NCBI RefSeq assembly: GCF_000001735.4
Contig: NC_003076.8
Coordinates: 4,774,001 to 4,838,000, forward strand
DNA: 64,000 bases
Direction: 5' to 3'
Origin: Arabidopsis thaliana
Taxonomy: Eukaryota; Streptophyta; Magnoliopsida; Brassicales; Brassicaceae
The position numbers and the translations under genes were made by a program. A model generated the notes under the pieces. It searched no databases. It was not told the DNA's origin and worked only from the letters and a program-made list of their open reading frames with translations. Shown one piece after another: positions 1 through 64,000 of the stretch (positions are counted from its first letter, which is position 1; each line of letters opens with the position of its first letter).

Positions 1-1703
1 TCTCTCATTCCTTTGTAGGCCCAGTCTGCTCCGACTTTGCCAAACTTTAACATCCCACTGATTAAGACATTATAAGAAACAACATCCCACGGCATCCCTC
101 TCTCTTGCATTTCTTCAGCCCAAGCAAGAGCAGCTTCTTCGTCTCCTCCTTTGAAGAATACATCAATTAAAGATGTGTAGTTAATCTGATCCAGCGTCAC
201 TCCTTTAGATACCATGTCTTTGACTAATCCCTTAACTTCCTTAATCCTACCAATTCTCTTCAAGTGGTTCACCAGAGCATCAAGTATGTAGTTGTTTTCC
301 TCCACCCCAATCAGCCTCATTTCCTTACTCAGTTCAATTGCCATTTCTTCTTTCCCTGCCTTAAACAAGCCATCAATTACTGTACCATAAGTAAAACCAT
401 TCGGCACAACATTTTGGTCCTCCATTTTTCTCAAAAGACTAACAGCTTCTTCGAGCATCCCTTTCTTCACATAGCCGTTTATCATACTAGAGTATGTTAC
501 AACATTCGGAATAACACTTTTCTCTAACATCTGCGTTATGATAAATTCTGCACTGCTTAAATCCCCCGCTTTGCACAACCCATCAACCAAAGCCGTATAT
601 GTAACCACATTTGGAACTTGGTTATCTTCCAAAAGCATCTTAAATGTTTTCTCAGCCTCCCTAAGGTCCCCAGCCTTAAACAGACCATCCATCAAAACAG
701 TATATACAACTAAATCTACAGGTATCCCACGCACAACCATCTGACTGTAAAGAGCCAAAGCATGGCGGTAAATATTTGCTTTAAATAACGAATCAACAAG
801 AGTAGTATAAGTTACATGGTTCGGATATACACTCATCTCCTCCATTTCCCGCAGTAACAATCCCCCTTCCAGCACTTTTCCACCTTTGCACAATCGGTTA
901 ATAATCGAACTAAAAGTAACAACATCCGGATCAAACCCACTCATAACCATATCCCTGTATGCTTCTTCAATAGCATGGAGATTGTAGTAGGAGCTTAAGA
1001 GTATAGTATGAGTGATAAGGTTTAGTTCCGAGATTTCGTCAACTAAAGCCTTAGCTCTAACAAAGTTTCCAACTTTACAAAACCCATCAATCAGAGTATT
1101 GTAGCTAACCGTATCAGGCAATATACCCATCTTCACCATCTCAGATAGAAACTGATAAGCCTCATCAGCTAAACCATGTTCACATAAACCCGAAATCACA
1201 GTGTTATAAGTAACAGTATCGATGCTGATTACTCTATTTCTAAGTAAACTAATTGCAAAACTCAAACGACCCACTTTGCAAAAAGAATGAATCAATACAT
1301 TGAGAGCAAAAACATCGGGAGACACTCCACAAGCTATCATCTTGCTGTAAATCAGCGATACCTGATCGTGTACCAAACCATTGACATTGAATTGATGAAT
1401 CAGACTGTTCCATAGACGCGAATCCGGAACAACCCCGAAAGTGCACATCGCAGAGAGCGTCCTTGCTGCTCCGTAGAGTCTCTCACAGCTTAAATAGAGC
1501 CGAAAGAGAGTATGGAAGAGAGAGACGTAAACTCTAGTCTTGATAGGAGCTAAATCTGGGTCGAATCTTCGTTGTGTGATCGAGAGGCTAGTCTCTTCGC
1601 TTTCTGGGATTTGGGGTCGTTTGATTGACGAGAAAGAGCGGCAATTTGAGAGGAAGAATCTGTATTTACCCTTATAGTTATTCCAAATCCTTATCATTAT
1701 CAT
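1..1703 (-). CDS. P-class pentatricopeptide repeat protein, C-terminus off window (At5g14770-like)
   Basis: Organelle RNA-binding PPR protein; predicted here to act in mitochondria or plastids on a transcript that cannot be named from sequence. The minus frame opens at an ATG at 1703 (M-I-M-I-R-I-W; a second ATG lies at 1697) and stays open for 567 codons to the window edge with no intron. From about residue 60 it is built of 35-residue PPR units with the usual signatures (VTYNTVISGLC, VVTYTALVDGLC, VVTYSSMINGYV). The spacing is regular P-class, and no E or DYW editing domain is visible in the part present. The N-terminus is basic and Ser/Arg-rich, as in targeting peptides. The match to At5g14770 is from memory; the rest of the protein lies left of position 1. 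The gene is divergent from FDH. Confidence 0.9.
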   Translation of the reverse strand, partial: MIMIRIWNNYKGKYRFFLSNCRSFSSIKRPQIPESEETSLSITQRRFDPDLAPIKTRVYVSLFHTLFRLYLSCERLYGAARTLSAMCTFGVVPDSRLWNSLIHQFNVNGLVHDQVSLIYSKMIACGVSPDVFALNVLIHSFCKVGRLSFAISLLRNRVISIDTVTYNTVISGLCEHGLADEAYQFLSEMVKMGILPDTVSYNTLIDGFCKVGNFVRAKALVDEISELNLITHTILLSSYYNLHAIEEAYRDMVMSGFDPDVVTFSSIINRLCKGGKVLEGGLLLREMEEMSVYPNHVTYTTLVDSLFKANIYRHALALYSQMVVRGIPVDLVVYTVLMDGLFKAGDLREAEKTFKMLLEDNQVPNVVTYTALVDGLCKAGDLSSAEFIITQMLEKSVIPNVVTYSSMINGYVKKGMLEEAVSLLRKMEDQNVVPNGFTYGTVIDGLFKAGKEEMAIELSKEMRLIGVEENNYILDALVNHLKRIGRIKEVKGLVKDMVSKGVTLDQINYTSLIDVFFKGGDEEAALAWAEEMQERGMPWDVVSYNVLISGMLKFGKVGADWAYKGMR

Positions 1704-1882
1704 CAGCAGATAGATTGGAGTTCATCTAAATCTCCAAATTTCTCCAGAGACTCCTGCAAGCTCTCATGGCGTCTGCTTGTGACGACGCATCGTTTTCCAG
1801 GTGAACTGAGAAAAAGAGTTTCGAAGCTCGACGACGAGGTTTAAGTTCGGTAATACCACGTCGTTTTAAAAGACTCAATAAT

Positions 1883-1935
1883 AACGGCCCTAAATACATG
1901 GGCTGTTTTTGGGCTATATCTAAAATAAGCCCAAC
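1883..1935 (-). promoter_or_regulatory. Site II-type (TGGGCY) promoter cluster of the PPR gene
   Basis: Within about 50 bp there are GGCCC, ATGGGCT, TTGGGCT and AAGCCCA. These are site II elements (TGGGCC/T), known as TCP-factor sites in promoters of genes for organelle proteins. They lie 180-230 bp upstream of the PPR start codon. Function is inferred. Confidence 0.45.
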
Positions 1936-2024
1936 ATATTAACGTTTAAACATATTTCATACATTTCGGAGATAAGATTTCGGAAAAATCTATTTCACGA
2001 CGCTATTTCGGAGATAGATTAATA

Positions 2025-2331
2025 ATGGGTTAAGTTGCAAATTACTCACTTTTCTAAATTTAATTTGAAAAGTAGTCACTTTACTATTCATAATTTGCAA
2101 AATAGTCACTTTTCACTGTTTGATTCGTACACTTAGATTGTACACCATTTTTAGTGTACAGATGTATATAAAAAATACACAGCGTACACTTTACATTTGT
2201 ACACTAAAAGTGATGTAATCCAAGTGTACGAATCAAACAGTGAAAAGTGACTACTTTGCAAATTATGAATAGTAAAGTGACTACTTTCCTAATTAAGTTT
2301 GAAAAAGTGACTATTTTGCCAATACACCCAT
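2025..2331. mobile_element. Foldback/MITE-like element with long inverted repeats
   Basis: The segment is almost entirely an inverted repeat. The left arm (about 2025-2165, with AGTAGTCACTTTACTATTCA and CGTACACTTAGATTGTAC) returns in reverse complement at about 2195-2331, leaving a loop near 2166-2194. The ends read ATGGGT... and ...ACCCAT, and TTAATA-type sequence flanks both sides, consistent with a short target duplication. There is no coding capacity. The superfamily (Mutator-like or other) cannot be fixed from the ends alone. Confidence 0.7.
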
Positions 2332-2940
2332 TAATAATAATGCGATGCTATTTCACGACGTACTTATCCAAAACATATAACGTTAACAAACAACTAAAGG
2401 GACCACTATCATTATTGCATTTTAGATGTTAGTATAAATTGAATTATTATTATATTTGTTGGAAATTTATGTAAATACATATGTATTTAATATTTATCAC
2501 CTGTTAGAAAATATGTTAAAAAAGGATTTGATTTATTTTTTGTTGAAGAAGAAACATGATTTCTAAAATATTTGGAAATCTTTGATTCTGGTTTATACAC
2601 TTTGTATCAATGGAAATTTGGTAAAATTGGATTTGTCAGTGTGAAAATATCATGGAGAGGAATCAATTAAAAAGGAAAAGAACCTTACCAAAAAGAAAGA
2701 AAGTAAAAGAATATAACTAAATAGACATTACAGTCAGCTTTTCTAAACAAGGAAAGGATAGACTTATACATGAATTAGTAACTATTTCCTTAGAATTCAA
2801 GGATTTTTTTTGTCTAACAGTACTTGTCAAGTAACATAAGTACGATAATTAAAGTCTAACGATGATGTCTATGGAGCCGTCTTACACGTGGCACAGCTAT
2901 TCTGGTCCGAAGAAAAGGATGATTTGGTGCAGGTGCGTGA
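2332..2940. other. AT-rich spacer upstream of FDH
   Basis: No gene is visible. This is the distal FDH promoter region; CACGTG occurs at about 2885-2890 in the context TTACACGTGGCA, a possible ABRE/G-box. Confidence 0.4.
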
Positions 2941-2950
2941 ACATTTCGTC

Positions 2951-2960
2951 CTATATAAAT
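2951..2960 (+). promoter_or_regulatory. FDH TATA box
   Basis: CTATATAAAT lies 83 bp before the FDH ATG, so transcription would begin near 2985. The distance and sequence are typical of plant TATA promoters. Confidence 0.7.
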
Positions 2961-3042
2961 CCTCTCATCTCCAATTACTGATTTCACACAAAACAAAAAT
3001 CGACCAAAGAGTAACCAAATTGATATTTATCTCTTCTCAACC

Positions 3043-5190
3043 ATGGCGATGAGACAAGCCGCTAAGGCAACGATCAGGGCCTGTTCTTCCTCTTCTTCTT
3101 CGGGTTACTTCGCTCGACGTCAGTTTAATGTAATAATTCTTTCGATCTCTCTCCTTTTTCACGATTAAGGTTCTAAGTTGGTGATATTTATAGTTTCTCA
3201 GAGTTTTGTGTGGTGATTTCGCTTGATTTTACTGTTTGCGGTTGGTAACGTTTCCGATTGTGTGTGGGATAGATGTTTTTGGATCTTTGGCCTTATGATT
3301 TTGAGGATATGCAAATTTTGGTTTTGTAGAACCTATTTTGATTTTGTTGTGATATGATCAGACTGACTGTGCATGACTGAAACGTGTGACTAAAATTAGG
3401 AAAGCACAACTGTCGTTTCTGATTAGGCCAGCTAAAGTTTCCATAATGGAACCCAACTACTACATGGTGTCTCTTTTTGTAATAACTAAACGGCACGATG
3501 TTTGATATGGGCTTCTAAACGGGCCTGTAAACGTTTGGGCGTTGTATATAGTTTCAAAACAGAACAGATTAGTGTCTTACTGTAAGATGTTGTCTCTTTC
3601 AGTGTAATGGGAAGACGCACTTTTTGATGATTTTTCAGAGTTTTAGGTAGTTCTTACATGCGTCGGATCTTTTCTTGTTCTTATATATGTATTCATGTTT
3701 CTTTGAATCGGGTATATGTTAAAATTTAAATAGCCTTTTGAACTTGCTTATGAAACAGGCATCTTCTGGTGATAGCAAAAAGATTGTAGGAGTTTTCTAC
3801 AAGGCCAACGAATACGCTACCAAGAACCCTAACTTCCTTGGCTGCGTCGAGAATGCCTTAGGAATCCGTGACTGGCTTGAATCCCAAGGACATCAGTACA
3901 TCGTCACTGATGACAAGGAAGGCCCTGATTGCGGTAAGTATTTTCCAATCTAACAAGTACTTGAAGAGATTCAAAATCTTTAATTCTGTTTTTCTATAGC
4001 ACAAACTATAAATATGAATGCAAGCCTCCTTTTGATTCAACTCTTATTTATTAATGGCAGAACTTGAGAAACATATCCCGGATCTTCACGTCCTAATCTC
4101 CACTCCCTTCCACCCGGCGTATGTAACTGCTGAAAGAATCAAGAAAGCCAAAAACTTGAAGCTTCTCCTCACAGCTGGTATTGGCTCGGATCATATTGAT
4201 CTCCAGGCAGCTGCAGCTGCTGGCCTGACGGTTGCTGAAGTCACGGGAAGCAACGTGGTCTCAGTGGCAGAAGATGAGCTCATGAGAATCTTAATCCTCA
4301 TGCGCAACTTCGTACCAGGGTACAACCAGGTCGTCAAAGGCGAGTGGAACGTCGCGGGCATTGCGTACAGAGCTTATGATCTTGAAGGGAAGACGATAGG
4401 AACCGTGGGAGCTGGAAGAATCGGAAAGCTTTTGCTGCAGCGGTTGAAACCATTCGGGTGTAACTTGTTGTACCATGACAGGCTTCAGATGGCACCAGAG
4501 CTGGAGAAAGAGACTGGAGCTAAGTTCGTTGAGGATCTGAATGAAATGCTCCCTAAATGTGACGTTATAGTCATCAACATGCCTCTCACGGAGAAGACAA
4601 GGTACCACAGCTACTATCAGAAACAAAAAGAGACGAACACTAACTAGATTTTGTTTCTGAGATTTGACCAATGGGTTCTTGTTTATTCAGAGGAATGTTC
4701 AACAAAGAGTTGATAGGGAAATTGAAGAAAGGCGTTTTGATAGTGAACAACGCAAGAGGAGCCATCATGGAGAGGCAAGCAGTGGTGGATGCGGTGGAGA
4801 GTGGACACATTGGAGGGTACAGCGGAGACGTTTGGGACCCACAGCCAGCTCCTAAGGACCATCCATGGCGTTACATGCCTAACCAGGCTATGACCCCTCA
4901 TACCTCCGGCACCACCATTGACGCTCAGGTTATATTGTTTTCCTTGAACCGTTACACATATCATATGCATAAATTTCTCTGGAAACTTTTGCTAACGAAT
5001 GAAAAGGTGTTGTTTTATCCAAAAAGTAATGTTGGAAATTTGGAACTAAAACATTTTGTGTGATCAAAATTTGTAGCTACGGTATGCGGCGGGGACGAAA
5101 GACATGTTGGAGAGATACTTCAAGGGAGAAGACTTCCCTACTGAGAATTACATCGTCAAGGACGGTGAACTTGCTCCTCAGTACCGGTAA
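3043..5190 (+). CDS. FDH: NAD-dependent formate dehydrogenase, mitochondrial
   Basis: Oxidises formate to CO2 with reduction of NAD+ in the mitochondrial matrix. Exons: 3043-3129, 3759-3933, 4061-4601, 4691-4928, 5077-5190, joining to 384 residues, the usual plant FDH length. The first 29 residues ([20 protein letters not shown]...) form a Ser/Arg-rich presequence encoded by exon 1. The D-2-hydroxyacid dehydrogenase fold is clear: [10 protein letters not shown] in the formate-binding lobe, the Rossmann motif GTVGAGRIG at about residues 201-209, NNARG with the substrate-binding Arg near 290, and the catalytic His of TPHTSGTT near 338. All introns are GT-AG. A TATA box precedes it. Intact and unremarkable, with no sign of disruption. 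FDH is known to be induced by stress and one-carbon compounds. Confidence 0.98.
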
Positions 5191-6207
5191 GCTTTTGAGG
5201 AGGTGACATTGGGAAGATGATGAGAAACGACCCCAACGTTCAAGAAAACAAATAAAGAAGTATTTGGACTTTGCTAAGTCGAATGACTTGAGTCATCTTT
5301 TGGTTTAGTTTTTGTTATTATATAAGCACAATAATAATAGGAGGGCACTTCCCCTGTTCTGAGAGTTTGTGAACATATTACTCAGTGGTTTAAATCACAC
5401 ATATGTATTTGTTTCCCCAATCGTAGGAACTCAATGGTTTCAAATCTCATTATATAAACATAAAAATGAATAAAGGCATATTAAATTTGTCTAAAGAAAA
5501 GTGTTCTTGTTATTAGGACCTAGCTCTATCAGATTTTGATGCACACACCGACAATGGTGTAACTACAACATTACGACAATATTTGAATCATTGTATGGAA
5601 CGTGGGTCCATATTTGTATCAATATTTAAGTTCTTAACAACTATATCAATTATGAATCCCATATTATTATATGCGTATTTAAAACTATAGGTCTATAATA
5701 TAAAGAAAACTGTTTTCATATTTTCTCAAGATGGGAGAAGCGGGTGTGGGGATGCTAATCATTCGATTTGTAATTTGATCAAACAGTGGTTAGAGATTCA
5801 GATATGTTGACAGCCAACTTCTTGCCTTTTTCCAAATCTGCCCCTTCCCCCACACTGCATTATCTCACGTGTATGGTTTTTCCTCATCATGTTTTATAAG
5901 TTTTTGATTCACAACACAAGCGGAATGATGAAATTTTGATAAAAGATATGCATAGCATAGTTATGAAAGAAAACTAACTAAAAATGTTAAGAATAACCAT
6001 TATATATGTAGAGTCCCATTATATTAGAGTCTTGAACATAGCTTGTGATTTCCCCATTCATTATATAGTATGGCTGATTACAACATACGAAAGATTAACA
6101 TATGTTATGTTATGTAAAGATTAACATAGTAAAGATACGCATAATCGCAACGTTATTTCGTTTTGAATATATCACCTTATGCAACCTGCTACTACCAAAT
6201 ATTATTA

Positions 6208-7322
6208 TTACTAGATTTTAACCTGCGGTATACCGCGGGACAATTTTTTTTTTTATAAGTAATATATATTAAAACTTGCAAATTTTATTTTTATAAAATA
6301 TTGATATTTTACAGTTTATAATTGTTATTAAGTAACGTTATACCACGAATCCATGAGACAATTGTTAAAAAACTGAAGTTTTAACCCCTATTAAAACATC
6401 ATATTAATAATATTTTAATATTTTATAAATATTGATTCAAATACATCCACCATATAACCCAATTCCAAAATAAAACCCGTTCTTTAATTTCTTTATCCGT
6501 CTCGTTATTTTTTTTTCAAAGTAGTAATTTTTAAATTTTAAGAATTATTTTTTATATATAAAAGTTTTGCAAATTGTATCATTCTCTAATATATTTAAAT
6601 TTTATAGTTTAATTTTATATATAGTAACATTATACATACCACATAACATTTTTGGTTTTATATAATCTTTTCTAAATTAGAATGATTTGATATGTTTAAT
6701 ATTAGTGATCTTAAAAGATAACAAATTAAAGATTTAACTCGTATTGAAATGGTGGATTAATTATATTTTACTTTTTTATTAATGTTGATTCAAAAACCCG
6801 TCCCTTCAAATCCGTCTTGCCAAAAAGCAATTTATTTTATTAATATTAATTTTATTAATGATATGACTCTGAATTATAATCTAAATATTTTAGCTAATAA
6901 CATAGAAGTGCACCATATTTATTTAATAGGAGAATGTACCATATGACCCGAATGCACTTTTACCCCAATCCACCAAAAAAACAAATATATTAGTTAGCTT
7001 AAATTAGTTAAAGAATACAAATTGAAAAAGTATATTACACTTTATTCGAATATAGTATCAAAACTTATATAACACAGAGATTTGATAATTTTTTAATTGT
7101 TGAATACTTTTTTTTTGCTAATTTTTATGTGATTAAGATTTAATTAATTTCGTATATAAAATCTTAAATTGTTTTACGAACTTATTTGTTTATAATTTGG
7201 TAAAAGATAGATATTAGAATATTCAGTATATTTTGCTTCAGTTTAGGAAATGTTTGATGACCCGTCTTTAGATCCAATAAGCCCTATAATCTAGATATTA
7301 ACCTGCAGTATACCGCAGGTAG
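6208..7322. mobile_element. Helitron/ATREP-like remnants with CCGCGGTATACCGCGG-type palindromes
   Basis: CTAGATTTTAACCTGCGGTATACCGCGGGA at 6211-6240 and a variant at about 7290-7320 (CTAGATATTAACCTGCAG then TATACCGCAGGT) are near-perfect palindromes of the type found at the 5' ends of Arabidopsis ATREP/Helitron elements; a degraded third copy (CCTGTAGTATACC) is near 7507. The sequence between is AT-rich and non-coding. Exact boundaries are not determined. Confidence 0.45.
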
Positions 7323-7905
7323 GCTTATATTTTAGTTAAACTAAAAACCTTTATTGTAAAGATGATTTAAAAATATATGATATTATTTTATTTGATTTTA
7401 AATGTATAGTAAACTGTGAGTTGTATATGTTTTGTTGATATTATCTATATTGTTTAGTATTTAAGATTATACACTTGTAGTTTGATTGTTAATTTAAGAG
7501 TTTCACCTGTAGTATACCATCTTGTATTAATATCGATCTAAACCCGTCAATTTTATGATTTTCCAGCTTGTTAAAAATTGAATCACATCATACACATAAA
7601 AAATCTAATATGTTATTGTAGTATATAAGATTATAAATTTTCAATATAATATGTATGAAATTGAATATAAATATTTCAAATTGTGACCTGTTACTCAGTA
7701 GAAAGTTTTCTTAAATCTATTTTCACCCGTTATAATATTTTTTCATGTATTGAACAGTTTATATTCGTTTTTAAAAATTCAAATTATGGCATATGCGAAA
7801 AAACTCTAATTTTTTTTATAATGATGATATTATTTTTTCGCAAAAATAGAATCATATAAAGATGAGAAGTGAACTATAATAATTAATAAAAAATTAATAT
7901 AATAA

Positions 7906-8095
7906 TTTAGATATCAAATCTAATTTGTTAATTTTAATTGTTTACTTTTTTGGAAATTAATAATGTATTTCGTTTTTCTAATTAAATAAATTAATTAAAA
8001 TTTAGATATCAAATCTTATATGTTGATTGGTTATTGTTTTTGGAAATTAAAAATGTATTTCGTTTTTTAATTAAATTTAATTAATTAAATTAGTA
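7906..8095. repeat. Two-copy tandem duplication, about 95-bp unit
   Basis: TTTAGATATCAAATCT begins units at 7906 and 8001. Both units continue with TGTATTTCGTTTTT and an AATTAA-rich tail. The copies differ by several substitutions and small indels, so the duplication is not very recent. Confidence 0.7.
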
Positions 8096-9162
8096 TTTGA
8101 CTTTTTAATCCTTAAACAGATAAATTAATTTACTCTTTAAAATTTTATTTCTAATGGCATACTTATGTAATTATTTACAAAAAGTAAGGTTACATTTAAA
8201 TTGTATTTCCCAAATAATATAGTAGGATTATTTTTCTTTTTAATACATTGTTATAAACCTTAAAGTTAATCTTAAAATTAATCATTAATTGTCACAAATC
8301 AAAACTCGATCTTACAAATGATTCAAGTTAATTACTATTATACGGATCTGACCAAATTTGAATTCAACCATTCTTTTATGCTGAAGTACGATATGGATTT
8401 AAAGCTCTTAGACCTACCATGCATTTCTGTGTATCCATAAATTGTAGACATTTAAAGTCAATCTTATCAACATTTCCAAAAAATATTTGTAAAAGATCTC
8501 AAGAAACAAATGTAGATCTCTGAAGAAAATTCATTTCCAAAAAACATGATACTAAATTACAACAACAGTTGATGAGGATGTTTTTGGCGCTGGGGGGTCA
8601 TAATCAAAAATCAAATCATAGGACTTTATGTCAAATAAACATAATAATCGCTAAAAATGAAATATATAGTAACAAAAAGTTATAGTTTTGGAAATAATAT
8701 ATTTAGTCAAGAGGATATTTTTGGGAATAATGTGAACAAGAGAGAAAGAAATATTTTTTTTAAAAAACATTAATTTCAACCGCGAGGCACAGTATCGCAT
8801 ATGGTAACTAGAAACCGACAAATAAAATCCTGTGCGTATGGGTCCCACATATATTATACGACGCCGTTTCAAAATCACACCATACGAAATACGACGTCGT
8901 TTGGAAACCACACCATATGAATACGACTCGTGAAAGTGCATCAAATCGCATCGCCTGTTTTTATAATTTCTCGTCTTGTACAAAATAAAAGACTCTCTCT
9001 CTCTTAAAATTTCTCTTTCGATTCTCTCGCATTTCAAAATTTCATTTCCTTATATAGACTCTTAAGGCCGGCGATTTCTGTGAGTCCATAGATTTTCGCT
9101 ACTCCGCCGTCAGTTTTTCTCAACTCCGGAGGCTGTGTTTTTGCCACCGCTTTGATTCGCCG

Positions 9163-10045
9163 GTAAATTTCTCTAGCTCCATTTTTGAATACGCATTTGC
9201 AAGTTTGAACTGGTTTCGATAATCATTTGATCTCTATAATTTGAGAATTAGTCAGCCGGTGGAAAGTATATGAATCGGAAATGGAATCGCGAGGATTTTG
9301 TTTTGGAAATTAATTGAGATCTTCTCAGAGTTCTTGAGTGAGATCGTGTTTTTGTTGTTATTGTTAAATCGCTTGAAATTCGAATTGGAAATGTAGATCT
9401 ATGCTATGTCTCGTTTTGTGCTGTTGAATTGGTCCCGTTTTGATCTTATTCAACAGTCTGTGAAGTTGACAAGTAGAGTTTTACTTCCCTATTGATGGCA
9501 TTTTACTATTGTTCTTGTTTTTGAGATTCTTGTGTGTTTATCCCGAAATTGAGAAAATATTTGAGTGTACGAAGAGACTAAAGAGCTGATCTTAAGGCTA
9601 AAGTGTCTTATTATTTGAGTTTTGGTTTGTAATTGTATACACATGAATCTACAAAGCTTGAATCAGCCTTCTTTATATTTCTGTTTGTGGGTGGAGTTTC
9701 TTAGCTGATTCAAGCTTTGTGGAACTTAAAGATCTGTTTGCAATTTCTAAAGATCTATTGCTATGTGATGACCGATGAGCTTGAAACGGATTTAAGTTTC
9801 TCATTTTAGTCTTACTGTAACAGTTTCACGAAAACTCAGTATCCTTTGAGCTTTTATGGAAGTAAATTCGAGAACGTGTTAGATATGTAGAGTTGGTTAT
9901 GATTCTGGTCTACATTGTTATAAGTTAGATTTCTTCCTGCAGTGTGCTTGACCTTGCACTGGTTAATTATTATATCCATGGTATTCTCTACCACGGTCTG
10001 TATTTAGTTTTGATGATGATTTTTTTTTCTCCTGTTTTTATGCAG
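9163..10045 (+). other. Likely 5'-UTR intron of the ARM-repeat gene
   Basis: GCCG/GTAAATTT at 9163 and TTTATGCAG/GT ending at 10045 make a GT-AG leader intron of 883 nt. It separates a GC-richer leader (about 9060-9162) from the coding exon that starts 12 bp later. Inferred from splice-site quality and composition; plant leader introns often raise expression. Confidence 0.5.
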
Positions 10046-10057
10046 GTAAGTTCACGT

Positions 10058-11508
10058 ATGGCCAGTAATACTTTGAAAGAGATGAATAGTCTTCATGTAA
10101 CTGAGAAGATAAGTGACTGTAAAGCTAGCTTGACCAAGCCATGTGTTGGTAAAATGAATGGAAAATCTGAAGATAGACCATTACCAAACTCTGCCTCCTT
10201 GGATTCCAGTGATTCTAAAGTTGTAGAAGCAGAGAAACCCGAGCCAGAGATAGCTATTGTGGAAGTTGAATATATTGAATCTGAAAACTTGGATAATGTA
10301 GACGATGCTGATGCAGTTCTGAAGGTATGTGCTTCTGTCTTGTGATTACATCAATTCCCATTAGTATCATAACTGTGATGAATTTGTTGTATCTGTCTAT
10401 TTTAGAGATTTGGAACTACATTGTTTACGCCATTAAGAATCTGTTTGGTCTTATTGTTTCAGTCTGTTTTAGCTGGACTAGAGTCCAAGGACTGGATTTC
10501 ACTCTGTGATGCTCTTAATAACGTTCGCCGACTTTCGATATTCCACAAGGAAGAAATGATGCATATGCTGTAAGCTTTGTTCTCTATGCTGATGTTTCTA
10601 AATAATTGTCTCTTAAAGTAGATTGGAAAATGCAAGTCTCACCATATCCCATTAACAGTGAAAAAGTGATACCACTTGTCGTGAAATCACTGAAAAATCC
10701 AAGAAGTGCGGTGTGTAAAACGGCATGCATGACATCTGCAGATATCTTCAGTGCATATAATAATCATATAACAGATCTGTTGGAGCCTCTGGTAACTTTT
10801 CTATCTTTGCTATATTCTTTCACTGTTTACTGCGAACTTTACTTGTTCTTACAGCTTTTCATACACTTTATGCTTTCAGCTTACTCAACTACTCCTCAAG
10901 TCTTCCCAAGACAAACGGTTTGTTTGCGAGGCAGCAGAGAAAGCTTTAACAGCAATGACCAAATATGTTTCCCCAACCTTGCTGTTACCAAAGCTGCAAC
11001 CTTGTCTCAAAAACAGGAATCCTCGGATCCGTGCCAAAGCATCATTATGCTTTTCTCGAAGTGTTCCTCGACTGGTAATACAAGTTCAACTTCATATATA
11101 TCTCTCACAAAGGCATCGCATGTCATGTAAAAATTTCAACAATACCTTGCGTTATAATACATATTCCAGGGCGTTGAAGGGATTAAAGAATATGGAATCG
11201 ACAAATTAGTTCAAGCAGCCGCATCTCAGCTTAGCGATCAGCTCCCTGAATCCCGTGAGGCTGCACGGACTGTCCTACTAGAACTTCAGAGCGTATATGA
11301 AAAAGCTCATCCTCTCATCAACCCTGAGACATCATCACCAGAAGAACAGCAAATCCCGGAGGTAGAGCCAATTACTTGGGAAACTTTCTGCAAGTCAAAA
11401 CTGTCGGCTCTTAGCGCACAAGCCGTGCTTCGTGTCACCAATGTTGTCACTGTTACTGCTCGGGAGGGTTTGGTTACTACAGGTTCATCATCTTCATCCC
11501 AGTTATAA
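10058..11508 (+). CDS. ARM/HEAT-repeat (TOG-like) protein, At5g14790-like
   Basis: Exons 10058-10324, 10463-10569, 10659-10791, 10880-11074 and 11170-11508 join to 346 residues. The first 80 or so residues are polar and probably disordered (Ser/Glu/Lys-rich, EKPEPEIAIVEVEYIE). Residues from about 90 to 290 are helical repeats of HEAT/ARM type, with TOG-domain flavour: WISLCDALNNVRRLSIFH, then KVIPLVVKSLKNPRSAVCKTACMT, then paired helices ending ALTAMTKYVSPTLLLPKL. TOG-type arrays bind tubulin in known families (CLASP, XMAP215), so a microtubule-linked role is possible, but this is inference; the protein is annotated only as an ARM-repeat superfamily member. It converges tail to tail with P5CR, about 680 bp apart. 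Confidence 0.9.
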
Positions 11509-12189
11509 ACATTTTCTACTACAAATTTTTTAAAAACCGTTTGCTACGAGTCATACGGTTTACATGGTATTCTCCGGCATGGCGGCATGATCTACCAAAT
11601 TGGCAAATTATGGACCGATAAAAAGAGTGAACGTTCGTGTATGAAAAATCTTGGCTTCTTTCTGGGTTATTTTCTTTTTGTGGATTCTCATCTGTCTTCA
11701 CTACCAGTACTTGTTTCTTTTTCTTATGTGTATATATTCTATACCAAGATTTGGTAAGATAGTCATGAGTCTTTTGGTTATATGCAAAATTGGTCGGATT
11801 CTTTGAAGATTCAGTGATCATTAAATAGATAGCCAGTCTATGCTTCTTCCTCGTTGAAGTTTCTCTAGATTAAGCTTTGACTCATAGTAAAAGATTCTTT
11901 AATTTAGTCGATTTTTTTTAGAATCAGAATCACGTCCGAGGCTTGGCTTATTGGTCAGATATTGAACCCAAAACTGAAAGTGATTTTTATTAGATTAAGA
12001 ATTATAGAAAAGTATCTGAGTTCTGTCTGAACTAATACATCATAGTCTAGATAAATAATCTTCACCTCTACCATCGAAGACAAGTGGGATAAAACTCTCG
12101 CCTAAAAACAAGCAATGCCATAAGGCCCATAACCCTTATTTTGATTAATCTGTGAGGTGAAACAATAGCAGCAACTACATATGTATCAT
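11509..12189. other. Convergent 3'-UTR spacer
   Basis: Contains the 3' ends of the ARM-repeat gene and P5CR. No separate gene was seen. Confidence 0.6.
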
Positions 12190-13618
12190 TTAGCTCTGTG
12201 AGAGCTCGCGGCTTCGTTTAGCTGCAGCAACAACTGCATTCATAAGTGTTGCCCGGAAAGAGCCTTTCTCTAGTTCATGAACTCCGGCTATTGTAGTGCC
12301 GCCAGGTGAGGTAACATCATCTTTCAACACACCTGGATGCTTCCCAGTTTTGCTAACCATCGTTGCAGCTCCAAGAACCTGTAATAGGAAACAAAAAACC
12401 TCAAAGCTTAGGGTTCTCTTTCTAGTTTCGGTATTCAATACCATAATAAAGCAGATTAAAGAAGCGATGTAGATGTTCACTGACGGTCTGTGAAGCTAAA
12501 CTCAATGCAAGCTCTCGGGGTAAACCAGCAGCTACTCCTCCATCGGCTAAAGCTTCAATTGCTAAAAATATGTATGCTGGTCCACTTCCACTGTAAAAAG
12601 TTTGAAATTTTCTTGATTAGTGACTTGAACAACTCAAGCATTTCAGCAGCTACAGTGTTTTCCTGTACCTGAGACCAGTGACAGCATCAAACATTTTCTC
12701 ATCAGCTTTCAATATCTTCCCCACCGCGCCAAACAACATAGCAACAATTGCTCCATCCTCTTCCGTTGCTCCTGTGCCAAGGCTCATAACTATATACACA
12801 CAACATAATTGGCAAATGTAAGCATTTGACAGCTTCAGAGAGAAACAGAAATCACAAACAAAATTCAGAAATATCACAAATGCGAACACTCTGATAAACT
12901 ATACCTGAAGCTGCCTCACCAACAGCGGCAGGTGTATTAGGCATCACCCTTATGAATCGATCTTGACCAGACCATTCCTAAAAACAAAAAGGAGAGACCT
13001 TTATGTTTTTTAACCAAATTGAGCTCTAGAAACTCACAATGCAACACCATGGATAGTGACAACTTAAATGGCAAATGTATAGGAGTATAAATGATGCAAA
13101 ACCTGTAAATCATTCAACTTGATTCCAGCTGCAACAGAAACCAGAATCTTATTCTTTGAAAGCTTCGACTTTAATTCTGTGACAGCCTTCTTAACTACAT
13201 CATATGAAAGGTACAACTTTAAGTCAACACAAAATTACATTGATGAATCAATCATATAATCAATGGATAGGTAAGAAATATATATACCAACTTGAGGTTT
13301 CACAGAGAATATGACAACATCGCTTTCTTTAACAACCTGTCATTTTTTTGAAGATCGTCAATCTCAATTTAGTTCATCACCACAACAACAACAACAAGAC
13401 ATTGAAAAAGAACTTACTTCTTCGCTAGTGGAGAAGACATTGACGCCAAAGGATTCGAAGACATCACGGCGATTGAGATTTGAGTGAACGGCGGTGCATA
13501 TACGATTAGGAGGAAGCACACCGGAAGCAACCACACCTCTAGCTATACTCTCCGCCATTTTACCAGCTCCGATGAATCCTACCTTGAAACTCTCCGCCGG
13601 AATCGGAAGAATCTCCAT
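12190..13618 (-). CDS. P5CR: Pyrroline-5-carboxylate reductase
   Basis: Reduces delta1-pyrroline-5-carboxylate to proline with NAD(P)H, the last step of proline synthesis. Seven exons, right to left: 13418-13618, 13288-13336, 13103-13194, 12905-12977, 12669-12789, 12485-12590, 12190-12378; 276 residues, the family length. The N-terminal Rossmann motif [16 protein letters not shown] is at about residues 13-28; [23 protein letters not shown] and the C-terminal signature [16 protein letters not shown] are present. There is no targeting peptide. The start at 13618 is the only in-frame Met before the Rossmann strand. Only 12 bp upstream of the ATG, at 13631, the sequence becomes retrotransposon LTR in the same orientation, so the native promoter is missing or displaced. 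A copy of part of exon 5 and intron 4 lies at 25572. Confidence 0.97.
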
Positions 13619-13630
13619 CGGGAAAATTTA

Positions 13631-14011
13631 ACGGGCCGGCTGGCGAGATACTTCGGACGGGTGAGCTGACGAGCTGCTTGAGACGGGCGAGCTGATGAGC
13701 TACTTGAGACGGACCGGCTGACGAGATGCTTCAGACGGGTGATCTGACGAGCTGCTTGAGACGGGCCGGCTGGCGAGATACTTCAGACGGGTGAGCTGAC
13801 GAGCTGCTCTTTGTCTCTAAGTGTCCTCGCGGCCTCCCCCTTTGACAAGACATGCTATTCCGTATTTATAGCCTTCTGCGCGTGTAGGGCATTCATCGAG
13901 GGATTTGACGAAACTACCCTTCGCCTTAATACTCCTTGGTTTGGAACTTATTTTGGGCTTTTGACTTGGGTTTGGGCATTGGGCCAAGTAGGCCCAATCC
14001 GACCCCTAACA
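13631..14011 (-). mobile_element. Truncated 3' LTR of retrotransposon A
   Basis: On the minus strand it starts TGTTAGGGGTC at 14011 and matches the complete LTR at 25963-26858. Aligned over 26516-26858 by eye there are 3 substitutions and one 38-bp length difference. It breaks off at 13631, where the P5CR leader begins, so the last roughly 550 bp of the LTR are lost. It includes 26-bp tandem units (GACGGGTGAGCTGACGAGCT and variants) at 13631-13806. A polypurine tract (GGGGGGCAAC on the minus strand, 14012-14021) sits immediately upstream, as expected for a 3' LTR. Confidence 0.85.
13861..13871 (-). promoter_or_regulatory. LTR-A TATA box upstream of P5CR
   Basis: CTATAAATACG on the minus strand, about 145 bp into the LTR, is a strong TATA box. 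Transcription would start near 13835 and run into P5CR with a leader of about 215 nt. No ATG occurs on the minus strand between 13840 and the P5CR ATG. Confidence 0.55.
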
Positions 14012-14505
14012 GTTGCCCCCCAATCCTGATGCATCGTTGATGACGTGGATCAGGATTTCAGGTGCACGAAACTCAATCGAAGGAAGTGAAAAGTCGCGCA
14101 TGGGGAAGACGCAATGTTTGGTTTGTCTTTCATGATTCTCAAGGTTCGAGGATCGAAACGTCGCGTGGCTATCAAAGTATAGGCTGCTATTACGGCAATG
14201 TGCTGTCTCGGTGATAGTCAAGCGAGACGACAAGGAAGGTTAAAAGGGTCGCCTCGGCTGTTGCGTGACCGTCGCATTTCTGAAGAGCCTCCTGGATCAA
14301 AGTGGTCGTCTGGTGTTCGAGTTGGGATGTTCGAGTCATTCGAAAGTGGTTCTTTGAGGGGGAGAGGGAAGAGACGAGGGTCGTTAATCGTGATGAACAA
14401 CGAGCTAGCGTTCCGAACTCGTCCGATGCGTTTTGCGTGCCAATGATCATTATTGGAGTTATCGTTTCGTTTGAAGGAGGCGTTCCTTTTGCTTTGAACT
14501 CTGGT
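14012..14505 (-). mobile_element. 3' internal remnant of retrotransposon A
   Basis: Runs from the polypurine tract to the border of element B. It is GC-richer than the genome average, like the LTR. There are open stretches on both strands but no recognised domain. Confidence 0.5.
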
Positions 14506-14660
14506 GATGTTAAGCAAAGCACGTGTTGTGAGCTGGCGAGCTGGCAATGTGAAGTCAGGGATGTTAAGCAAAGCACGTGTTGTGAGCTGGCGAGCTGGCA
14601 ATGTGAAGTCAGGGATGTTAAGCAAAGCACGTGTGTTGTGAGCTGGCGAGCTGGCAATGC
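14506..14660 (+). repeat. 54-bp tandem repeat x3, each with a G-box
   Basis: Units begin GATGTTAAGCAAAGCACGTG at 14506, 14560 and 14614. Each contains CACGTG (14520-14525, 14574-14579, 14628-14633) and GAGCTGGCGAGCTGGCAAT. The same unit is found in the related LTR copies at 17418-17446 and, inverted, at 25486-25870. Confidence 0.9.
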
Positions 14661-14967
14661 AAATGGACGTTAACGGCGATCGTTATTAACGTGGTTAACG
14701 TTTACTTTCTTTACCTTTTTGTATAAGAGCAACATGTTATGCTCATGCTTTCATTATCGAATAATCTGGTTGTAATCTCTCTCTAGAGACTTCTAGATTT
14801 CCCTCATCGTTTTACCGGAGCTCTCGTCGAGTCTCTTGTAGGTGAGAAGTTGATATCGCGTCTCTTTACGAACGTTGTATCAAGTGTGTTAATCGGAGTA
14901 CTTTGTTTTCATCTCTCTGTTCTATTGATTTCAAACTCTGTCTATTCATTTCTGGTTTACGTTAACA
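14508..14967 (+). mobile_element. 5' LTR of retrotransposon B
   Basis: Starts TGTTAAGC and ends CGTTAACA, directly before a primer-binding site. It has a TATA-like TTGTATAAGAG at about 14718-14728. Near-identical in reverse to 25158-25560. The LTR may have lost about 70 bp at its 5' end, because the 3' LTR starts with TGTTATAGG and has extra sequence before the first repeat unit. Confidence 0.75.
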
Positions 14968-14968
14968 C

Positions 14969-14981
14969 TGGTATCAGAGCC
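14969..14981 (+). other. Primer-binding site (initiator tRNA-Met type) of element B
   Basis: TGGTATCAGAGCC, one base after the LTR, is the classical plant PBS complementary to the 3' end of initiator tRNA-Met. Confidence 0.9.
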
Positions 14982-15000
14982 AAGCGTTTCCTCGGAATCA

Positions 15001-17151
15001 ATGGCAGAAACTCGTTCGCAGATGTTTTATCGGGAGGTTTCAGCTATTCACGAAACTATGTATCCGTCATTGAAAGTGGTTTGTGGTCACAAATCTGATG
15101 TGCGTTCCGGCAAAGCGGCGACGACGAATCAGCAATTTGGTGTTCAATCCTCACCGTGCATCGGAGAATCAATGTTGGATACGAGAGCTTACAACATTGG
15201 AAGATCCTCACAGCTGATATCTACAGCTCCGATCGTCACTCCTGACACCAGCAAAGAGAGAGTCGGTATGTCGAACAAATATTTTCCATTGGAAGAGAGA
15301 TCTGATTTTGCGAGACTTGAGCATCTCAGATTTAATGGTGATAGAATTACAGAATGGTTGTTCCAGATTGAACAATTTTTCTTAATTGATCGTACTCCGG
15401 AGGAATTGAAAGTTGGTTTCGCTTCACTCCATTTCGATGACACTGCTGCGACTTTGCACCAATCAATTGTACAATCGATGTGGTGGAAGCATGTTAGGCA
15501 TGATTGGTGGAGTTACAAACTGTTGTTGCAAGTGAGATATGATGAGCATGTTAATGACTCGATTGCAAAACTGACACAGTTGCAGGAGACTGAAGGAATA
15601 GAGGAGTATCATGCTCGATTTGAGTTGATTAGCACTAGATTGAACTTCGCTGAAGATTACTTGGTTAGTGTTTACTTGGCAGGTTTGAGAACTGATACTC
15701 AACTGAATGTTAGGATGTTTGGACCTCAGACAATTCAACAATGTTTAATGTTGGGAAGATTATATGAGATGGCTCACCCAAAGAGTGTGCTTATCAGAAA
15801 AGAGAGTGATGATTATCAGAAAGAAGCTCAACATGTTTCAAGTAATGCTGCAGGAACTTCTATGATTAATGATGGTAATTGCATGATAGGTAATGATGGA
15901 GATCGATTCCTTAGTGGTTCAGACTTGGTAGAGAATGCGGTTGCGACGGTGAAGAAATATTTGGTTGAAATTGATGATGCTGTGTCTAGTGATGATGATC
16001 AAAATTCGGATGCTGGGGACGTATTTGGATTCAACATAGAAGAGTGTGAAACAGATTCATGGATTGAACATAAGCCGTTGATTCAAGATCAAGCCGCGTT
16101 TCACTCCATAGACATAGAAGGTGTCTCACAACTTCAGAAGGTTCGTTCAAACCTTAAGGATTTTGATAAAGTTGATGCAACAATGAATCAAATGCTGTCA
16201 TCAATTGGATTTGTTGTTGATGAATTACACTCTAGTTGTGGAAGTGCTACCGTCCATGTCCAGAAGAAGCCTAGTAAGTCTCTCAAATCCTGGAAGTTCA
16301 AATTTAAAACCAGCTCACAAGACCAAGGGGATCATGAATCACTTCCAATAGGGTTACATATCAGATTCAAGTCCTGGAAATTTAAGTTCGTGAATAGAAA
16401 TTTACAAATGATGAGAGAACATGGATATACAACACACTTTCAGCTAATGTCTGATAAGAGAGAACATCAAGAGATGTTCATTGTGGCCAGGATTGTTGAT
16501 GTGAGATGTTTGCTTAGCATGATACTTGGGATAACAGAGAGTGATGCAGGTCATGGAGAACAATTTGTGTATGATCGGATTACAATGGTAAAGAGGCTGC
16601 TGTTGCAAACCAGTTTAGTCATTCAAGAAGTGATGAGAAACAAAAAGATCAAGTTTACCAAACGGTGGTGGTTCAAGTATAAATTTGGGGAAGAGGGTTT
16701 CACGAGACTGAATTCTTTCAATTTGCGTATGACTTATCATTTTGCGGTTTGGCATTGTTGGAAGAGCAAGACCATGGTGCATGTTGAAATGAGTGGTGAT
16801 CACTGGTCTTGGATGGTCTTAGTCATGAAATCTACAACATCTAGCTTTTTGTCACTTCTCTATGATCGAAGAATGGGAGATCCAAGCAGACATGAAACGG
16901 GTCGGGAGATTGTGTCACTTCAGGGTCAAATTCACACTGGTTCTCCTATGATTCAGTGCATAAAGATGAGCTTCAGCATTCTCCTTCTTCAGGGTCTGTT
17001 TCAGAGTTTGACAATGAAGATGCTCACATATATGCACTTGTTTGGTAGCAAAAGTTGTGTTTCAACTTTGGGAGTGAGGAAATTAGGCAAAGATTGGTGG
17101 TTTAAATACAAGACAGATGCAAGGGCTACAGATTTACTGACAAATCCGTAG
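15001..17151 (+). CDS. Gag-like protein of non-autonomous LTR retrotransposon B (716 aa)
   Basis: The single long ORF of element B, starting MAETRSQMFYREV 20 bp after the primer-binding site. Residues about 95-260 look like a Ty3-type retrotransposon gag domain: LEHLRFNGDRITEWLFQIEQ, then FASLHFDDTAATLHQSI, LLLQVRYDE, EEYHARFELISTRL and YLVSVYLAGLRTDTQL. No zinc knuckle, protease, reverse transcriptase or integrase follows. The second half is unusual: an acidic stretch (VSSDDDQNSDAG) and then four short basic-aromatic motifs, SWKFKF twice and WWFKYK twice. The ORF is intact over 2.1 kb, which fits a young insertion. The element would need enzymes in trans. It is not a host gene. Confidence 0.8.
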   Translation: MAETRSQMFYREVSAIHETMYPSLKVVCGHKSDVRSGKAATTNQQFGVQSSPCIGESMLDTRAYNIGRSSQLISTAPIVTPDTSKERVGMSNKYFPLEERSDFARLEHLRFNGDRITEWLFQIEQFFLIDRTPEELKVGFASLHFDDTAATLHQSIVQSMWWKHVRHDWWSYKLLLQVRYDEHVNDSIAKLTQLQETEGIEEYHARFELISTRLNFAEDYLVSVYLAGLRTDTQLNVRMFGPQTIQQCLMLGRLYEMAHPKSVLIRKESDDYQKEAQHVSSNAAGTSMINDGNCMIGNDGDRFLSGSDLVENAVATVKKYLVEIDDAVSSDDDQNSDAGDVFGFNIEECETDSWIEHKPLIQDQAAFHSIDIEGVSQLQKVRSNLKDFDKVDATMNQMLSSIGFVVDELHSSCGSATVHVQKKPSKSLKSWKFKFKTSSQDQGDHESLPIGLHIRFKSWKFKFVNRNLQMMREHGYTTHFQLMSDKREHQEMFIVARIVDVRCLLSMILGITESDAGHGEQFVYDRITMVKRLLLQTSLVIQEVMRNKKIKFTKRWWFKYKFGEEGFTRLNSFNLRMTYHFAVWHCWKSKTMVHVEMSGDHWSWMVLVMKSTTSSFLSLLYDRRMGDPSRHETGREIVSLQGQIHTGSPMIQCIKMSFSILLLQGLFQSLTMKMLTYMHLFGSKSCVSTLGVRKLGKDWWFKYKTDARATDLLTNP

Positions 17152-17333
17152 AAAGAGTAACTACGAATTAGACAACAGAGGATGATGAAGTTGTCACAAG
17201 CTTGGCGATTCAAGGTTTAGGACTTGGTAAAAGGAAAGCTATGATTCATGTTGATTTATGTGGAAGAGGCTACATGGAGTTACTCTATAAACTGGCAAAG
17301 ATGTTTCCATGAACCTTGAGGTCAAGGTTCTCT

Positions 17334-17345
17334 GAAGAGGGGAGA
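17334..17345 (+). other. Polypurine tract of element B
   Basis: GAAGAGGGGAGA, followed by TT and the LTR start TGTTATAGG; the usual plus-strand priming site. Confidence 0.75.
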
Positions 17346-17347
17346 TT

Positions 17348-17446
17348 TGTTATAGGAAAACTGAAGTCAAGCTATAGCGTTCAGGGGTCAAGCTGGCGAG
17401 CTGGAAATATGAAGTCAGGGATGTTAAGCAAAGCACGTGTTGTGAG
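17348..17446 (+). mobile_element. Truncated 3' LTR of element B
   Basis: Starts TGTTATAGG after the polypurine tract, includes one 54-bp-type unit with CACGTG at 17434-17439, and stops at 17446 where unrelated minus-strand gag sequence begins. Confidence 0.7.
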
Positions 17447-17566
17447 ATCAAAGGTATAGCTTGACTTTGTAGCGGAACCTCCAACTCCACCTCTTTCCCC
17501 TTTCCGTCACCCTCCTGCGACCTTGTAGTCACCATGTTTTCCGAGGAACTACAGAGCTCTGATACC
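17447..17566 (-). mobile_element. Fragment of a third LTR element (PBS and gag start)
   Basis: On the minus strand GGTATCAGAGCTCTG (17552-17566) resembles an initiator-Met primer site, and an ATG at 17535 opens MVTTRSQEGDGKGKEVELEV, a gag N-terminus typical of plant Ty3-type elements. It is cut off at 17447 by element B. The adjoining 17567-17740 could be the end of its LTR, but the other end is not identified. Confidence 0.5.
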
Positions 17567-18071
17567 TTTGATACAGAGAACTTTCAGGCGACCTCGATCC
17601 CATTATCGCTAAAGGTTGTGATTCTTCATTGAGTATCTTGGAATTTAAGAATTCAAAAAAATATGACCCTCTCATATAAAATGGTGTGTGTGGGTCTGTT
17701 GTGTAATGAAAACATCTACGTTTCATCTTCCTTTTGTTAAACTTTGTTTTGTATTCAAATGATTTGCAGACGGTTTAAGCTCTGTTTTAAGCTATTATCT
17801 CGGCCTACTTGCATTTCTTCACTTTCTCAGTGAAAGAATGATTAATTTTTTTCATTAGAGTGCACAATTGTTAATTAATATTTTCTTGTTATAGAAGCAA
17901 ATTACAAAAAAGCTATCTGACAGATTCCAATGTGATCAGTTCAGTCCAAGCTGTGCTAGTGAAGTCATATTCTTGATTCAAGTAAGAGTTGTGGCTCGAA
18001 AACCAACCATTTGCAGATAAGCTTTCTCCGAGTGAGTGAGTTGAATGATCCAGTTACCCGCCCCCAAGTTA

Positions 18072-19868
18072 TCAATCTTCCATGAATCTCTGTTTGCATC
18101 TCCTTCTAGTCATCTGAGCCCATCTCGCAAAGATCTCTGCTGCAGCAAACTTACCTGAGAACTTAGCTCTCTGTGCCAATTCCTCAAATATCTCCGGTTG
18201 TCCCCCTCTGTGGAAATCAGCTGCAAACTTGTTATAATCAATCAAAGGGGTTTTCATTCCTTTGTCAAGCATCTCCTCCAAGTATCTGCATGCCTCTCTC
18301 GACTTCCCTTCACTTATAAGCCCTCTGATCAAAACCGTGTAGGAGTTATCGTCAGGACAAATCCCTTTCTTGATCATCTCGTCCCAAACTGCTCTCCCCA
18401 TCTCATAGTTTCTCGCCACGAAGTAAGATTTCATTATCATGTTGAACGTGTGTATCGATGGCTCAATTTCGTTCTGGATCATCTTGTTGTAGATCCTTGT
18501 GCCATGTTCCGGCATTTTCTGGTTCGCCATCAGTTTGATCAACGCATTATACGTTTTGCCATCCGGAGGGTGTCCCTTTTCTTGCATCTCCTTGAGCAGT
18601 TCGTAAACAGTATCCAGCTTCTTCTGAGTCCCAAACCCCGTGATCAGACACGTGTAAACCGCAGCATCAGGTTGCAACCCGGAATCAACCATGTCATCAA
18701 AGTACTCAATGGCAGTTTCCATGCTCGACTGTTTGCAGAAGTCCCGGATCATGATGGTATAGCTACGGACATTAGGGCAAGGTCCCTTGGATTTCATAAC
18801 ATGGAACAATTTGATCGCATCTGATTTTTTCATACTCCTCAACAACCCTTCAAGCATTACGTTGTGAGCTACAATGTCAGGTTTCAATCCGTGATCAATC
18901 ATATCATTCCAGATTCTAGCTGCTTCTATCAAGTTCCTCACCCTGCACCAACCATTGAGTAGAACAGTGTAAGTCATCATATTAGGTGTAAACCTCTCCT
19001 TCAGCTTATCAAACAGAACCTGAGCTTCTTTTCCAAGCTTAGCCCTGCCAAGACTATCAAGCAAGCAATTAATGGTTTCAACACCAATCTTAAACTTGTA
19101 CTTCTTCATCAACTCAAAGATACCAACAGCTTTCTTCCTCTCTTTCGCAGCAGCGAAAGCTTTCATCGCGATAGTGAATGTCTCCATCGTCAATAGACCT
19201 TTCGTACCCATCTCTTCGAGTACCGAAACCATCGTCTCGAACTGTCTAGTCTTTGCTAAAATACTCATCATGGAGTTATATGTTCTTGAGTCATGAGCAA
19301 ATCCTTGTCTCTCTGCAGCCCAACAGAAGAACCTAAATGCAGGCTTCCTAGCATGTCGAAAACGTTCTAAAACCTCAACGATGAGATCATGTGATAAATC
19401 TAGTTTCATTTCATCAAGAACAGCTTCCATATTTCTATCTAACGCAAACAATTCATCAATCACTTTGCAGACTCTCTCTACTTCTTCCGGATTAGTACTT
19501 GATTCAACACAACTGACCCCAGTTTCTTCATCATTATCGCATTCAGATTCAACTTCTTCATCACATCCATCACTAACATTAGAACTACCACTAGAGAAAC
19601 CTCTACACCCAAGACTCGCATCAAGCAGTTGTACAGAGTGTGGCAATGGAATTTGACGGTAAGGATGATAAGTAGAAGAATGAATCATACGAGAGAAGAG
19701 AGCACCGGAAAATCGTACTTCCTCTTCTCCTCTCCCGCCGATTACGCGGCTTTGACTGGAAATGAATTCATCGGCATCGAATGAAGAAGAGCAAATGAGG
19801 AATCTTCTTAATGAAGTCTGAGTGGAGCTTCTTCTCCTAGAGAGATAGAGCCATGGAGCAGCAGCCAT
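18072..19868 (-). CDS. Pentatricopeptide repeat protein (At5g14820-like), intronless
   Basis: A P-class PPR protein of 598 residues, predicted mitochondrial. Residues 1-100 are an Arg/Ser-rich presequence (MAAAPWLYLSRRRSSTQTSL) and an acidic linker. From about residue 190 to 560 roughly eleven 35-residue repeats follow, e.g. RTYNSMMSILAKT, MMTYTVLLNGWCRVRNLIEA, RSYTIMIRDFCKQ and KTYNALIKLMANQ. The C-terminus is basic and the frame is intact, so it looks functional. From memory it has very close paralogues on chromosome 3 (At3g62470, At3g62540). It sits inside the LTR-bounded nest: element B and a third element end 0.5 kb to its left and a B-type LTR begins 200 bp to its right. Its own site II promoter elements came with it, which argues for DNA-level duplication, not a retrocopy. 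Confidence 0.93.
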   Translation of the reverse strand: MAAAPWLYLSRRRSSTQTSLRRFLICSSSFDADEFISSQSRVIGGRGEEEVRFSGALFSRMIHSSTYHPYRQIPLPHSVQLLDASLGCRGFSSGSSNVSDGCDEEVESECDNDEETGVSCVESSTNPEEVERVCKVIDELFALDRNMEAVLDEMKLDLSHDLIVEVLERFRHARKPAFRFFCWAAERQGFAHDSRTYNSMMSILAKTRQFETMVSVLEEMGTKGLLTMETFTIAMKAFAAAKERKKAVGIFELMKKYKFKIGVETINCLLDSLGRAKLGKEAQVLFDKLKERFTPNMMTYTVLLNGWCRVRNLIEAARIWNDMIDHGLKPDIVAHNVMLEGLLRSMKKSDAIKLFHVMKSKGPCPNVRSYTIMIRDFCKQSSMETAIEYFDDMVDSGLQPDAAVYTCLITGFGTQKKLDTVYELLKEMQEKGHPPDGKTYNALIKLMANQKMPEHGTRIYNKMIQNEIEPSIHTFNMIMKSYFVARNYEMGRAVWDEMIKKGICPDDNSYTVLIRGLISEGKSREACRYLEEMLDKGMKTPLIDYNKFAADFHRGGQPEIFEELAQRAKFSGKFAAAEIFARWAQMTRRRCKQRFMED

Positions 19869-19944
19869 GGAAGCTCGACGGCGATTAGCAATGGCGAAGT
19901 CGGTGAAAAGCCACTGATTTACGGCGGAGAGCTCTTCACGTATT

Positions 19945-20003
19945 TGGGCCTTTGTTTGATTAGAAGCTTTGAGTGATAATAATTTTGACCCATTAAAGGC
20001 CCA
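19945..20003 (-). promoter_or_regulatory. Site II elements upstream of the PPR gene
   Basis: TTGGGCC near 19945 and AGGCCCAT near 19998, about 80-135 bp upstream of the start codon, match the TGGGCC site II motif seen at other PPR promoters. Confidence 0.4.
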
Positions 20004-20066
20004 TTGATCTGGTCACATATAACCATTGGGTCCACCAGGAGCATTAAAGCTCAAACGCATATAAAC

Positions 20067-20260
20067 GAGCTGGCGAGCTGGCAATATGAAGTCGGATGTT
20101 AGGCAAAGTACTTGTGAGCTGGCGAGCTGGGGAGCTGGCAATGCAAATGGACGTTAACGGCGATCGTTATTAACGTGGTTAACGTTTACTTTCTTTACCT
20201 TTTTGTATAAGAGCAACATGTTATGCTCATGCTTTCATCATCGAATAATCTGTAATCTTC
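20067..20260 (+). mobile_element. B-family LTR fragment
   Basis: GAGCTGGCGAGCTGGCAATATGAAG to about CATCGAATAATCTG matches element B LTR (14640-14765), including TTTTTGTATAAGAGCAACA. The G-box is mutated (AAGTACTTG). Beyond 20260 the similarity ends and no primer-binding site follows. Confidence 0.7.
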
Positions 20261-20414
20261 AGAATTCTCTAGAACCTTTGTAAGTGCTAGATTTCTCTCA
20301 CATCGAGAGCTAGCTGAATCATTTGGTGTTTTATGAACATCGATTGATTGTTTGGTTTCGAATGATAATTGGAGATTTGGATTGTTCTTGTGAATCGCAG
20401 GTTTCCCTGTAACA

Positions 20415-20507
20415 CACTCGTCTGGATGAGGTCGAACAAACGATTAGGGCATTGGACATTCGTTCGGAGGATTGGGAGAAAGCTGGTCTGCAACTAGTGT
20501 GGCCCAT
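20415..20507 (+). repeat. 93-bp exact copy of 21961-22053
   Basis: CACTCGTCTGGATGAGGTCG through GTGTGGCCCAT occurs in both places with no difference seen by eye. The upstream copy is isolated between an LTR fragment and the start of element D, so it is a secondary duplication. Confidence 0.85.
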
Positions 20508-20768
20508 TACTTCCATTCTTCATGAGATTACCCTCTTTTAAATGGAAGTTTTCCCTTCACACGACCTCAGGTTCCGCTTATGGCGATCTCGATTGTCGAC
20601 CTAAATCTTCTGGCGAGCTCATGACTTAGTTCAATCGAATTCTCGATTTTATTCACGTTATCCTCGGGAAATCATTTTCCGCCGCTTGCAAGAAGAATCA
20701 AAGGTAGCTCTCGCTCTCTCCTCTGCGAATTATTTTGTACTCTCGATTCTTTATCGATTTTTCCGGCA

Positions 20769-22090
20769 ATGGGTAAGGTTGTTCTTGTCTCTCCGTCCTC
20801 TTCTTCCTCCGAGAGCGAAGCGTCATTAGTTCGCCGAAACTCTCGGTTAACCGGGAATCCAAGTGACGAAGCTCAGTCTAGTCGATCTAACCGGATCGAG
20901 ATCCCGACGTTGCTTGATGAGCCCGATCGGGAAGGTTCCGGTGGACATCTCGCTGCTCCTGAAGATCCGGCGGATTTCTTGGCTCAGTTCGACCCGCTCA
21001 TCGACCTGGAGGATGCTTATAACACGCAGCCACAGTATACAGAGGCCGAAGTTAATGCGAATTACTTCATGAGGATCATGTCGAATTTGACGTCGACTCA
21101 GTGGTTAGCTGGAACACCGAGATCGCCGCGAAAAAGACCCTTTCAACAACTGAGTCAGTCGCGGAAGTATTTGCCTTGTGTGGCTCCGGAGATCGCCCGC
21201 TCACTTACATGATTCCCGGAGAAAATGAGCGTCCGTGGAATCCCCCTCGAGGGTACGTCTGCATGTATGAAGCCTACTTCAGACAATGTCACCTCTGGTT
21301 TCCCATTCCGTCTCTGATCATCTCCTTTCTGAATCGTCGTCGTATGGCGTTCTCCCAGCTTACTCCGGCGGCGATCTGTAGTTTTGTTGCCGCTCTGACC
21401 TTCGGTGCTGAAGAAGGTTACCTGGTAAACGTCCGTTGTTTCGAAGAAATGACGACGTTGAAAGCTATAAGGTCGCCCGGCTATTGGCTGGTGAACAACC
21501 GCCCAAAGCATAACTTTCTTCCCGGGGAGGAAAAGGATGTGGACGGAGTTTCCTGGTAGATTTCTTTTAAATAGATAGGGTAAAGATATGTCGATCCCAA
21601 CTAGATTCTCATAGCTTTTTCTTTTGTTGCAGATCGATACAGGCCTAGTCCGGATTTTCATTGCTGATGGGGACTTCATTCCCAGGACGCCTTCTCTATT
21701 CTACCTTGGGCCGGCTGCTACTGATGCTGATACCACGGAGTGTCAGAACTTCGTCAACCAAGGATTGCTTTGGTTTGTGTTTTCGATATCGGGATGTTTT
21801 TTAAGTATTTCGTTGCTTGGATTTCTCAGGTCGGATTTCTGCATCAGGATCAATGCCGCGAGCTGCAGTACTTTCGAACCAAGAAACGAAGAGTGGACTT
21901 TTGTCTCGAGGAGCTCGAAACTCTGATTGCTAAGCTGAAGAAGAAAAGAAGAAGGGTCGTCACTCGTCTGGATGAGGTCGAACAAACGATTAGGGCATTG
22001 GACATTCGTTCGGAGGATTGGGAGAAAGCTGGTCTGCAACTAGTGTGGCCCATGCAAGATCGCCTTCTTCTGGATAATCGCAGTTTCTGA
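20769..22090 (+). pseudogene. Decayed retroelement ORF with putative gypsy-type transposon domain
   Basis: Begins MGKVVLVSPSSSSSESEASL at 20769, shifts frame near 21100, and continues WNTEIAAKKTLSTTESVAEV to 21559, with more remnants to 22090 (IFIADGDFIPRTPSLFYLG, then a coiled coil TLIAKLKKKRRRVVTRLDEV). The middle part (ERPWNPPRGYVCMYEAYF, LWFPIPSLIISFLNRRRMAF, SQLTPAAICSFVAAL) fits the putative gypsy-type transposon family (Pfam Transposase_28), an extra ORF found in plant Ty3 elements. The frameshift and missing intact 3' half make it a pseudogene. Confidence 0.65.
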
Positions 22091-22580
22091 CAGGGCGATC
22101 TAACGTTCGAATAAACGCCCTTGTGATAGCTGGCGACCTTGTTTAACTCTAATTTATTCTGGAATAAATGTCTTTGTAATAGCTCCCGATCTCGTTTGGT
22201 CGTTGATTAATACAATGCGATTTTATTAAATTGGCTTATTTCCTCCGCGACCACTGAGGTCGGCTTTTGAGTTCTTTTCGAACGCAATTTTTTCTAATTG
22301 GATTAGATGTTAGGTGCGAGACTGAGCCCGGCTTTTGAGAGAATATTCAGCGTGTGCTGGACGCGAGACGTCTCTCGGCTTATGTCCAGCAGGCTTATGT
22401 ATGATTTAAAGAGGGAGTTCTGGGCTCTGTTTCCAAAATAAGTGAGGCGGGCTCAGCATATTATTTGGGGGGCGAGATGCTGGGCTCGGCTTACTCCCCG
22501 TAGAGCATCTGTTCGGCAGATCGCGAAACGGTTCGGCTTATGTTTCTGTCCGAACCAGAGCTTATGTTTCTGGACGCAAA

Positions 22581-22730
22581 GGCGAGCTCGAGTGTGGGAA
22601 GAAAAGGCGAACTCGAGTGTGGGAAGCAAAGGCGAACTCGAGTGTGGGAAGCATAGGCGAGCTCGAGTGTGGGAAGCAAAGGCGATCTCGAGTGTGGGAA
22701 GCAAAGGCGATCTCGAGTGTGGGAAGCAAG
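22581..22730 (+). repeat. 25-bp tandem repeat x6
   Basis: Six units of GGCGA(G/A/T)CTCGAGTGTGGGAAGCAAA with 1-2 substitutions each, immediately before a putative short LTR. The CTCGAGTG motif reappears once at about 22840. Confidence 0.95.
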
Positions 22731-22770
22731 GAACAAGTATGAAAGTGGCTAAGAGTAAGAAGTGAAGAAG

Positions 22771-22993
22771 TGTTGTGAAACCTCTAATTGTTCTAGAGGG
22801 TTTCACTTTCCTTTTATTGTTGCGTTGTCGTTTTGATTAAACTCGAGTGTATTTAATGGAGCCCAACCTTTAGGGTTTTCCTTATCTTATGAAAAATCAC
22901 ATTAATCATCTTAACCTAAGTTTCTTCTGCCTCTCATCTCTTCTCTTCTCACCTAACTCTATTTCTGTTCGTTGTTAGGCTTCGTGCTTAACA
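22771..22993 (+). mobile_element. Putative short LTR of element E
   Basis: A 223-bp segment starting TGTTGTGAAACC and ending GTGCTTAACA, with inverted TGTT/AACA ends, followed after one base by TTGGTGCTTTCATTGAGAG, a plausible primer-binding site, and then a gag-type ORF. No second LTR is present. Confidence 0.5.
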
Positions 22994-23025
22994 TTTGGTG
23001 CTTTCATTGAGAGGAAAAAGAAACG

Positions 23026-23783
23026 ATGGCTCCTCAAACCAGCGGCGCCGTCGCAGACCAAACCTCAACCTCAGAACTCGAGTCACAAACCCCAGATCTG
23101 TACCTCCAAACGACCGCTCTTGAGATTCGAATGGAGAAGATAGACAAGGACATGGAATGGTTTAAGGCAGCTATGGGAAACCTCTTGCGTGGCCAGGTTT
23201 TCGGTGAAGACCGTGAACGGACTCCGGCTTGCTTTGCAAGTCCGATTTCAGTTTCAGGTGGCATACAACAAACTCCTGGTACACCTGATACTGTTGCAGA
23301 CAAGAACCCTCGTCCAGGGTCTCTTCCGTTGGCCAATCCGGAGCCTAACCAAAGACCTGCTGAAGGGTTACTACCCACGCCACCAGCGCAGCAACGCTTG
23401 GAGTTCGTGGGTCTGACTACTGAGACACAGTTCAAACCCATAGATCTCCCGGAATATGAAGGTACGAATCCTGATGAAACATAGAGTCCCAGAAACACAG
23501 AAACTTGAGCAAGCTATCACTGCTTTGACTGGTACTGCCATTAACTGGTGGCAAATAGCTCAGTATCCTGAAAAGATCTCAACTTGGAAGGATTTTCGTG
23601 ACAAGTTCAAGGTCCGTTTCAAACCAGCCCGAGGAGCGGCCACCATTGATCAACTGTTCACAATTTTCCAGAGAGGAAGTGTTGAAGAGTACCGTAATCG
23701 ATTTGAAGAGATAGCAGTGGAGCTTCCTCATGTGACAGACGATGTGCTTGAGTCAGCTTTTCTGAATGGGTTGAATGGGACCC
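23026..23783 (+). pseudogene. Ty3-type gag remnant of element E, frameshifted and truncated
   Basis: MAPQTSGAVADQTSTSELES at 23026 runs to DLPEYEGTNPDET at 23484; a second frame continues LEQAITALTGTAINWWQIAQ to VTDDVLESAFLNGLNGTL. The second part carries the retrotransposon gag signature (W-DF--KF-VRFKPARGA, GSVEEYRNRFEE). A stretch that normally joins these halves seems deleted. The ORF ends in the poly-T at 23784. Confidence 0.75.
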
Positions 23784-23807
23784 TTTTTTTTTTTTTTTTT
23801 TTTTTTT
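23784..23807 (+). repeat. Poly-T tract (24 T) at a junction
   Basis: A run of T marks the exact border between truncated gag E and minus-strand remnants of element A. Confidence 0.95.
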
Positions 23808-25157
23808 GGTAAGAATAATGACGAATTGAATTACGATGAAAACGAAAATTTTACTTATCTCAGCGCAAGAGTTTGTGGTACGATCGAGTTTTAAGGGTCG
23901 AGTTCGTTGATACAATTATCGAAAAGACGATGCTCGATGTCTGCCCTAGTTCTTGTCAGTTCGTTCGTCCGACGTGACGTTGTGCTAAGCGGCATCGTTT
24001 TTTTCGTTTGTGGGATGGCGTTGGGACGAGATCTCCGATGTTTTGAGTGACGACGTGAATTTCGCTGTTGTGGAGAGTTTGGCTTTTCTTCAGTTCGCCT
24101 AGCTCCAGCAGGTGCTGTTACTTTTAGTTTGCATGATGGCGCGAATGGCGTTTGGTTGGTTGCGTCGTTGTGTACGTCCAGAGCCGTCTGGTTCTTTCGT
24201 CTAGCTTCTCGTAGCATGCCGACATGATGTGTCTTGTTAGTCGTTTTGGTGTGATCATTGCTTTGCGGTATTCGCGAAACATTGGCGTCAGTGTCGGATC
24301 GTCGATATCCCTTATGGCGCGTCCGACCTCATGGACCCTGGAGATGGCTCAATTGATTTGGGAGTGAAGGTCTTGCACTTGGTATCTCGTTTATAGCGGT
24401 CTGAGGAATTGCCGAGCTGAGTTGGTTTACGACAACCTGAATTTCTTCGCGTAGGTCGGGTATGCGAATAACGACTCATGTGCATGCGGCTGATTTTATC
24501 TTGTATGTGCTCTTGGGCGGCGGTTAATAATCGCGTTGCGCTGCTTTAAATGATCGATGATGGTGTTGAGTAGTTCTTCGCCGCGTTGGTTGCTTTTAGC
24601 CGTATCGTCCAGGCGATGAAATCGGCTAGGTGAAGTTTCTCCTTGGTCTTTTTGCAACGCTAGGTATTCAGGCGTGGGCGATAACGAGGTCGGTACAATA
24701 GATGACGCCGAGTATTATTTTTCCTTTATTTGAATCGTCTTCCCGTGCGCTGACGTTATCGTCCGAGCTGCCGAGCTGGTAGTGTCATCGTCGAGGTTTT
24801 CTAAGTGACGTTCGCCTGATGACTTCTCCTCTTGGTCTTGGTTAGGCGCGAGTGATAACGAGGTCGGTATGTTTAATGAGGTTATGGGATGTTCCTCTTT
24901 GATCGGCGGCACTTCCTCGTTGGTCAGTGTTATTGTCCTGACTGCCGGGCTGGAAGTGTCATCGCCTAGGATGATGGGGTCGATAGTTCCTTGAAGTCCT
25001 TTTCTTGTCGGAGAACATGCTGCGATATCGAATGAAGAGGTCGAGTGACTGGCTCTCCCGGGGATCGACGTTGTCGTTTTACTTCCAGAGCCTGACGAGT
25101 CGGTATCGAATGCTCCATGTAGTCTGTTTGTTGTCACTTTGCTTCGTCGCGGGGTCG
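23808..25157 (-). pseudogene. Decayed gag-like region of retrotransposon A
   Basis: The minus strand has an open segment 24715-25157 (PRRSKVTTNRLHGAFDTDSS, Ser/Thr-rich) and a second at 23891-24217 (RRKNQTALDVHNDATNQT, Arg/Pro/Thr-rich), with broken frames between that still read like gag (YLALQKDQGETSPSRFHRLD). Its composition is like the N-terminal gag region of plant Ty3 elements. Position and orientation, downstream of the minus-strand LTR A and its primer site, support the assignment. No domain is confidently recognised. Confidence 0.45.
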
Positions 25158-25910
25158 TGTTAACGTAAACCAGAAATGAATAAACAGAGTTTGAAATCAA
25201 TAGAACAGAGAGATGAAAACAAAGTACTCCGATTAACACACTTGATACAACGTTCGTTAAGAGACGCGATATCAACTTCTCACCTACAAGAGACTCGACG
25301 AGAGCTCCGGTAAAACGATGAGGGAAATCTAGAAGTCTCTAGAGAGAGATGACAACCAGATTATTCGATAATGAAAGCATGAGCATAACATGTTGCTCTT
25401 ATACAAAAAGGTAAAGAAAGTAAACGTTAACCACGTTAATAACGATCGCCGTTAACGTCCATTTGCATTGCCAGCTCGCCAGCTCAAAACACGTGCTTTG
25501 CTTAACATCCCTGAGTTCACATTGCCATCTCGCCAGCTCACAACACACACGTGCTTTGCTTAACATCCCTGGCCAAACAACTTAGCAACAATTGCTCCAT
25601 CCTCTTCCGTTGCTCCTGTGCCAAGGCTCATAACTATATACACACAACATAATTGGCAAATGTAAGCATTTGACAGCTTCAGAGAGAAACAGAAATCACA
25701 AACAACATAATTGGCAAATGTAAGCATTTGACAACACGTGCTTTGCTTAACATCCCTGACTTCACATTTCCAGCTCGCCAGCTCACAACACGTGCTTTGC
25801 TTAACATCCCTGACTTCACATTGCCAGCTCGCCAGCTCACAACACACGTGCTTTGCTTAACATCCCTGACTTCACATGTGTGAGCTTGACCTTCTAGAAC
25901 GCTATATCAG
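25158..25910 (-). mobile_element. Inverted B-family LTR with expanded repeats
   Basis: From 25158 (TGTTAACGTAAACC) it is the reverse complement of LTR B (14508-14967) with very few differences. To the right the 54-bp repeats are expanded, with CACGTG at 25490, 25548, 25735, 25789 and 25845, and interrupted by the P5CR fragment. The right edge near 25910 is recognised by GATATAGCGTTC, the counterpart of CTATAGCGTTC at 17371. No primer-binding site follows the LTR end, so only the LTR is present. Confidence 0.75.
25572..25733 (+). pseudogene. Captured fragment of P5CR (part of exon 5 and intron 4)
   Basis: 25572-25704 matches 12728-12860 base for base except one substitution seen (AACTTAG for AACATAG). 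It covers part of exon 5, the intron 4 acceptor and most of intron 4. Then 25705-25733 repeats 25647-25675 (ACATAATTGGCAAATGTAAG). Intron sequence shows the copy came from genomic DNA, not cDNA. It has no coding role. Confidence 0.93.
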
Positions 25911-25944
25911 GTCGTAGTTTTGAGAGATATCTTCGAGCTATCCC

Positions 25945-25962
25945 CCTACCTGGCGCGCCAAC
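25945..25962 (-). other. Primer-binding site of retrotransposon A
   Basis: On the minus strand LTR A ends CATCAACA, then GT, then TGGCGCGCCAGGTAGG. The complement ends in CCA as a tRNA 3' end would; the tRNA is not identified. Confidence 0.65.
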
Positions 25963-26858
25963 TGTTGATGCACGAATCACACAAGTACGAAAATGGGATC
26001 TCTAGGGAAGGAAGAAAAATCTTTCTATTAATACGAGCCCGCGACTTAGGCGAATTGGACGGATTACAAAGGATGATTTCTTCAACGAGCACAGATGGAG
26101 TAAGAACGAGCTGATTGTAGATAAAAGGCGAACTTGAGGCCGGAAGACGATCTTGATGTCCGAGGAAGAATAGAGTTTATTCGTTTTATAGCTGAACCTT
26201 GTAAAAGGCTGCCTACGTACCCTTAGAAAGGGATCAAGCCACACGTAGTTCATATCGCGATAAACGAACTAGGCCATTACTGGAGGAAGGTCGTATGTCG
26301 AGTTAGGCAGTTTTAGGGATGATCCGGCGGATAAGTGACGAGTTGAATGGCTTCTCGAGACGTGCGAGTAGGTTAGTTACTTTGGGCGGGCAAGTCGGCG
26401 AGACACTTCGGACGGACGAGTAAACGAGCTACTCAAGATAGATGGGCAAACGAGGTACTTCGGACGGGTGAGCTGACGAGCTGCTTGAGACGGGCGAGAT
26501 GATAAGCTACTTGAGACGGGCCGGCTGGCGAGATACTTCGGACGGGTGAGCTGACGAGCTGCTTGAGACGGGTGAGCTGATGAGCTACTTGAGACGGACC
26601 GGCTGACGAGATGCTTCAGACGGGTGAGCTGACGAGCTGCTTTAGACGGGCCGGCTGGCGAGATACTTCAGACGGGTGAGCTGACGAGCTGCTCTTTGTC
26701 TCTAAGTGTCCTCGCGGCCTCCCCCTTTGACAAGACATGCTATTCCGTATTTATAGCCTTCTGCGCGTGTAGGGCATTCATCGAGGGATTTGACGAAACT
26801 ACCCTTCGCCTTAATACTCCTTGGTTTGGAACTTATTTTGGGCTTTTGACCCCTAACA
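25963..26858 (-). mobile_element. 5' LTR of retrotransposon A
   Basis: 896 bp with TGTTAGGGGTC...CATCAACA ends (minus strand). Contains about ten 26-bp units (GACGGGTGAGCTGACGAGCT and relatives) at about 26395-26694, the TATA box CTATAAATACGG near 26746-26760, and a 38-bp deletion relative to the other LTR at 26850. Confidence 0.85.
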
Positions 26859-28098
26859 GGAGGAGCTGTACTGGGAAAGGAAAACACTGAAGAAACGAGG
26901 TAACACACCACTTGAAGCCATGGAGGACGTAGGAACTGTGAGAGAAAGAAATAGAGAAGAGGAATTAGGAAAAAAACATGAAAGCGACAGAGTTTAAGAG
27001 ACGTTGAGAACAAAGAAGAGAGATTCTTACCAAGAAGGGAGCTGTTCTGGTCCCAAAGGGTTCTCTTAGGAAGACCAAAGTCAAGAGTTTGAATTCTTAA
27101 CAGGAATAAAGTGAGAGAGTGCAATGTAAGCAGAACACAATCAATGTGTGTTTCTTACATACGAACCTGTCTTCTCTGTCCTTTCTATTCGTATACCAAA
27201 TGAGAAAGAAGCATTGCTTTTTGTCTTTTATTTTTCTTAGAAAGCCCAAGAGTTTTGGACTATTGGTAGCTTTGGAGTTAAAGTCACATGTAAAAACAGA
27301 GTCTCAAGCTCATTTTATTAAGTAACTCTAAATTTTCAATCTTACTAGTTAATATTCTCTTGCTTGCAAATATCAATTTGAATTGATGACCGATTAGTAA
27401 GTAGCTTCTTGATTGTTCAACATAACCATGTGAATGTCACTATTAGGGGAAGCAGTTAAACTAGAGTGAGTGAGCCAAAGACTTGAGAGAGATGGTGTTG
27501 TTTTGTTTCATCCTTAGTTTATTCACCATTTAATTTCCAAAACAACCCCACAATTTGTACTATAGTACACTCAATGATAGCAAAGAATGAGAAGATGAGT
27601 CAATGACACCAAAATATGCTTTCTTTAGACATTGTGTGGCAAAAACATTGAAAGCTATATCCAGTTCTGTACTCAATCTCTCTGCACTGTTTTGTCCTAT
27701 CACTTTCTTTTATATCGAATTGAGAAAATATCTGTTTAATCCAGATTAAATAAAACCGATGCTATGCAATTAGTAAGTTAACTAATCATTGAGTTTGTTT
27801 TTAATTATGATCAGTGAGGTCGTTAGTTCAGGTTCATTTAACAGTTTTTTGTTTTAACGATTCTGTTTATCTAAATACTTATGGGCAAAAGAATGTGATT
27901 AAGACTCTCTGTCGTCATAGAAATTAACTAGTCTCAAATTACATCTCTGTTCTATCTATACTCATTGTTAACCGGGACATACTGGAACTAAAACAGATAC
28001 CAAGATTAGGCTCTTAAGGTACAAAATACTGTTTGATTGTGAGACAGAGGAGTTCAGAGAGGTTCTAATGATTATAAAAACCTTGAGGTTGCGTACTC
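26859..28098. other. Spacer right of the nest, possible truncated gene fragment
   Basis: 26859-27124 has, on the minus strand, a 30-odd-residue open stretch (MHSLTLFLLRIQTLDFGLP...) ending at a good donor (CTTCTTG/GTAAGAAT, about 27029) and a later acceptor-like TTTCCCAG near 26870, then LTR A. It could be the 5' part of a gene or leader cut off by the insertion. The remainder to 28098 is AT-rich with nothing recognised. Confidence 0.3.
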
Positions 28099-30977
28099 TT
28101 ATGGGAATGCGTGGTTTACAACATAGACGACCACTGAGGATTGAAGATCTCGATCTACCTTGAAATGCGCGTGGAAAAACCTCCTTACCTGTTTCATTGC
28201 CAACAAAACAAAAAATTTCGCCCATGAATGCATAAAACAAATGAAGTCAGAGATGAATGAAAAAAAAAAGAAAGAAGGGAGTGTGTTCTTGTTTCTAACT
28301 TGCCTCTTTAAAGGAATGTTGGATCATGAAATCTCTGAGTTTTGTTTCTTCTGATGCAAACAATACAATATGACTAGGCGGCTCTGACCAGTTTCTAGCT
28401 AACTCTGATGCAAAACCTAAAGGGTTTACTAAGAACTGATCCGACTCATCAAGTTCTCCCTTCTCTGCACTGTTTCAGAAGAAGAAGAAGAATCATTAAG
28501 AATCACATAGAAGCAAGAGCTGTGACTCGGGGTGTGATCCTTTACCTTGGAGTGCAGTCGAGAAATTGCATTGGAATGTTACGATGGAGAGTGGAATAAT
28601 AGGGAGTAGAATGGCACGGCATGAGAAAGAGAATGCTCTTTACTCTGCCTTTGTATGCTTCATCCGATAAGTAATTCATCGCATCCTCAGTTCCTCTCTG
28701 TTGGAAACAACAAAATTCCTTTTTAGCACAAATAGAGATAGAGAGTAAACTCGGAAACTAGATAGAGCCCTCAAGGTACTGGTGTTTTTACCTGGTGGAA
28801 TAAACTCATGTATAGTGCCATTGGAATATTGGTAGCAAGCAAAAAATAGACTGAAAGTCTTAGTTTGGGAGACCACTTGGTATGGTTCTGTCGAGGGACT
28901 TGCTTCTTTTTAGTGACTGATGATGATGATGATGAACCAGATACTTCCATTTGAGCAAATGCATACCCAGAGAATATCAAAGCTATGGGTAGCACAGGCA
29001 GGACAAACCTATCATTCATAATCTAAGTAGACGACATGGAAAACATAATAAATGATGAAAGGGTGTTCTTTGCAAAGTTTTTCGATATTGAAAGTGTAAG
29101 AAAACGGGGTATGTTCTCCAATCATATTACCTGAATTCCTTATGGCCGAGTATGCTGTATATTGCTAAGACCCATAGAATAAGAGCTGAAAGCTTCTGAT
29201 TCTTAGACTTGATAATTCCAGCAATGGAGAATGGTGTGAAAGTGAAAAGCATGACAAGAAATCCCTGGGTGAAGTACCAGTGCCATGGGTGAGTTCCGTA
29301 ATAGTCTCCACCAGACGAAAGGAAATTAAACTTCAGAAAATTGAGAGGCACAATGACCCACGAGCCGTACATCAGACGGTCCAACAAACAGGTGAAACCG
29401 AGGACCAAAGATCTAACACCAGAAGCAAGTTAGCGCAATGAAATCTTCAAAATCAAACATTAAAACGAACATTCAAGAGTATAGCTTAGCTGCAGAGTTA
29501 AACTTACCCAATCGGGATCACCTCTAGAATGATGAATTTGACCTTATTAGGTGTCAAAAATAGCTCGAGCATCCCAACGTATAACCATATGACTGCACTA
29601 GTTGGCCTTATGGCACATGCTAGGGCCGCTATGACCAAACCCCACTTCCGATTCACGGGATAGTCTATTGAAGAATCTCTAATACAAGGCCAGTAGTACA
29701 GCCCCATGATGGTAAGAACAGTCTCCAAACAGTTTGAAAAGGTACGGTTCAAACAGAAGAAGATGAACCAGTTTGCCATTTGACAAAAGAGCTACTAAAA
29801 AAGTTAAGGAAGCAATCCAGAATAAAATGCAAATACAAACCAAGAAAGATTAAGAGGAAACCACTAACAGACTTATCTAAGTATTTCATTGAAGCTCAGG
29901 ATATCTAATCTAACACCCTTCCCGTTACATCGACCTATCATTGCGTAGGGAACCATCAAATGTAGTGTAATGATGGGTTGGCTCCATTATTGTAGATAAT
30001 GTTTGTTTTTTATTAACCAAGGTTTAATCTTGGTTAAATTCATAGCCATATCATTCAAAAATGTAAAGCAATTAACTTAGTATGCTGCATAGAAAGGATA
30101 CAGACCAAGTTGCAACATTTCCTCCATATAAAGCATCAGAGAGTTTATACAAATAGAGATCACCAATAGCTGAAAATATGGATTGCATAAGACGTGGGGC
30201 TTTGATCTGCAAAGAAATGAAAAAGGTTGTAACACATAAACCACTCTATCAACCTTTCTTTGAATACGGTGAAAGCTAGATAAAACTATGTTCAATTGAA
30301 TCAGATTTTGGATAAAACTTAGTTCAAAATCAAGATAACTAGGTTCTGCTTCTAATAAGACCAAAAAAAATCGAGAAACAAACCATTATGTAGGGAGTAT
30401 CAAGGCCAGTAACTTGTAGAAGTTTATACAAGAATGCGAACAACATTGGATGCAAATAGCTTCGTATTCCTCTTTTCCACTCCCATGTCATATAACCATA
30501 CCTGTCATTAACATCAATCAACCAACAAAAACTTACTATGGATTCATTGCTCAAATCACTGATTCTTCTGAATTATCACTTCAACTATGTGATTTATGCT
30601 TCCGAGACGAATCTAGCACTAACACAGATCAACGAATGCAGTAAGAGAAACAAACACCAAAGTCTCAGTTCAATCAGTTCCCACGAATCCAACTTCAACT
30701 AAAGGAAAAGTCAAGTTTCAGAACCAGAGAATAGAACCATTTACCCAAATATGGTGCGGTGAGCTACTTCAAGTGATTGCCAATGTTCGTCAGGATTGAA
30801 ATAAGTCTGAATCAACAATGCATTTACCACACGAAACGCCAAGCAGAACAAGAATATCCTCCTCGGAGATCCTATTCGACCACCAAACGAATCAGGTTCA
30901 TCTCCGACATTAACTGACGCGCCATCGGCGCCACCGTCGCCATCGCCGCCGGCGTTCTTCCGCTTCCTTATATCCAT
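28099..30977 (-). CDS. APTG1: GPI mannosyltransferase 3 (PIG-B), APTG1
   Basis: ER membrane enzyme adding the third mannose to the GPI-anchor core; the Arabidopsis gene is known as ABNORMAL POLLEN TUBE GUIDANCE 1. Nine exons, right to left: 30745-30977, 30384-30501, 30102-30206, 29508-29791, 29131-29412, 28792-29008, 28546-28697, 28304-28469, 28099-28188; 548 residues. GT22-family signature near the N-terminus: [20 protein letters not shown] with the conserved HPDE-like NPDEHWQ, then [18 protein letters not shown]. Multiple membrane helices follow, with [13 protein letters not shown] in the middle. Exon 8 ends GAG/GCAAGT, a GC-AG intron; all others are GT-AG. An upstream in-frame ATG at 31013 would add 12 residues; the one at 30977 (MDIRKRKN) is preferred. 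Confidence 0.93.
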
Positions 30978-31886
30978 CGAAGAAGTCGTTAAAGTGCCTG
31001 CGATTATTAACACGTTGGATTAATTCACTGCTCAGCTTTCCAAATTTTAGTGGGCTTATATAAAACGGGCTCTTGATTATTTTAGGCCCATCTATTTTTC
31101 AGTGAAGTCATTGCCCTATAATTCGAACTTCGACGATTGAACCTATCGTTCAGTGAAGTCATAATAATTTGTTATTCAGTTTAGTTTGTTCCTTTATTCT
31201 CTTTTTGTTATTTTCGAAGCAATGCTTCGACAAGAATACACTCTATGGACGTTACTTATTACTTTACTTACGTAAAGAAATTGACCTAATACAAACTTTA
31301 CTTACGTAAGAAACTTAACTGACATAAAACATCTATCCAACCAATCTGTCATTCAATTGCATGCAGAGACGTGCCTAGATGAAAAAATAACATTTGCTCT
31401 CATCTTCCCCTACACCCTTTAAATATCACAATATATTTTGGGTCCCAATTTTTTTTTTTATAATCTTCATCTGGTAAAACATGCTTTTTTAGTGGTCAAT
31501 CATTTTGTGTTTTACGTTCATAGCTCCATTTCGTATAGGAACGGGAGTATAATTAAAAAGTTGAACGGACAGATTCAAACAAAATACAATCATAAATTTT
31601 CTTTTTTTCATCATTCTTTAATACTTGTAAAACGTTGAAATTTATTTACTTTTCACCAATTTGATTGTTTGGACTTTGGAGTAGTACTATGTAAACAAAC
31701 ACTATTTTGTAACGTTAATTAACATCTACACAAACAACTTTAGGTAAGTAAATAAAGTCAAATAAATCATAGTTTGTTTTTTTGGAAACATCAAGTCAAA
31801 AAACAATAACTACTCTTTGGAAATACAATTATGTAAAAAATCCCACCTAAATAGTCTTTGTGAAACAAATGTAAGAAAACAAAAAA
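30978..31886. other. Divergent promoter region APTG1 / UGT
   Basis: Site II-like AGTGGGCT, GGGCT and AGGCCCAT at 31049-31090 lie about 75-115 bp upstream of APTG1. An imperfect direct repeat ACTTTACTTACGTAA occurs at about 31261 and 31296. Otherwise AT-rich with no gene. Confidence 0.45.
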
Positions 31887-33759
31887 ATGGCCGTTTCATC
31901 GTCGCATCATGCGGTTCTCTTCCCTTACATGTCAAAAGGCCACACGATTCCTCTCCTCCAATTCGCCCGTCTCCTCCTCCGTCACCGCCGTATCGTCTCC
32001 GTAGACGACGAAGAACCAACCATTTCCGTCACCGTCTTCACCACCCCAAAAAACCAACCATTCGTCTCAAACTTCCTCTCTGACGTCGCATCATCTATCA
32101 AAGTAATCTCCCTCCCTTTCCCTGAAAACATCGCCGGAATCCCTCCCGGCGTCGAGAGCACCGACATGCTCCCTTCCATATCACTTTACGTGCCCTTCAC
32201 GCGCGCAACCAAATCTCTCCAGCCTTTCTTCGAAGCAGAACTCAAGAATCTTGAGAAAGTTTCTTTCATGGTCTCCGATGGATTCTTATGGTGGACATCG
32301 GAATCCGCCGCTAAATTTGAGATCCCGAGACTTGCCTTCTACGGCATGAACTCCTACGCATCGGCTATGTGCTCCGCCATTTCGGTACACGAGCTCTTTA
32401 CCAAACCGGAAAGTGTTAAATCTGATACTGAACCGGTTACTGTACCGGATTTTCCATGGATATGTGTTAAGAAGTGTGAGTTCGATCCGGTTTTGACCGA
32501 ACCGGATCAATCGGATCCAGCGTTCGAGCTACTCATTGACCATCTTATGTCCACCAAGAAAAGCCGTGGAGTTATAGTGAACAGCTTTTACGAGCTCGAG
32601 TCAACGTTCGTTGACTACCGGCTCCGTGATAACGATGAACCAAAACCGTGGTGTGTTGGGCCTTTGTGTTTGGTAAATCCTCCAAAACCGGAGAGTGATA
32701 AACCGGATTGGATTCATTGGTTGGACCGGAAACTAGAGGAAAGATGTCCGGTTATGTATGTGGCGTTTGGAACGCAGGCTGAGATATCGAACGAGCAGCT
32801 CAAGGAAATAGCATTAGGGTTGGAAGATTCCAAGGTACGTTAAAGAATGGATTAATGCCAACTTAAAACCTCATATTAATACAGTTGACCAATCACTTTT
32901 ATTATTCCACCAAATTCCATGCATGTCCTTTTATTTGTTTTTGGTATCAACCCATAAAACATTTTTTAGTCTATATATATATATATAAAGAAAAGTATTG
33001 TTTTGTGAATTTACGTGGTCTTGATTGTTTTAAAAAGGTCAATTTCTTGTGGGTCACGAGAAAGGACTTGGAAGAAGTAACTGGAGGATTAGGGTTCGAA
33101 AAGAGAGTGAAAGAGCATGGGATGATTGTGAGAGATTGGGTAGACCAATGGGAGATATTGTCACATAAAAGTGTCAAAGGGTTTTTGAGTCATTGTGGAT
33201 GGAACTCGGCGCAAGAGAGTATTTGCGCTGGGGTTCCACTACTCGCTTGGCCAATGATGGCAGAGCAGCCACTCAATGCGAAGTTGGTAGTGGAGGAGCT
33301 AAAGATCGGAGTAAGAATCGAAACAGAAGATGTAAGTGTGAAAGGATTCGTGACAAGAGAAGAACTTAGTCGAAAGGTACCGTATATATACCCTTTCATG
33401 TTTCCATCTTTTGTTTTAATTGGTGTCATGCATATATTAGAATAAAATGTTTTGAATATGGTAATCATGGCTTTGCTTTTTGACTAACAAATTAACAAGA
33501 AGGAAGCCTCTTTTTCCGTTTGACTGTAGAGTACCCCTTGATTGTATTTATTATTTGTACTATTTAGGTTAAACAATTGATGGAGGGAGAGATGGGGAAG
33601 ACAACGATGAAGAATGTAAAAGAGTATGCGAAAATGGCGAAAAAAGCTATGGCTCAAGGGACTGGTTCGTCTTGGAAGAGTTTGGATTCGCTTCTGGAAG
33701 AGCTTTGTAAGAGTAGAGAGCCAGACGGTGTTAATAAGTTGTCAAGTTCTGATGCTTAG
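31887..33759 (+). CDS. UDP-glycosyltransferase, family 1 (UGT90A-like), At5g14860
   Basis: Cytosolic glycosyltransferase moving sugar from a UDP-sugar to a small acceptor that cannot be named from sequence. Exons 31887-32834, 33038-33376, 33568-33759; 492 residues. The N-terminal acceptor-binding half starts MAVSSSHHAVLFPYMSKGHTIP with the catalytic-type His in GHTIP. The PSPG box in exon 2 runs from about residue 353: WVDQWEILSHKSVKGFLSHCGWNS, then GVPLLAWPMMAEQ with the terminal Gln. The subfamily call (UGT90A) is from memory and tentative. Both introns lie in the C-terminal half. The gene converges with CNGC18. Confidence 0.92.
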
Positions 33760-34267
33760 AGAGATTAAGGATTGGATAACAAAACGGCTTCGTACCTAAT
33801 TTTAGTCATTAAATATGTTAGGTTTGTTGAAAAGTTGGTCCATTCTTCTCAATTGGATATGAATGACTAATTTGGAGTTCTAATTCTTGGTTTTGGTCTT
33901 ATAGTTTCAAAAAATTTCAATTGCATTCAGTGGTTGCTTTATGAGATTTTTGCTATCTTTGAGGTTAATATTGGCTGGTCAATCCGAAGAAGCTATCAAC
34001 ACCTTAGTGTTCTTCTGAAAGACTTAAAAATGAGTTTGTATGCAAAAGTAGTATCTACTATGAGAAGAAATCAGACTATATAACATTGAGACAGTTTAAG
34101 AACAATGTATTTTTACTCTACACTCGTTTTCTATATCTAACATCCTCAAACCGAAACGAAAAGAAAAGAAAAATTACAAGTTGAAATAATTAAGGGAGTT
34201 TCCTAACTATTTACCATCTAAAACCAAACAGTTCACACAAAAGTTTTTTGCCCATAATGACTACACT
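33760..34267. other. Convergent 3' spacer UGT / CNGC18
   Basis: 3'-UTR sequence of both genes. Nothing else was seen. Confidence 0.6.
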
Positions 34268-36897
34268 TTAAACGTCTTCTTTATCTATAGAGAAATCAGG
34301 CTCATCTGGTTTGAATAGTTGAGGCATCTTCAAACTGGTGGAAGATCCATCTTTCTTACCAGTACTACTACTTGAAGCCTTTTGATTTGTTCCTCTTCTC
34401 GTGTTCGCCGCAAATTTAGATGCTAAGATCGTTGCTCCCAGATTTGTGTTGTCCATTGATCCGCCTTCCTCGTCACTTCCATAGTAATACTCTCTAGTTT
34501 CTTCGTCTTCTTCATTGTAACCTGTTTCATCCGGGTAATAGTATCCGCTACTCTCGTGAAGGCTGAGCTCTTTCGCAAGCTTTCTTCGCTTGTATCTTCT
34601 CCATGCAGATTGGACAAAACATGCTCCCCATGCTCTCCATTGATGTGAGTAGTACCTGAAAGCGTGTTGAAGCTTTTTGCTTTGAAGACGTTTGAACTGA
34701 TGAGCAACAAACTTAAGATCCTCTGCGCTTAATGCAAAGGCTTCTACTTCAGAGAGGGCACGGACGCTTCGTGTTGAAGACGGAAGATTGAGTGTAGAGT
34801 TTGGCATTAAGGCCCATGTAAGAAGTTCTTCCCCACAGAAATCGCCAGGTCGTAGAGTAGTGGAGTTGAAGAAACCAGATCTTCCTCCATTTGTTGTTGA
34901 GCTCTCTATTTGTCCTCGGATCACAAATAGCATCTCATTCACCGGATCACCTTCACGGAATATGTATGTCCCGGCCGTGCTTAAAGATGAGACAAGGCAT
35001 CCGCATATAGCATCAAGAAGTTGATCATCCATTTGAGAGAAGAACGGGACCTGCACTTACCACAACAATGTGACTTCTGAATTGAAAAACAATCAAATCC
35101 ATAACAGTTTTTGATGACTGAGTTGATGTATGTACCCGGCGAACAAGGGAGAGACAAAGATGACGTTGGATTTCACGGCGTAAATCTGTAGGTAATGAAT
35201 GGAGGATTGATTCTTCATCGACACCTCTGGTTGCAAGCCATTTGTATTGGACAAATCTTCGGACACGTTCTTGAAGCTCTGGAGGTAGTTGACGATGTCT
35301 CATCCATTCTTCAGTGTCTCTTCTCTTAACTCTCCATTCCTCAACTCTTACTGACATCGATTGCAGAGAAGACTTTCCACCAAATTAAAAATCATGAAGT
35401 CTATTGTTAGAAAGACAAAAAAATGTCTCTGTATTGAAAAGTTTTGCAGAGTGATGCATAAGCTCTGAATCTTACTTGCATGTTACCAATCAGGAGTGTG
35501 AAGAGAATCAACCCAAAAATACAAATTGTTATACAGAACAAGGTCTCGCCAAGGTATACACTTGTGGTTATATTCTGTCCATAAGAACTGTGAAACAAAA
35601 CCTTTATTAAAACCAAAGGAGGACAATTTAAGCAGATACTGGTTAGATAAAAGGTTGTCATACCTTAGATTTCTTAAACCCCACCAAAGACAATACAAGT
35701 ACTTGGACACAAAATCTGTTGTAGCAACTTGAGTGGTAAAGGCTTCAGCAAACATTCCGAATTTGAAATTGGTAGTGCTGCTTGTAGCATCACAATGAGA
35801 AAGGACCTGAGTAACGTTCTGCCAATACTGGCGCTCTGGTTGTTCTAAACTCTTGCAATCCAAGAAGCTAGGAAGACAATCCAAAACTCTCAAAGCGTTG
35901 TCTTTCTTGCATACGTTGGACCAGCACGAAAACTGCCGCCCGATTGATGACAGATACCACATTGCTCCTAACACCTGCCCACAAATAGAGATTCTTAGCA
36001 ACTTAAAACTGAAGAAACCTAAAGATTTGAAAAAACACACAAGATAAAGAAAACTTACGTGACTAGCAAGGATGTACAATAGGAGGTTGTATGCAGCTCC
36101 TGCCCAAGCAGTCTTGGCGATAAACCCGGTTGTTTTGATAATCCTTTGGTTGAGTGGGAATATGATGAATGATCTTGGAATGTATTGAACAAGAACGATA
36201 AGTGCGAGAGTGCTATTGGCATGATTAGCAGTTCCATTTGTGGCCGCTGGAATTACTAGCCAAATAACAAGCTGAGATCAAAAGATAGTCAGAAACAAAG
36301 CATGAGGCTCCCAAAATATCTCTGTTCTTTAATCTTCTAGCTACCGCCTAACGATTTTTGAACATTGATCTTAGCTAATCGTAATCCATATCATTGCTTT
36401 CACATTCAAAATAAGAGCAAAATCTTAAGAACCTGAGGAAGGGGAAGCATGGCGGCGACATCAATGAGGAAATCTGTCTTCAAGTATCTCATAGCAATCT
36501 CTCTAGAATCCATAACAAGCTCACCGCGACCAAAAACACGAGAACTCCTCGCGACGAACGCAGTTCTGAATTTCATGAAAATGTGCAAGAGGTGGAAGAT
36601 ATCGGCGACTGTACGGAAGAAAGTGACAGTAGCGGCGAGGCTGATGTCGATGGAGAGACACGCCGGACCACCGACGTAAGGGACGTAGAAATAGAAAGGA
36701 TCGAGGAAGAGAGCGAGGATTGAGGTAATGAGAAAGACGTGGTTCCAATAGGTGACGATGTTGCTGTCCGGGTCCAGGATCTGATGCCGCCATAGGACGC
36801 TGAATTGGCTACCGTCAGATCCTCGATTTGAGGCGGCGGTGGAGGCGGAGGTTATGGTCTCCGGGAGGAGGCAGCGGAGAGACCGGATTTTATTCAT
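34268..36897 (-). CDS. CNGC18: Cyclic nucleotide-gated channel 18
   Basis: Plasma-membrane Ca2+-permeable channel, known to be essential for pollen tube tip growth and guidance. Exons right to left: 36433-36897, 36059-36271, 35664-35974, 35476-35587, 35136-35372, 34268-35050; 706 residues, as known for CNGC18. Six membrane helices lie within about residues 45-370 (S1 at WNHVFLITSILALF, S4-like basic VLVQYIPRSFIIFPLNQRI) and the pore loop FGLRNLSS-type is at LWWGLRNLSSYGQNITTSVY. The cyclic-nucleotide-binding domain follows from about residue 445: VPFFSQMDDQLLDAICGCLV, GTYIFREGDPVNEMLFVIRG and RPGDFCGEELLTWAL. It ends in a calmodulin-binding IQ-type helix (AWGACFVQSAWRRYKRRK) and an acidic, Ser-rich tail. 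Intact. Confidence 0.97.
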
Positions 36898-39800
36898 CTT
36901 CCATGGCGGATTCCGGTGTTAAATCGGATTCCGCATTAACACAGAGAGAGATTGAGATTGATGGACAGAGAGGCTAGGTGGTTGCGTCGTGTGATTTTTT
37001 GTTTTTTTGGGTTTTTGCATTTTGTTTTTGATGATTATGGAAGAAGGAGAGGATTTCTCGCGGGAAAACTGAGAGAAGGGCCATGGAAATAGGGGGAAGG
37101 GTAGTTTTTGAAAATATGATGGGAGAATGAGGGTATTTACGGAATGTTATAGTTGCGGGTCTCGTTTGTTTATGCTGTTTTTGTGTTCTCAAAACAGCAC
37201 ACGTTTTGCATCTCAAAACTTCAATCGACACAATATCTACTGTTCTTAGTTGTTGGACCCACCGGCCCAATAGTTATAGATCGGCCCAATAGTTATTTTT
37301 TTCTACTTTTTTTCTATGAAAATCAAAGGGATATATACTATATATGCTTTAGGATTTTAAAATTACACATTATAATGTATACAATTGCTATGATCATTTC
37401 TATTGATAAACTAATAATGTTTTTAGTAGTTTTAACTTAAAGTCCGGTTTAATATTGTTTAGTTCAATTGTTCAAAGAATAAAAAAAAAAATTATAATTA
37501 ATTCGTAAAACCATGATAAGATTAGTTAAAATATCTAATTCGTTATGAGGTTCATTAGAATTTATTTAAGTGAATTATTGAAGTTTTATGAGCTACATTT
37601 ATTATATTTTGTCAACACATTAAACCCGTAATTCAATTATACTGTCTTTTGTAGTATTTCCGTTTTTGACATCAGTTTAACAAATTGTCTTACATAATTC
37701 ATTTGTTGTTGTTATGTACTATTAAAAGTATATAGAAGCACGCGTACCAAACATTCTGTGACAATATGTGGTAGTGGGAAGATAGTGTACATGCTTGTTG
37801 ACACCATCCATAAGATAGTGTACCTATAAAATAACAAAAAGGGAATAGAAATCCTTAGAAACAATTATGCGAATATAAAAGGGATAATAAGAAGTGAGAA
37901 TAATAAAATGAATACTGAAATTAAAAATTACGTCACGGAAAAATGATGTTTATCCACACAAAAAGAACAACAACTTCCATCATATCATATAGAGGGACAT
38001 ACTAACTTTTCCACTTCCAAAAAATCACACTTATGCGTAATTGTTTTCTCTAACAATAATGACGTATTTTAGTCCTTCAAATTTTAGTACTCCATCATTT
38101 TCCGATTAGACACAAAGTAGTAATTTCAATATAAAAAATTAATAACAAGCTTTTATAAATGATTATGATAACTTATACTAACATATGTGACAATATTGTT
38201 TTCTCTATGCTTGTTAAACGTAATTAAGAAACAATGATGTTAATTACTCCAACTAATTCATGGATCTAGAAATACGATGTTGGTTAAACATTATTATCGA
38301 CTAATTTATTACTTCGTTAATGGCTGCTATTAAGTATGACCACGTGTGGCAGATTTGAGATGTTTAGCGATCTTTAAATATAGAATCCGACGGGATCCAA
38401 TTCTCCTCTTTTTTTTTTATTCCACTTTGCCACTGTGATTATATAATAAGTATGATTAATTAAGAGATTTACATTCTATTGATTTACTTTATTATTTTAT
38501 TCATGTGGAGTAGACTATACGACAACTACTTTATCGTTACTTTTTAATTTTATTTTTTAGTGAAAATTTGCTAGTCAAGTTTAGAAAATTCAAAATAGCA
38601 TTTCACTTTTATATGCACGATTGATTTCGTTGCTTATATTAAGATAAGGAAAACAAATGTTACTCTTCCTAAAAAAATTGTTCTTTGAGAATACAATTTA
38701 CGTGTTCCTCTTTTCAATAAAGTCGCTGGTGTTTATGAAACACACATTAGAAAGAAAAAAAAAAGATTTAAAACATTTATGAAGATGGCAAAGGTTCCCA
38801 CTTCCCATTGTAGGAAGCAACAAATTTCCTTTTTGTTTGATTAATATAAATGCTTACGGGACGCAAGAAGAAATTTCGTGATCGTGAACATATTAATCAT
38901 TTGGGACCCTAATGAAAAAGACTAATAAAATCTTTTGTTTTATCGAATAAAAAGTAGATTGTAGTTTTGTGAAGTTTAAAGCACTCGCTTATCAATTGTT
39001 TTATCTAAAGAAATAAGATAAGCTGCTTTCAAAGTGGTAAGAGTTAGGTCTTGATAAAAAAAAAGTCTTGAAGGTGGTGCCACACCAAAATCCTTGCACC
39101 TTTCTATTACATACACACGTGTATAGAGATTTTTAGTCATATCTTTGAATAAATAATCTTTGGATATATGTATAGTGAATAATTTGTGGGTTTGAGAGTT
39201 GGAGAGGATGAACTACAGGTCACGTAATATACCCTAAAATAAACCATCACGAAAGAATAGAATAGAGAATCTCTTGGTACTATCAAACAAACAATAAAAA
39301 AAAAAAAAAGTAAAAGTGACGAAGACACCAATCTATTCATTTCCCACCCATCTCCCATTAATATTTCTTTCATCTCTTATTATTTTTTACATGCATATTT
39401 TTCTATCTCTAACCTTTTGTTTTTGGTTCACTCAAAATTTGTGGTACTTTGATCCACATATAATATTTGCATATGTTAGTACGGTCTTATATAATAGCCA
39501 TGTGATAGTAAACCCTTTCACAACATACAGTAAATATACCTAGTATATATAGTTTCAACGGTTCAAGATTCAAAATATCGTCTTAAACAGCGACCAGATA
39601 TTCTTGAACCTCCAAAACGATCTAATTTTAATAAATTGGTGAATGAAATCGATTTATTAGTTTAAGCTTTTAAAATCGGTTTTGATCAATCAAATCGGCC
39701 TAGTGTGAAAAAACAGAAATTTTTCTATTTTCTTTTTTTTTTTTTTTTTTTTTTTGCAGCGAATCTATAATACATGTAAAATTAACTAGTGTGAAAAAAT

Positions 39801-40243
39801 GTTACAAAGATCTTACGTGAATTTCGACACAATCACCTATATATAGTCAAAAATGAATTTTGATATAATAATACTAATATACTTAACCATATAAAAAGAT
39901 TTGCACATTCTTCCATAACAAAGAAGGCCCCACTAATTTTCTTAAGGAGTATGTTATTTTGCAGTTATATTTGTGGCAGTTATCTTAATCATTCTTTCAT
40001 ATGTTTTGTCTGTGTGTTTCCTCTCTCTCTCTCTCTTTGTGGTTCTTGATTTTGTTGGCCAAACCTTTTCCTTTGTACCTTCAATGCCATTAATCACAAA
40101 CCCAAAGAATCCATAGAGAAAAAGTTCCTAACGTCAATCGAATTAAATTCCCCACTTTTCCACAAAAACTAAATCGCATCTTTTGAAGTTTCTCATCTCC
40201 CAAAAATGTTATTCCTTTGATCTTTAGATACAAAACCCATTCA
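36898..40243. other. 3.3-kb AT-rich promoter spacer CNGC18 / KUP8
   Basis: No gene is supported. Two site II motifs (CGGCCCAATAGTTAT twice, 37263-37292) lie about 370 bp upstream of CNGC18. Poly-T at about 39729-39756, and a CT microsatellite at 40020-40036 in the KUP8 leader or promoter. Confidence 0.5.
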
Positions 40244-43200
40244 ATGGATCTCGAGCGTCTAAGCCCAAGAAATCCAGTTAAGGTATAAAATTCTCAATAT
40301 TCAATTCCATAATCCTTTCTTTCTTTTAGTTGCTTAAATTGGTAATGGTTTTTGCAGAAAGAATCTTGGTGGACGGTTCTGACATTAGCTTACCAAAGCT
40401 TAGGTGTAGTCTACGGAGATTTAGCAACTTCACCATTGTATGTCTACAAGAGCACTTTTGCTGAAGACATAACACATTCTGAGACAAACGAAGAGATCTT
40501 TGGTGTTCTGTCTCTTATCTTCTGGACATTAACTTTAATCCCACTTGTTAAATACGTTTTTATTGTTCTTCGTGCTGATGATAATGGTGAAGGTGGGACT
40601 TTTGCTCTCTACTCTTTATTATGTCGCCATGCTAGAATCAGCTCTTTGCCCAATTTCCAGCTCGCTGATGAGGACCTTTCTGAGTATAAGAAAAATTCCG
40701 GGGAGAATCCGATGAGATTAAAAGTTCCGGGGTGGAGTTTGAAAAACACTCTGGAGAAGCATAAGTTTCTGCAGAATATGTTACTTGTTCTTGCTCTGAT
40801 TGGGACTTGTATGGTTATTGGTGATGGTGTTCTCACACCTGCAATCTCTGGTAAAAGATTGTTTCCTTTTTGTTAGATTTGTGTGGATTTCTCAAGATCT
40901 TTAGTAGTTGATGGTTTTGTATTATTTTTGGGTGTGAATTTGCAGTTTTCTCAGCAGTCTCTGGATTAGAATTATCCATGTCTAAGCAGCAACATCAATG
41001 TAAGCTCTTTACTTCTTTTGATCAGGATGTAAAATTGGAATTTTTAGTATCACTAGATCCCCAAAATGTCAAATTATGCTATTTTTAGTGTTTTCCTCTG
41101 AAGTTTAGTCCATACTGTTTAAGATAGTTTAGGAGCAGGATTTGCTGCATCAGGTAGTTTTAGATTAGCTATTTTGGTCTTTCTTTTGTCCACATAGTCA
41201 ATTGGCTACTTGCATGTTAGGTTGAATCCATGTAGGATCAACAAGAAGCTTCTTAATTATGTATAAAATAAGTTAATTAACTTTTTTTTTTGGTGTGGAA
41301 GGTGAGTCTGATGCAGATGCATTCTTATAATCATAAGATAATGAATGTGGTTTAGGAGTTAATAATTTATTAAAGATATAAAATCTAAAGGAATATAAAA
41401 GTCATAAAGCTTATACCTTTTGAAAACTCAAGTGGTCAAAGAAAAAGGTAGTTGGTTTGGATAAGAAGACTATCAAGTCATAAAGTTCTTATGAATTTGA
41501 AGTAACCTTCTTTATTTGAATCATTAACCTGCACAATTCTTGCAGATGTGGAGGTGCCTGTGGTCTGTGCCATACTGATACTCTTGTTCTCGCTACAACA
41601 CTATGGAACACATCGTTTAGGTTTTGTTTTTGCTCCCATTGTGCTTGCATGGCTTCTCTGTATAAGCACCATTGGTGTATACAACATCTTCCATTGGAAT
41701 CCTCATGTTTACAAAGCATTGTCTCCTTATTACATCTACAAGTTCCTCAAGAAAACTCGTAAACGCGGATGGATGTCCCTCGGTGGCATCCTTTTATGCA
41801 TTACAGGTAACAAAAGAGAGAAAGAACTGTTTTGTTTTTGAGTTTCAAAGCTTTTTTCCCATAAATTTGTTTCTGTCCTGTTTTCGCAGGCTCGGAAGCT
41901 ATGTTTGCTGATCTAGGACACTTCACTCAGTTGTCAATACAGGTAAAGTTTTGTAAACTTTGAATATTTTGTGTTCTGTTGTTAGCTGTCCCTGAAACCT
42001 GCATGTTTTTTTTGACTCCCTGGCTGCAGATTGCATTCACATTCGCTGTTTACCCGTCGTTAATCCTCGCATACATGGGTCAAGCCGCGTATCTATCTAA
42101 GCACCATGTCCTCCAGAGTGACTACCGGATTGGATTCTATGTTTCTGTACCAGGTATATATCTACTCATCATCTTGTTAACCAGCTAAAATGCAATTCTT
42201 TGTTTGGCATAGTTTTTCACTAGTTTGTTTGTTGTGTACAGAGCAAATAAGATGGCCAGTTTTAGCAATTGCTATATTGGCAGCTGTTGTTGGAAGTCAG
42301 GCAATAATCACAGGAACATTCTCGATCATCAAGCAATGTACTTCTCTAGGTTGCTTCCCAAAAGTCAAAATCGTACACACTTCGTCGAGAATGCATGGTC
42401 AGATATATATCCCTGAGATCAACTGGACTCTCATGCTCTTGTGCTTAGCCGTCACCGTTGGATTCCGCGACACCAAACACATAAGCAATGCATCAGGTAC
42501 AGTATCTGTAACCATAGCCATAACCACTAAACTAACAAATGTATGAAAATCAAGAAACTCTCCGGTTCTGATTTTTTTCTTCTCTGTAATCTGTATGCAG
42601 GTTTGGCGGTTATTACCGTTATGCTAGTAACGACTTGCTTGATGTCTTTGGTAATAGTCTTATGCTGGCGCAAAAGCTCCCTCTACGCACTAGCCTTCAT
42701 TTTCTTCTTCGGAACAATTGAAGTTCTGTATTTCTCAGCTTCACTCATCAAATTCCTCGAAGGGGCTTGGGTTCCAGTCGCACTCTCCTTCATCTTCCTC
42801 CTCATCATGTACGTTTGGCACTACGGAACCCTTAAGCGTTACGAATTTGACGTTCAAAACAAAGTCTCAATCAACTGGCTCCTCACACTTTTCGGCTCTT
42901 CAAACCTCGGAATTGTCCGAGTCCATGGAATCGGCGTGATCAACACCGAACTTGTCTCGGGCATACCAGCTATCTTCTCTCATTTCATCACTAACCTCCC
43001 GGCGTTTCACCAAGTCGTTGTCTTCCTCTGCGTGAAATCTGTCCCCGTCCCGCATGTGAAACCGGAGGAACGGTTTCTAGTGGGAAGGGTTGGACCGAAG
43101 GAGTACCGGCTCTACCGGTGTATAGCCCGGTATGGATACCGCGATGTACACAAAGACGATGTCGAGTTTGAGAATGACCTCATTTGCAGTATCGCGGAGT

Positions 43201-43667
43201 TTATCCGTTCAGATAAACCATTGAATTACTCCCCGGACCCGGAAAATGAATCTGGAATAAATGAGAGGCTAACTGTCGTCGCGGCTTCCTCTTCCAATCT
43301 TGAAGGCGTACAAATCTATGAAGACGATGGTTCTGACAAACAAGAACCATCTTCTTCTTCGGAGGTAATCATGGTGGCTCCTTCTCCGAGATTCAAGAAA
43401 AGGGTACGGTTTGTGTTACCAGAAAGTGCGAGGATCGATAGATCGGCGGAGGAGGAGCTAACAGAGCTCACTGAGGCTCGTGAGGCAGGAATGGCGTTTA
43501 TAATGGGACATTCATATGTGAGAGCAAAATCGGGATCGAGTGTGATGAAGAAGATCGCTATTAACTTTGGCTACGATTTTCTTAGAAGAAACTCAAGGGG
43601 TCCTTGTTATGGTCTCTCTACTCCTCACGCTTCTACTTTAGAAGTTGGTATGGTTTATATCGTTTGA
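40244..43667 (+). CDS. KUP8: KUP/HAK/KT potassium transporter 8
   Basis: Proton-coupled K+ transporter of the KUP/HAK/KT family, in plasma membrane or tonoplast. Exons 40244-40282, 40358-40850, 40946-40999, 41546-41806, 41890-41942, 42030-42153, 42242-42496, 42601-43667; 781 residues. The family signature [19 protein letters not shown] lies in the first helix, then [16 protein letters not shown]. Twelve membrane helices run to about residue 520, with [13 protein letters not shown] and AYMGQAAYL typical of the family. The C-terminal cytosolic half is about 260 residues and includes [20 protein letters not shown] and an acidic Ser-rich loop ([19 protein letters not shown]). Exon 1 encodes only 13 residues. 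KUP8 is from memory the product of At5g14880; KUP2/6/8 act in osmotic and ABA responses. Confidence 0.96.
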
Positions 43668-44055
43668 CTATACTTTTTTCTTTTTTGTTAAATCTGAATA
43701 AACTTCAGTTTTGTAAATTATGGTAAGATAAATTTGTCAGAGTTCTTTTTCGTTGTTGTTGTAATTTTTGTGTAGAGATGTTAGAGTTGCGTGTGGCATA
43801 AGTGACATGCTTTTTGTTTTTGTAATGACTTGTCCCTACTGATTAGGATTCAAAGAGAAAAGGATTGAAGAATAAGCAGACAAGACTGAGCATATGATTC
43901 TTGTCTCTTTATGTTTCTTTAACTCCAAATCTTCTCTTTTGTCGGTTTATCTCATCATATATGTAAGTGCATAGAAACACATATACATGTACAATTGCAT
44001 ATTTATCTACTCTCTGAACTTGTGAGCAACTCTTGCTCTGTTTTCCTTAAAAAAA
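43668..44055. other. KUP8 3' UTR and NHL gene promoter
   Basis: Short intergenic region. No further gene was seen. Confidence 0.6.
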
Positions 44056-46477
44056 ATGAGGAAAAATGCAAATTTGTTGATTTTGTTTATGATTTTCATG
44101 TTTTTCTTTTGTGGGTTATCCTCAGTTTCAGCTAAACCTCCTCCTGTTAGTGAGTTGTTTATTACCCTAAACTGATTTTCTTTATATAAATACAAGTTTT
44201 CACTTTTGTTGTAATGAATGTCTGAAAATGTTCTTGTTTTTCTCTGTTTTGGGAACAGAGATTGTAAGTGGGCTTGTGACAAATGTAGCATCGATACTCT
44301 GGAAATGGTTATGGTCTCTTCAAACATCCACAACCACAACAACCACCACAAAATCTGGTAAGAAGACCCACAAACAAAGAAGTGTATAATGATCTTGATT
44401 TCAAAGTTTCAATTGCAAAAATAAAGAGAAACTTGAGGAAATGTAACAGGTGTTTCTAGCCGTTCGATGGTGAAATACGAAAGTGGATATAACATGGAGA
44501 CAGTTTTTGATGGAAGTAAGCTTGGGATTGAGCCCTATGCGATTGAAGTTTCCCCTAATGGAGGAGAGCTTATTGTCTTGGATTCTGAGAACAGTAACAT
44601 CCACAAAATCTCCATGCCTCTTTCTAGATGTAAGTTCACTTCATATCTATCTTGCATTTGATTGATTATAAAGAAACTCTTAAGATCGATTTTTCCGGAC
44701 ACGTATACAATTTATTTTATGGGATATTCAATCAATTCCCATTCCTATATATGACCCACCAAAAATGTTAAATCATGTATGCACAATTATGCTTTGCTTC
44801 AAGATGGGGATTCGTTTTGGTGCGCTTTTTATTTTTTAGTTCAGTTAAAAAGTGAGTTCTTCATTTCAGATTCCAAAGTTTCTTTCTTTGAAAACCAAAG
44901 CCTTTTATAGATTATAACTTTTGCACTTTAGTCCACAACACGACTCATTAGCTTTTATCCATGCTCTGCTTTGTTCTCTGTTTTTCAGGTTTATTCATTC
45001 TGTTCTTTCTTGTTCGTCAAGTTAACAACCTTTTGTCAGACTAAAGCACCGAACTATTGCTTATGGATAGATTCTAGGATTTAAATTAGACAGATTCAGA
45101 TTCTTAGGGATTTGTGAATTAATCTGTGTTTTTGAATATGCTGAAGATGGTAAACCAAAGCTACTCTCTGGTTCACAAGAAGGCTACACAGGACATGTCG
45201 ATGGGAAACTCAAAGAAGCGAGAATGAATCGTCCTCGAGGATTAGCCATGGACGACAGGGGGAACATCTACGTCGCCGATACTATCAATATGGCCATACG
45301 CAAGATCAGCGATGACGGTAACTACAATTCGTTTGCATGCGTTTCCGCTTTGAAAAACGGAATTTTAATTAAAGTTTTTTTGTTCAGGAGTCTCAACCAT
45401 CGCCGCTGGAGGAAGATGGAGCGGTGGATCTAAAGAGGAGTCAATGAGATTCTCCGATGACTTTGATTTAATATATGTCTCTTCAAGCTGCTCTCTTCTA
45501 GTCATTGATCGAGGGAATCAATTGATTAAAGAGATTCAGCTTCACGATCATGACTGTTCTCAACCGGAACCCGACACAGATAGTCTCCATCTTGGTAAGC
45601 TTCTTGAAAAAACGACATTGGTTGTTTATATTTGGTGTTGTGGTTTTCTTAAAAACGATGCCATTTCGGTTTGTATATCTTTGTAGGAACCGCTTTGCTG
45701 GTTGCTGCTGTGTTCTTTGGGTATATGTTAGCATTATTAGTTCGTAGGGTACGATCGCTGTTCTCTTCGTCTAGCCATGTGAGTGAATCTGTTTGCTTTG
45801 GTTTGGTTCGGTTCGAAATTTGAACTAGGGTAGACAACCAATAAGCCTCATTGCTCTGTTTTTGATTTCAGGATACTAAGAGTAAGAGACATGTAGCAAC
45901 ACCGAGCATGACAATGGCTCCGTACCAACGTTATCCAAGACCGGTACGACAGCCATTAATCCCACCTCAACATGAATCGGAAAAAGAAGAAGGATTTCTC
46001 GGTTCGCTTGGAAAGCTAGTCGTGAAAACCGGTTCTTCGGTTTCCGAGATGATGTCCGGTTCTAGAAATGTAATTCCCCCAAACTTTCATCAGTACCACC
46101 ATCAGCAAGAACCGAACCAATGGCCGGTACAAGAGAGTTTCGCTATACCGGAAGAAGATGGACCACCAGCTTTAGAACCGAGATCAGGTACAAATCCAGA
46201 TAAACCCTACCTTAGAGCACAAGGAACCAACCAAAACCGGTCTTATTACCAAGACTATGATCAATACCAAAACCAGCAGAAACGCAATGTGAACGATACA
46301 GCGTCGTTCGAAGATAACCGAGAGAAGAACGAGATTGTTTTTGGGGCAGTTCAGGAGCAGGACGGTCGCCGAGAAGCCATGGTGATCAAGGCCGTTGATT
46401 TCAACGAAGCCATTAACGATCAGCGCAATCTACGGCCCAGAATTAATTATATGGGATATTCTTCACAAGTTTACTGA
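44056..46477 (+). CDS. NHL-repeat domain membrane protein (At5g14890-like)
   Basis: Secretory or membrane protein with an NHL beta-propeller segment; molecular role unknown. Exons 44056-44145, 44261-44357, 44450-44629, 45147-45317, 45388-45594, 45687-45778, 45872-46477; 480 residues. Exon 1 is a signal peptide (LLILFMIFMFFFCGLSSVSA). NHL repeats lie at about residues 75-190 (GSKLGIEPYAIEVSPNGGEL, LNRPRGLAMDD-type MNRPRGLAMDDRGNIYVADT). One membrane helix follows at about 250-268 (ALLVAAVFFGYMLALLV), then a 200-residue Pro/Gln/Asn-rich tail on the other side. The exon 2 acceptor was chosen at ACAGAG/ATTG because the earlier AG would give an immediate stop. Architecture as in Arabidopsis NHL proteins (such as At1g70280) from memory. 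Confidence 0.88.
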
Positions 46478-47018
46478 TTAAAGAAAGTCAAATTTTCATA
46501 ATTTACGTAAAGCGTGTGTAATATATTTCTTCAAGTTCTTATTTTAATGTAGGATACTTTAAATCATATAATTGGCTCACTAACGGTCGACCGTTATAAA
46601 AGTTACCGGGACTAACGGCTTACTGCACCGACTTAACAAGTTATACTATGAGATCAGACCATCTAATATTTAACAAATCTACCGGTTCAATTTCGGTTCA
46701 TATCAGCAAAACCGATGGCCAGGTAAGTGAAGATTCTTAAAAACCGGTTTATGGCAGTTACGTACGCAATTCCAGCTCTTGATTTAGTTGCCATTTATAT
46801 CCCATTTATTTCGCATTGGTTATACAGAGTACGAGAGAGAAATAGAAGACGAAGAAGAAGAAGGAGATTTCTTGCAAGAGAAAGAGAAAATTAGGGTTAG
46901 GGTTGCAGAGAAACAGAGAGGAAGAAGGATTCGAAGAATCCAAATCCAAGCTCTGTATTCATCTCTCTCCCTTTCTCTTAATCTTTACGATCTTTCTCAA
47001 AATCAATCTCATTGTTTC
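46478..47018. other. Spacer / 5' UTR
   Basis: 3' UTR of the NHL gene and leader of the next gene; the leader at 46830-46930 is a GA-rich purine stretch. Confidence 0.5.
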
Positions 47019-47534
47019 ATGGGCCTTGAATCTTTTCCGATCTCTGAAATGGACGCGACCGATGAAATGCACGAAGCCATGTTCGCGAAACGAGGTTGTT
47101 GTTTTATCCTCCCTTGTCTTGGATCATCTCAGCCATCTGGTCCTAACGGATCTGTGTGGTGGCAACGAATCAGAACCGTTGATAAATTGGAGCCTGATGA
47201 GCGGTGGTGGGTCTCTGGGTGGATGAAGATGAGGGAATGGTCTGAGATCGTAGCTGGTCCCAAATGGAAAACTTTTATCCGTCGCTTTGGACGTAATCAC
47301 TGCTGCAACGGTGGCATTGACGGTGGTTGTAATCGGCCGGAGCATGTTAGTTTCCGGTACGATTCGTGGAGTTACTCGTTGAATTTCGACGACGGGAAAC
47401 AGACGGGTCATTTCGAAGATGAGTTTCCTTACCGTGATTACTCGATGAGGTTCGCTGCGCCGTCTCTGCCGGTTTCTACTAAATGCTCCATTGATTTCGA
47501 CAATGATAACCACGCGCCGTCGCTGTTTAAGTGA
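47019..47534 (+). CDS. Unrecognised plant-specific protein, 171 aa
   Basis: I do not recognise a named family. The frame is open from 46788, but the ATG at 47019 (MGLESFPISEMDATDEMHEA) is preferred because the residues before it are translated purine-rich leader (REIEDEEEEGD). The product is soluble, with no signal peptide or membrane segment. Conserved-looking core: AKRGCCFILPCLGSS, GSVWWQRIRTVDKL, ERWWVSGWMKMREWSE, then AGPKWKTFIRRFGR, rich in Trp and Cys. The C-terminal half contains FRYDSWSYSLNFDDG and ends in a short acidic tail. Single exon. Codon use and aromatic conservation make it a credible gene. Confidence 0.75.
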   Translation: MGLESFPISEMDATDEMHEAMFAKRGCCFILPCLGSSQPSGPNGSVWWQRIRTVDKLEPDERWWVSGWMKMREWSEIVAGPKWKTFIRRFGRNHCCNGGIDGGCNRPEHVSFRYDSWSYSLNFDDGKQTGHFEDEFPYRDYSMRFAAPSLPVSTKCSIDFDNDNHAPSLFK

Positions 47535-47937
47535 AAAATGTCACGCGCTTCTCTGTTCCGGTACTGCTCTGTTCTAAATGGGCTGGCGCTAACGTGCACC
47601 GCACTGATGAAAGGGGAGATACATTAGAAGAAACAGTGGATTTTTTTCTTTGCAAAGAAATATTACTTTTTTACACAGCTTTCATTTATTTGTTTTTTGT
47701 AATTCTTTCACTTTGAATGAAATTATTTATTTGATCACTATTTTCTCCCATTTTTGATTAACTTTATTTGATCAAATTTTGTGAGAAAATTGTTAGTGAT
47801 CAATTTTTGTAATTCTACACACAAAGATAAACTTTTTAGAGAAAGACATGATGAAGGTAGGAAACATATATTTATATATTTATGTAAAATACAGTATATA
47901 ATCCAACAAGAAATAGGAGAAAGGAAGCTATTTAATG
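47535..47937. other. 3' UTR / spacer
   Basis: AT-rich. No gene was seen. Confidence 0.5.
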
Positions 47938-48056
47938 GGTTGGAGAAGGTTGCAATTGCAGAGGAATAGCAACAGAAACGGTAAGAGACTGTCTTTGTGC
48001 CTGTCTCTACCTTCAGACATGCTCACCATGTTTTTTTCAGGTACATTACATTGTTG
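47938..48056 (+). pseudogene. Degenerate partial duplicate of the 3' part of the HMA-like gene exon 1
   Basis: TTGGAGAAGG...GCAGAGGA, AAGAGACTGTCTYTG, CCTGTCTCT and CTTCAGACATGCTCACCATG in the same order as 50008-50112, with about 85 percent identity by eye and small gaps; it includes the exon end and the GTACAT donor. Only the codons around SDMLTMFF are preserved. It lies on the far side of the helicase fragment from its parent. Confidence 0.75.
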
Positions 48057-48208
48057 TAGAATTACCTTATGCAATTTCCTATTTGGAACCTTGCCAAAAG
48101 CTAGAGTTTACTTCTAAGTACCTCTGCTGATTTCCTACAGTTTCATGTGTTCAGAAAACTAAACACAATGTAATGTTTCAGACAATGATCTTGTCTTGTG
48201 GTTGAATC

Positions 48209-48210
<2 letters not shown>

Positions 48211-48242
<32 letters not shown>
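48211..48242 (+). repeat. Poly-T tract (32 T) downstream of helicase fragment
   Basis: Equivalent to poly-A on the minus strand, about 430 bp past the stop codon of the minus-strand helicase fragment. Confidence 0.9.
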
Positions 48243-48675
48243 CTGTAGAAACTTTTTTACGTTTTAGCTACTACTCACTTGTACATTTTTTATATCGTTG
48301 GTGGATCTTATATTTTTTAAATGTTGTCCATCTTGTCCGTTAATTAGGTGCAGTATGATTTAAAGTGACGGTATAGCGTTATGGATCTTATTACTTCTGC
48401 AGAGATGCTAAAATTGATGAACAATATGCTTTTAGAATAAGTGGTAATAGCTTAGTGATTTAGACATATTACCCTGAATTAAGGGATGGATATGGGTATT
48501 GGAATCTTATTCAACTAATAAGGTAATGATGTGAAAGTTTAGCTCTGAGTTTTTATGCAGCTGGAAGCATCTCATTGGTGTTGGAACTAAGCTTTTCATT
48601 GCAAGTTGCAGATATATTTAGCTTACACAATGGCAAAAAAACAAAATTAATGTAATTAAAAACAAAATTTTCTCT

Positions 48676-49671
<996 letters not shown>

Positions 49672-49814
49672 CTAAAGGGTATTTATGTCTTTTTACAGGC
49701 TTGCTTCGAGTGGATAATGTGAGAAAAGAGCAAAACACAAAAATGAAAAAACCTTCTTCTCTTGTAACTCGCACAACCTTATCGAGTGAAAGAAGATTGG
49801 GTCAGTAGTGAAAA

Positions 49815-51196
49815 ATGGCGTCGATTGCAGCTTCTTCTACCTTTCACTCGTTTTGCAGAACCAAAAGCCCTAATCTTTCTTCGACCCACCTTCTTCCTTT
49901 GTCGAAAAACCTCAACTTTCGGACCAGAGCTATCGGAAATAGCCGCAATTGCAGTTTTGCTGGGTTTATAAAACAAAATCGCCTTGGATTGAGGAAGCTT
50001 TCGTCTATTGGAGAAGGAGGAGAAGGTGTCGCTGTCGCAGAGGAGCAACCGCAAGAGACTGTCTCTGTTCCTGTCTCTCCTTCAGACATGCTCACCATGT
50101 TTTTCCAGGTACATCACTCTCTGTCCAGTGAATTTGTGTGATTATCATCCTCATTCTCCACTTATGGCTTTTTAATAGATATAGTAGGATTGATTCATGG
50201 TTGTATTATAAGGTCTTAGAAATGAGGTTTGCAAAATTGTATTGATACTGTTTTGAAGATACTATGAGCATTACTCTGTTGCAATTTCATGTGGCCTCAA
50301 ATTGAGTCTGAACATTGTTGGATTTTTTGCTTGATTATGAAGGCTGATGGAACTTTGAACGAAGCAGCTATTCCTAATGTGACAAGGGCCTTACAGGTAA
50401 TACTTTGCTTTGTAATCTCTCCTTGAACTAGCAAATCTGTGTGGAGCTTGACGAGAATCTTTGTGAATGCATCTGGTTCTTGGATTATATAACCCTTTTG
50501 GTTACTTGTTTCAATTCAATTTAATCTTTGTAGTTGTGTTAAACTTGGAATTTGGGTGTTCACTTTACTCTTTCCACGCTCTAAATCTTCCTTAGTACCT
50601 ATAGCTTACAAAAACAGTGAATATAAAGGTTCCAATTGATACTTGTTTTGTTCTTTCAGGATATTGATGGAGTTTCCAATTTAAAGGTTCAGGTTTCTGA
50701 AGGTGTTGCCGTCGTTGAGGTATGTTTTACATCCAACATTGCCTTTACATGTCTCTTCACACCCCTACACAGTACACATATATGTTTAGAGGATATAAAT
50801 AGATAAGGACAGATGTTGAATATGTTATTAGAGATATAATGGCTGGCACACCCTTAGAAGGACTGGACTGGTCAAATATGTCATTTTGTTGTACATTTTG
50901 GTGGTTAACCAGGGGATTAGTCTTTGGGGCCGTATAACAAAAGCCTCGAGCCTGACCTTGAATAGTTAAGGCCTTTATATGAACGGTTCTGTTACTGCTC
51001 GTAGCAACATCTCTATGTTTGATTGTACAATTGAATCTGGCTTATGTTGTGATCAATGTATGTGAAGCTTTTGAAGCAAACAACGGTTCAAGCAACAGGA
51101 GTGGCGTCAAACTTGGTGGAGACTATACAAGGAGCTGGATTTAAGTTACAGACTTTGAATCTGAGTTTTGAAGATGACGATGAGGTTCTTGTCTAG
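49815..51196 (+). CDS. Plastid-targeted HMA-like (heavy-metal-associated fold) protein, At5g14910
   Basis: 178 residues from exons 49815-50108, 50343-50396, 50660-50719 and 51068-51196. The first 50-60 residues are a chloroplast transit peptide (MASIAASSTFHSFCRTKSPN, Ser/Arg-rich). The conserved part is at about 90-170: SDMLTMFFQADGTLNEAAIP, then an HMA-type beta-alpha-beta pattern VTRALQDIDGVSNLKVQVSE, VAVVELLKQTTVQ and VASNLVETIQGAGFKLQTL. The metal-binding CxxC of HMA domains is missing; at the usual place there is no Cys. So it is a fold relative, unlikely to carry Cu or Zn in the classical way; function unknown. A degenerate copy of the end of exon 1 lies at 47938. Confidence 0.92.
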
Positions 51197-52597
51197 TGAA
51201 ATCATCCTTTTCCTCCATTTTGTGATTAAAGAAACTCATAATGTTCAATTCTAGGGATAATTTCTTTCATTTGTTCCTCTAAAGAAAACAAATGTGGTAA
51301 CTTTTTTTAGAAAGTGGGAATTAATGTTTTCTTTGTTGAAATAAAAGAGAAATGGAAAATATCTATATTGATTAGTGGGTCATATACATATGGGTTCCCA
51401 CAAAGCATGGAGGTTGGCATTTTTATAGACTTTTAGGTTCATTGCTTTGTACAATGCATTTAGTTTTGTGTGTGGATATGATTGTCATTTGTCACTATGT
51501 ATATGTATGCATGTACGATGTTGACATTGTGGAGTACTGTGGTTGATGATATGGTGAATCACAGCTCATGCATTGTTGTACTTATAACCCAAATCTTTAC
51601 TTTTTTAAAAAATGTGATATTATAGACCAAAAACCTGTTCTTACCAAAACATGTGAAACAATCCTCTGTTTTAACATCTTAATTTATGAAACTATGTCAT
51701 CGTGGAGTCTGTTTTAGTTTATTCATTACGTAAAAGAAGATAAGAAACATTCATTCGTAACAAAATTTTATCATGTTAACAGAAAAGAGGAAAGTGTGTG
51801 TACTCGCGACATATGTAATGATAAAAAATATGTATGTACTCGTTGTCGATTTCACTTTAATTACACTGTTGACCTCTTTTTCGAAAATATCAGAATTATA
51901 AATAAATAATAATAATAATCACCGCAACCATTTAAAGAACTCATGTGCTATTGTCCATCTATGATTTGAGAACACTTAATTTTTTATTAGAAAATATGAA
52001 AGATATATACCATATAGCTTAGATATTTCAAAACAAAGTATAGTAGTAATCTCGTAGGCCATGCTTGCTAAGTTAGCTAAACATAAACGACAAACCCTTG
52101 CTCACTGGTGCAATAATCGAAGTGAAGAGCCTCTTTATATGAAATATATAAGCGACACAGCCTTATGGGCAAATCGAATGCTATTTATTTATTTGATAAG
52201 AAGATTAATAATTTCAATTTGTCATCCACTAGTCTCTTGGGGTACTCAAAACATATCACCAAAAAGTCCATAGAGTTATTTGTTCTTATTTACTGATAAA
52301 GTATTCCAAGTTGATGTACGAATAAAGTGGCAATTTCATGTATTATCAATATAATCCATTTTTGGGAATCTGATATTTTGTTTATCCTCGAGCTCTGAGA
52401 GATATATTTTGGTGCAGTGAAGGTTCAAAGCTGGCATGCATGATGCATATAATAACTGCTCTGGACCTAATACTTACTACGCATTTAAATTAATATTTAT
52501 GGATAATATGGTTAATAAATAAGGAACTTCTATTTATATCACAAAAGGTCACTGGTCTTCTTCGTGTGACTTCACCACTTTCTCATCTCCCACAAAA
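51197..52597. other. Spacer upstream of GASA14
   Basis: AT-rich. An open stretch at 52061-52273 (70 residues, MLAKLAKHKRQTLAHWC) has no recognised match and is not called as a gene. A possible TATA (TATTTATAT) lies at 52541-52549, 49 bp before the GASA14 ATG. Confidence 0.4.
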
Positions 52598-53761
52598 ATG
52601 GCTCTCTCACTTCTTTCAGTCTTTATCTTTTTCCATGTCTTTACCAATGTAAGTTATTCTTACTTTTCATAACAAAAGGTGTTATTATGTTAAAGACTAC
52701 ATAATAGTATACAATTATGTGCATTACGTTTTCGCGTATTGTAACTAACTATGTATTTTGATTAATCACCGAGCAGGTTGTTTTTGCTGCTTCAAATGAG
52801 GAATCCAACGCCTTAGTACGTTTTCTAATTTCCAGTTTAATTATTTCTATGCGTCTTTAACTATATACTCAGGCATTTTTATTGATTATTGTGTATGAAG
52901 TTAAATTTTGGTATATGTTTGTATTAAATTTATAGGTTTCTTTACCAACGCCAACACTTCCATCGCCATCTCCGGCTACCAAACCGCCGTCGCCAGCTCT
53001 CAAACCGCCGACGCCGTCGTACAAGCCACCCACGCTGCCAACTACTCCTATTAAACCACCCACCACAAAACCTCCGGTCAAACCTCCAACTATTCCGGTT
53101 ACACCAGTAAAACCTCCGGTTTCAACTCCTCCGATCAAACTACCGCCGGTACAACCACCTACGTACAAACCCCCAACGCCAACAGTTAAACCACCGTCCG
53201 TCCAACCACCTACGTACAAACCCCCAACTCCAACGGTTAAACCACCCACTACATCACCGGTTAAACCACCCACTACGCCACCAGTTCAATCACCGCCGGT
53301 CCAACCACCTACGTACAAACCCCCAACGTCACCGGTTAAACCACCCACCACAACTCCACCGGTTAAACCCCCCACCACGACGCCACCGGTCCAACCACCT
53401 ACGTACAATCCCCCAACTACACCGGTTAAACCACCTACAGCGCCGCCTGTCAAACCTCCAACACCACCTCCCGTAAGAACTCGGATAGGTAATAATAATT
53501 TTCTTTCAAAAGTGTGATGATTATCGGTCGTTGATTAGATCGGATGTATAATTGGACTAAATTTTGGACGGTTTAGATTGCGTGCCTTTATGTGGGACGA
53601 GGTGTGGGCAACACTCGAGGAAGAACGTATGTATGAGAGCGTGCGTCACGTGCTGCTACCGCTGCAAGTGTGTTCCCCCAGGCACCTACGGTAATAAGGA
53701 GAAGTGTGGATCTTGTTACGCCAACATGAAGACACGTGGTGGAAAATCCAAATGTCCTTGA
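52598..53761 (+). CDS. GASA14: Gibberellin-regulated GASA14, proline-rich with GASA domain
   Basis: Secreted cell-wall or apoplastic peptide precursor of 275 residues. Exons 52598-52648, 52777-52815, 52936-53488, 53577-53761. The signal peptide is MALSLLSVFIFFHVFTNVVF. Residues about 35-212 are a proline-rich repeat domain of PP(T/V)-K type (VKPPT, PVQPPTYKPPT repeated), resembling extensin/PRP walls. The last 60 residues are the GASA domain with all twelve cysteines: CVPLCGTRCGQHSRKNVC, RACVTCCYRCKCVPPGTYG and CGSCYANMKTRGGKSKCP. The intron before the GASA domain neatly separates it from the proline domain. GASA14 is known from the literature to promote leaf growth and stress tolerance through ROS control. 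The long opposite-strand Gly-rich frame is a shadow. Confidence 0.97.
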
Positions 53762-54753
53762 ACCTTTATATGACGATGGTTGTTAAACGAAATAATTTAA
53801 ATCAATGGAGTTTTTATAAGTTTGTAATGCGTTTGTTTTTGTTATAGTAATATTGAGTTGGATCTTTGTTTACGGGACGTAGAATACTAAATAATGAAAA
53901 AAACCTTCTCGATGAATTAAGGGTTTTATGAATTTGTTTTGTATTGAATAATATAGGGATGGATAAAGTTTTATTATTCTAACAGGTTACTTTATTAGGC
54001 ATTTCTTCGGCTCATGTAACTCTTGTATCGCTGAAACTATGTAATAGATAGAAGAACCTAAAAAAAGAAAGAAAACAAGAAATGCACATAGCGAAGCTCA
54101 AAAGATGAGTGTTCTGCTAGCGGTAATGTTGTTATTCAGTTGGGTCAAATGCTCTAATTGCAAATCTTATTTGGGCCTTATATAGACTCTTATGTGCATA
54201 TGGTCCAGCCTATTTGGGCCGATGTGTTTGAAGATCATTTGGGAAAGTCTTGCGCAAGGAGAACTTACTTGGGACTTGGGAGACTTGGAGTAACAAATTC
54301 GTCTTGGAGTAACAAATACATGTCAACTTATTCCACAAGTTCTTTGTGATAATGATATACATATTTAAATGTTTTAAAAAAGGGAAAGAATAAACAAACT
54401 CTTTGTGACTTTTTGGGTATTTATGATTCTTTTGGTCCTTCTCTTGTACACATTTGAGTCCTATCTTATATGGTAAGCTTTCAAATGCAAGCGTGTTATT
54501 TTTATTCACACTTGTTCTATCTTAATAGTATGTTGAACTCTTCGCCTTTGGCGATTCTTCCCGGAAAAGGGACCATTGACTTTCAGATACACTTCTTTTT
54601 TTTTTTTATAATAATTATTATCAGTTCAATGATTTTTCAATATGGACTCTCGTTCTCAGACATTTATTTCTCTCAGTCTTACAATATAAATTTTCATTCT
54701 TACCATCCATAATTTTGTATTGTCTTCTCCACAGATCTATTCCAGCTCACGCC
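53762..54753. other. Spacer upstream of SAG101
   Basis: AT-rich. Poly-T at about 54595-54607. No gene is supported. Confidence 0.5.
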
Positions 54754-56769
54754 ATGGAGTCTTCTTCTTCACTGTAATCATTACAATTCACTCTCTTGTC
54801 TTTCTAACTTAACCTGCTTTGTTCAGCTTCTTTCGTTTCTTGAAAACCGTATTTTTTTGTTGATGATATTTTTATTTCTTGTTCCTTAGACATTGACTTA
54901 AATTCACAATTTTCCTGGTTTTTAGAAAAGGTTCTGCACTTGGGAAGCTTGTGGTGACCTCTGGTCTCTTACATAGCTCATGGAGTAAGATCTTGGAGAT
55001 ACATAACCCACCTTATTCGAATCATGATCCAGGTCTACAAGTTTCAAAAAAAAAAAAAGATTCAGGTCTAGAATTTCAGATTCACCGAGAAGAGAAATTC
55101 ACACTTGTGGTTTTTAGCGCACCACCGATCTGCAGAAGTAGTAGCTCTGATTCTACTCTTCTTCATGTGAAAGATAAAGAAAATCCTTTCCCATTCCTCT
55201 GCTCCGAGAACAACCCATCATTCTCTCTTCACACACCTGCTTTTAACCTTTTTACCTCTGCTTCTACTAGTCTCACTTACCTCAAATCAGAGGTAATTTA
55301 ATCTCCATCTCTTCAGTCTTATCTCGTTTTTAAGACTAATTCAGAATCTTGAAAGTTAGTGTCTGCAGAAATATATCTCTGCCGTGTTTGCAATTCAGTC
55401 CAATAGCTTTTTAATACTCTGTTTCAGATTTTGTTTGATCTAGTATATGTTTCTTTGTGTATTGTCTGGTTTTAAAAGTCAACAACTATAAGAAACAGAA
55501 TCTTTGTACGTAGAAAACTTGAAAGTTATATGTCTCTTGCAGTTGCTCCAAACGCTCAAGTCTGAGAAACCGGTGATCATCACCGGAGCTGCGTTAGGAG
55601 GGTCTGTTGCATCTCTCTATACGCTATGGCTTCTTGAAACCATCGAACCGACGTTAAAACGTCCCTTATGCATCACATTTGGCTCGCCATTGATCGGAGA
55701 CGCTTCTCTTCAACAGATTCTTGAGAACTCTGTGAGGAATTCATGTTTCCTTCACGTTGTATCAGCACAAACTCGTATCAAGATGGACTTCTTCAAACCT
55801 TTTGGAACGTTTTTGATCTGTTTTGATTCCGGATGTGTTTGCATCGAGGACCATGTGGCGGTCACAGAGTTGCTAAACGGTGTTCATGATTCGGGTCTAG
55901 TAGACTACAGCCAAGTTCTAAATCGTCTTGACCAATCCATGTTGTCTCTGGCGGATTCAAGATTGATCCCTGAAGATGTTATCAAAGGAATAGAGAAACG
56001 TGCAGAAATGAAAAATCTGCGATTTGATATGATGTTTAAGAAACTAAACGACATGAAGATATCGATGGCTTATATAGAGTGGTACAAAAAGAAATGCAAG
56101 GAGGTCAAGATCGGTTACTACGATCGGTTCAAGACTCAGCTCGCGTTTCCGTCGAAAGAGTTTGATATAAACATCAAGAATCACCACAAATCAGAGCTAA
56201 ACCGTTTTTGGAAATCAGTAGTTGAAGAAGTAGAGAGGAGGCCGCAGAGCGATGCATCGATTCTCAAGAGACGGTTTCTATTCTCGGGGAACAATTACAG
56301 ACGGATGATCGAACCACTCGATATTGCTGAATATTACCTCGAGGGTCGGAAAGAGTATCGAACTACGGGAAGGTCTCACCACTATGTTATGCTTGAGAAA
56401 TGGTTTGGAATGGAATCGATATTAATAGAAAAGGAAAGATGCAAAAAGAGAGATTTGAGTGATCTTTTGACGTTTGATTCTTGTTTTTGGGCTGAAGTTG
56501 AGGATTCGTTGATTGTAATTAATCAGTTGAATACAACTGTGGGGATGAGAGACGATGTGAGAGAGGTATTGACTAGAAAACTCGTGGAGTTTGAGGGATA
56601 CGTGTGGGAGATAATCACAAAACGTGAGGTTTCGCCGGAGATATTCTTAGAGGAAAGCAGTTTCATGAAGTGGTGGAAAGAGTACAAAAAGATCAAAGGC
56701 TTTAATTCTTCATACTTGACCGAGTTTATGAACACCCGGAAGTACGAGAGTTATGGTAAGTCACAATAA
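54754..56769 (+). CDS. SAG101: SENESCENCE-ASSOCIATED GENE 101, EDS1-family immune regulator
   Basis: Nuclear partner of EDS1 in signalling from TIR-type NLR immune receptors. Exons 54754-54773, 54926-55292 and 55543-56769 give 537 residues, the known length. The N-terminal lipase-like alpha/beta-hydrolase domain spans about residues 1-285; at the nucleophile elbow the sequence is ITGAALGGSVAS, with Ala where lipases have the catalytic Ser, so it is non-catalytic there. The C-terminal EP domain (about 290-537) carries the family signature EPLDIAEYYLEG and a helical bundle ending KIKGFNSSYLTEFMNTRKY. Exon 1 codes for only 6 residues plus two bases. Complete and undisturbed. From published structures EDS1 and SAG101 form a heterodimer that senses TIR-generated nucleotides. 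Confidence 0.97.
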
Positions 56770-57747
56770 TGGAATAATTTGGTAATTTATTTACATTTCA
56801 GGTTACTAGTGTGTGATTGTTATTATTCATTTACAACGAGAATTAGTAGTTTCTAGTAAATTTCGTTACCAATTTCTTCCCGTTTACAAGAAAAAAAAGT
56901 ATTATATTTAAGAAAGCAAAAGCAAAAGACAAAAGTGTGTCATTGCGAGAGTAACAGAAGTGAAATAAAATAACGTTATTTATGTGTTCTTGTAAGGGTG
57001 GTATGATGAAGTTTACATCAATCGCAACAACTCTTAGAGTATTCGTCTTAGGATCGTGACGGATTGCATAGAACTAACTACTCCAGATCGTAATTTGCAT
57101 ATATAACCTCACCCGTGTGAGCAATGCCTCTAAAGTTTACAGTACTAGTCCTTATTAATAAACTTACTTTCAATGAAATCCTCCAAGACCCACGAATAAT
57201 CAAATGAATTACTCACGTCAAATCTCACTAAGCTACTACTCCTTTTTGTTAAACGTCCTAAACTCCTAATCTATATACTCAATAAGGAAATCTTTTTGAG
57301 TATACCTTAGGTAAAGGGCCAATAATAAACCCAATAAAGGCCCATTAACGTTAGGGCAATAGAGGTGCATTAAAAAGAGAGCAATAACTAATATGTTCGA
57401 GCCATCTTGATCAGTATCTCGTTGATTATTCTTGGTCTTCTTGCTATGCCTGCCTTTCCATGGCAAAACCCTAAATCTCTTGAAGAAAACTTTCTGCTCA
57501 AGAATCCCACTCCATTCTTTTTTTGTCGCCTTGATCTATTTGCCATCACATAACATACTTTATACAATCATTTAATACGACGAAAGAAAATAGATATATA
57601 GTGGCATAGGTCAAAATGAAAACAGCTGTCGTTAGATATGTAAAACAGAGTGTTGAAACAGAGCAAATCCAATGGTTCTCATATTATACAATATAATGAA
57701 TGTTAATGAGTCTTGAGCACTTTAAAAAGAGGTGTTTCTTTAGTTTA
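56770..57747. other. Convergent spacer SAG101 / NPF gene
   Basis: 3' UTRs of both genes. A minus-strand open stretch at 57266-57466 (MPWKGRHSKKTKNNQRDTDQ), with AAACCCTAAATC just upstream of it, looks like a leader-plus-start but has no recognised product. Confidence 0.4.
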
Positions 57748-60312
57748 TTAACAATTTGTATCACATTGATCATCATCATCACTTCTACTCTTGAAATGCT
57801 TGCAAATAACAATATACATCAAGAAGCTAATAGCACTTGTGAAAGCCAAAAGCCAATAATAGTTATCAAGTCTAGCTTCCGACATATCATCTGCAAACCA
57901 GTTATGTTTTCCACCTCTTGAGCTCGTGTAAGTCTCTATTATCGAAATCAACGCAGCACTCACAAAACTCCCCACACCGAAAACGCTTGTGTACAAAGCA
58001 AATCCCATTGTTCTCATGCTAACAGGAACCTCGCTGTAGAAGAACTCTTGCATTCCAACAACTGTGAAAATGTCCGAGATTCCCAATAGAATGTACTGAG
58101 GTAGGAGCCACAATATGCTTACGGGGTCCAAATTAGGTGTAGTCTTCATCATTTTGCTTATCTTTAGTCTTTTTCTTTCGACTAACGCGGCAATAACAAT
58201 GGCGATGATGGACAGGAACATCCCAATCCCCATTCTTTCCTTCACAGAAATACCCTTTTCGTTTTTCGTTAGTTTTTTGGCGATCGGTATCAAGATTTTG
58301 TCGTAGAAGGGCATAAGAAGGATTATGGATAAAGTGATAGTGCTTTGTAGTGTTGCTGGTGGGATCTTGAAGTTTGGTCCGATGTTTCTCTTCATAGTCA
58401 TACCTTGCTTTGTGAAAAAGGTCGCGGGTTGTTGGAATATAACTGCAAACATAAGAAGCATCGTCCATATAGGTAAAAGTCGAAGCAATAGCTTGACGGT
58501 TTCAAGCCCCGAAAAACCGGTTTTGCAGCTTTTATGATCATCAGGTAAGCTCTTGGTAGTAGTATTAGCTTCAGTGTTGCTACAGTTACATAGAGGCTTC
58601 TGATCTTGCAGCCTATATGTAGAAAAGAAAAGCAAGAAATTTAGAGATGTTTAAGCCTATATATTCGAACAAACCATATCCAAATATTTTTTTATGGATT
58701 GAATGTATTAAAGTAAAATAACTTACTCTAGTTCCATGGCATTTAAATCGTGGTCGTTAACAAGAGTGATCTTATTTCTTCCACACACTCTTTCTTTGAT
58801 AATCTCTAATATCCTTTGAAATGGTTTAGCTTTGAGGTCTGGATCAGCATAAACATAGACCCCGCAGCCACACAAGAACAAGAAGATCAACAACAACATC
58901 GAAGCGGTTGGGATTGCAAAACCGATAACCCATCCAAACGTGTCTTGGATGTAAGCCATGACGGTGACTCCTAGAAGACTACCGGCGCAGACACCAAAAT
59001 ACCACCATTGGAAAAACTGAGTCTTGCGGTTCGATTTGACTTCTTTGTTCTCTGAGGATGGCTCGTGGTCATTGTCATGGTCAAGGTCGTAGTCGAGCTG
59101 GTCAGCACCAAAGGCTTGTAGAGATGGGTTTAAGACGCCAAGGCCTAGAGCGACGAGGGAAAGTGAAGTGTAGAGGAAGTAAAGAGAGATTGTTTTTGTA
59201 GTCGAACGTGACCCAGCAAATGCCGTAAATGTCAATCCCACTAGACCCTTTGTTTAATACCAAAAAGCCAAACATTAGTAACTTACGTAATTACCAAAAA
59301 TAATTTATCTAACAACATAAATAAGAATTTGAAAGAATACTAAAATACCACTTTTATATTAATGATGACAAATTCAGTTACAATTACGGATTTTTTGCTT
59401 TTTTTTTTTTTAAATTTAATCCTATATATTTAATATCGCAAGATTTACAGCTGGCGAATAAATAATCAAGATTAGTGAGGAGTGATTCGAGTTCCATTAT
59501 TATAGTTGATTATACACTAGGCTTAACTATTTCTGATAAGATCCCCAATATCACATTATGGAACCAAACTTTACCAAATACAAGTTTAGAAAACGGTCGG
59601 TGAAAACAGTTTTTTTTTTTTTTTTTTTTTTTTATCGGGAAGATGCATCGAAATGGTTCAAATGCTTGGTACCAAACTACATACAGAAAAGACAAAAAAA
59701 ATATCAAGAAACGTTTTGTGTTATAAAGGTTCCATTTTTCAAGCAAATAGACCTCATAAAAGTGCGCAAAGAAGAGGGTCACATGATCAGGCATCATGCA
59801 TAAACAAACAAATTCGAGAAAAACAAATCTTTCAACTCTAACTCTAGGATTTGAGTCAGAAAAACTCGTTCAAAACATAAGTTGATGGGCTTCAATTTGC
59901 TCTCCTTTGTTATAAGACAATTTTATCGAAAAAGGCAACTTGTAAAAACAAGGAAAGGAAAGGGACCATTTGATTAACATGTTTGGTACAAGGAAATGAC
60001 TCTTGATTAGTAATAAAAAGATGGTATAGAAATAATTACCACAAAGTAGAGAGAAGAAGAAGCAAGGATGGTGAAGAATCTGTCCCAATAAGAATCGGCA
60101 AAAGGAGCAGAGAAGAGAGGCAACATGAAAGTGAAGCCACTCCAAGTGTTCACAGTCGTGGCTGCTCTTGAATTGCTCATCTTCACTACATCAGTTAGAT
60201 ATGTCACTAAGTTTGATGCAACTCCTTTGAATGCATATCTCTCTATCCCAGCAATCACTATGAGAAGAGCACAAGATTTACTAAGTCCTCTTCTTTTCTC
60301 TCCTCCAGCCAT
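57748..60312 (-). CDS. NPF5.8: NPF/POT-family transporter, likely NPF5.8 (NAET1)
   Basis: Membrane transporter of the NRT1/PTR family. Exons right to left: 60040-60312, 58727-59247, 57748-58612; 552 residues. Twelve membrane helices are expected: [18 protein letters not shown] in TM1, [19 protein letters not shown] after TM4, [20 protein letters not shown], and the C-half [13 protein letters not shown] and [20 protein letters not shown] (EFFYSEVP). The proton-coupling motif ExxER in TM1 is AGIER here, lacking the first Glu. The exon 2 acceptor was set at CAAAG/GGTCTAGTG to keep frame. From memory At5g14940 is NPF5.8, reported as nicotianamine exporter NAET1; the specific identity is recalled, the family is certain. 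A TATA-like TTATAAATAT lies at 60421-60430. Confidence 0.92.
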
Positions 60313-60420
60313 CAAAAGAGAGTATATTAAAGCTTGTGTTTGTGTGTGTGTGTGTGTATTGAGGGAGATAAAGAGAGAGAGAGAGAAGAAGAAGTAAGGT
60401 TATGCTTTGTGTGAGGAACT

Positions 60421-60430
60421 ATATTTATAA
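60421..60430 (-). promoter_or_regulatory. TATA box of the NPF gene
   Basis: TTATAAATAT on the minus strand, about 110 bp upstream of the ATG. The leader contains GA and GT microsatellites (60338-60394). Confidence 0.6.
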
Positions 60431-63400
60431 AGCTTTTAGACCACAAAATCTGGCTTTTTCTTTGAGAAAAGTTTTATTAATGTACACATATTTGGGTAGA
60501 AGCACACGCCTCTCTACATCTACATAATACATGTCTAAATATTTAATCTAAAATAGAATCATATTTCTTAAACGCCAAAACTTACTTATCTTTTAGTTCC
60601 TAGAAAACAAACTACCTTTCTAAAAAACAGAGTAAATATATATCTTCAGAGTATACGTTCTATATACGTTTCTGCTATATAAATCTTGTTTGTTAAATAC
60701 CTTTTAATTCCTCAACCACTTTTTATCTAGACTTTATTTTTAATTGAGTTTTATTCAATATATATATAAAGATACCCTGCATGTAGAAACTATTAACGGA
60801 TATTTTGTTTCCCTCTTTTTAGGATTTGTCTTTTACTCCTTTACTTGAAAAGAGATTGGGACAAGCACATTGCAAAAAAAAAAAAAAAAGGAGTTTGTAT
60901 ATAGATACGTGAAAATAATAGAACATTATGATAGTGTCACTATCGGCAATAATTAATTTTGGTCCATATATATAACACTTTTATTTTCATCTAATGCATT
61001 TCTCTTCTTAAAAACAAGTATATTTCAAATTGTTTATTGGAAGATAAAATCACATCCATAATATTATGTGTTACGTTAAGATTTAAGAATCCAATTTCCA
61101 TGCATATGAGACTAACGCGTACTAGTAATTAGGATTTTTTTCTTTCTTTCAACATTAGTGAATTATCTTTCCTCCAAGAGGGTATATATTATCCAAACTC
61201 AAATTAAAACCATTATCAAAAACTGTATAATAAATAACTAACAATCCTTGTTTCTTTGGAGATTTTCAGAAATTCGTATTTCTAGGAGTCTTTCTGACTT
61301 TAAAGAAGTTTTATTATTATTTTGGAAAATTAATTTATCAATCTGATGTTAATGTAATTGAAAAATATATTCAAAACTAAACAAAAGGGAAGATATATTA
61401 AAGTTGATCACTTTAGGGTTTGGCTTTGGAGAAAGATGTAGAGTGAGTGGCGATATGTCGACTTGCACCAACTTACAATTGTTAGCTTACGTGCGTAACA
61501 CTTCCTTTTTTCTTTTTCTTTTTGTTACATACCATCATGGTCTCTGAAACCACATGGTGAAACACTAAATATCACCATCCCAATTCCCACCATTAAATCG
61601 TTTAACCGATATACATGCTTTCTAGTACACAGAAAAAAATGATTATATCTTTTTATTTTAATAACGTAACCTAGTCGATTTACATGGTGAAAATGCTATA
61701 ATGGTTAGCAAGTATTCAAAAAAGAAGAAGATAAATATGTATTAATTATGATAAATACTTTTCACCCAAAAAAGTTCACGTTAATAATAGTTATATTTTT
61801 TTTTTTTGAAGCATCAAATTTGATCATTTCATGATTTCTTTTTTTTTTAACTCGTCAAATTTTGATCATTTCAGAAATTTATATATTTTATTCCTATTTC
61901 GAAATATTTAGGACAAAGTGGGTGACATTGTTCTAAATTAAAGGCTTAAGGATAAAGGAGCGTGTGTCAGTCGTGTGTGTGTTTGACATGTTGTGCTTTG
62001 GTTACTTTGATGATAATATGTAATTTTGTAGCATTAAAGTTATGGAGAGCTTTAAACCCTTCCTCAAAAAAAAACAAAAATATGATGGAGAGCTTAAAAC
62101 CAAACAAAAGTTGCATCGAGTCTAGATTATGGTTTTTGTGGTTATGAATTAATCTTCTTTCTATAACAAAATAACATCTATAAAAAAAAAAAACGTCGTC
62201 TCGCGATTTAATTAAACAAGTGTGGTTTAAATGCGATGTACAAAACTATGTCGGGGTGTCTTAATATACAGATAATTTAATTTAAAGTGCTATTCCTACT
62301 AAAAATGACACTAAATATTATCTTATCGCAAGAAAAAGTTAGGGATTAGTCAATCAACCATTGTAACGTTTCCATTTGATCCGTCATTATTCTCTCTTAT
62401 TACTATCGTTTGCTTTAAAAAGAATGTTTGGCCATAAACTTATCACGCCTAATTTGGCATATAATAACATTTAATCAATGATATCCAATTTATCTAGATT
62501 AGCTTAGCTAGTAACAGAATCATATGAATCTAGGTGTCTTTTATTTACTCGTAACTCACTCACTTAAATTATTTAATCAAAATTAACTTTGGTACGCCGA
62601 CAACACAACACTAGTTCCAAAGATAGTAGACTACTAGCTTTGGTCCGTATTTTTGTGTTTCTGCAACAAAAATATAAGCACTAACGTAATTACAAAAGAT
62701 CAATTTTCTTTTGGCAACAGTTACATATGACCCTATGTTATGAGAAATGACAAAGTATGTGTCTAGATTTTCGAGTTATAAAGGTTATTAAAAAATTAGT
62801 GGTAGAACAACGTTACATGAGAGTAAAGGTTATAATTTGCCATACCACCATGACTATTAGTTATACCTTTTCTCCTTTTTGGTTTCTTTCATAAAAAGAA
62901 AGATACAATATTTTTGGTGTCACTAGAGACTAATCCCCTCGTAGCTTACCTACATCAATTAACATTCGAGGATCCACTATCCAGTATCCACCACAGTTCG
63001 TTTCATGCACGATCCAATCATATAACAAATTCTGGTCACAAGTAACCTCTTAGGCTTTTTCTTTCTTCTTTTGCATTGCAAAAACGTACTTAAAAGATGA
63101 AAAATTTCCACAAGCTTCATAGATAAATTTGAAGTTAGAGAATAAGGAGTTAGGACCATATCTTTTGCACTCCAATTCAATCGAATGTGTATAACATATA
63201 GTTTATATACACACAACATAATAATCCCAGGCAAAATGGTAAAACTAATTAATATAACTTGTCTCAAAAAGAACCGGCCAAAAAAAACTAATGCCTTACA
63301 GTAGTTTTACATGGACACAGAGATGCTCCAGCTTCTACTCTCTCTTTTTGACAGTTCATGTTCCCGGCACAGCTTTTGTGAACAAGAAGAAGCCGATTCT

Positions 63401-63483
63401 GAGCCCAACCTCTTATAGTCAACGATCGTTTGAGGCCATACCAGCCAATAAATAGTCAACGTTCAGTCTTAAGTGTGTGTATT
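60431..63483. other. 3-kb AT-rich spacer
   Basis: Promoter side of the NPF gene and 3' UTR of the mannosidase gene (to about 63280). Several A/T homopolymers; no coding region supported. Confidence 0.5.
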
Positions 63484-64000
63484 TCACTTGTGAGGTCGCA
63501 GTTCAAGCTTATAAGCTCGTATTTCCATGGGAGAGATCGAGACACGTCCTTCCCGTGGCTGTGAACTATCTCGAGGTAGCTCTTGGTCATCGTACCCAAG
63601 AATCTCCATATCTTCTTGCAAGAGATTCAGTGAAGTTGGTTTTACCTTTGAAGCTGCAAGATCTTTGAACATGTCGGAAAAGTTTACTGGTTCATTAGCC
63701 ATGCTTGTGCAGTTTACTTGTCTTCCTTTATGGCAATAAGCTGAATCCCAAGCTCGTCTATTGAGGATAAGAGCGAACCTTGGCTTGTCTTCTTCCAATT
63801 GCTGAGAGTATTTGGATGGACGAGGAACCTTGAAATTTACAATGTGGAGGTCACATGGTAACGGTTTGGCTAAAGGAGCAAAGGAACCGTATTGTGGAAC
63901 ACGCACAGATATGTCTTGCGGTTTCTTGGCAATGAATGTGTTTATGGGGTAGTTTAAGTGAGCACCTATGAGGTGAGAGAGAAGCGAAGGGTTCCTCGGG
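63484..64000 (-). CDS. GMII: Golgi alpha-mannosidase II, C-terminal part (gene continues right)
   Basis: The last 171 residues of a GH38 mannosidase, which in the Golgi removes two mannoses from GlcNAcMan5 N-glycans to allow complex-type maturation (Arabidopsis HGL1/GMII, At5g14950). The minus frame is open to the window edge and its last exon carries SLLSHLIGAHLNYPINTFIA, VRVPQYGSFAPLAKPLPCDL, RFALILNRRAWDSAYC and ends YKLELRPHK. These are the C-terminal beta domains, without catalytic residues; the active site lies outside the window. No intron is visible in this part. Confidence 0.93.
   Translation of the reverse strand, partial: PRNPSLLSHLIGAHLNYPINTFIAKKPQDISVRVPQYGSFAPLAKPLPCDLHIVNFKVPRPSKYSQQLEEDKPRFALILNRRAWDSAYCHKGRQVNCTSMANEPVNFSDMFKDLAASKVKPTSLNLLQEDMEILGYDDQELPRDSSQPREGRVSISPMEIRAYKLELRPHK

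Follow-up and report, generated by a model that had tools for sequence, protein, structure and literature searches.

The results of this study indicated that the gene for pyrroline-5-carboxylate reductase (P5CR), the enzyme of the last step of proline synthesis, is most likely transcribed from a fragment of a retrotransposon in Arabidopsis thaliana. We consider it very probable that an LTR retrotransposon was inserted into the first exon of a B3-type gene, that a deletion followed, and that the U3 region and TATA box of the remaining 3' LTR now transcribe P5CR from the start predicted below. The window, which is the whole stretch of 64,000 nucleotides that was analysed, lies on Chr5 (window position x = Chr5 4,774,000 + x), and the genome-wide searches covered one A. 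thaliana genome (119.66 Mb, 7 contigs), which we take to be that of strain Col-0 (TAIR10). Col-8, the source of a construct described below, is presumably a Columbia line and was taken to carry the Columbia arrangement. In a profile search, the spliced translation of P5CR matched the NCBIfam profile proC, pyrroline-5-carboxylate reductase, with an E value of 1.5e-90 and 303 bits (cut-off, 197), and the gene is At5g14800, an identifier that is also present in PMC3493334. According to that paper, Arabidopsis has one P5CR gene, which its embryos require for their development.

Table 1. Coordinates of P5CR, the adjoining element and the interrupted B3-type gene in the window.
Feature	Position	Strand	Remarks
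P5CR coding region	12190..13618	(-)	seven exons; spliced translation of 276 aa; NCBIfam proC
Spacer between ATG and LTR, TAAATTTTCCCG	13619..13630	(-)	12 bp
3' LTR, truncated	13631..14011	(-)	first 381 bp of the LTR, in P5CR sense; begins TGTTAGGGG at 14011
26-bp tandem array	13631..13808	(-)	cut short at 13631; would make most of the P5CR leader
TATA box of the element, CTATAAATACG	13861..13871	(-)	CTATAAATAC in 10/10 aligned rows
Polypurine-tract-like stretch before the 3' LTR, GGATTGGGGGGCAAC	14012..14026	(-)	L003 and L028 have a similar stretch before their LTR
Primer-binding-site-like stretch after the 5' LTR, GTTGGCGCGCCAGGTAGGGG	25943..25962	(-)	an identical stretch follows the L025 LTR
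5' LTR of the same element	25963..26858	(-)	896 bp, both ends present; TGTTAGGGG...CATCAACA
Broken first exon of the B3-type gene, MASSGVLPRFFSVFLSQYSSS	26859..26921	(-)	cut by the 5' LTR

The original prediction placed the P5CR ATG at 13618 on the (-) strand, followed by 12 bp and then by an LTR from 13631 in the same orientation as P5CR. These coordinates held, as did the orientation, since the LTR stretch 13631-14011 is on the (-) strand like P5CR, and the motif claimed at 13861-13871 was found, reading from 13871 to 13861 on the (-) strand. What begins at 13631 is indeed LTR sequence, but it is a 381-bp fragment and not a whole LTR, its partner being 896 bp long. The 12 bp at 13619-13630 were the portion of the upstream 1.7 kb that had no repeat match, and they are probably the last of the native P5CR leader. 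A genome-wide search tolerating up to 2 mismatches gave a single occurrence of the 19-bp string that spans the P5CR/LTR junction; a derivation of the 12 bp from the LTR array was rejected, because the junction had no second genome copy at that tolerance.

The piece beside P5CR and the LTR at 25963-26858 were interpreted, from their sequences, as a pair of LTRs belonging to a single element. Positions 13631-13965 and 26516-26850 were 99.1% identical over 335 bp in the same orientation, with 3 mismatches, and the U3 stretch 13811-13965 was identical to the partner LTR across 155 bp; the 5' LTR is without ca. 46 bp near its start. The near-identical direct terminal repeats of an LTR retrotransposon were thus found, one of them truncated, together with TG...CA ends, a primer site (GTTGGCGCGCCAGG...) and a polypurine tract (GATTGGGGGGCAAC). 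The primer-binding-site-like stretch is presumably an initiator-tRNA primer site. At least 63 places in the genome, including the element's own copies, matched the LTR. The other genome matches of at least 200 bp to a 393-bp query reached 85% identity at most; shorter LTR matches included L008 (93% over the first 201 bp) and L024 (94% over 137 bp), and a C4 copy reached 97% in the second half of the LTR. At a mutation rate of 7e-9 per site per year, the LTR divergence of 0.9% corresponds to ca. 0.64 My, an estimate with a wide range because it is derived from only 3 mismatches. No pol domain (reverse transcriptase or integrase) by which the element could be placed in the Ty1 or Ty3 superfamily was found among six ORFs scanned in the window and in two stretches of relatives. 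Searches for relatives outside the genome gave 0 hits in viral contigs with one pattern and no match in plasmids.

Several further features of the transposon cluster and the LTR family were observed. Inverted copies of a second LTR are present at 14495-14968 and 25157-25877, and downstream of the former, on the + strand, are a primer-site-like stretch (14969-14981) and then a gag ORF (15001-17151; Pfam Retrotrans_gag); these second-LTR copies and the gag ORF apparently belong to younger elements nested within the outer element. Between the two LTRs of the outer element, a 2.5-kb segment (17577-20061) carries an intact 598-aa PPR gene and is 99.8% identical, with 2 mismatches, to C3:23133019-23135506, and another copy, also on chromosome 3, is 98% identical at the protein level, suggesting that the segment was copied very recently or arose by gene conversion. 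The 137 bp at 25572-25708, inside a nested LTR copy, are a copy of the end of an intron and the start of an exon of P5CR (12728-12864; 2 mismatches) located 12.8 kb away, and a P5CR stretch of ca. 36 bp is re-copied alongside. This segment looks like filler DNA from break repair for which P5CR would have been the template. The cluster also contains a separate 25-bp tandem array of 6.3 copies (22572-22729). Elsewhere, several family LTR copies with the same flanks lie in C1:8778137-8830733, including three at intervals of 14,378 bp that show no differences in the compared stretch, which points to tandem duplication of an LTR-holding segment.

Beyond the far end of the P5CR element lie a promoter-like region and the 5' UTR of a B3-type gene that has the same orientation. 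Three starts resembling MASSGVLPRFFSVFLSQYSSS were located elsewhere in the genome by a pattern search (C5:20072136, C3:1884692 and C3:1865679). In both C3 genes, this start is followed by an intron and then a Pfam B3 domain (E values of 7.3e-14 and 6.5e-15), and the C5:20072136 copy has a stop after ten codons. When a remnant of B3 exon 2 was sought in the window, the best E value was 2.0 and none was left. The native P5CR promoter had been predicted to be displaced 13 kb to the right; this found no support, because the DNA on that far flank is the 5' end of the truncated B3-type gene. It is therefore more likely that P5CR's own promoter was deleted.

The junction beside P5CR also bears on how this loss occurred. 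Repeats of 5 bp (GCTAC, ACAGT and GAATT) were found at all three of the distinct complete LTRs flanked by ordinary DNA, with the GCTAC repeat occurring at several duplicate loci. The P5CR element showed no target-site duplication, as its 3' LTR lacks the end. The P5CR-side piece stops within the 26-bp tandem array, not at the terminal AACA; no LTR end adjoins P5CR, and the junction does not represent the terminus of an insertion. In the simplest reading of these sequences, the element would have entered exon 1 of the B3-type gene and a later deletion would have removed the P5CR promoter. It is possible, if somewhat unlikely, that the junction was instead made by imperfect integration, in which a damaged element copy was end-joined and flanking DNA was lost. 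A missing 3' LTR end together with an exact 5' LTR end is consistent with such an event, but nothing separates it from a later deletion. The conclusion on the promoter is the same under both.

The motif CTATAAATAC was present in all ten family rows of a U3 alignment, which comprised the P5CR LTR, its partner L002 and eight others, and it is therefore the element's own TATA box. Of the 14 loci given to the U3 search, 12 matched (L023 and L025 did not); L028, whose match covered the first 71 bp only and fell short of the TATA box, and L005 and L006, which equal L007 in the compared stretch, were left out of the alignment, and L004 and L007, which were kept, share their flanks and seem to be duplicates. 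The TATA block was the best conserved stretch seen in this alignment, and TATAAATA arose in 2 of 2,000 single-base shuffles of the LTR piece. A start predicted at 13835 would give a leader of 217 nt, all but 12 nt of it LTR if unspliced. The 222 nt from 13840 to 13619 are free of ATG, in agreement with the predicted leader of about 215 nt without an upstream ATG, and the nearest ATG in the LTR is at 13853, above the predicted start. No special RNA fold of the leader was found (z = -0.93; 34 of 200 shuffles fold as well). An LTR in the sense orientation with a core promoter directly above the gene, the arrangement that characterises LTR-derived promoters, was thus present at P5CR, and the LTR TATA box, being in sense, conserved and followed by an ATG-free leader, is most likely the start signal, of which it is the best candidate.

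Repeat matches covered 1,688 of the 1,700 bp above the P5CR ATG. Copies outside the window alone covered 1,659 bp; the remainder consisted of 13619-13630 and 14502-14530, the latter matching a copy inside the same transposon cluster. As described by Funck et al. 2012 (PMC3493334), 1700 bp of upstream DNA and the gene from Col-8 were fused to GFP, homozygous p5cr plants carrying this fragment grew, and expression was strongest in young growing tissue. A 35S-driven P5CR-GFP fusion gave no homozygous p5cr plants, for which the authors suggest poor activity of 35S in embryos as the cause. Since the rescuing 1.7 kb would correspond to the repeat-covered interval, DNA that is transposon-made apart from 12 bp appears to suffice for the essential expression of P5CR. 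The construct spans the whole upstream interval and does not place the active part or the start within it. The original proposal of the LTR as the P5CR promoter was thus supported in part, by the place, sense and conserved TATA box of the LTR and by the published rescue with a 1.7-kb fragment that would here be transposon DNA except for 12 bp; it was not supported with respect to the displaced native promoter, and the start at 13830-13840 stays a prediction.

It is improbable that P5CR is driven by transposon DNA other than the LTR TATA box, that is, by a TATA-less start in the 26-bp array, closer to the ATG, or by the nested LTR or the interior of the element in 14012-15318. The rescuing fragment does include the array and all of 14012-15318 (PMC3493334), and PMC7319988 reports that core promoter elements alone are insufficient for initiation in LTRs and do not predict their activity, and that numerous starts in LTRs remain cryptic in wild-type plants. 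Against this, the TATA block is the stretch that the family has conserved best, and the primer-site-like stretch and gag ORF that follow the nested LTR at 14495-14968 are on the + strand; this LTR, therefore, points away from P5CR. A native start within the 12 bp, or a native promoter above 26858 driving a long transcript spliced into P5CR, is very improbable, since a reported 92-bp P5CR 5'UTR fragment would be too long for the former if the allele is alike (Hua et al. 2001, as cited in PMC5601411), and, in spite of the promoter-like region and 5' UTR of the same-strand gene beyond the element, the latter would lie 13 kb off when 1.7 kb was enough for rescue (PMC3493334).

For the LTR TATA box as the promoter of P5CR, we infer the start site, the unspliced leader, the deletion mechanism and the prior order (B3 gene - P5CR) as follows. 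An LTR retrotransposon in the P5CR sense would have inserted into exon 1 of the B3-type gene. A later deletion, or imperfect integration on that side, would have taken the second part of the 3' LTR with its target duplication, the remainder of the B3 gene, and the P5CR promoter and leader down to -12. The surviving U3 and TATA box of the 3' LTR would now transcribe P5CR, with RNA polymerase II starting ca. 25-35 bp below the TATA box, and the resulting leader of ca. 215 nt would be LTR in all but 12 nt, mainly 26-bp repeats.

An LTR promoter would imply that the stress-regulating 5'UTR of P5CR is largely transposon. According to PMC5601411, which cites Hua et al. 2001, a 92-bp fragment of this 5'UTR affects the stability of the mRNA under heat, and stress inhibition of translation has been ascribed to the 5'UTR, seemingly inconsistent with the accumulation of proline under stress (Hua et al. 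2001, as cited in PMC4517315). If the allele of Hua et al. 2001 is alike, at least 80 bp of any 92-bp leader would be LTR. In a comparison of the upstream regions of 27 plant P5CR genes by Fichman et al. 2015, as described in PMC5454058, no sites were conserved and AtP5CR had sites of its own; a first kilobase made of transposon would explain both observations. We tentatively suggest, as a proposal that falls a little short of probable, that the stress-responsive P5CR 5'UTR is a retrotransposon tandem-repeat array that was acquired within about the last 1-2 My, and that the puzzling inhibition of translation under stress is a side effect of promoter replacement, confined to A. thaliana or perhaps even to certain accessions, rather than a mechanism conserved among plants.

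Co-option of LTR promoters is an already known kind of event. NAIP in mammals (PMC1781489) and PsMYB10.2 in Japanese plum (PMC9715577) are likewise reported to have a sense LTR close above the gene that may supply or change the promoter. P5CR differs from them in that it is an essential single-copy gene, in that only part of an LTR is present, joined to it 12 bp above the ATG, and in that no native promoter is left within the next 1.7 kb. Transposable element sequence is likewise present at transcript starts of Arabidopsis genes in PMC10241880 and PMC7319988, where LTR starts share TATA and YR motifs; unlike P5CR, the cases in both papers concern alternative or normally silent starts, and neither main text mentions P5CR. 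A search of titles and abstract starts, mostly of papers outside subscription, found no report linking AtP5CR with a transposon among the papers listed, and genome annotation or supplementary tables may show the P5CR/LTR overlap already.

If the LTR is the promoter, P5CR would represent a clean natural promoter replacement in a core metabolic gene, and, given the age of ca. 0.64 My, the older promoter may survive in some accessions or in A. lyrata. If true, this would recast the stress effects of the 5'UTR that have been called seemingly inconsistent with stress proline accumulation (PMC4517315), and it opens to testing how an LTR that lies next to an essential gene avoids being silenced.
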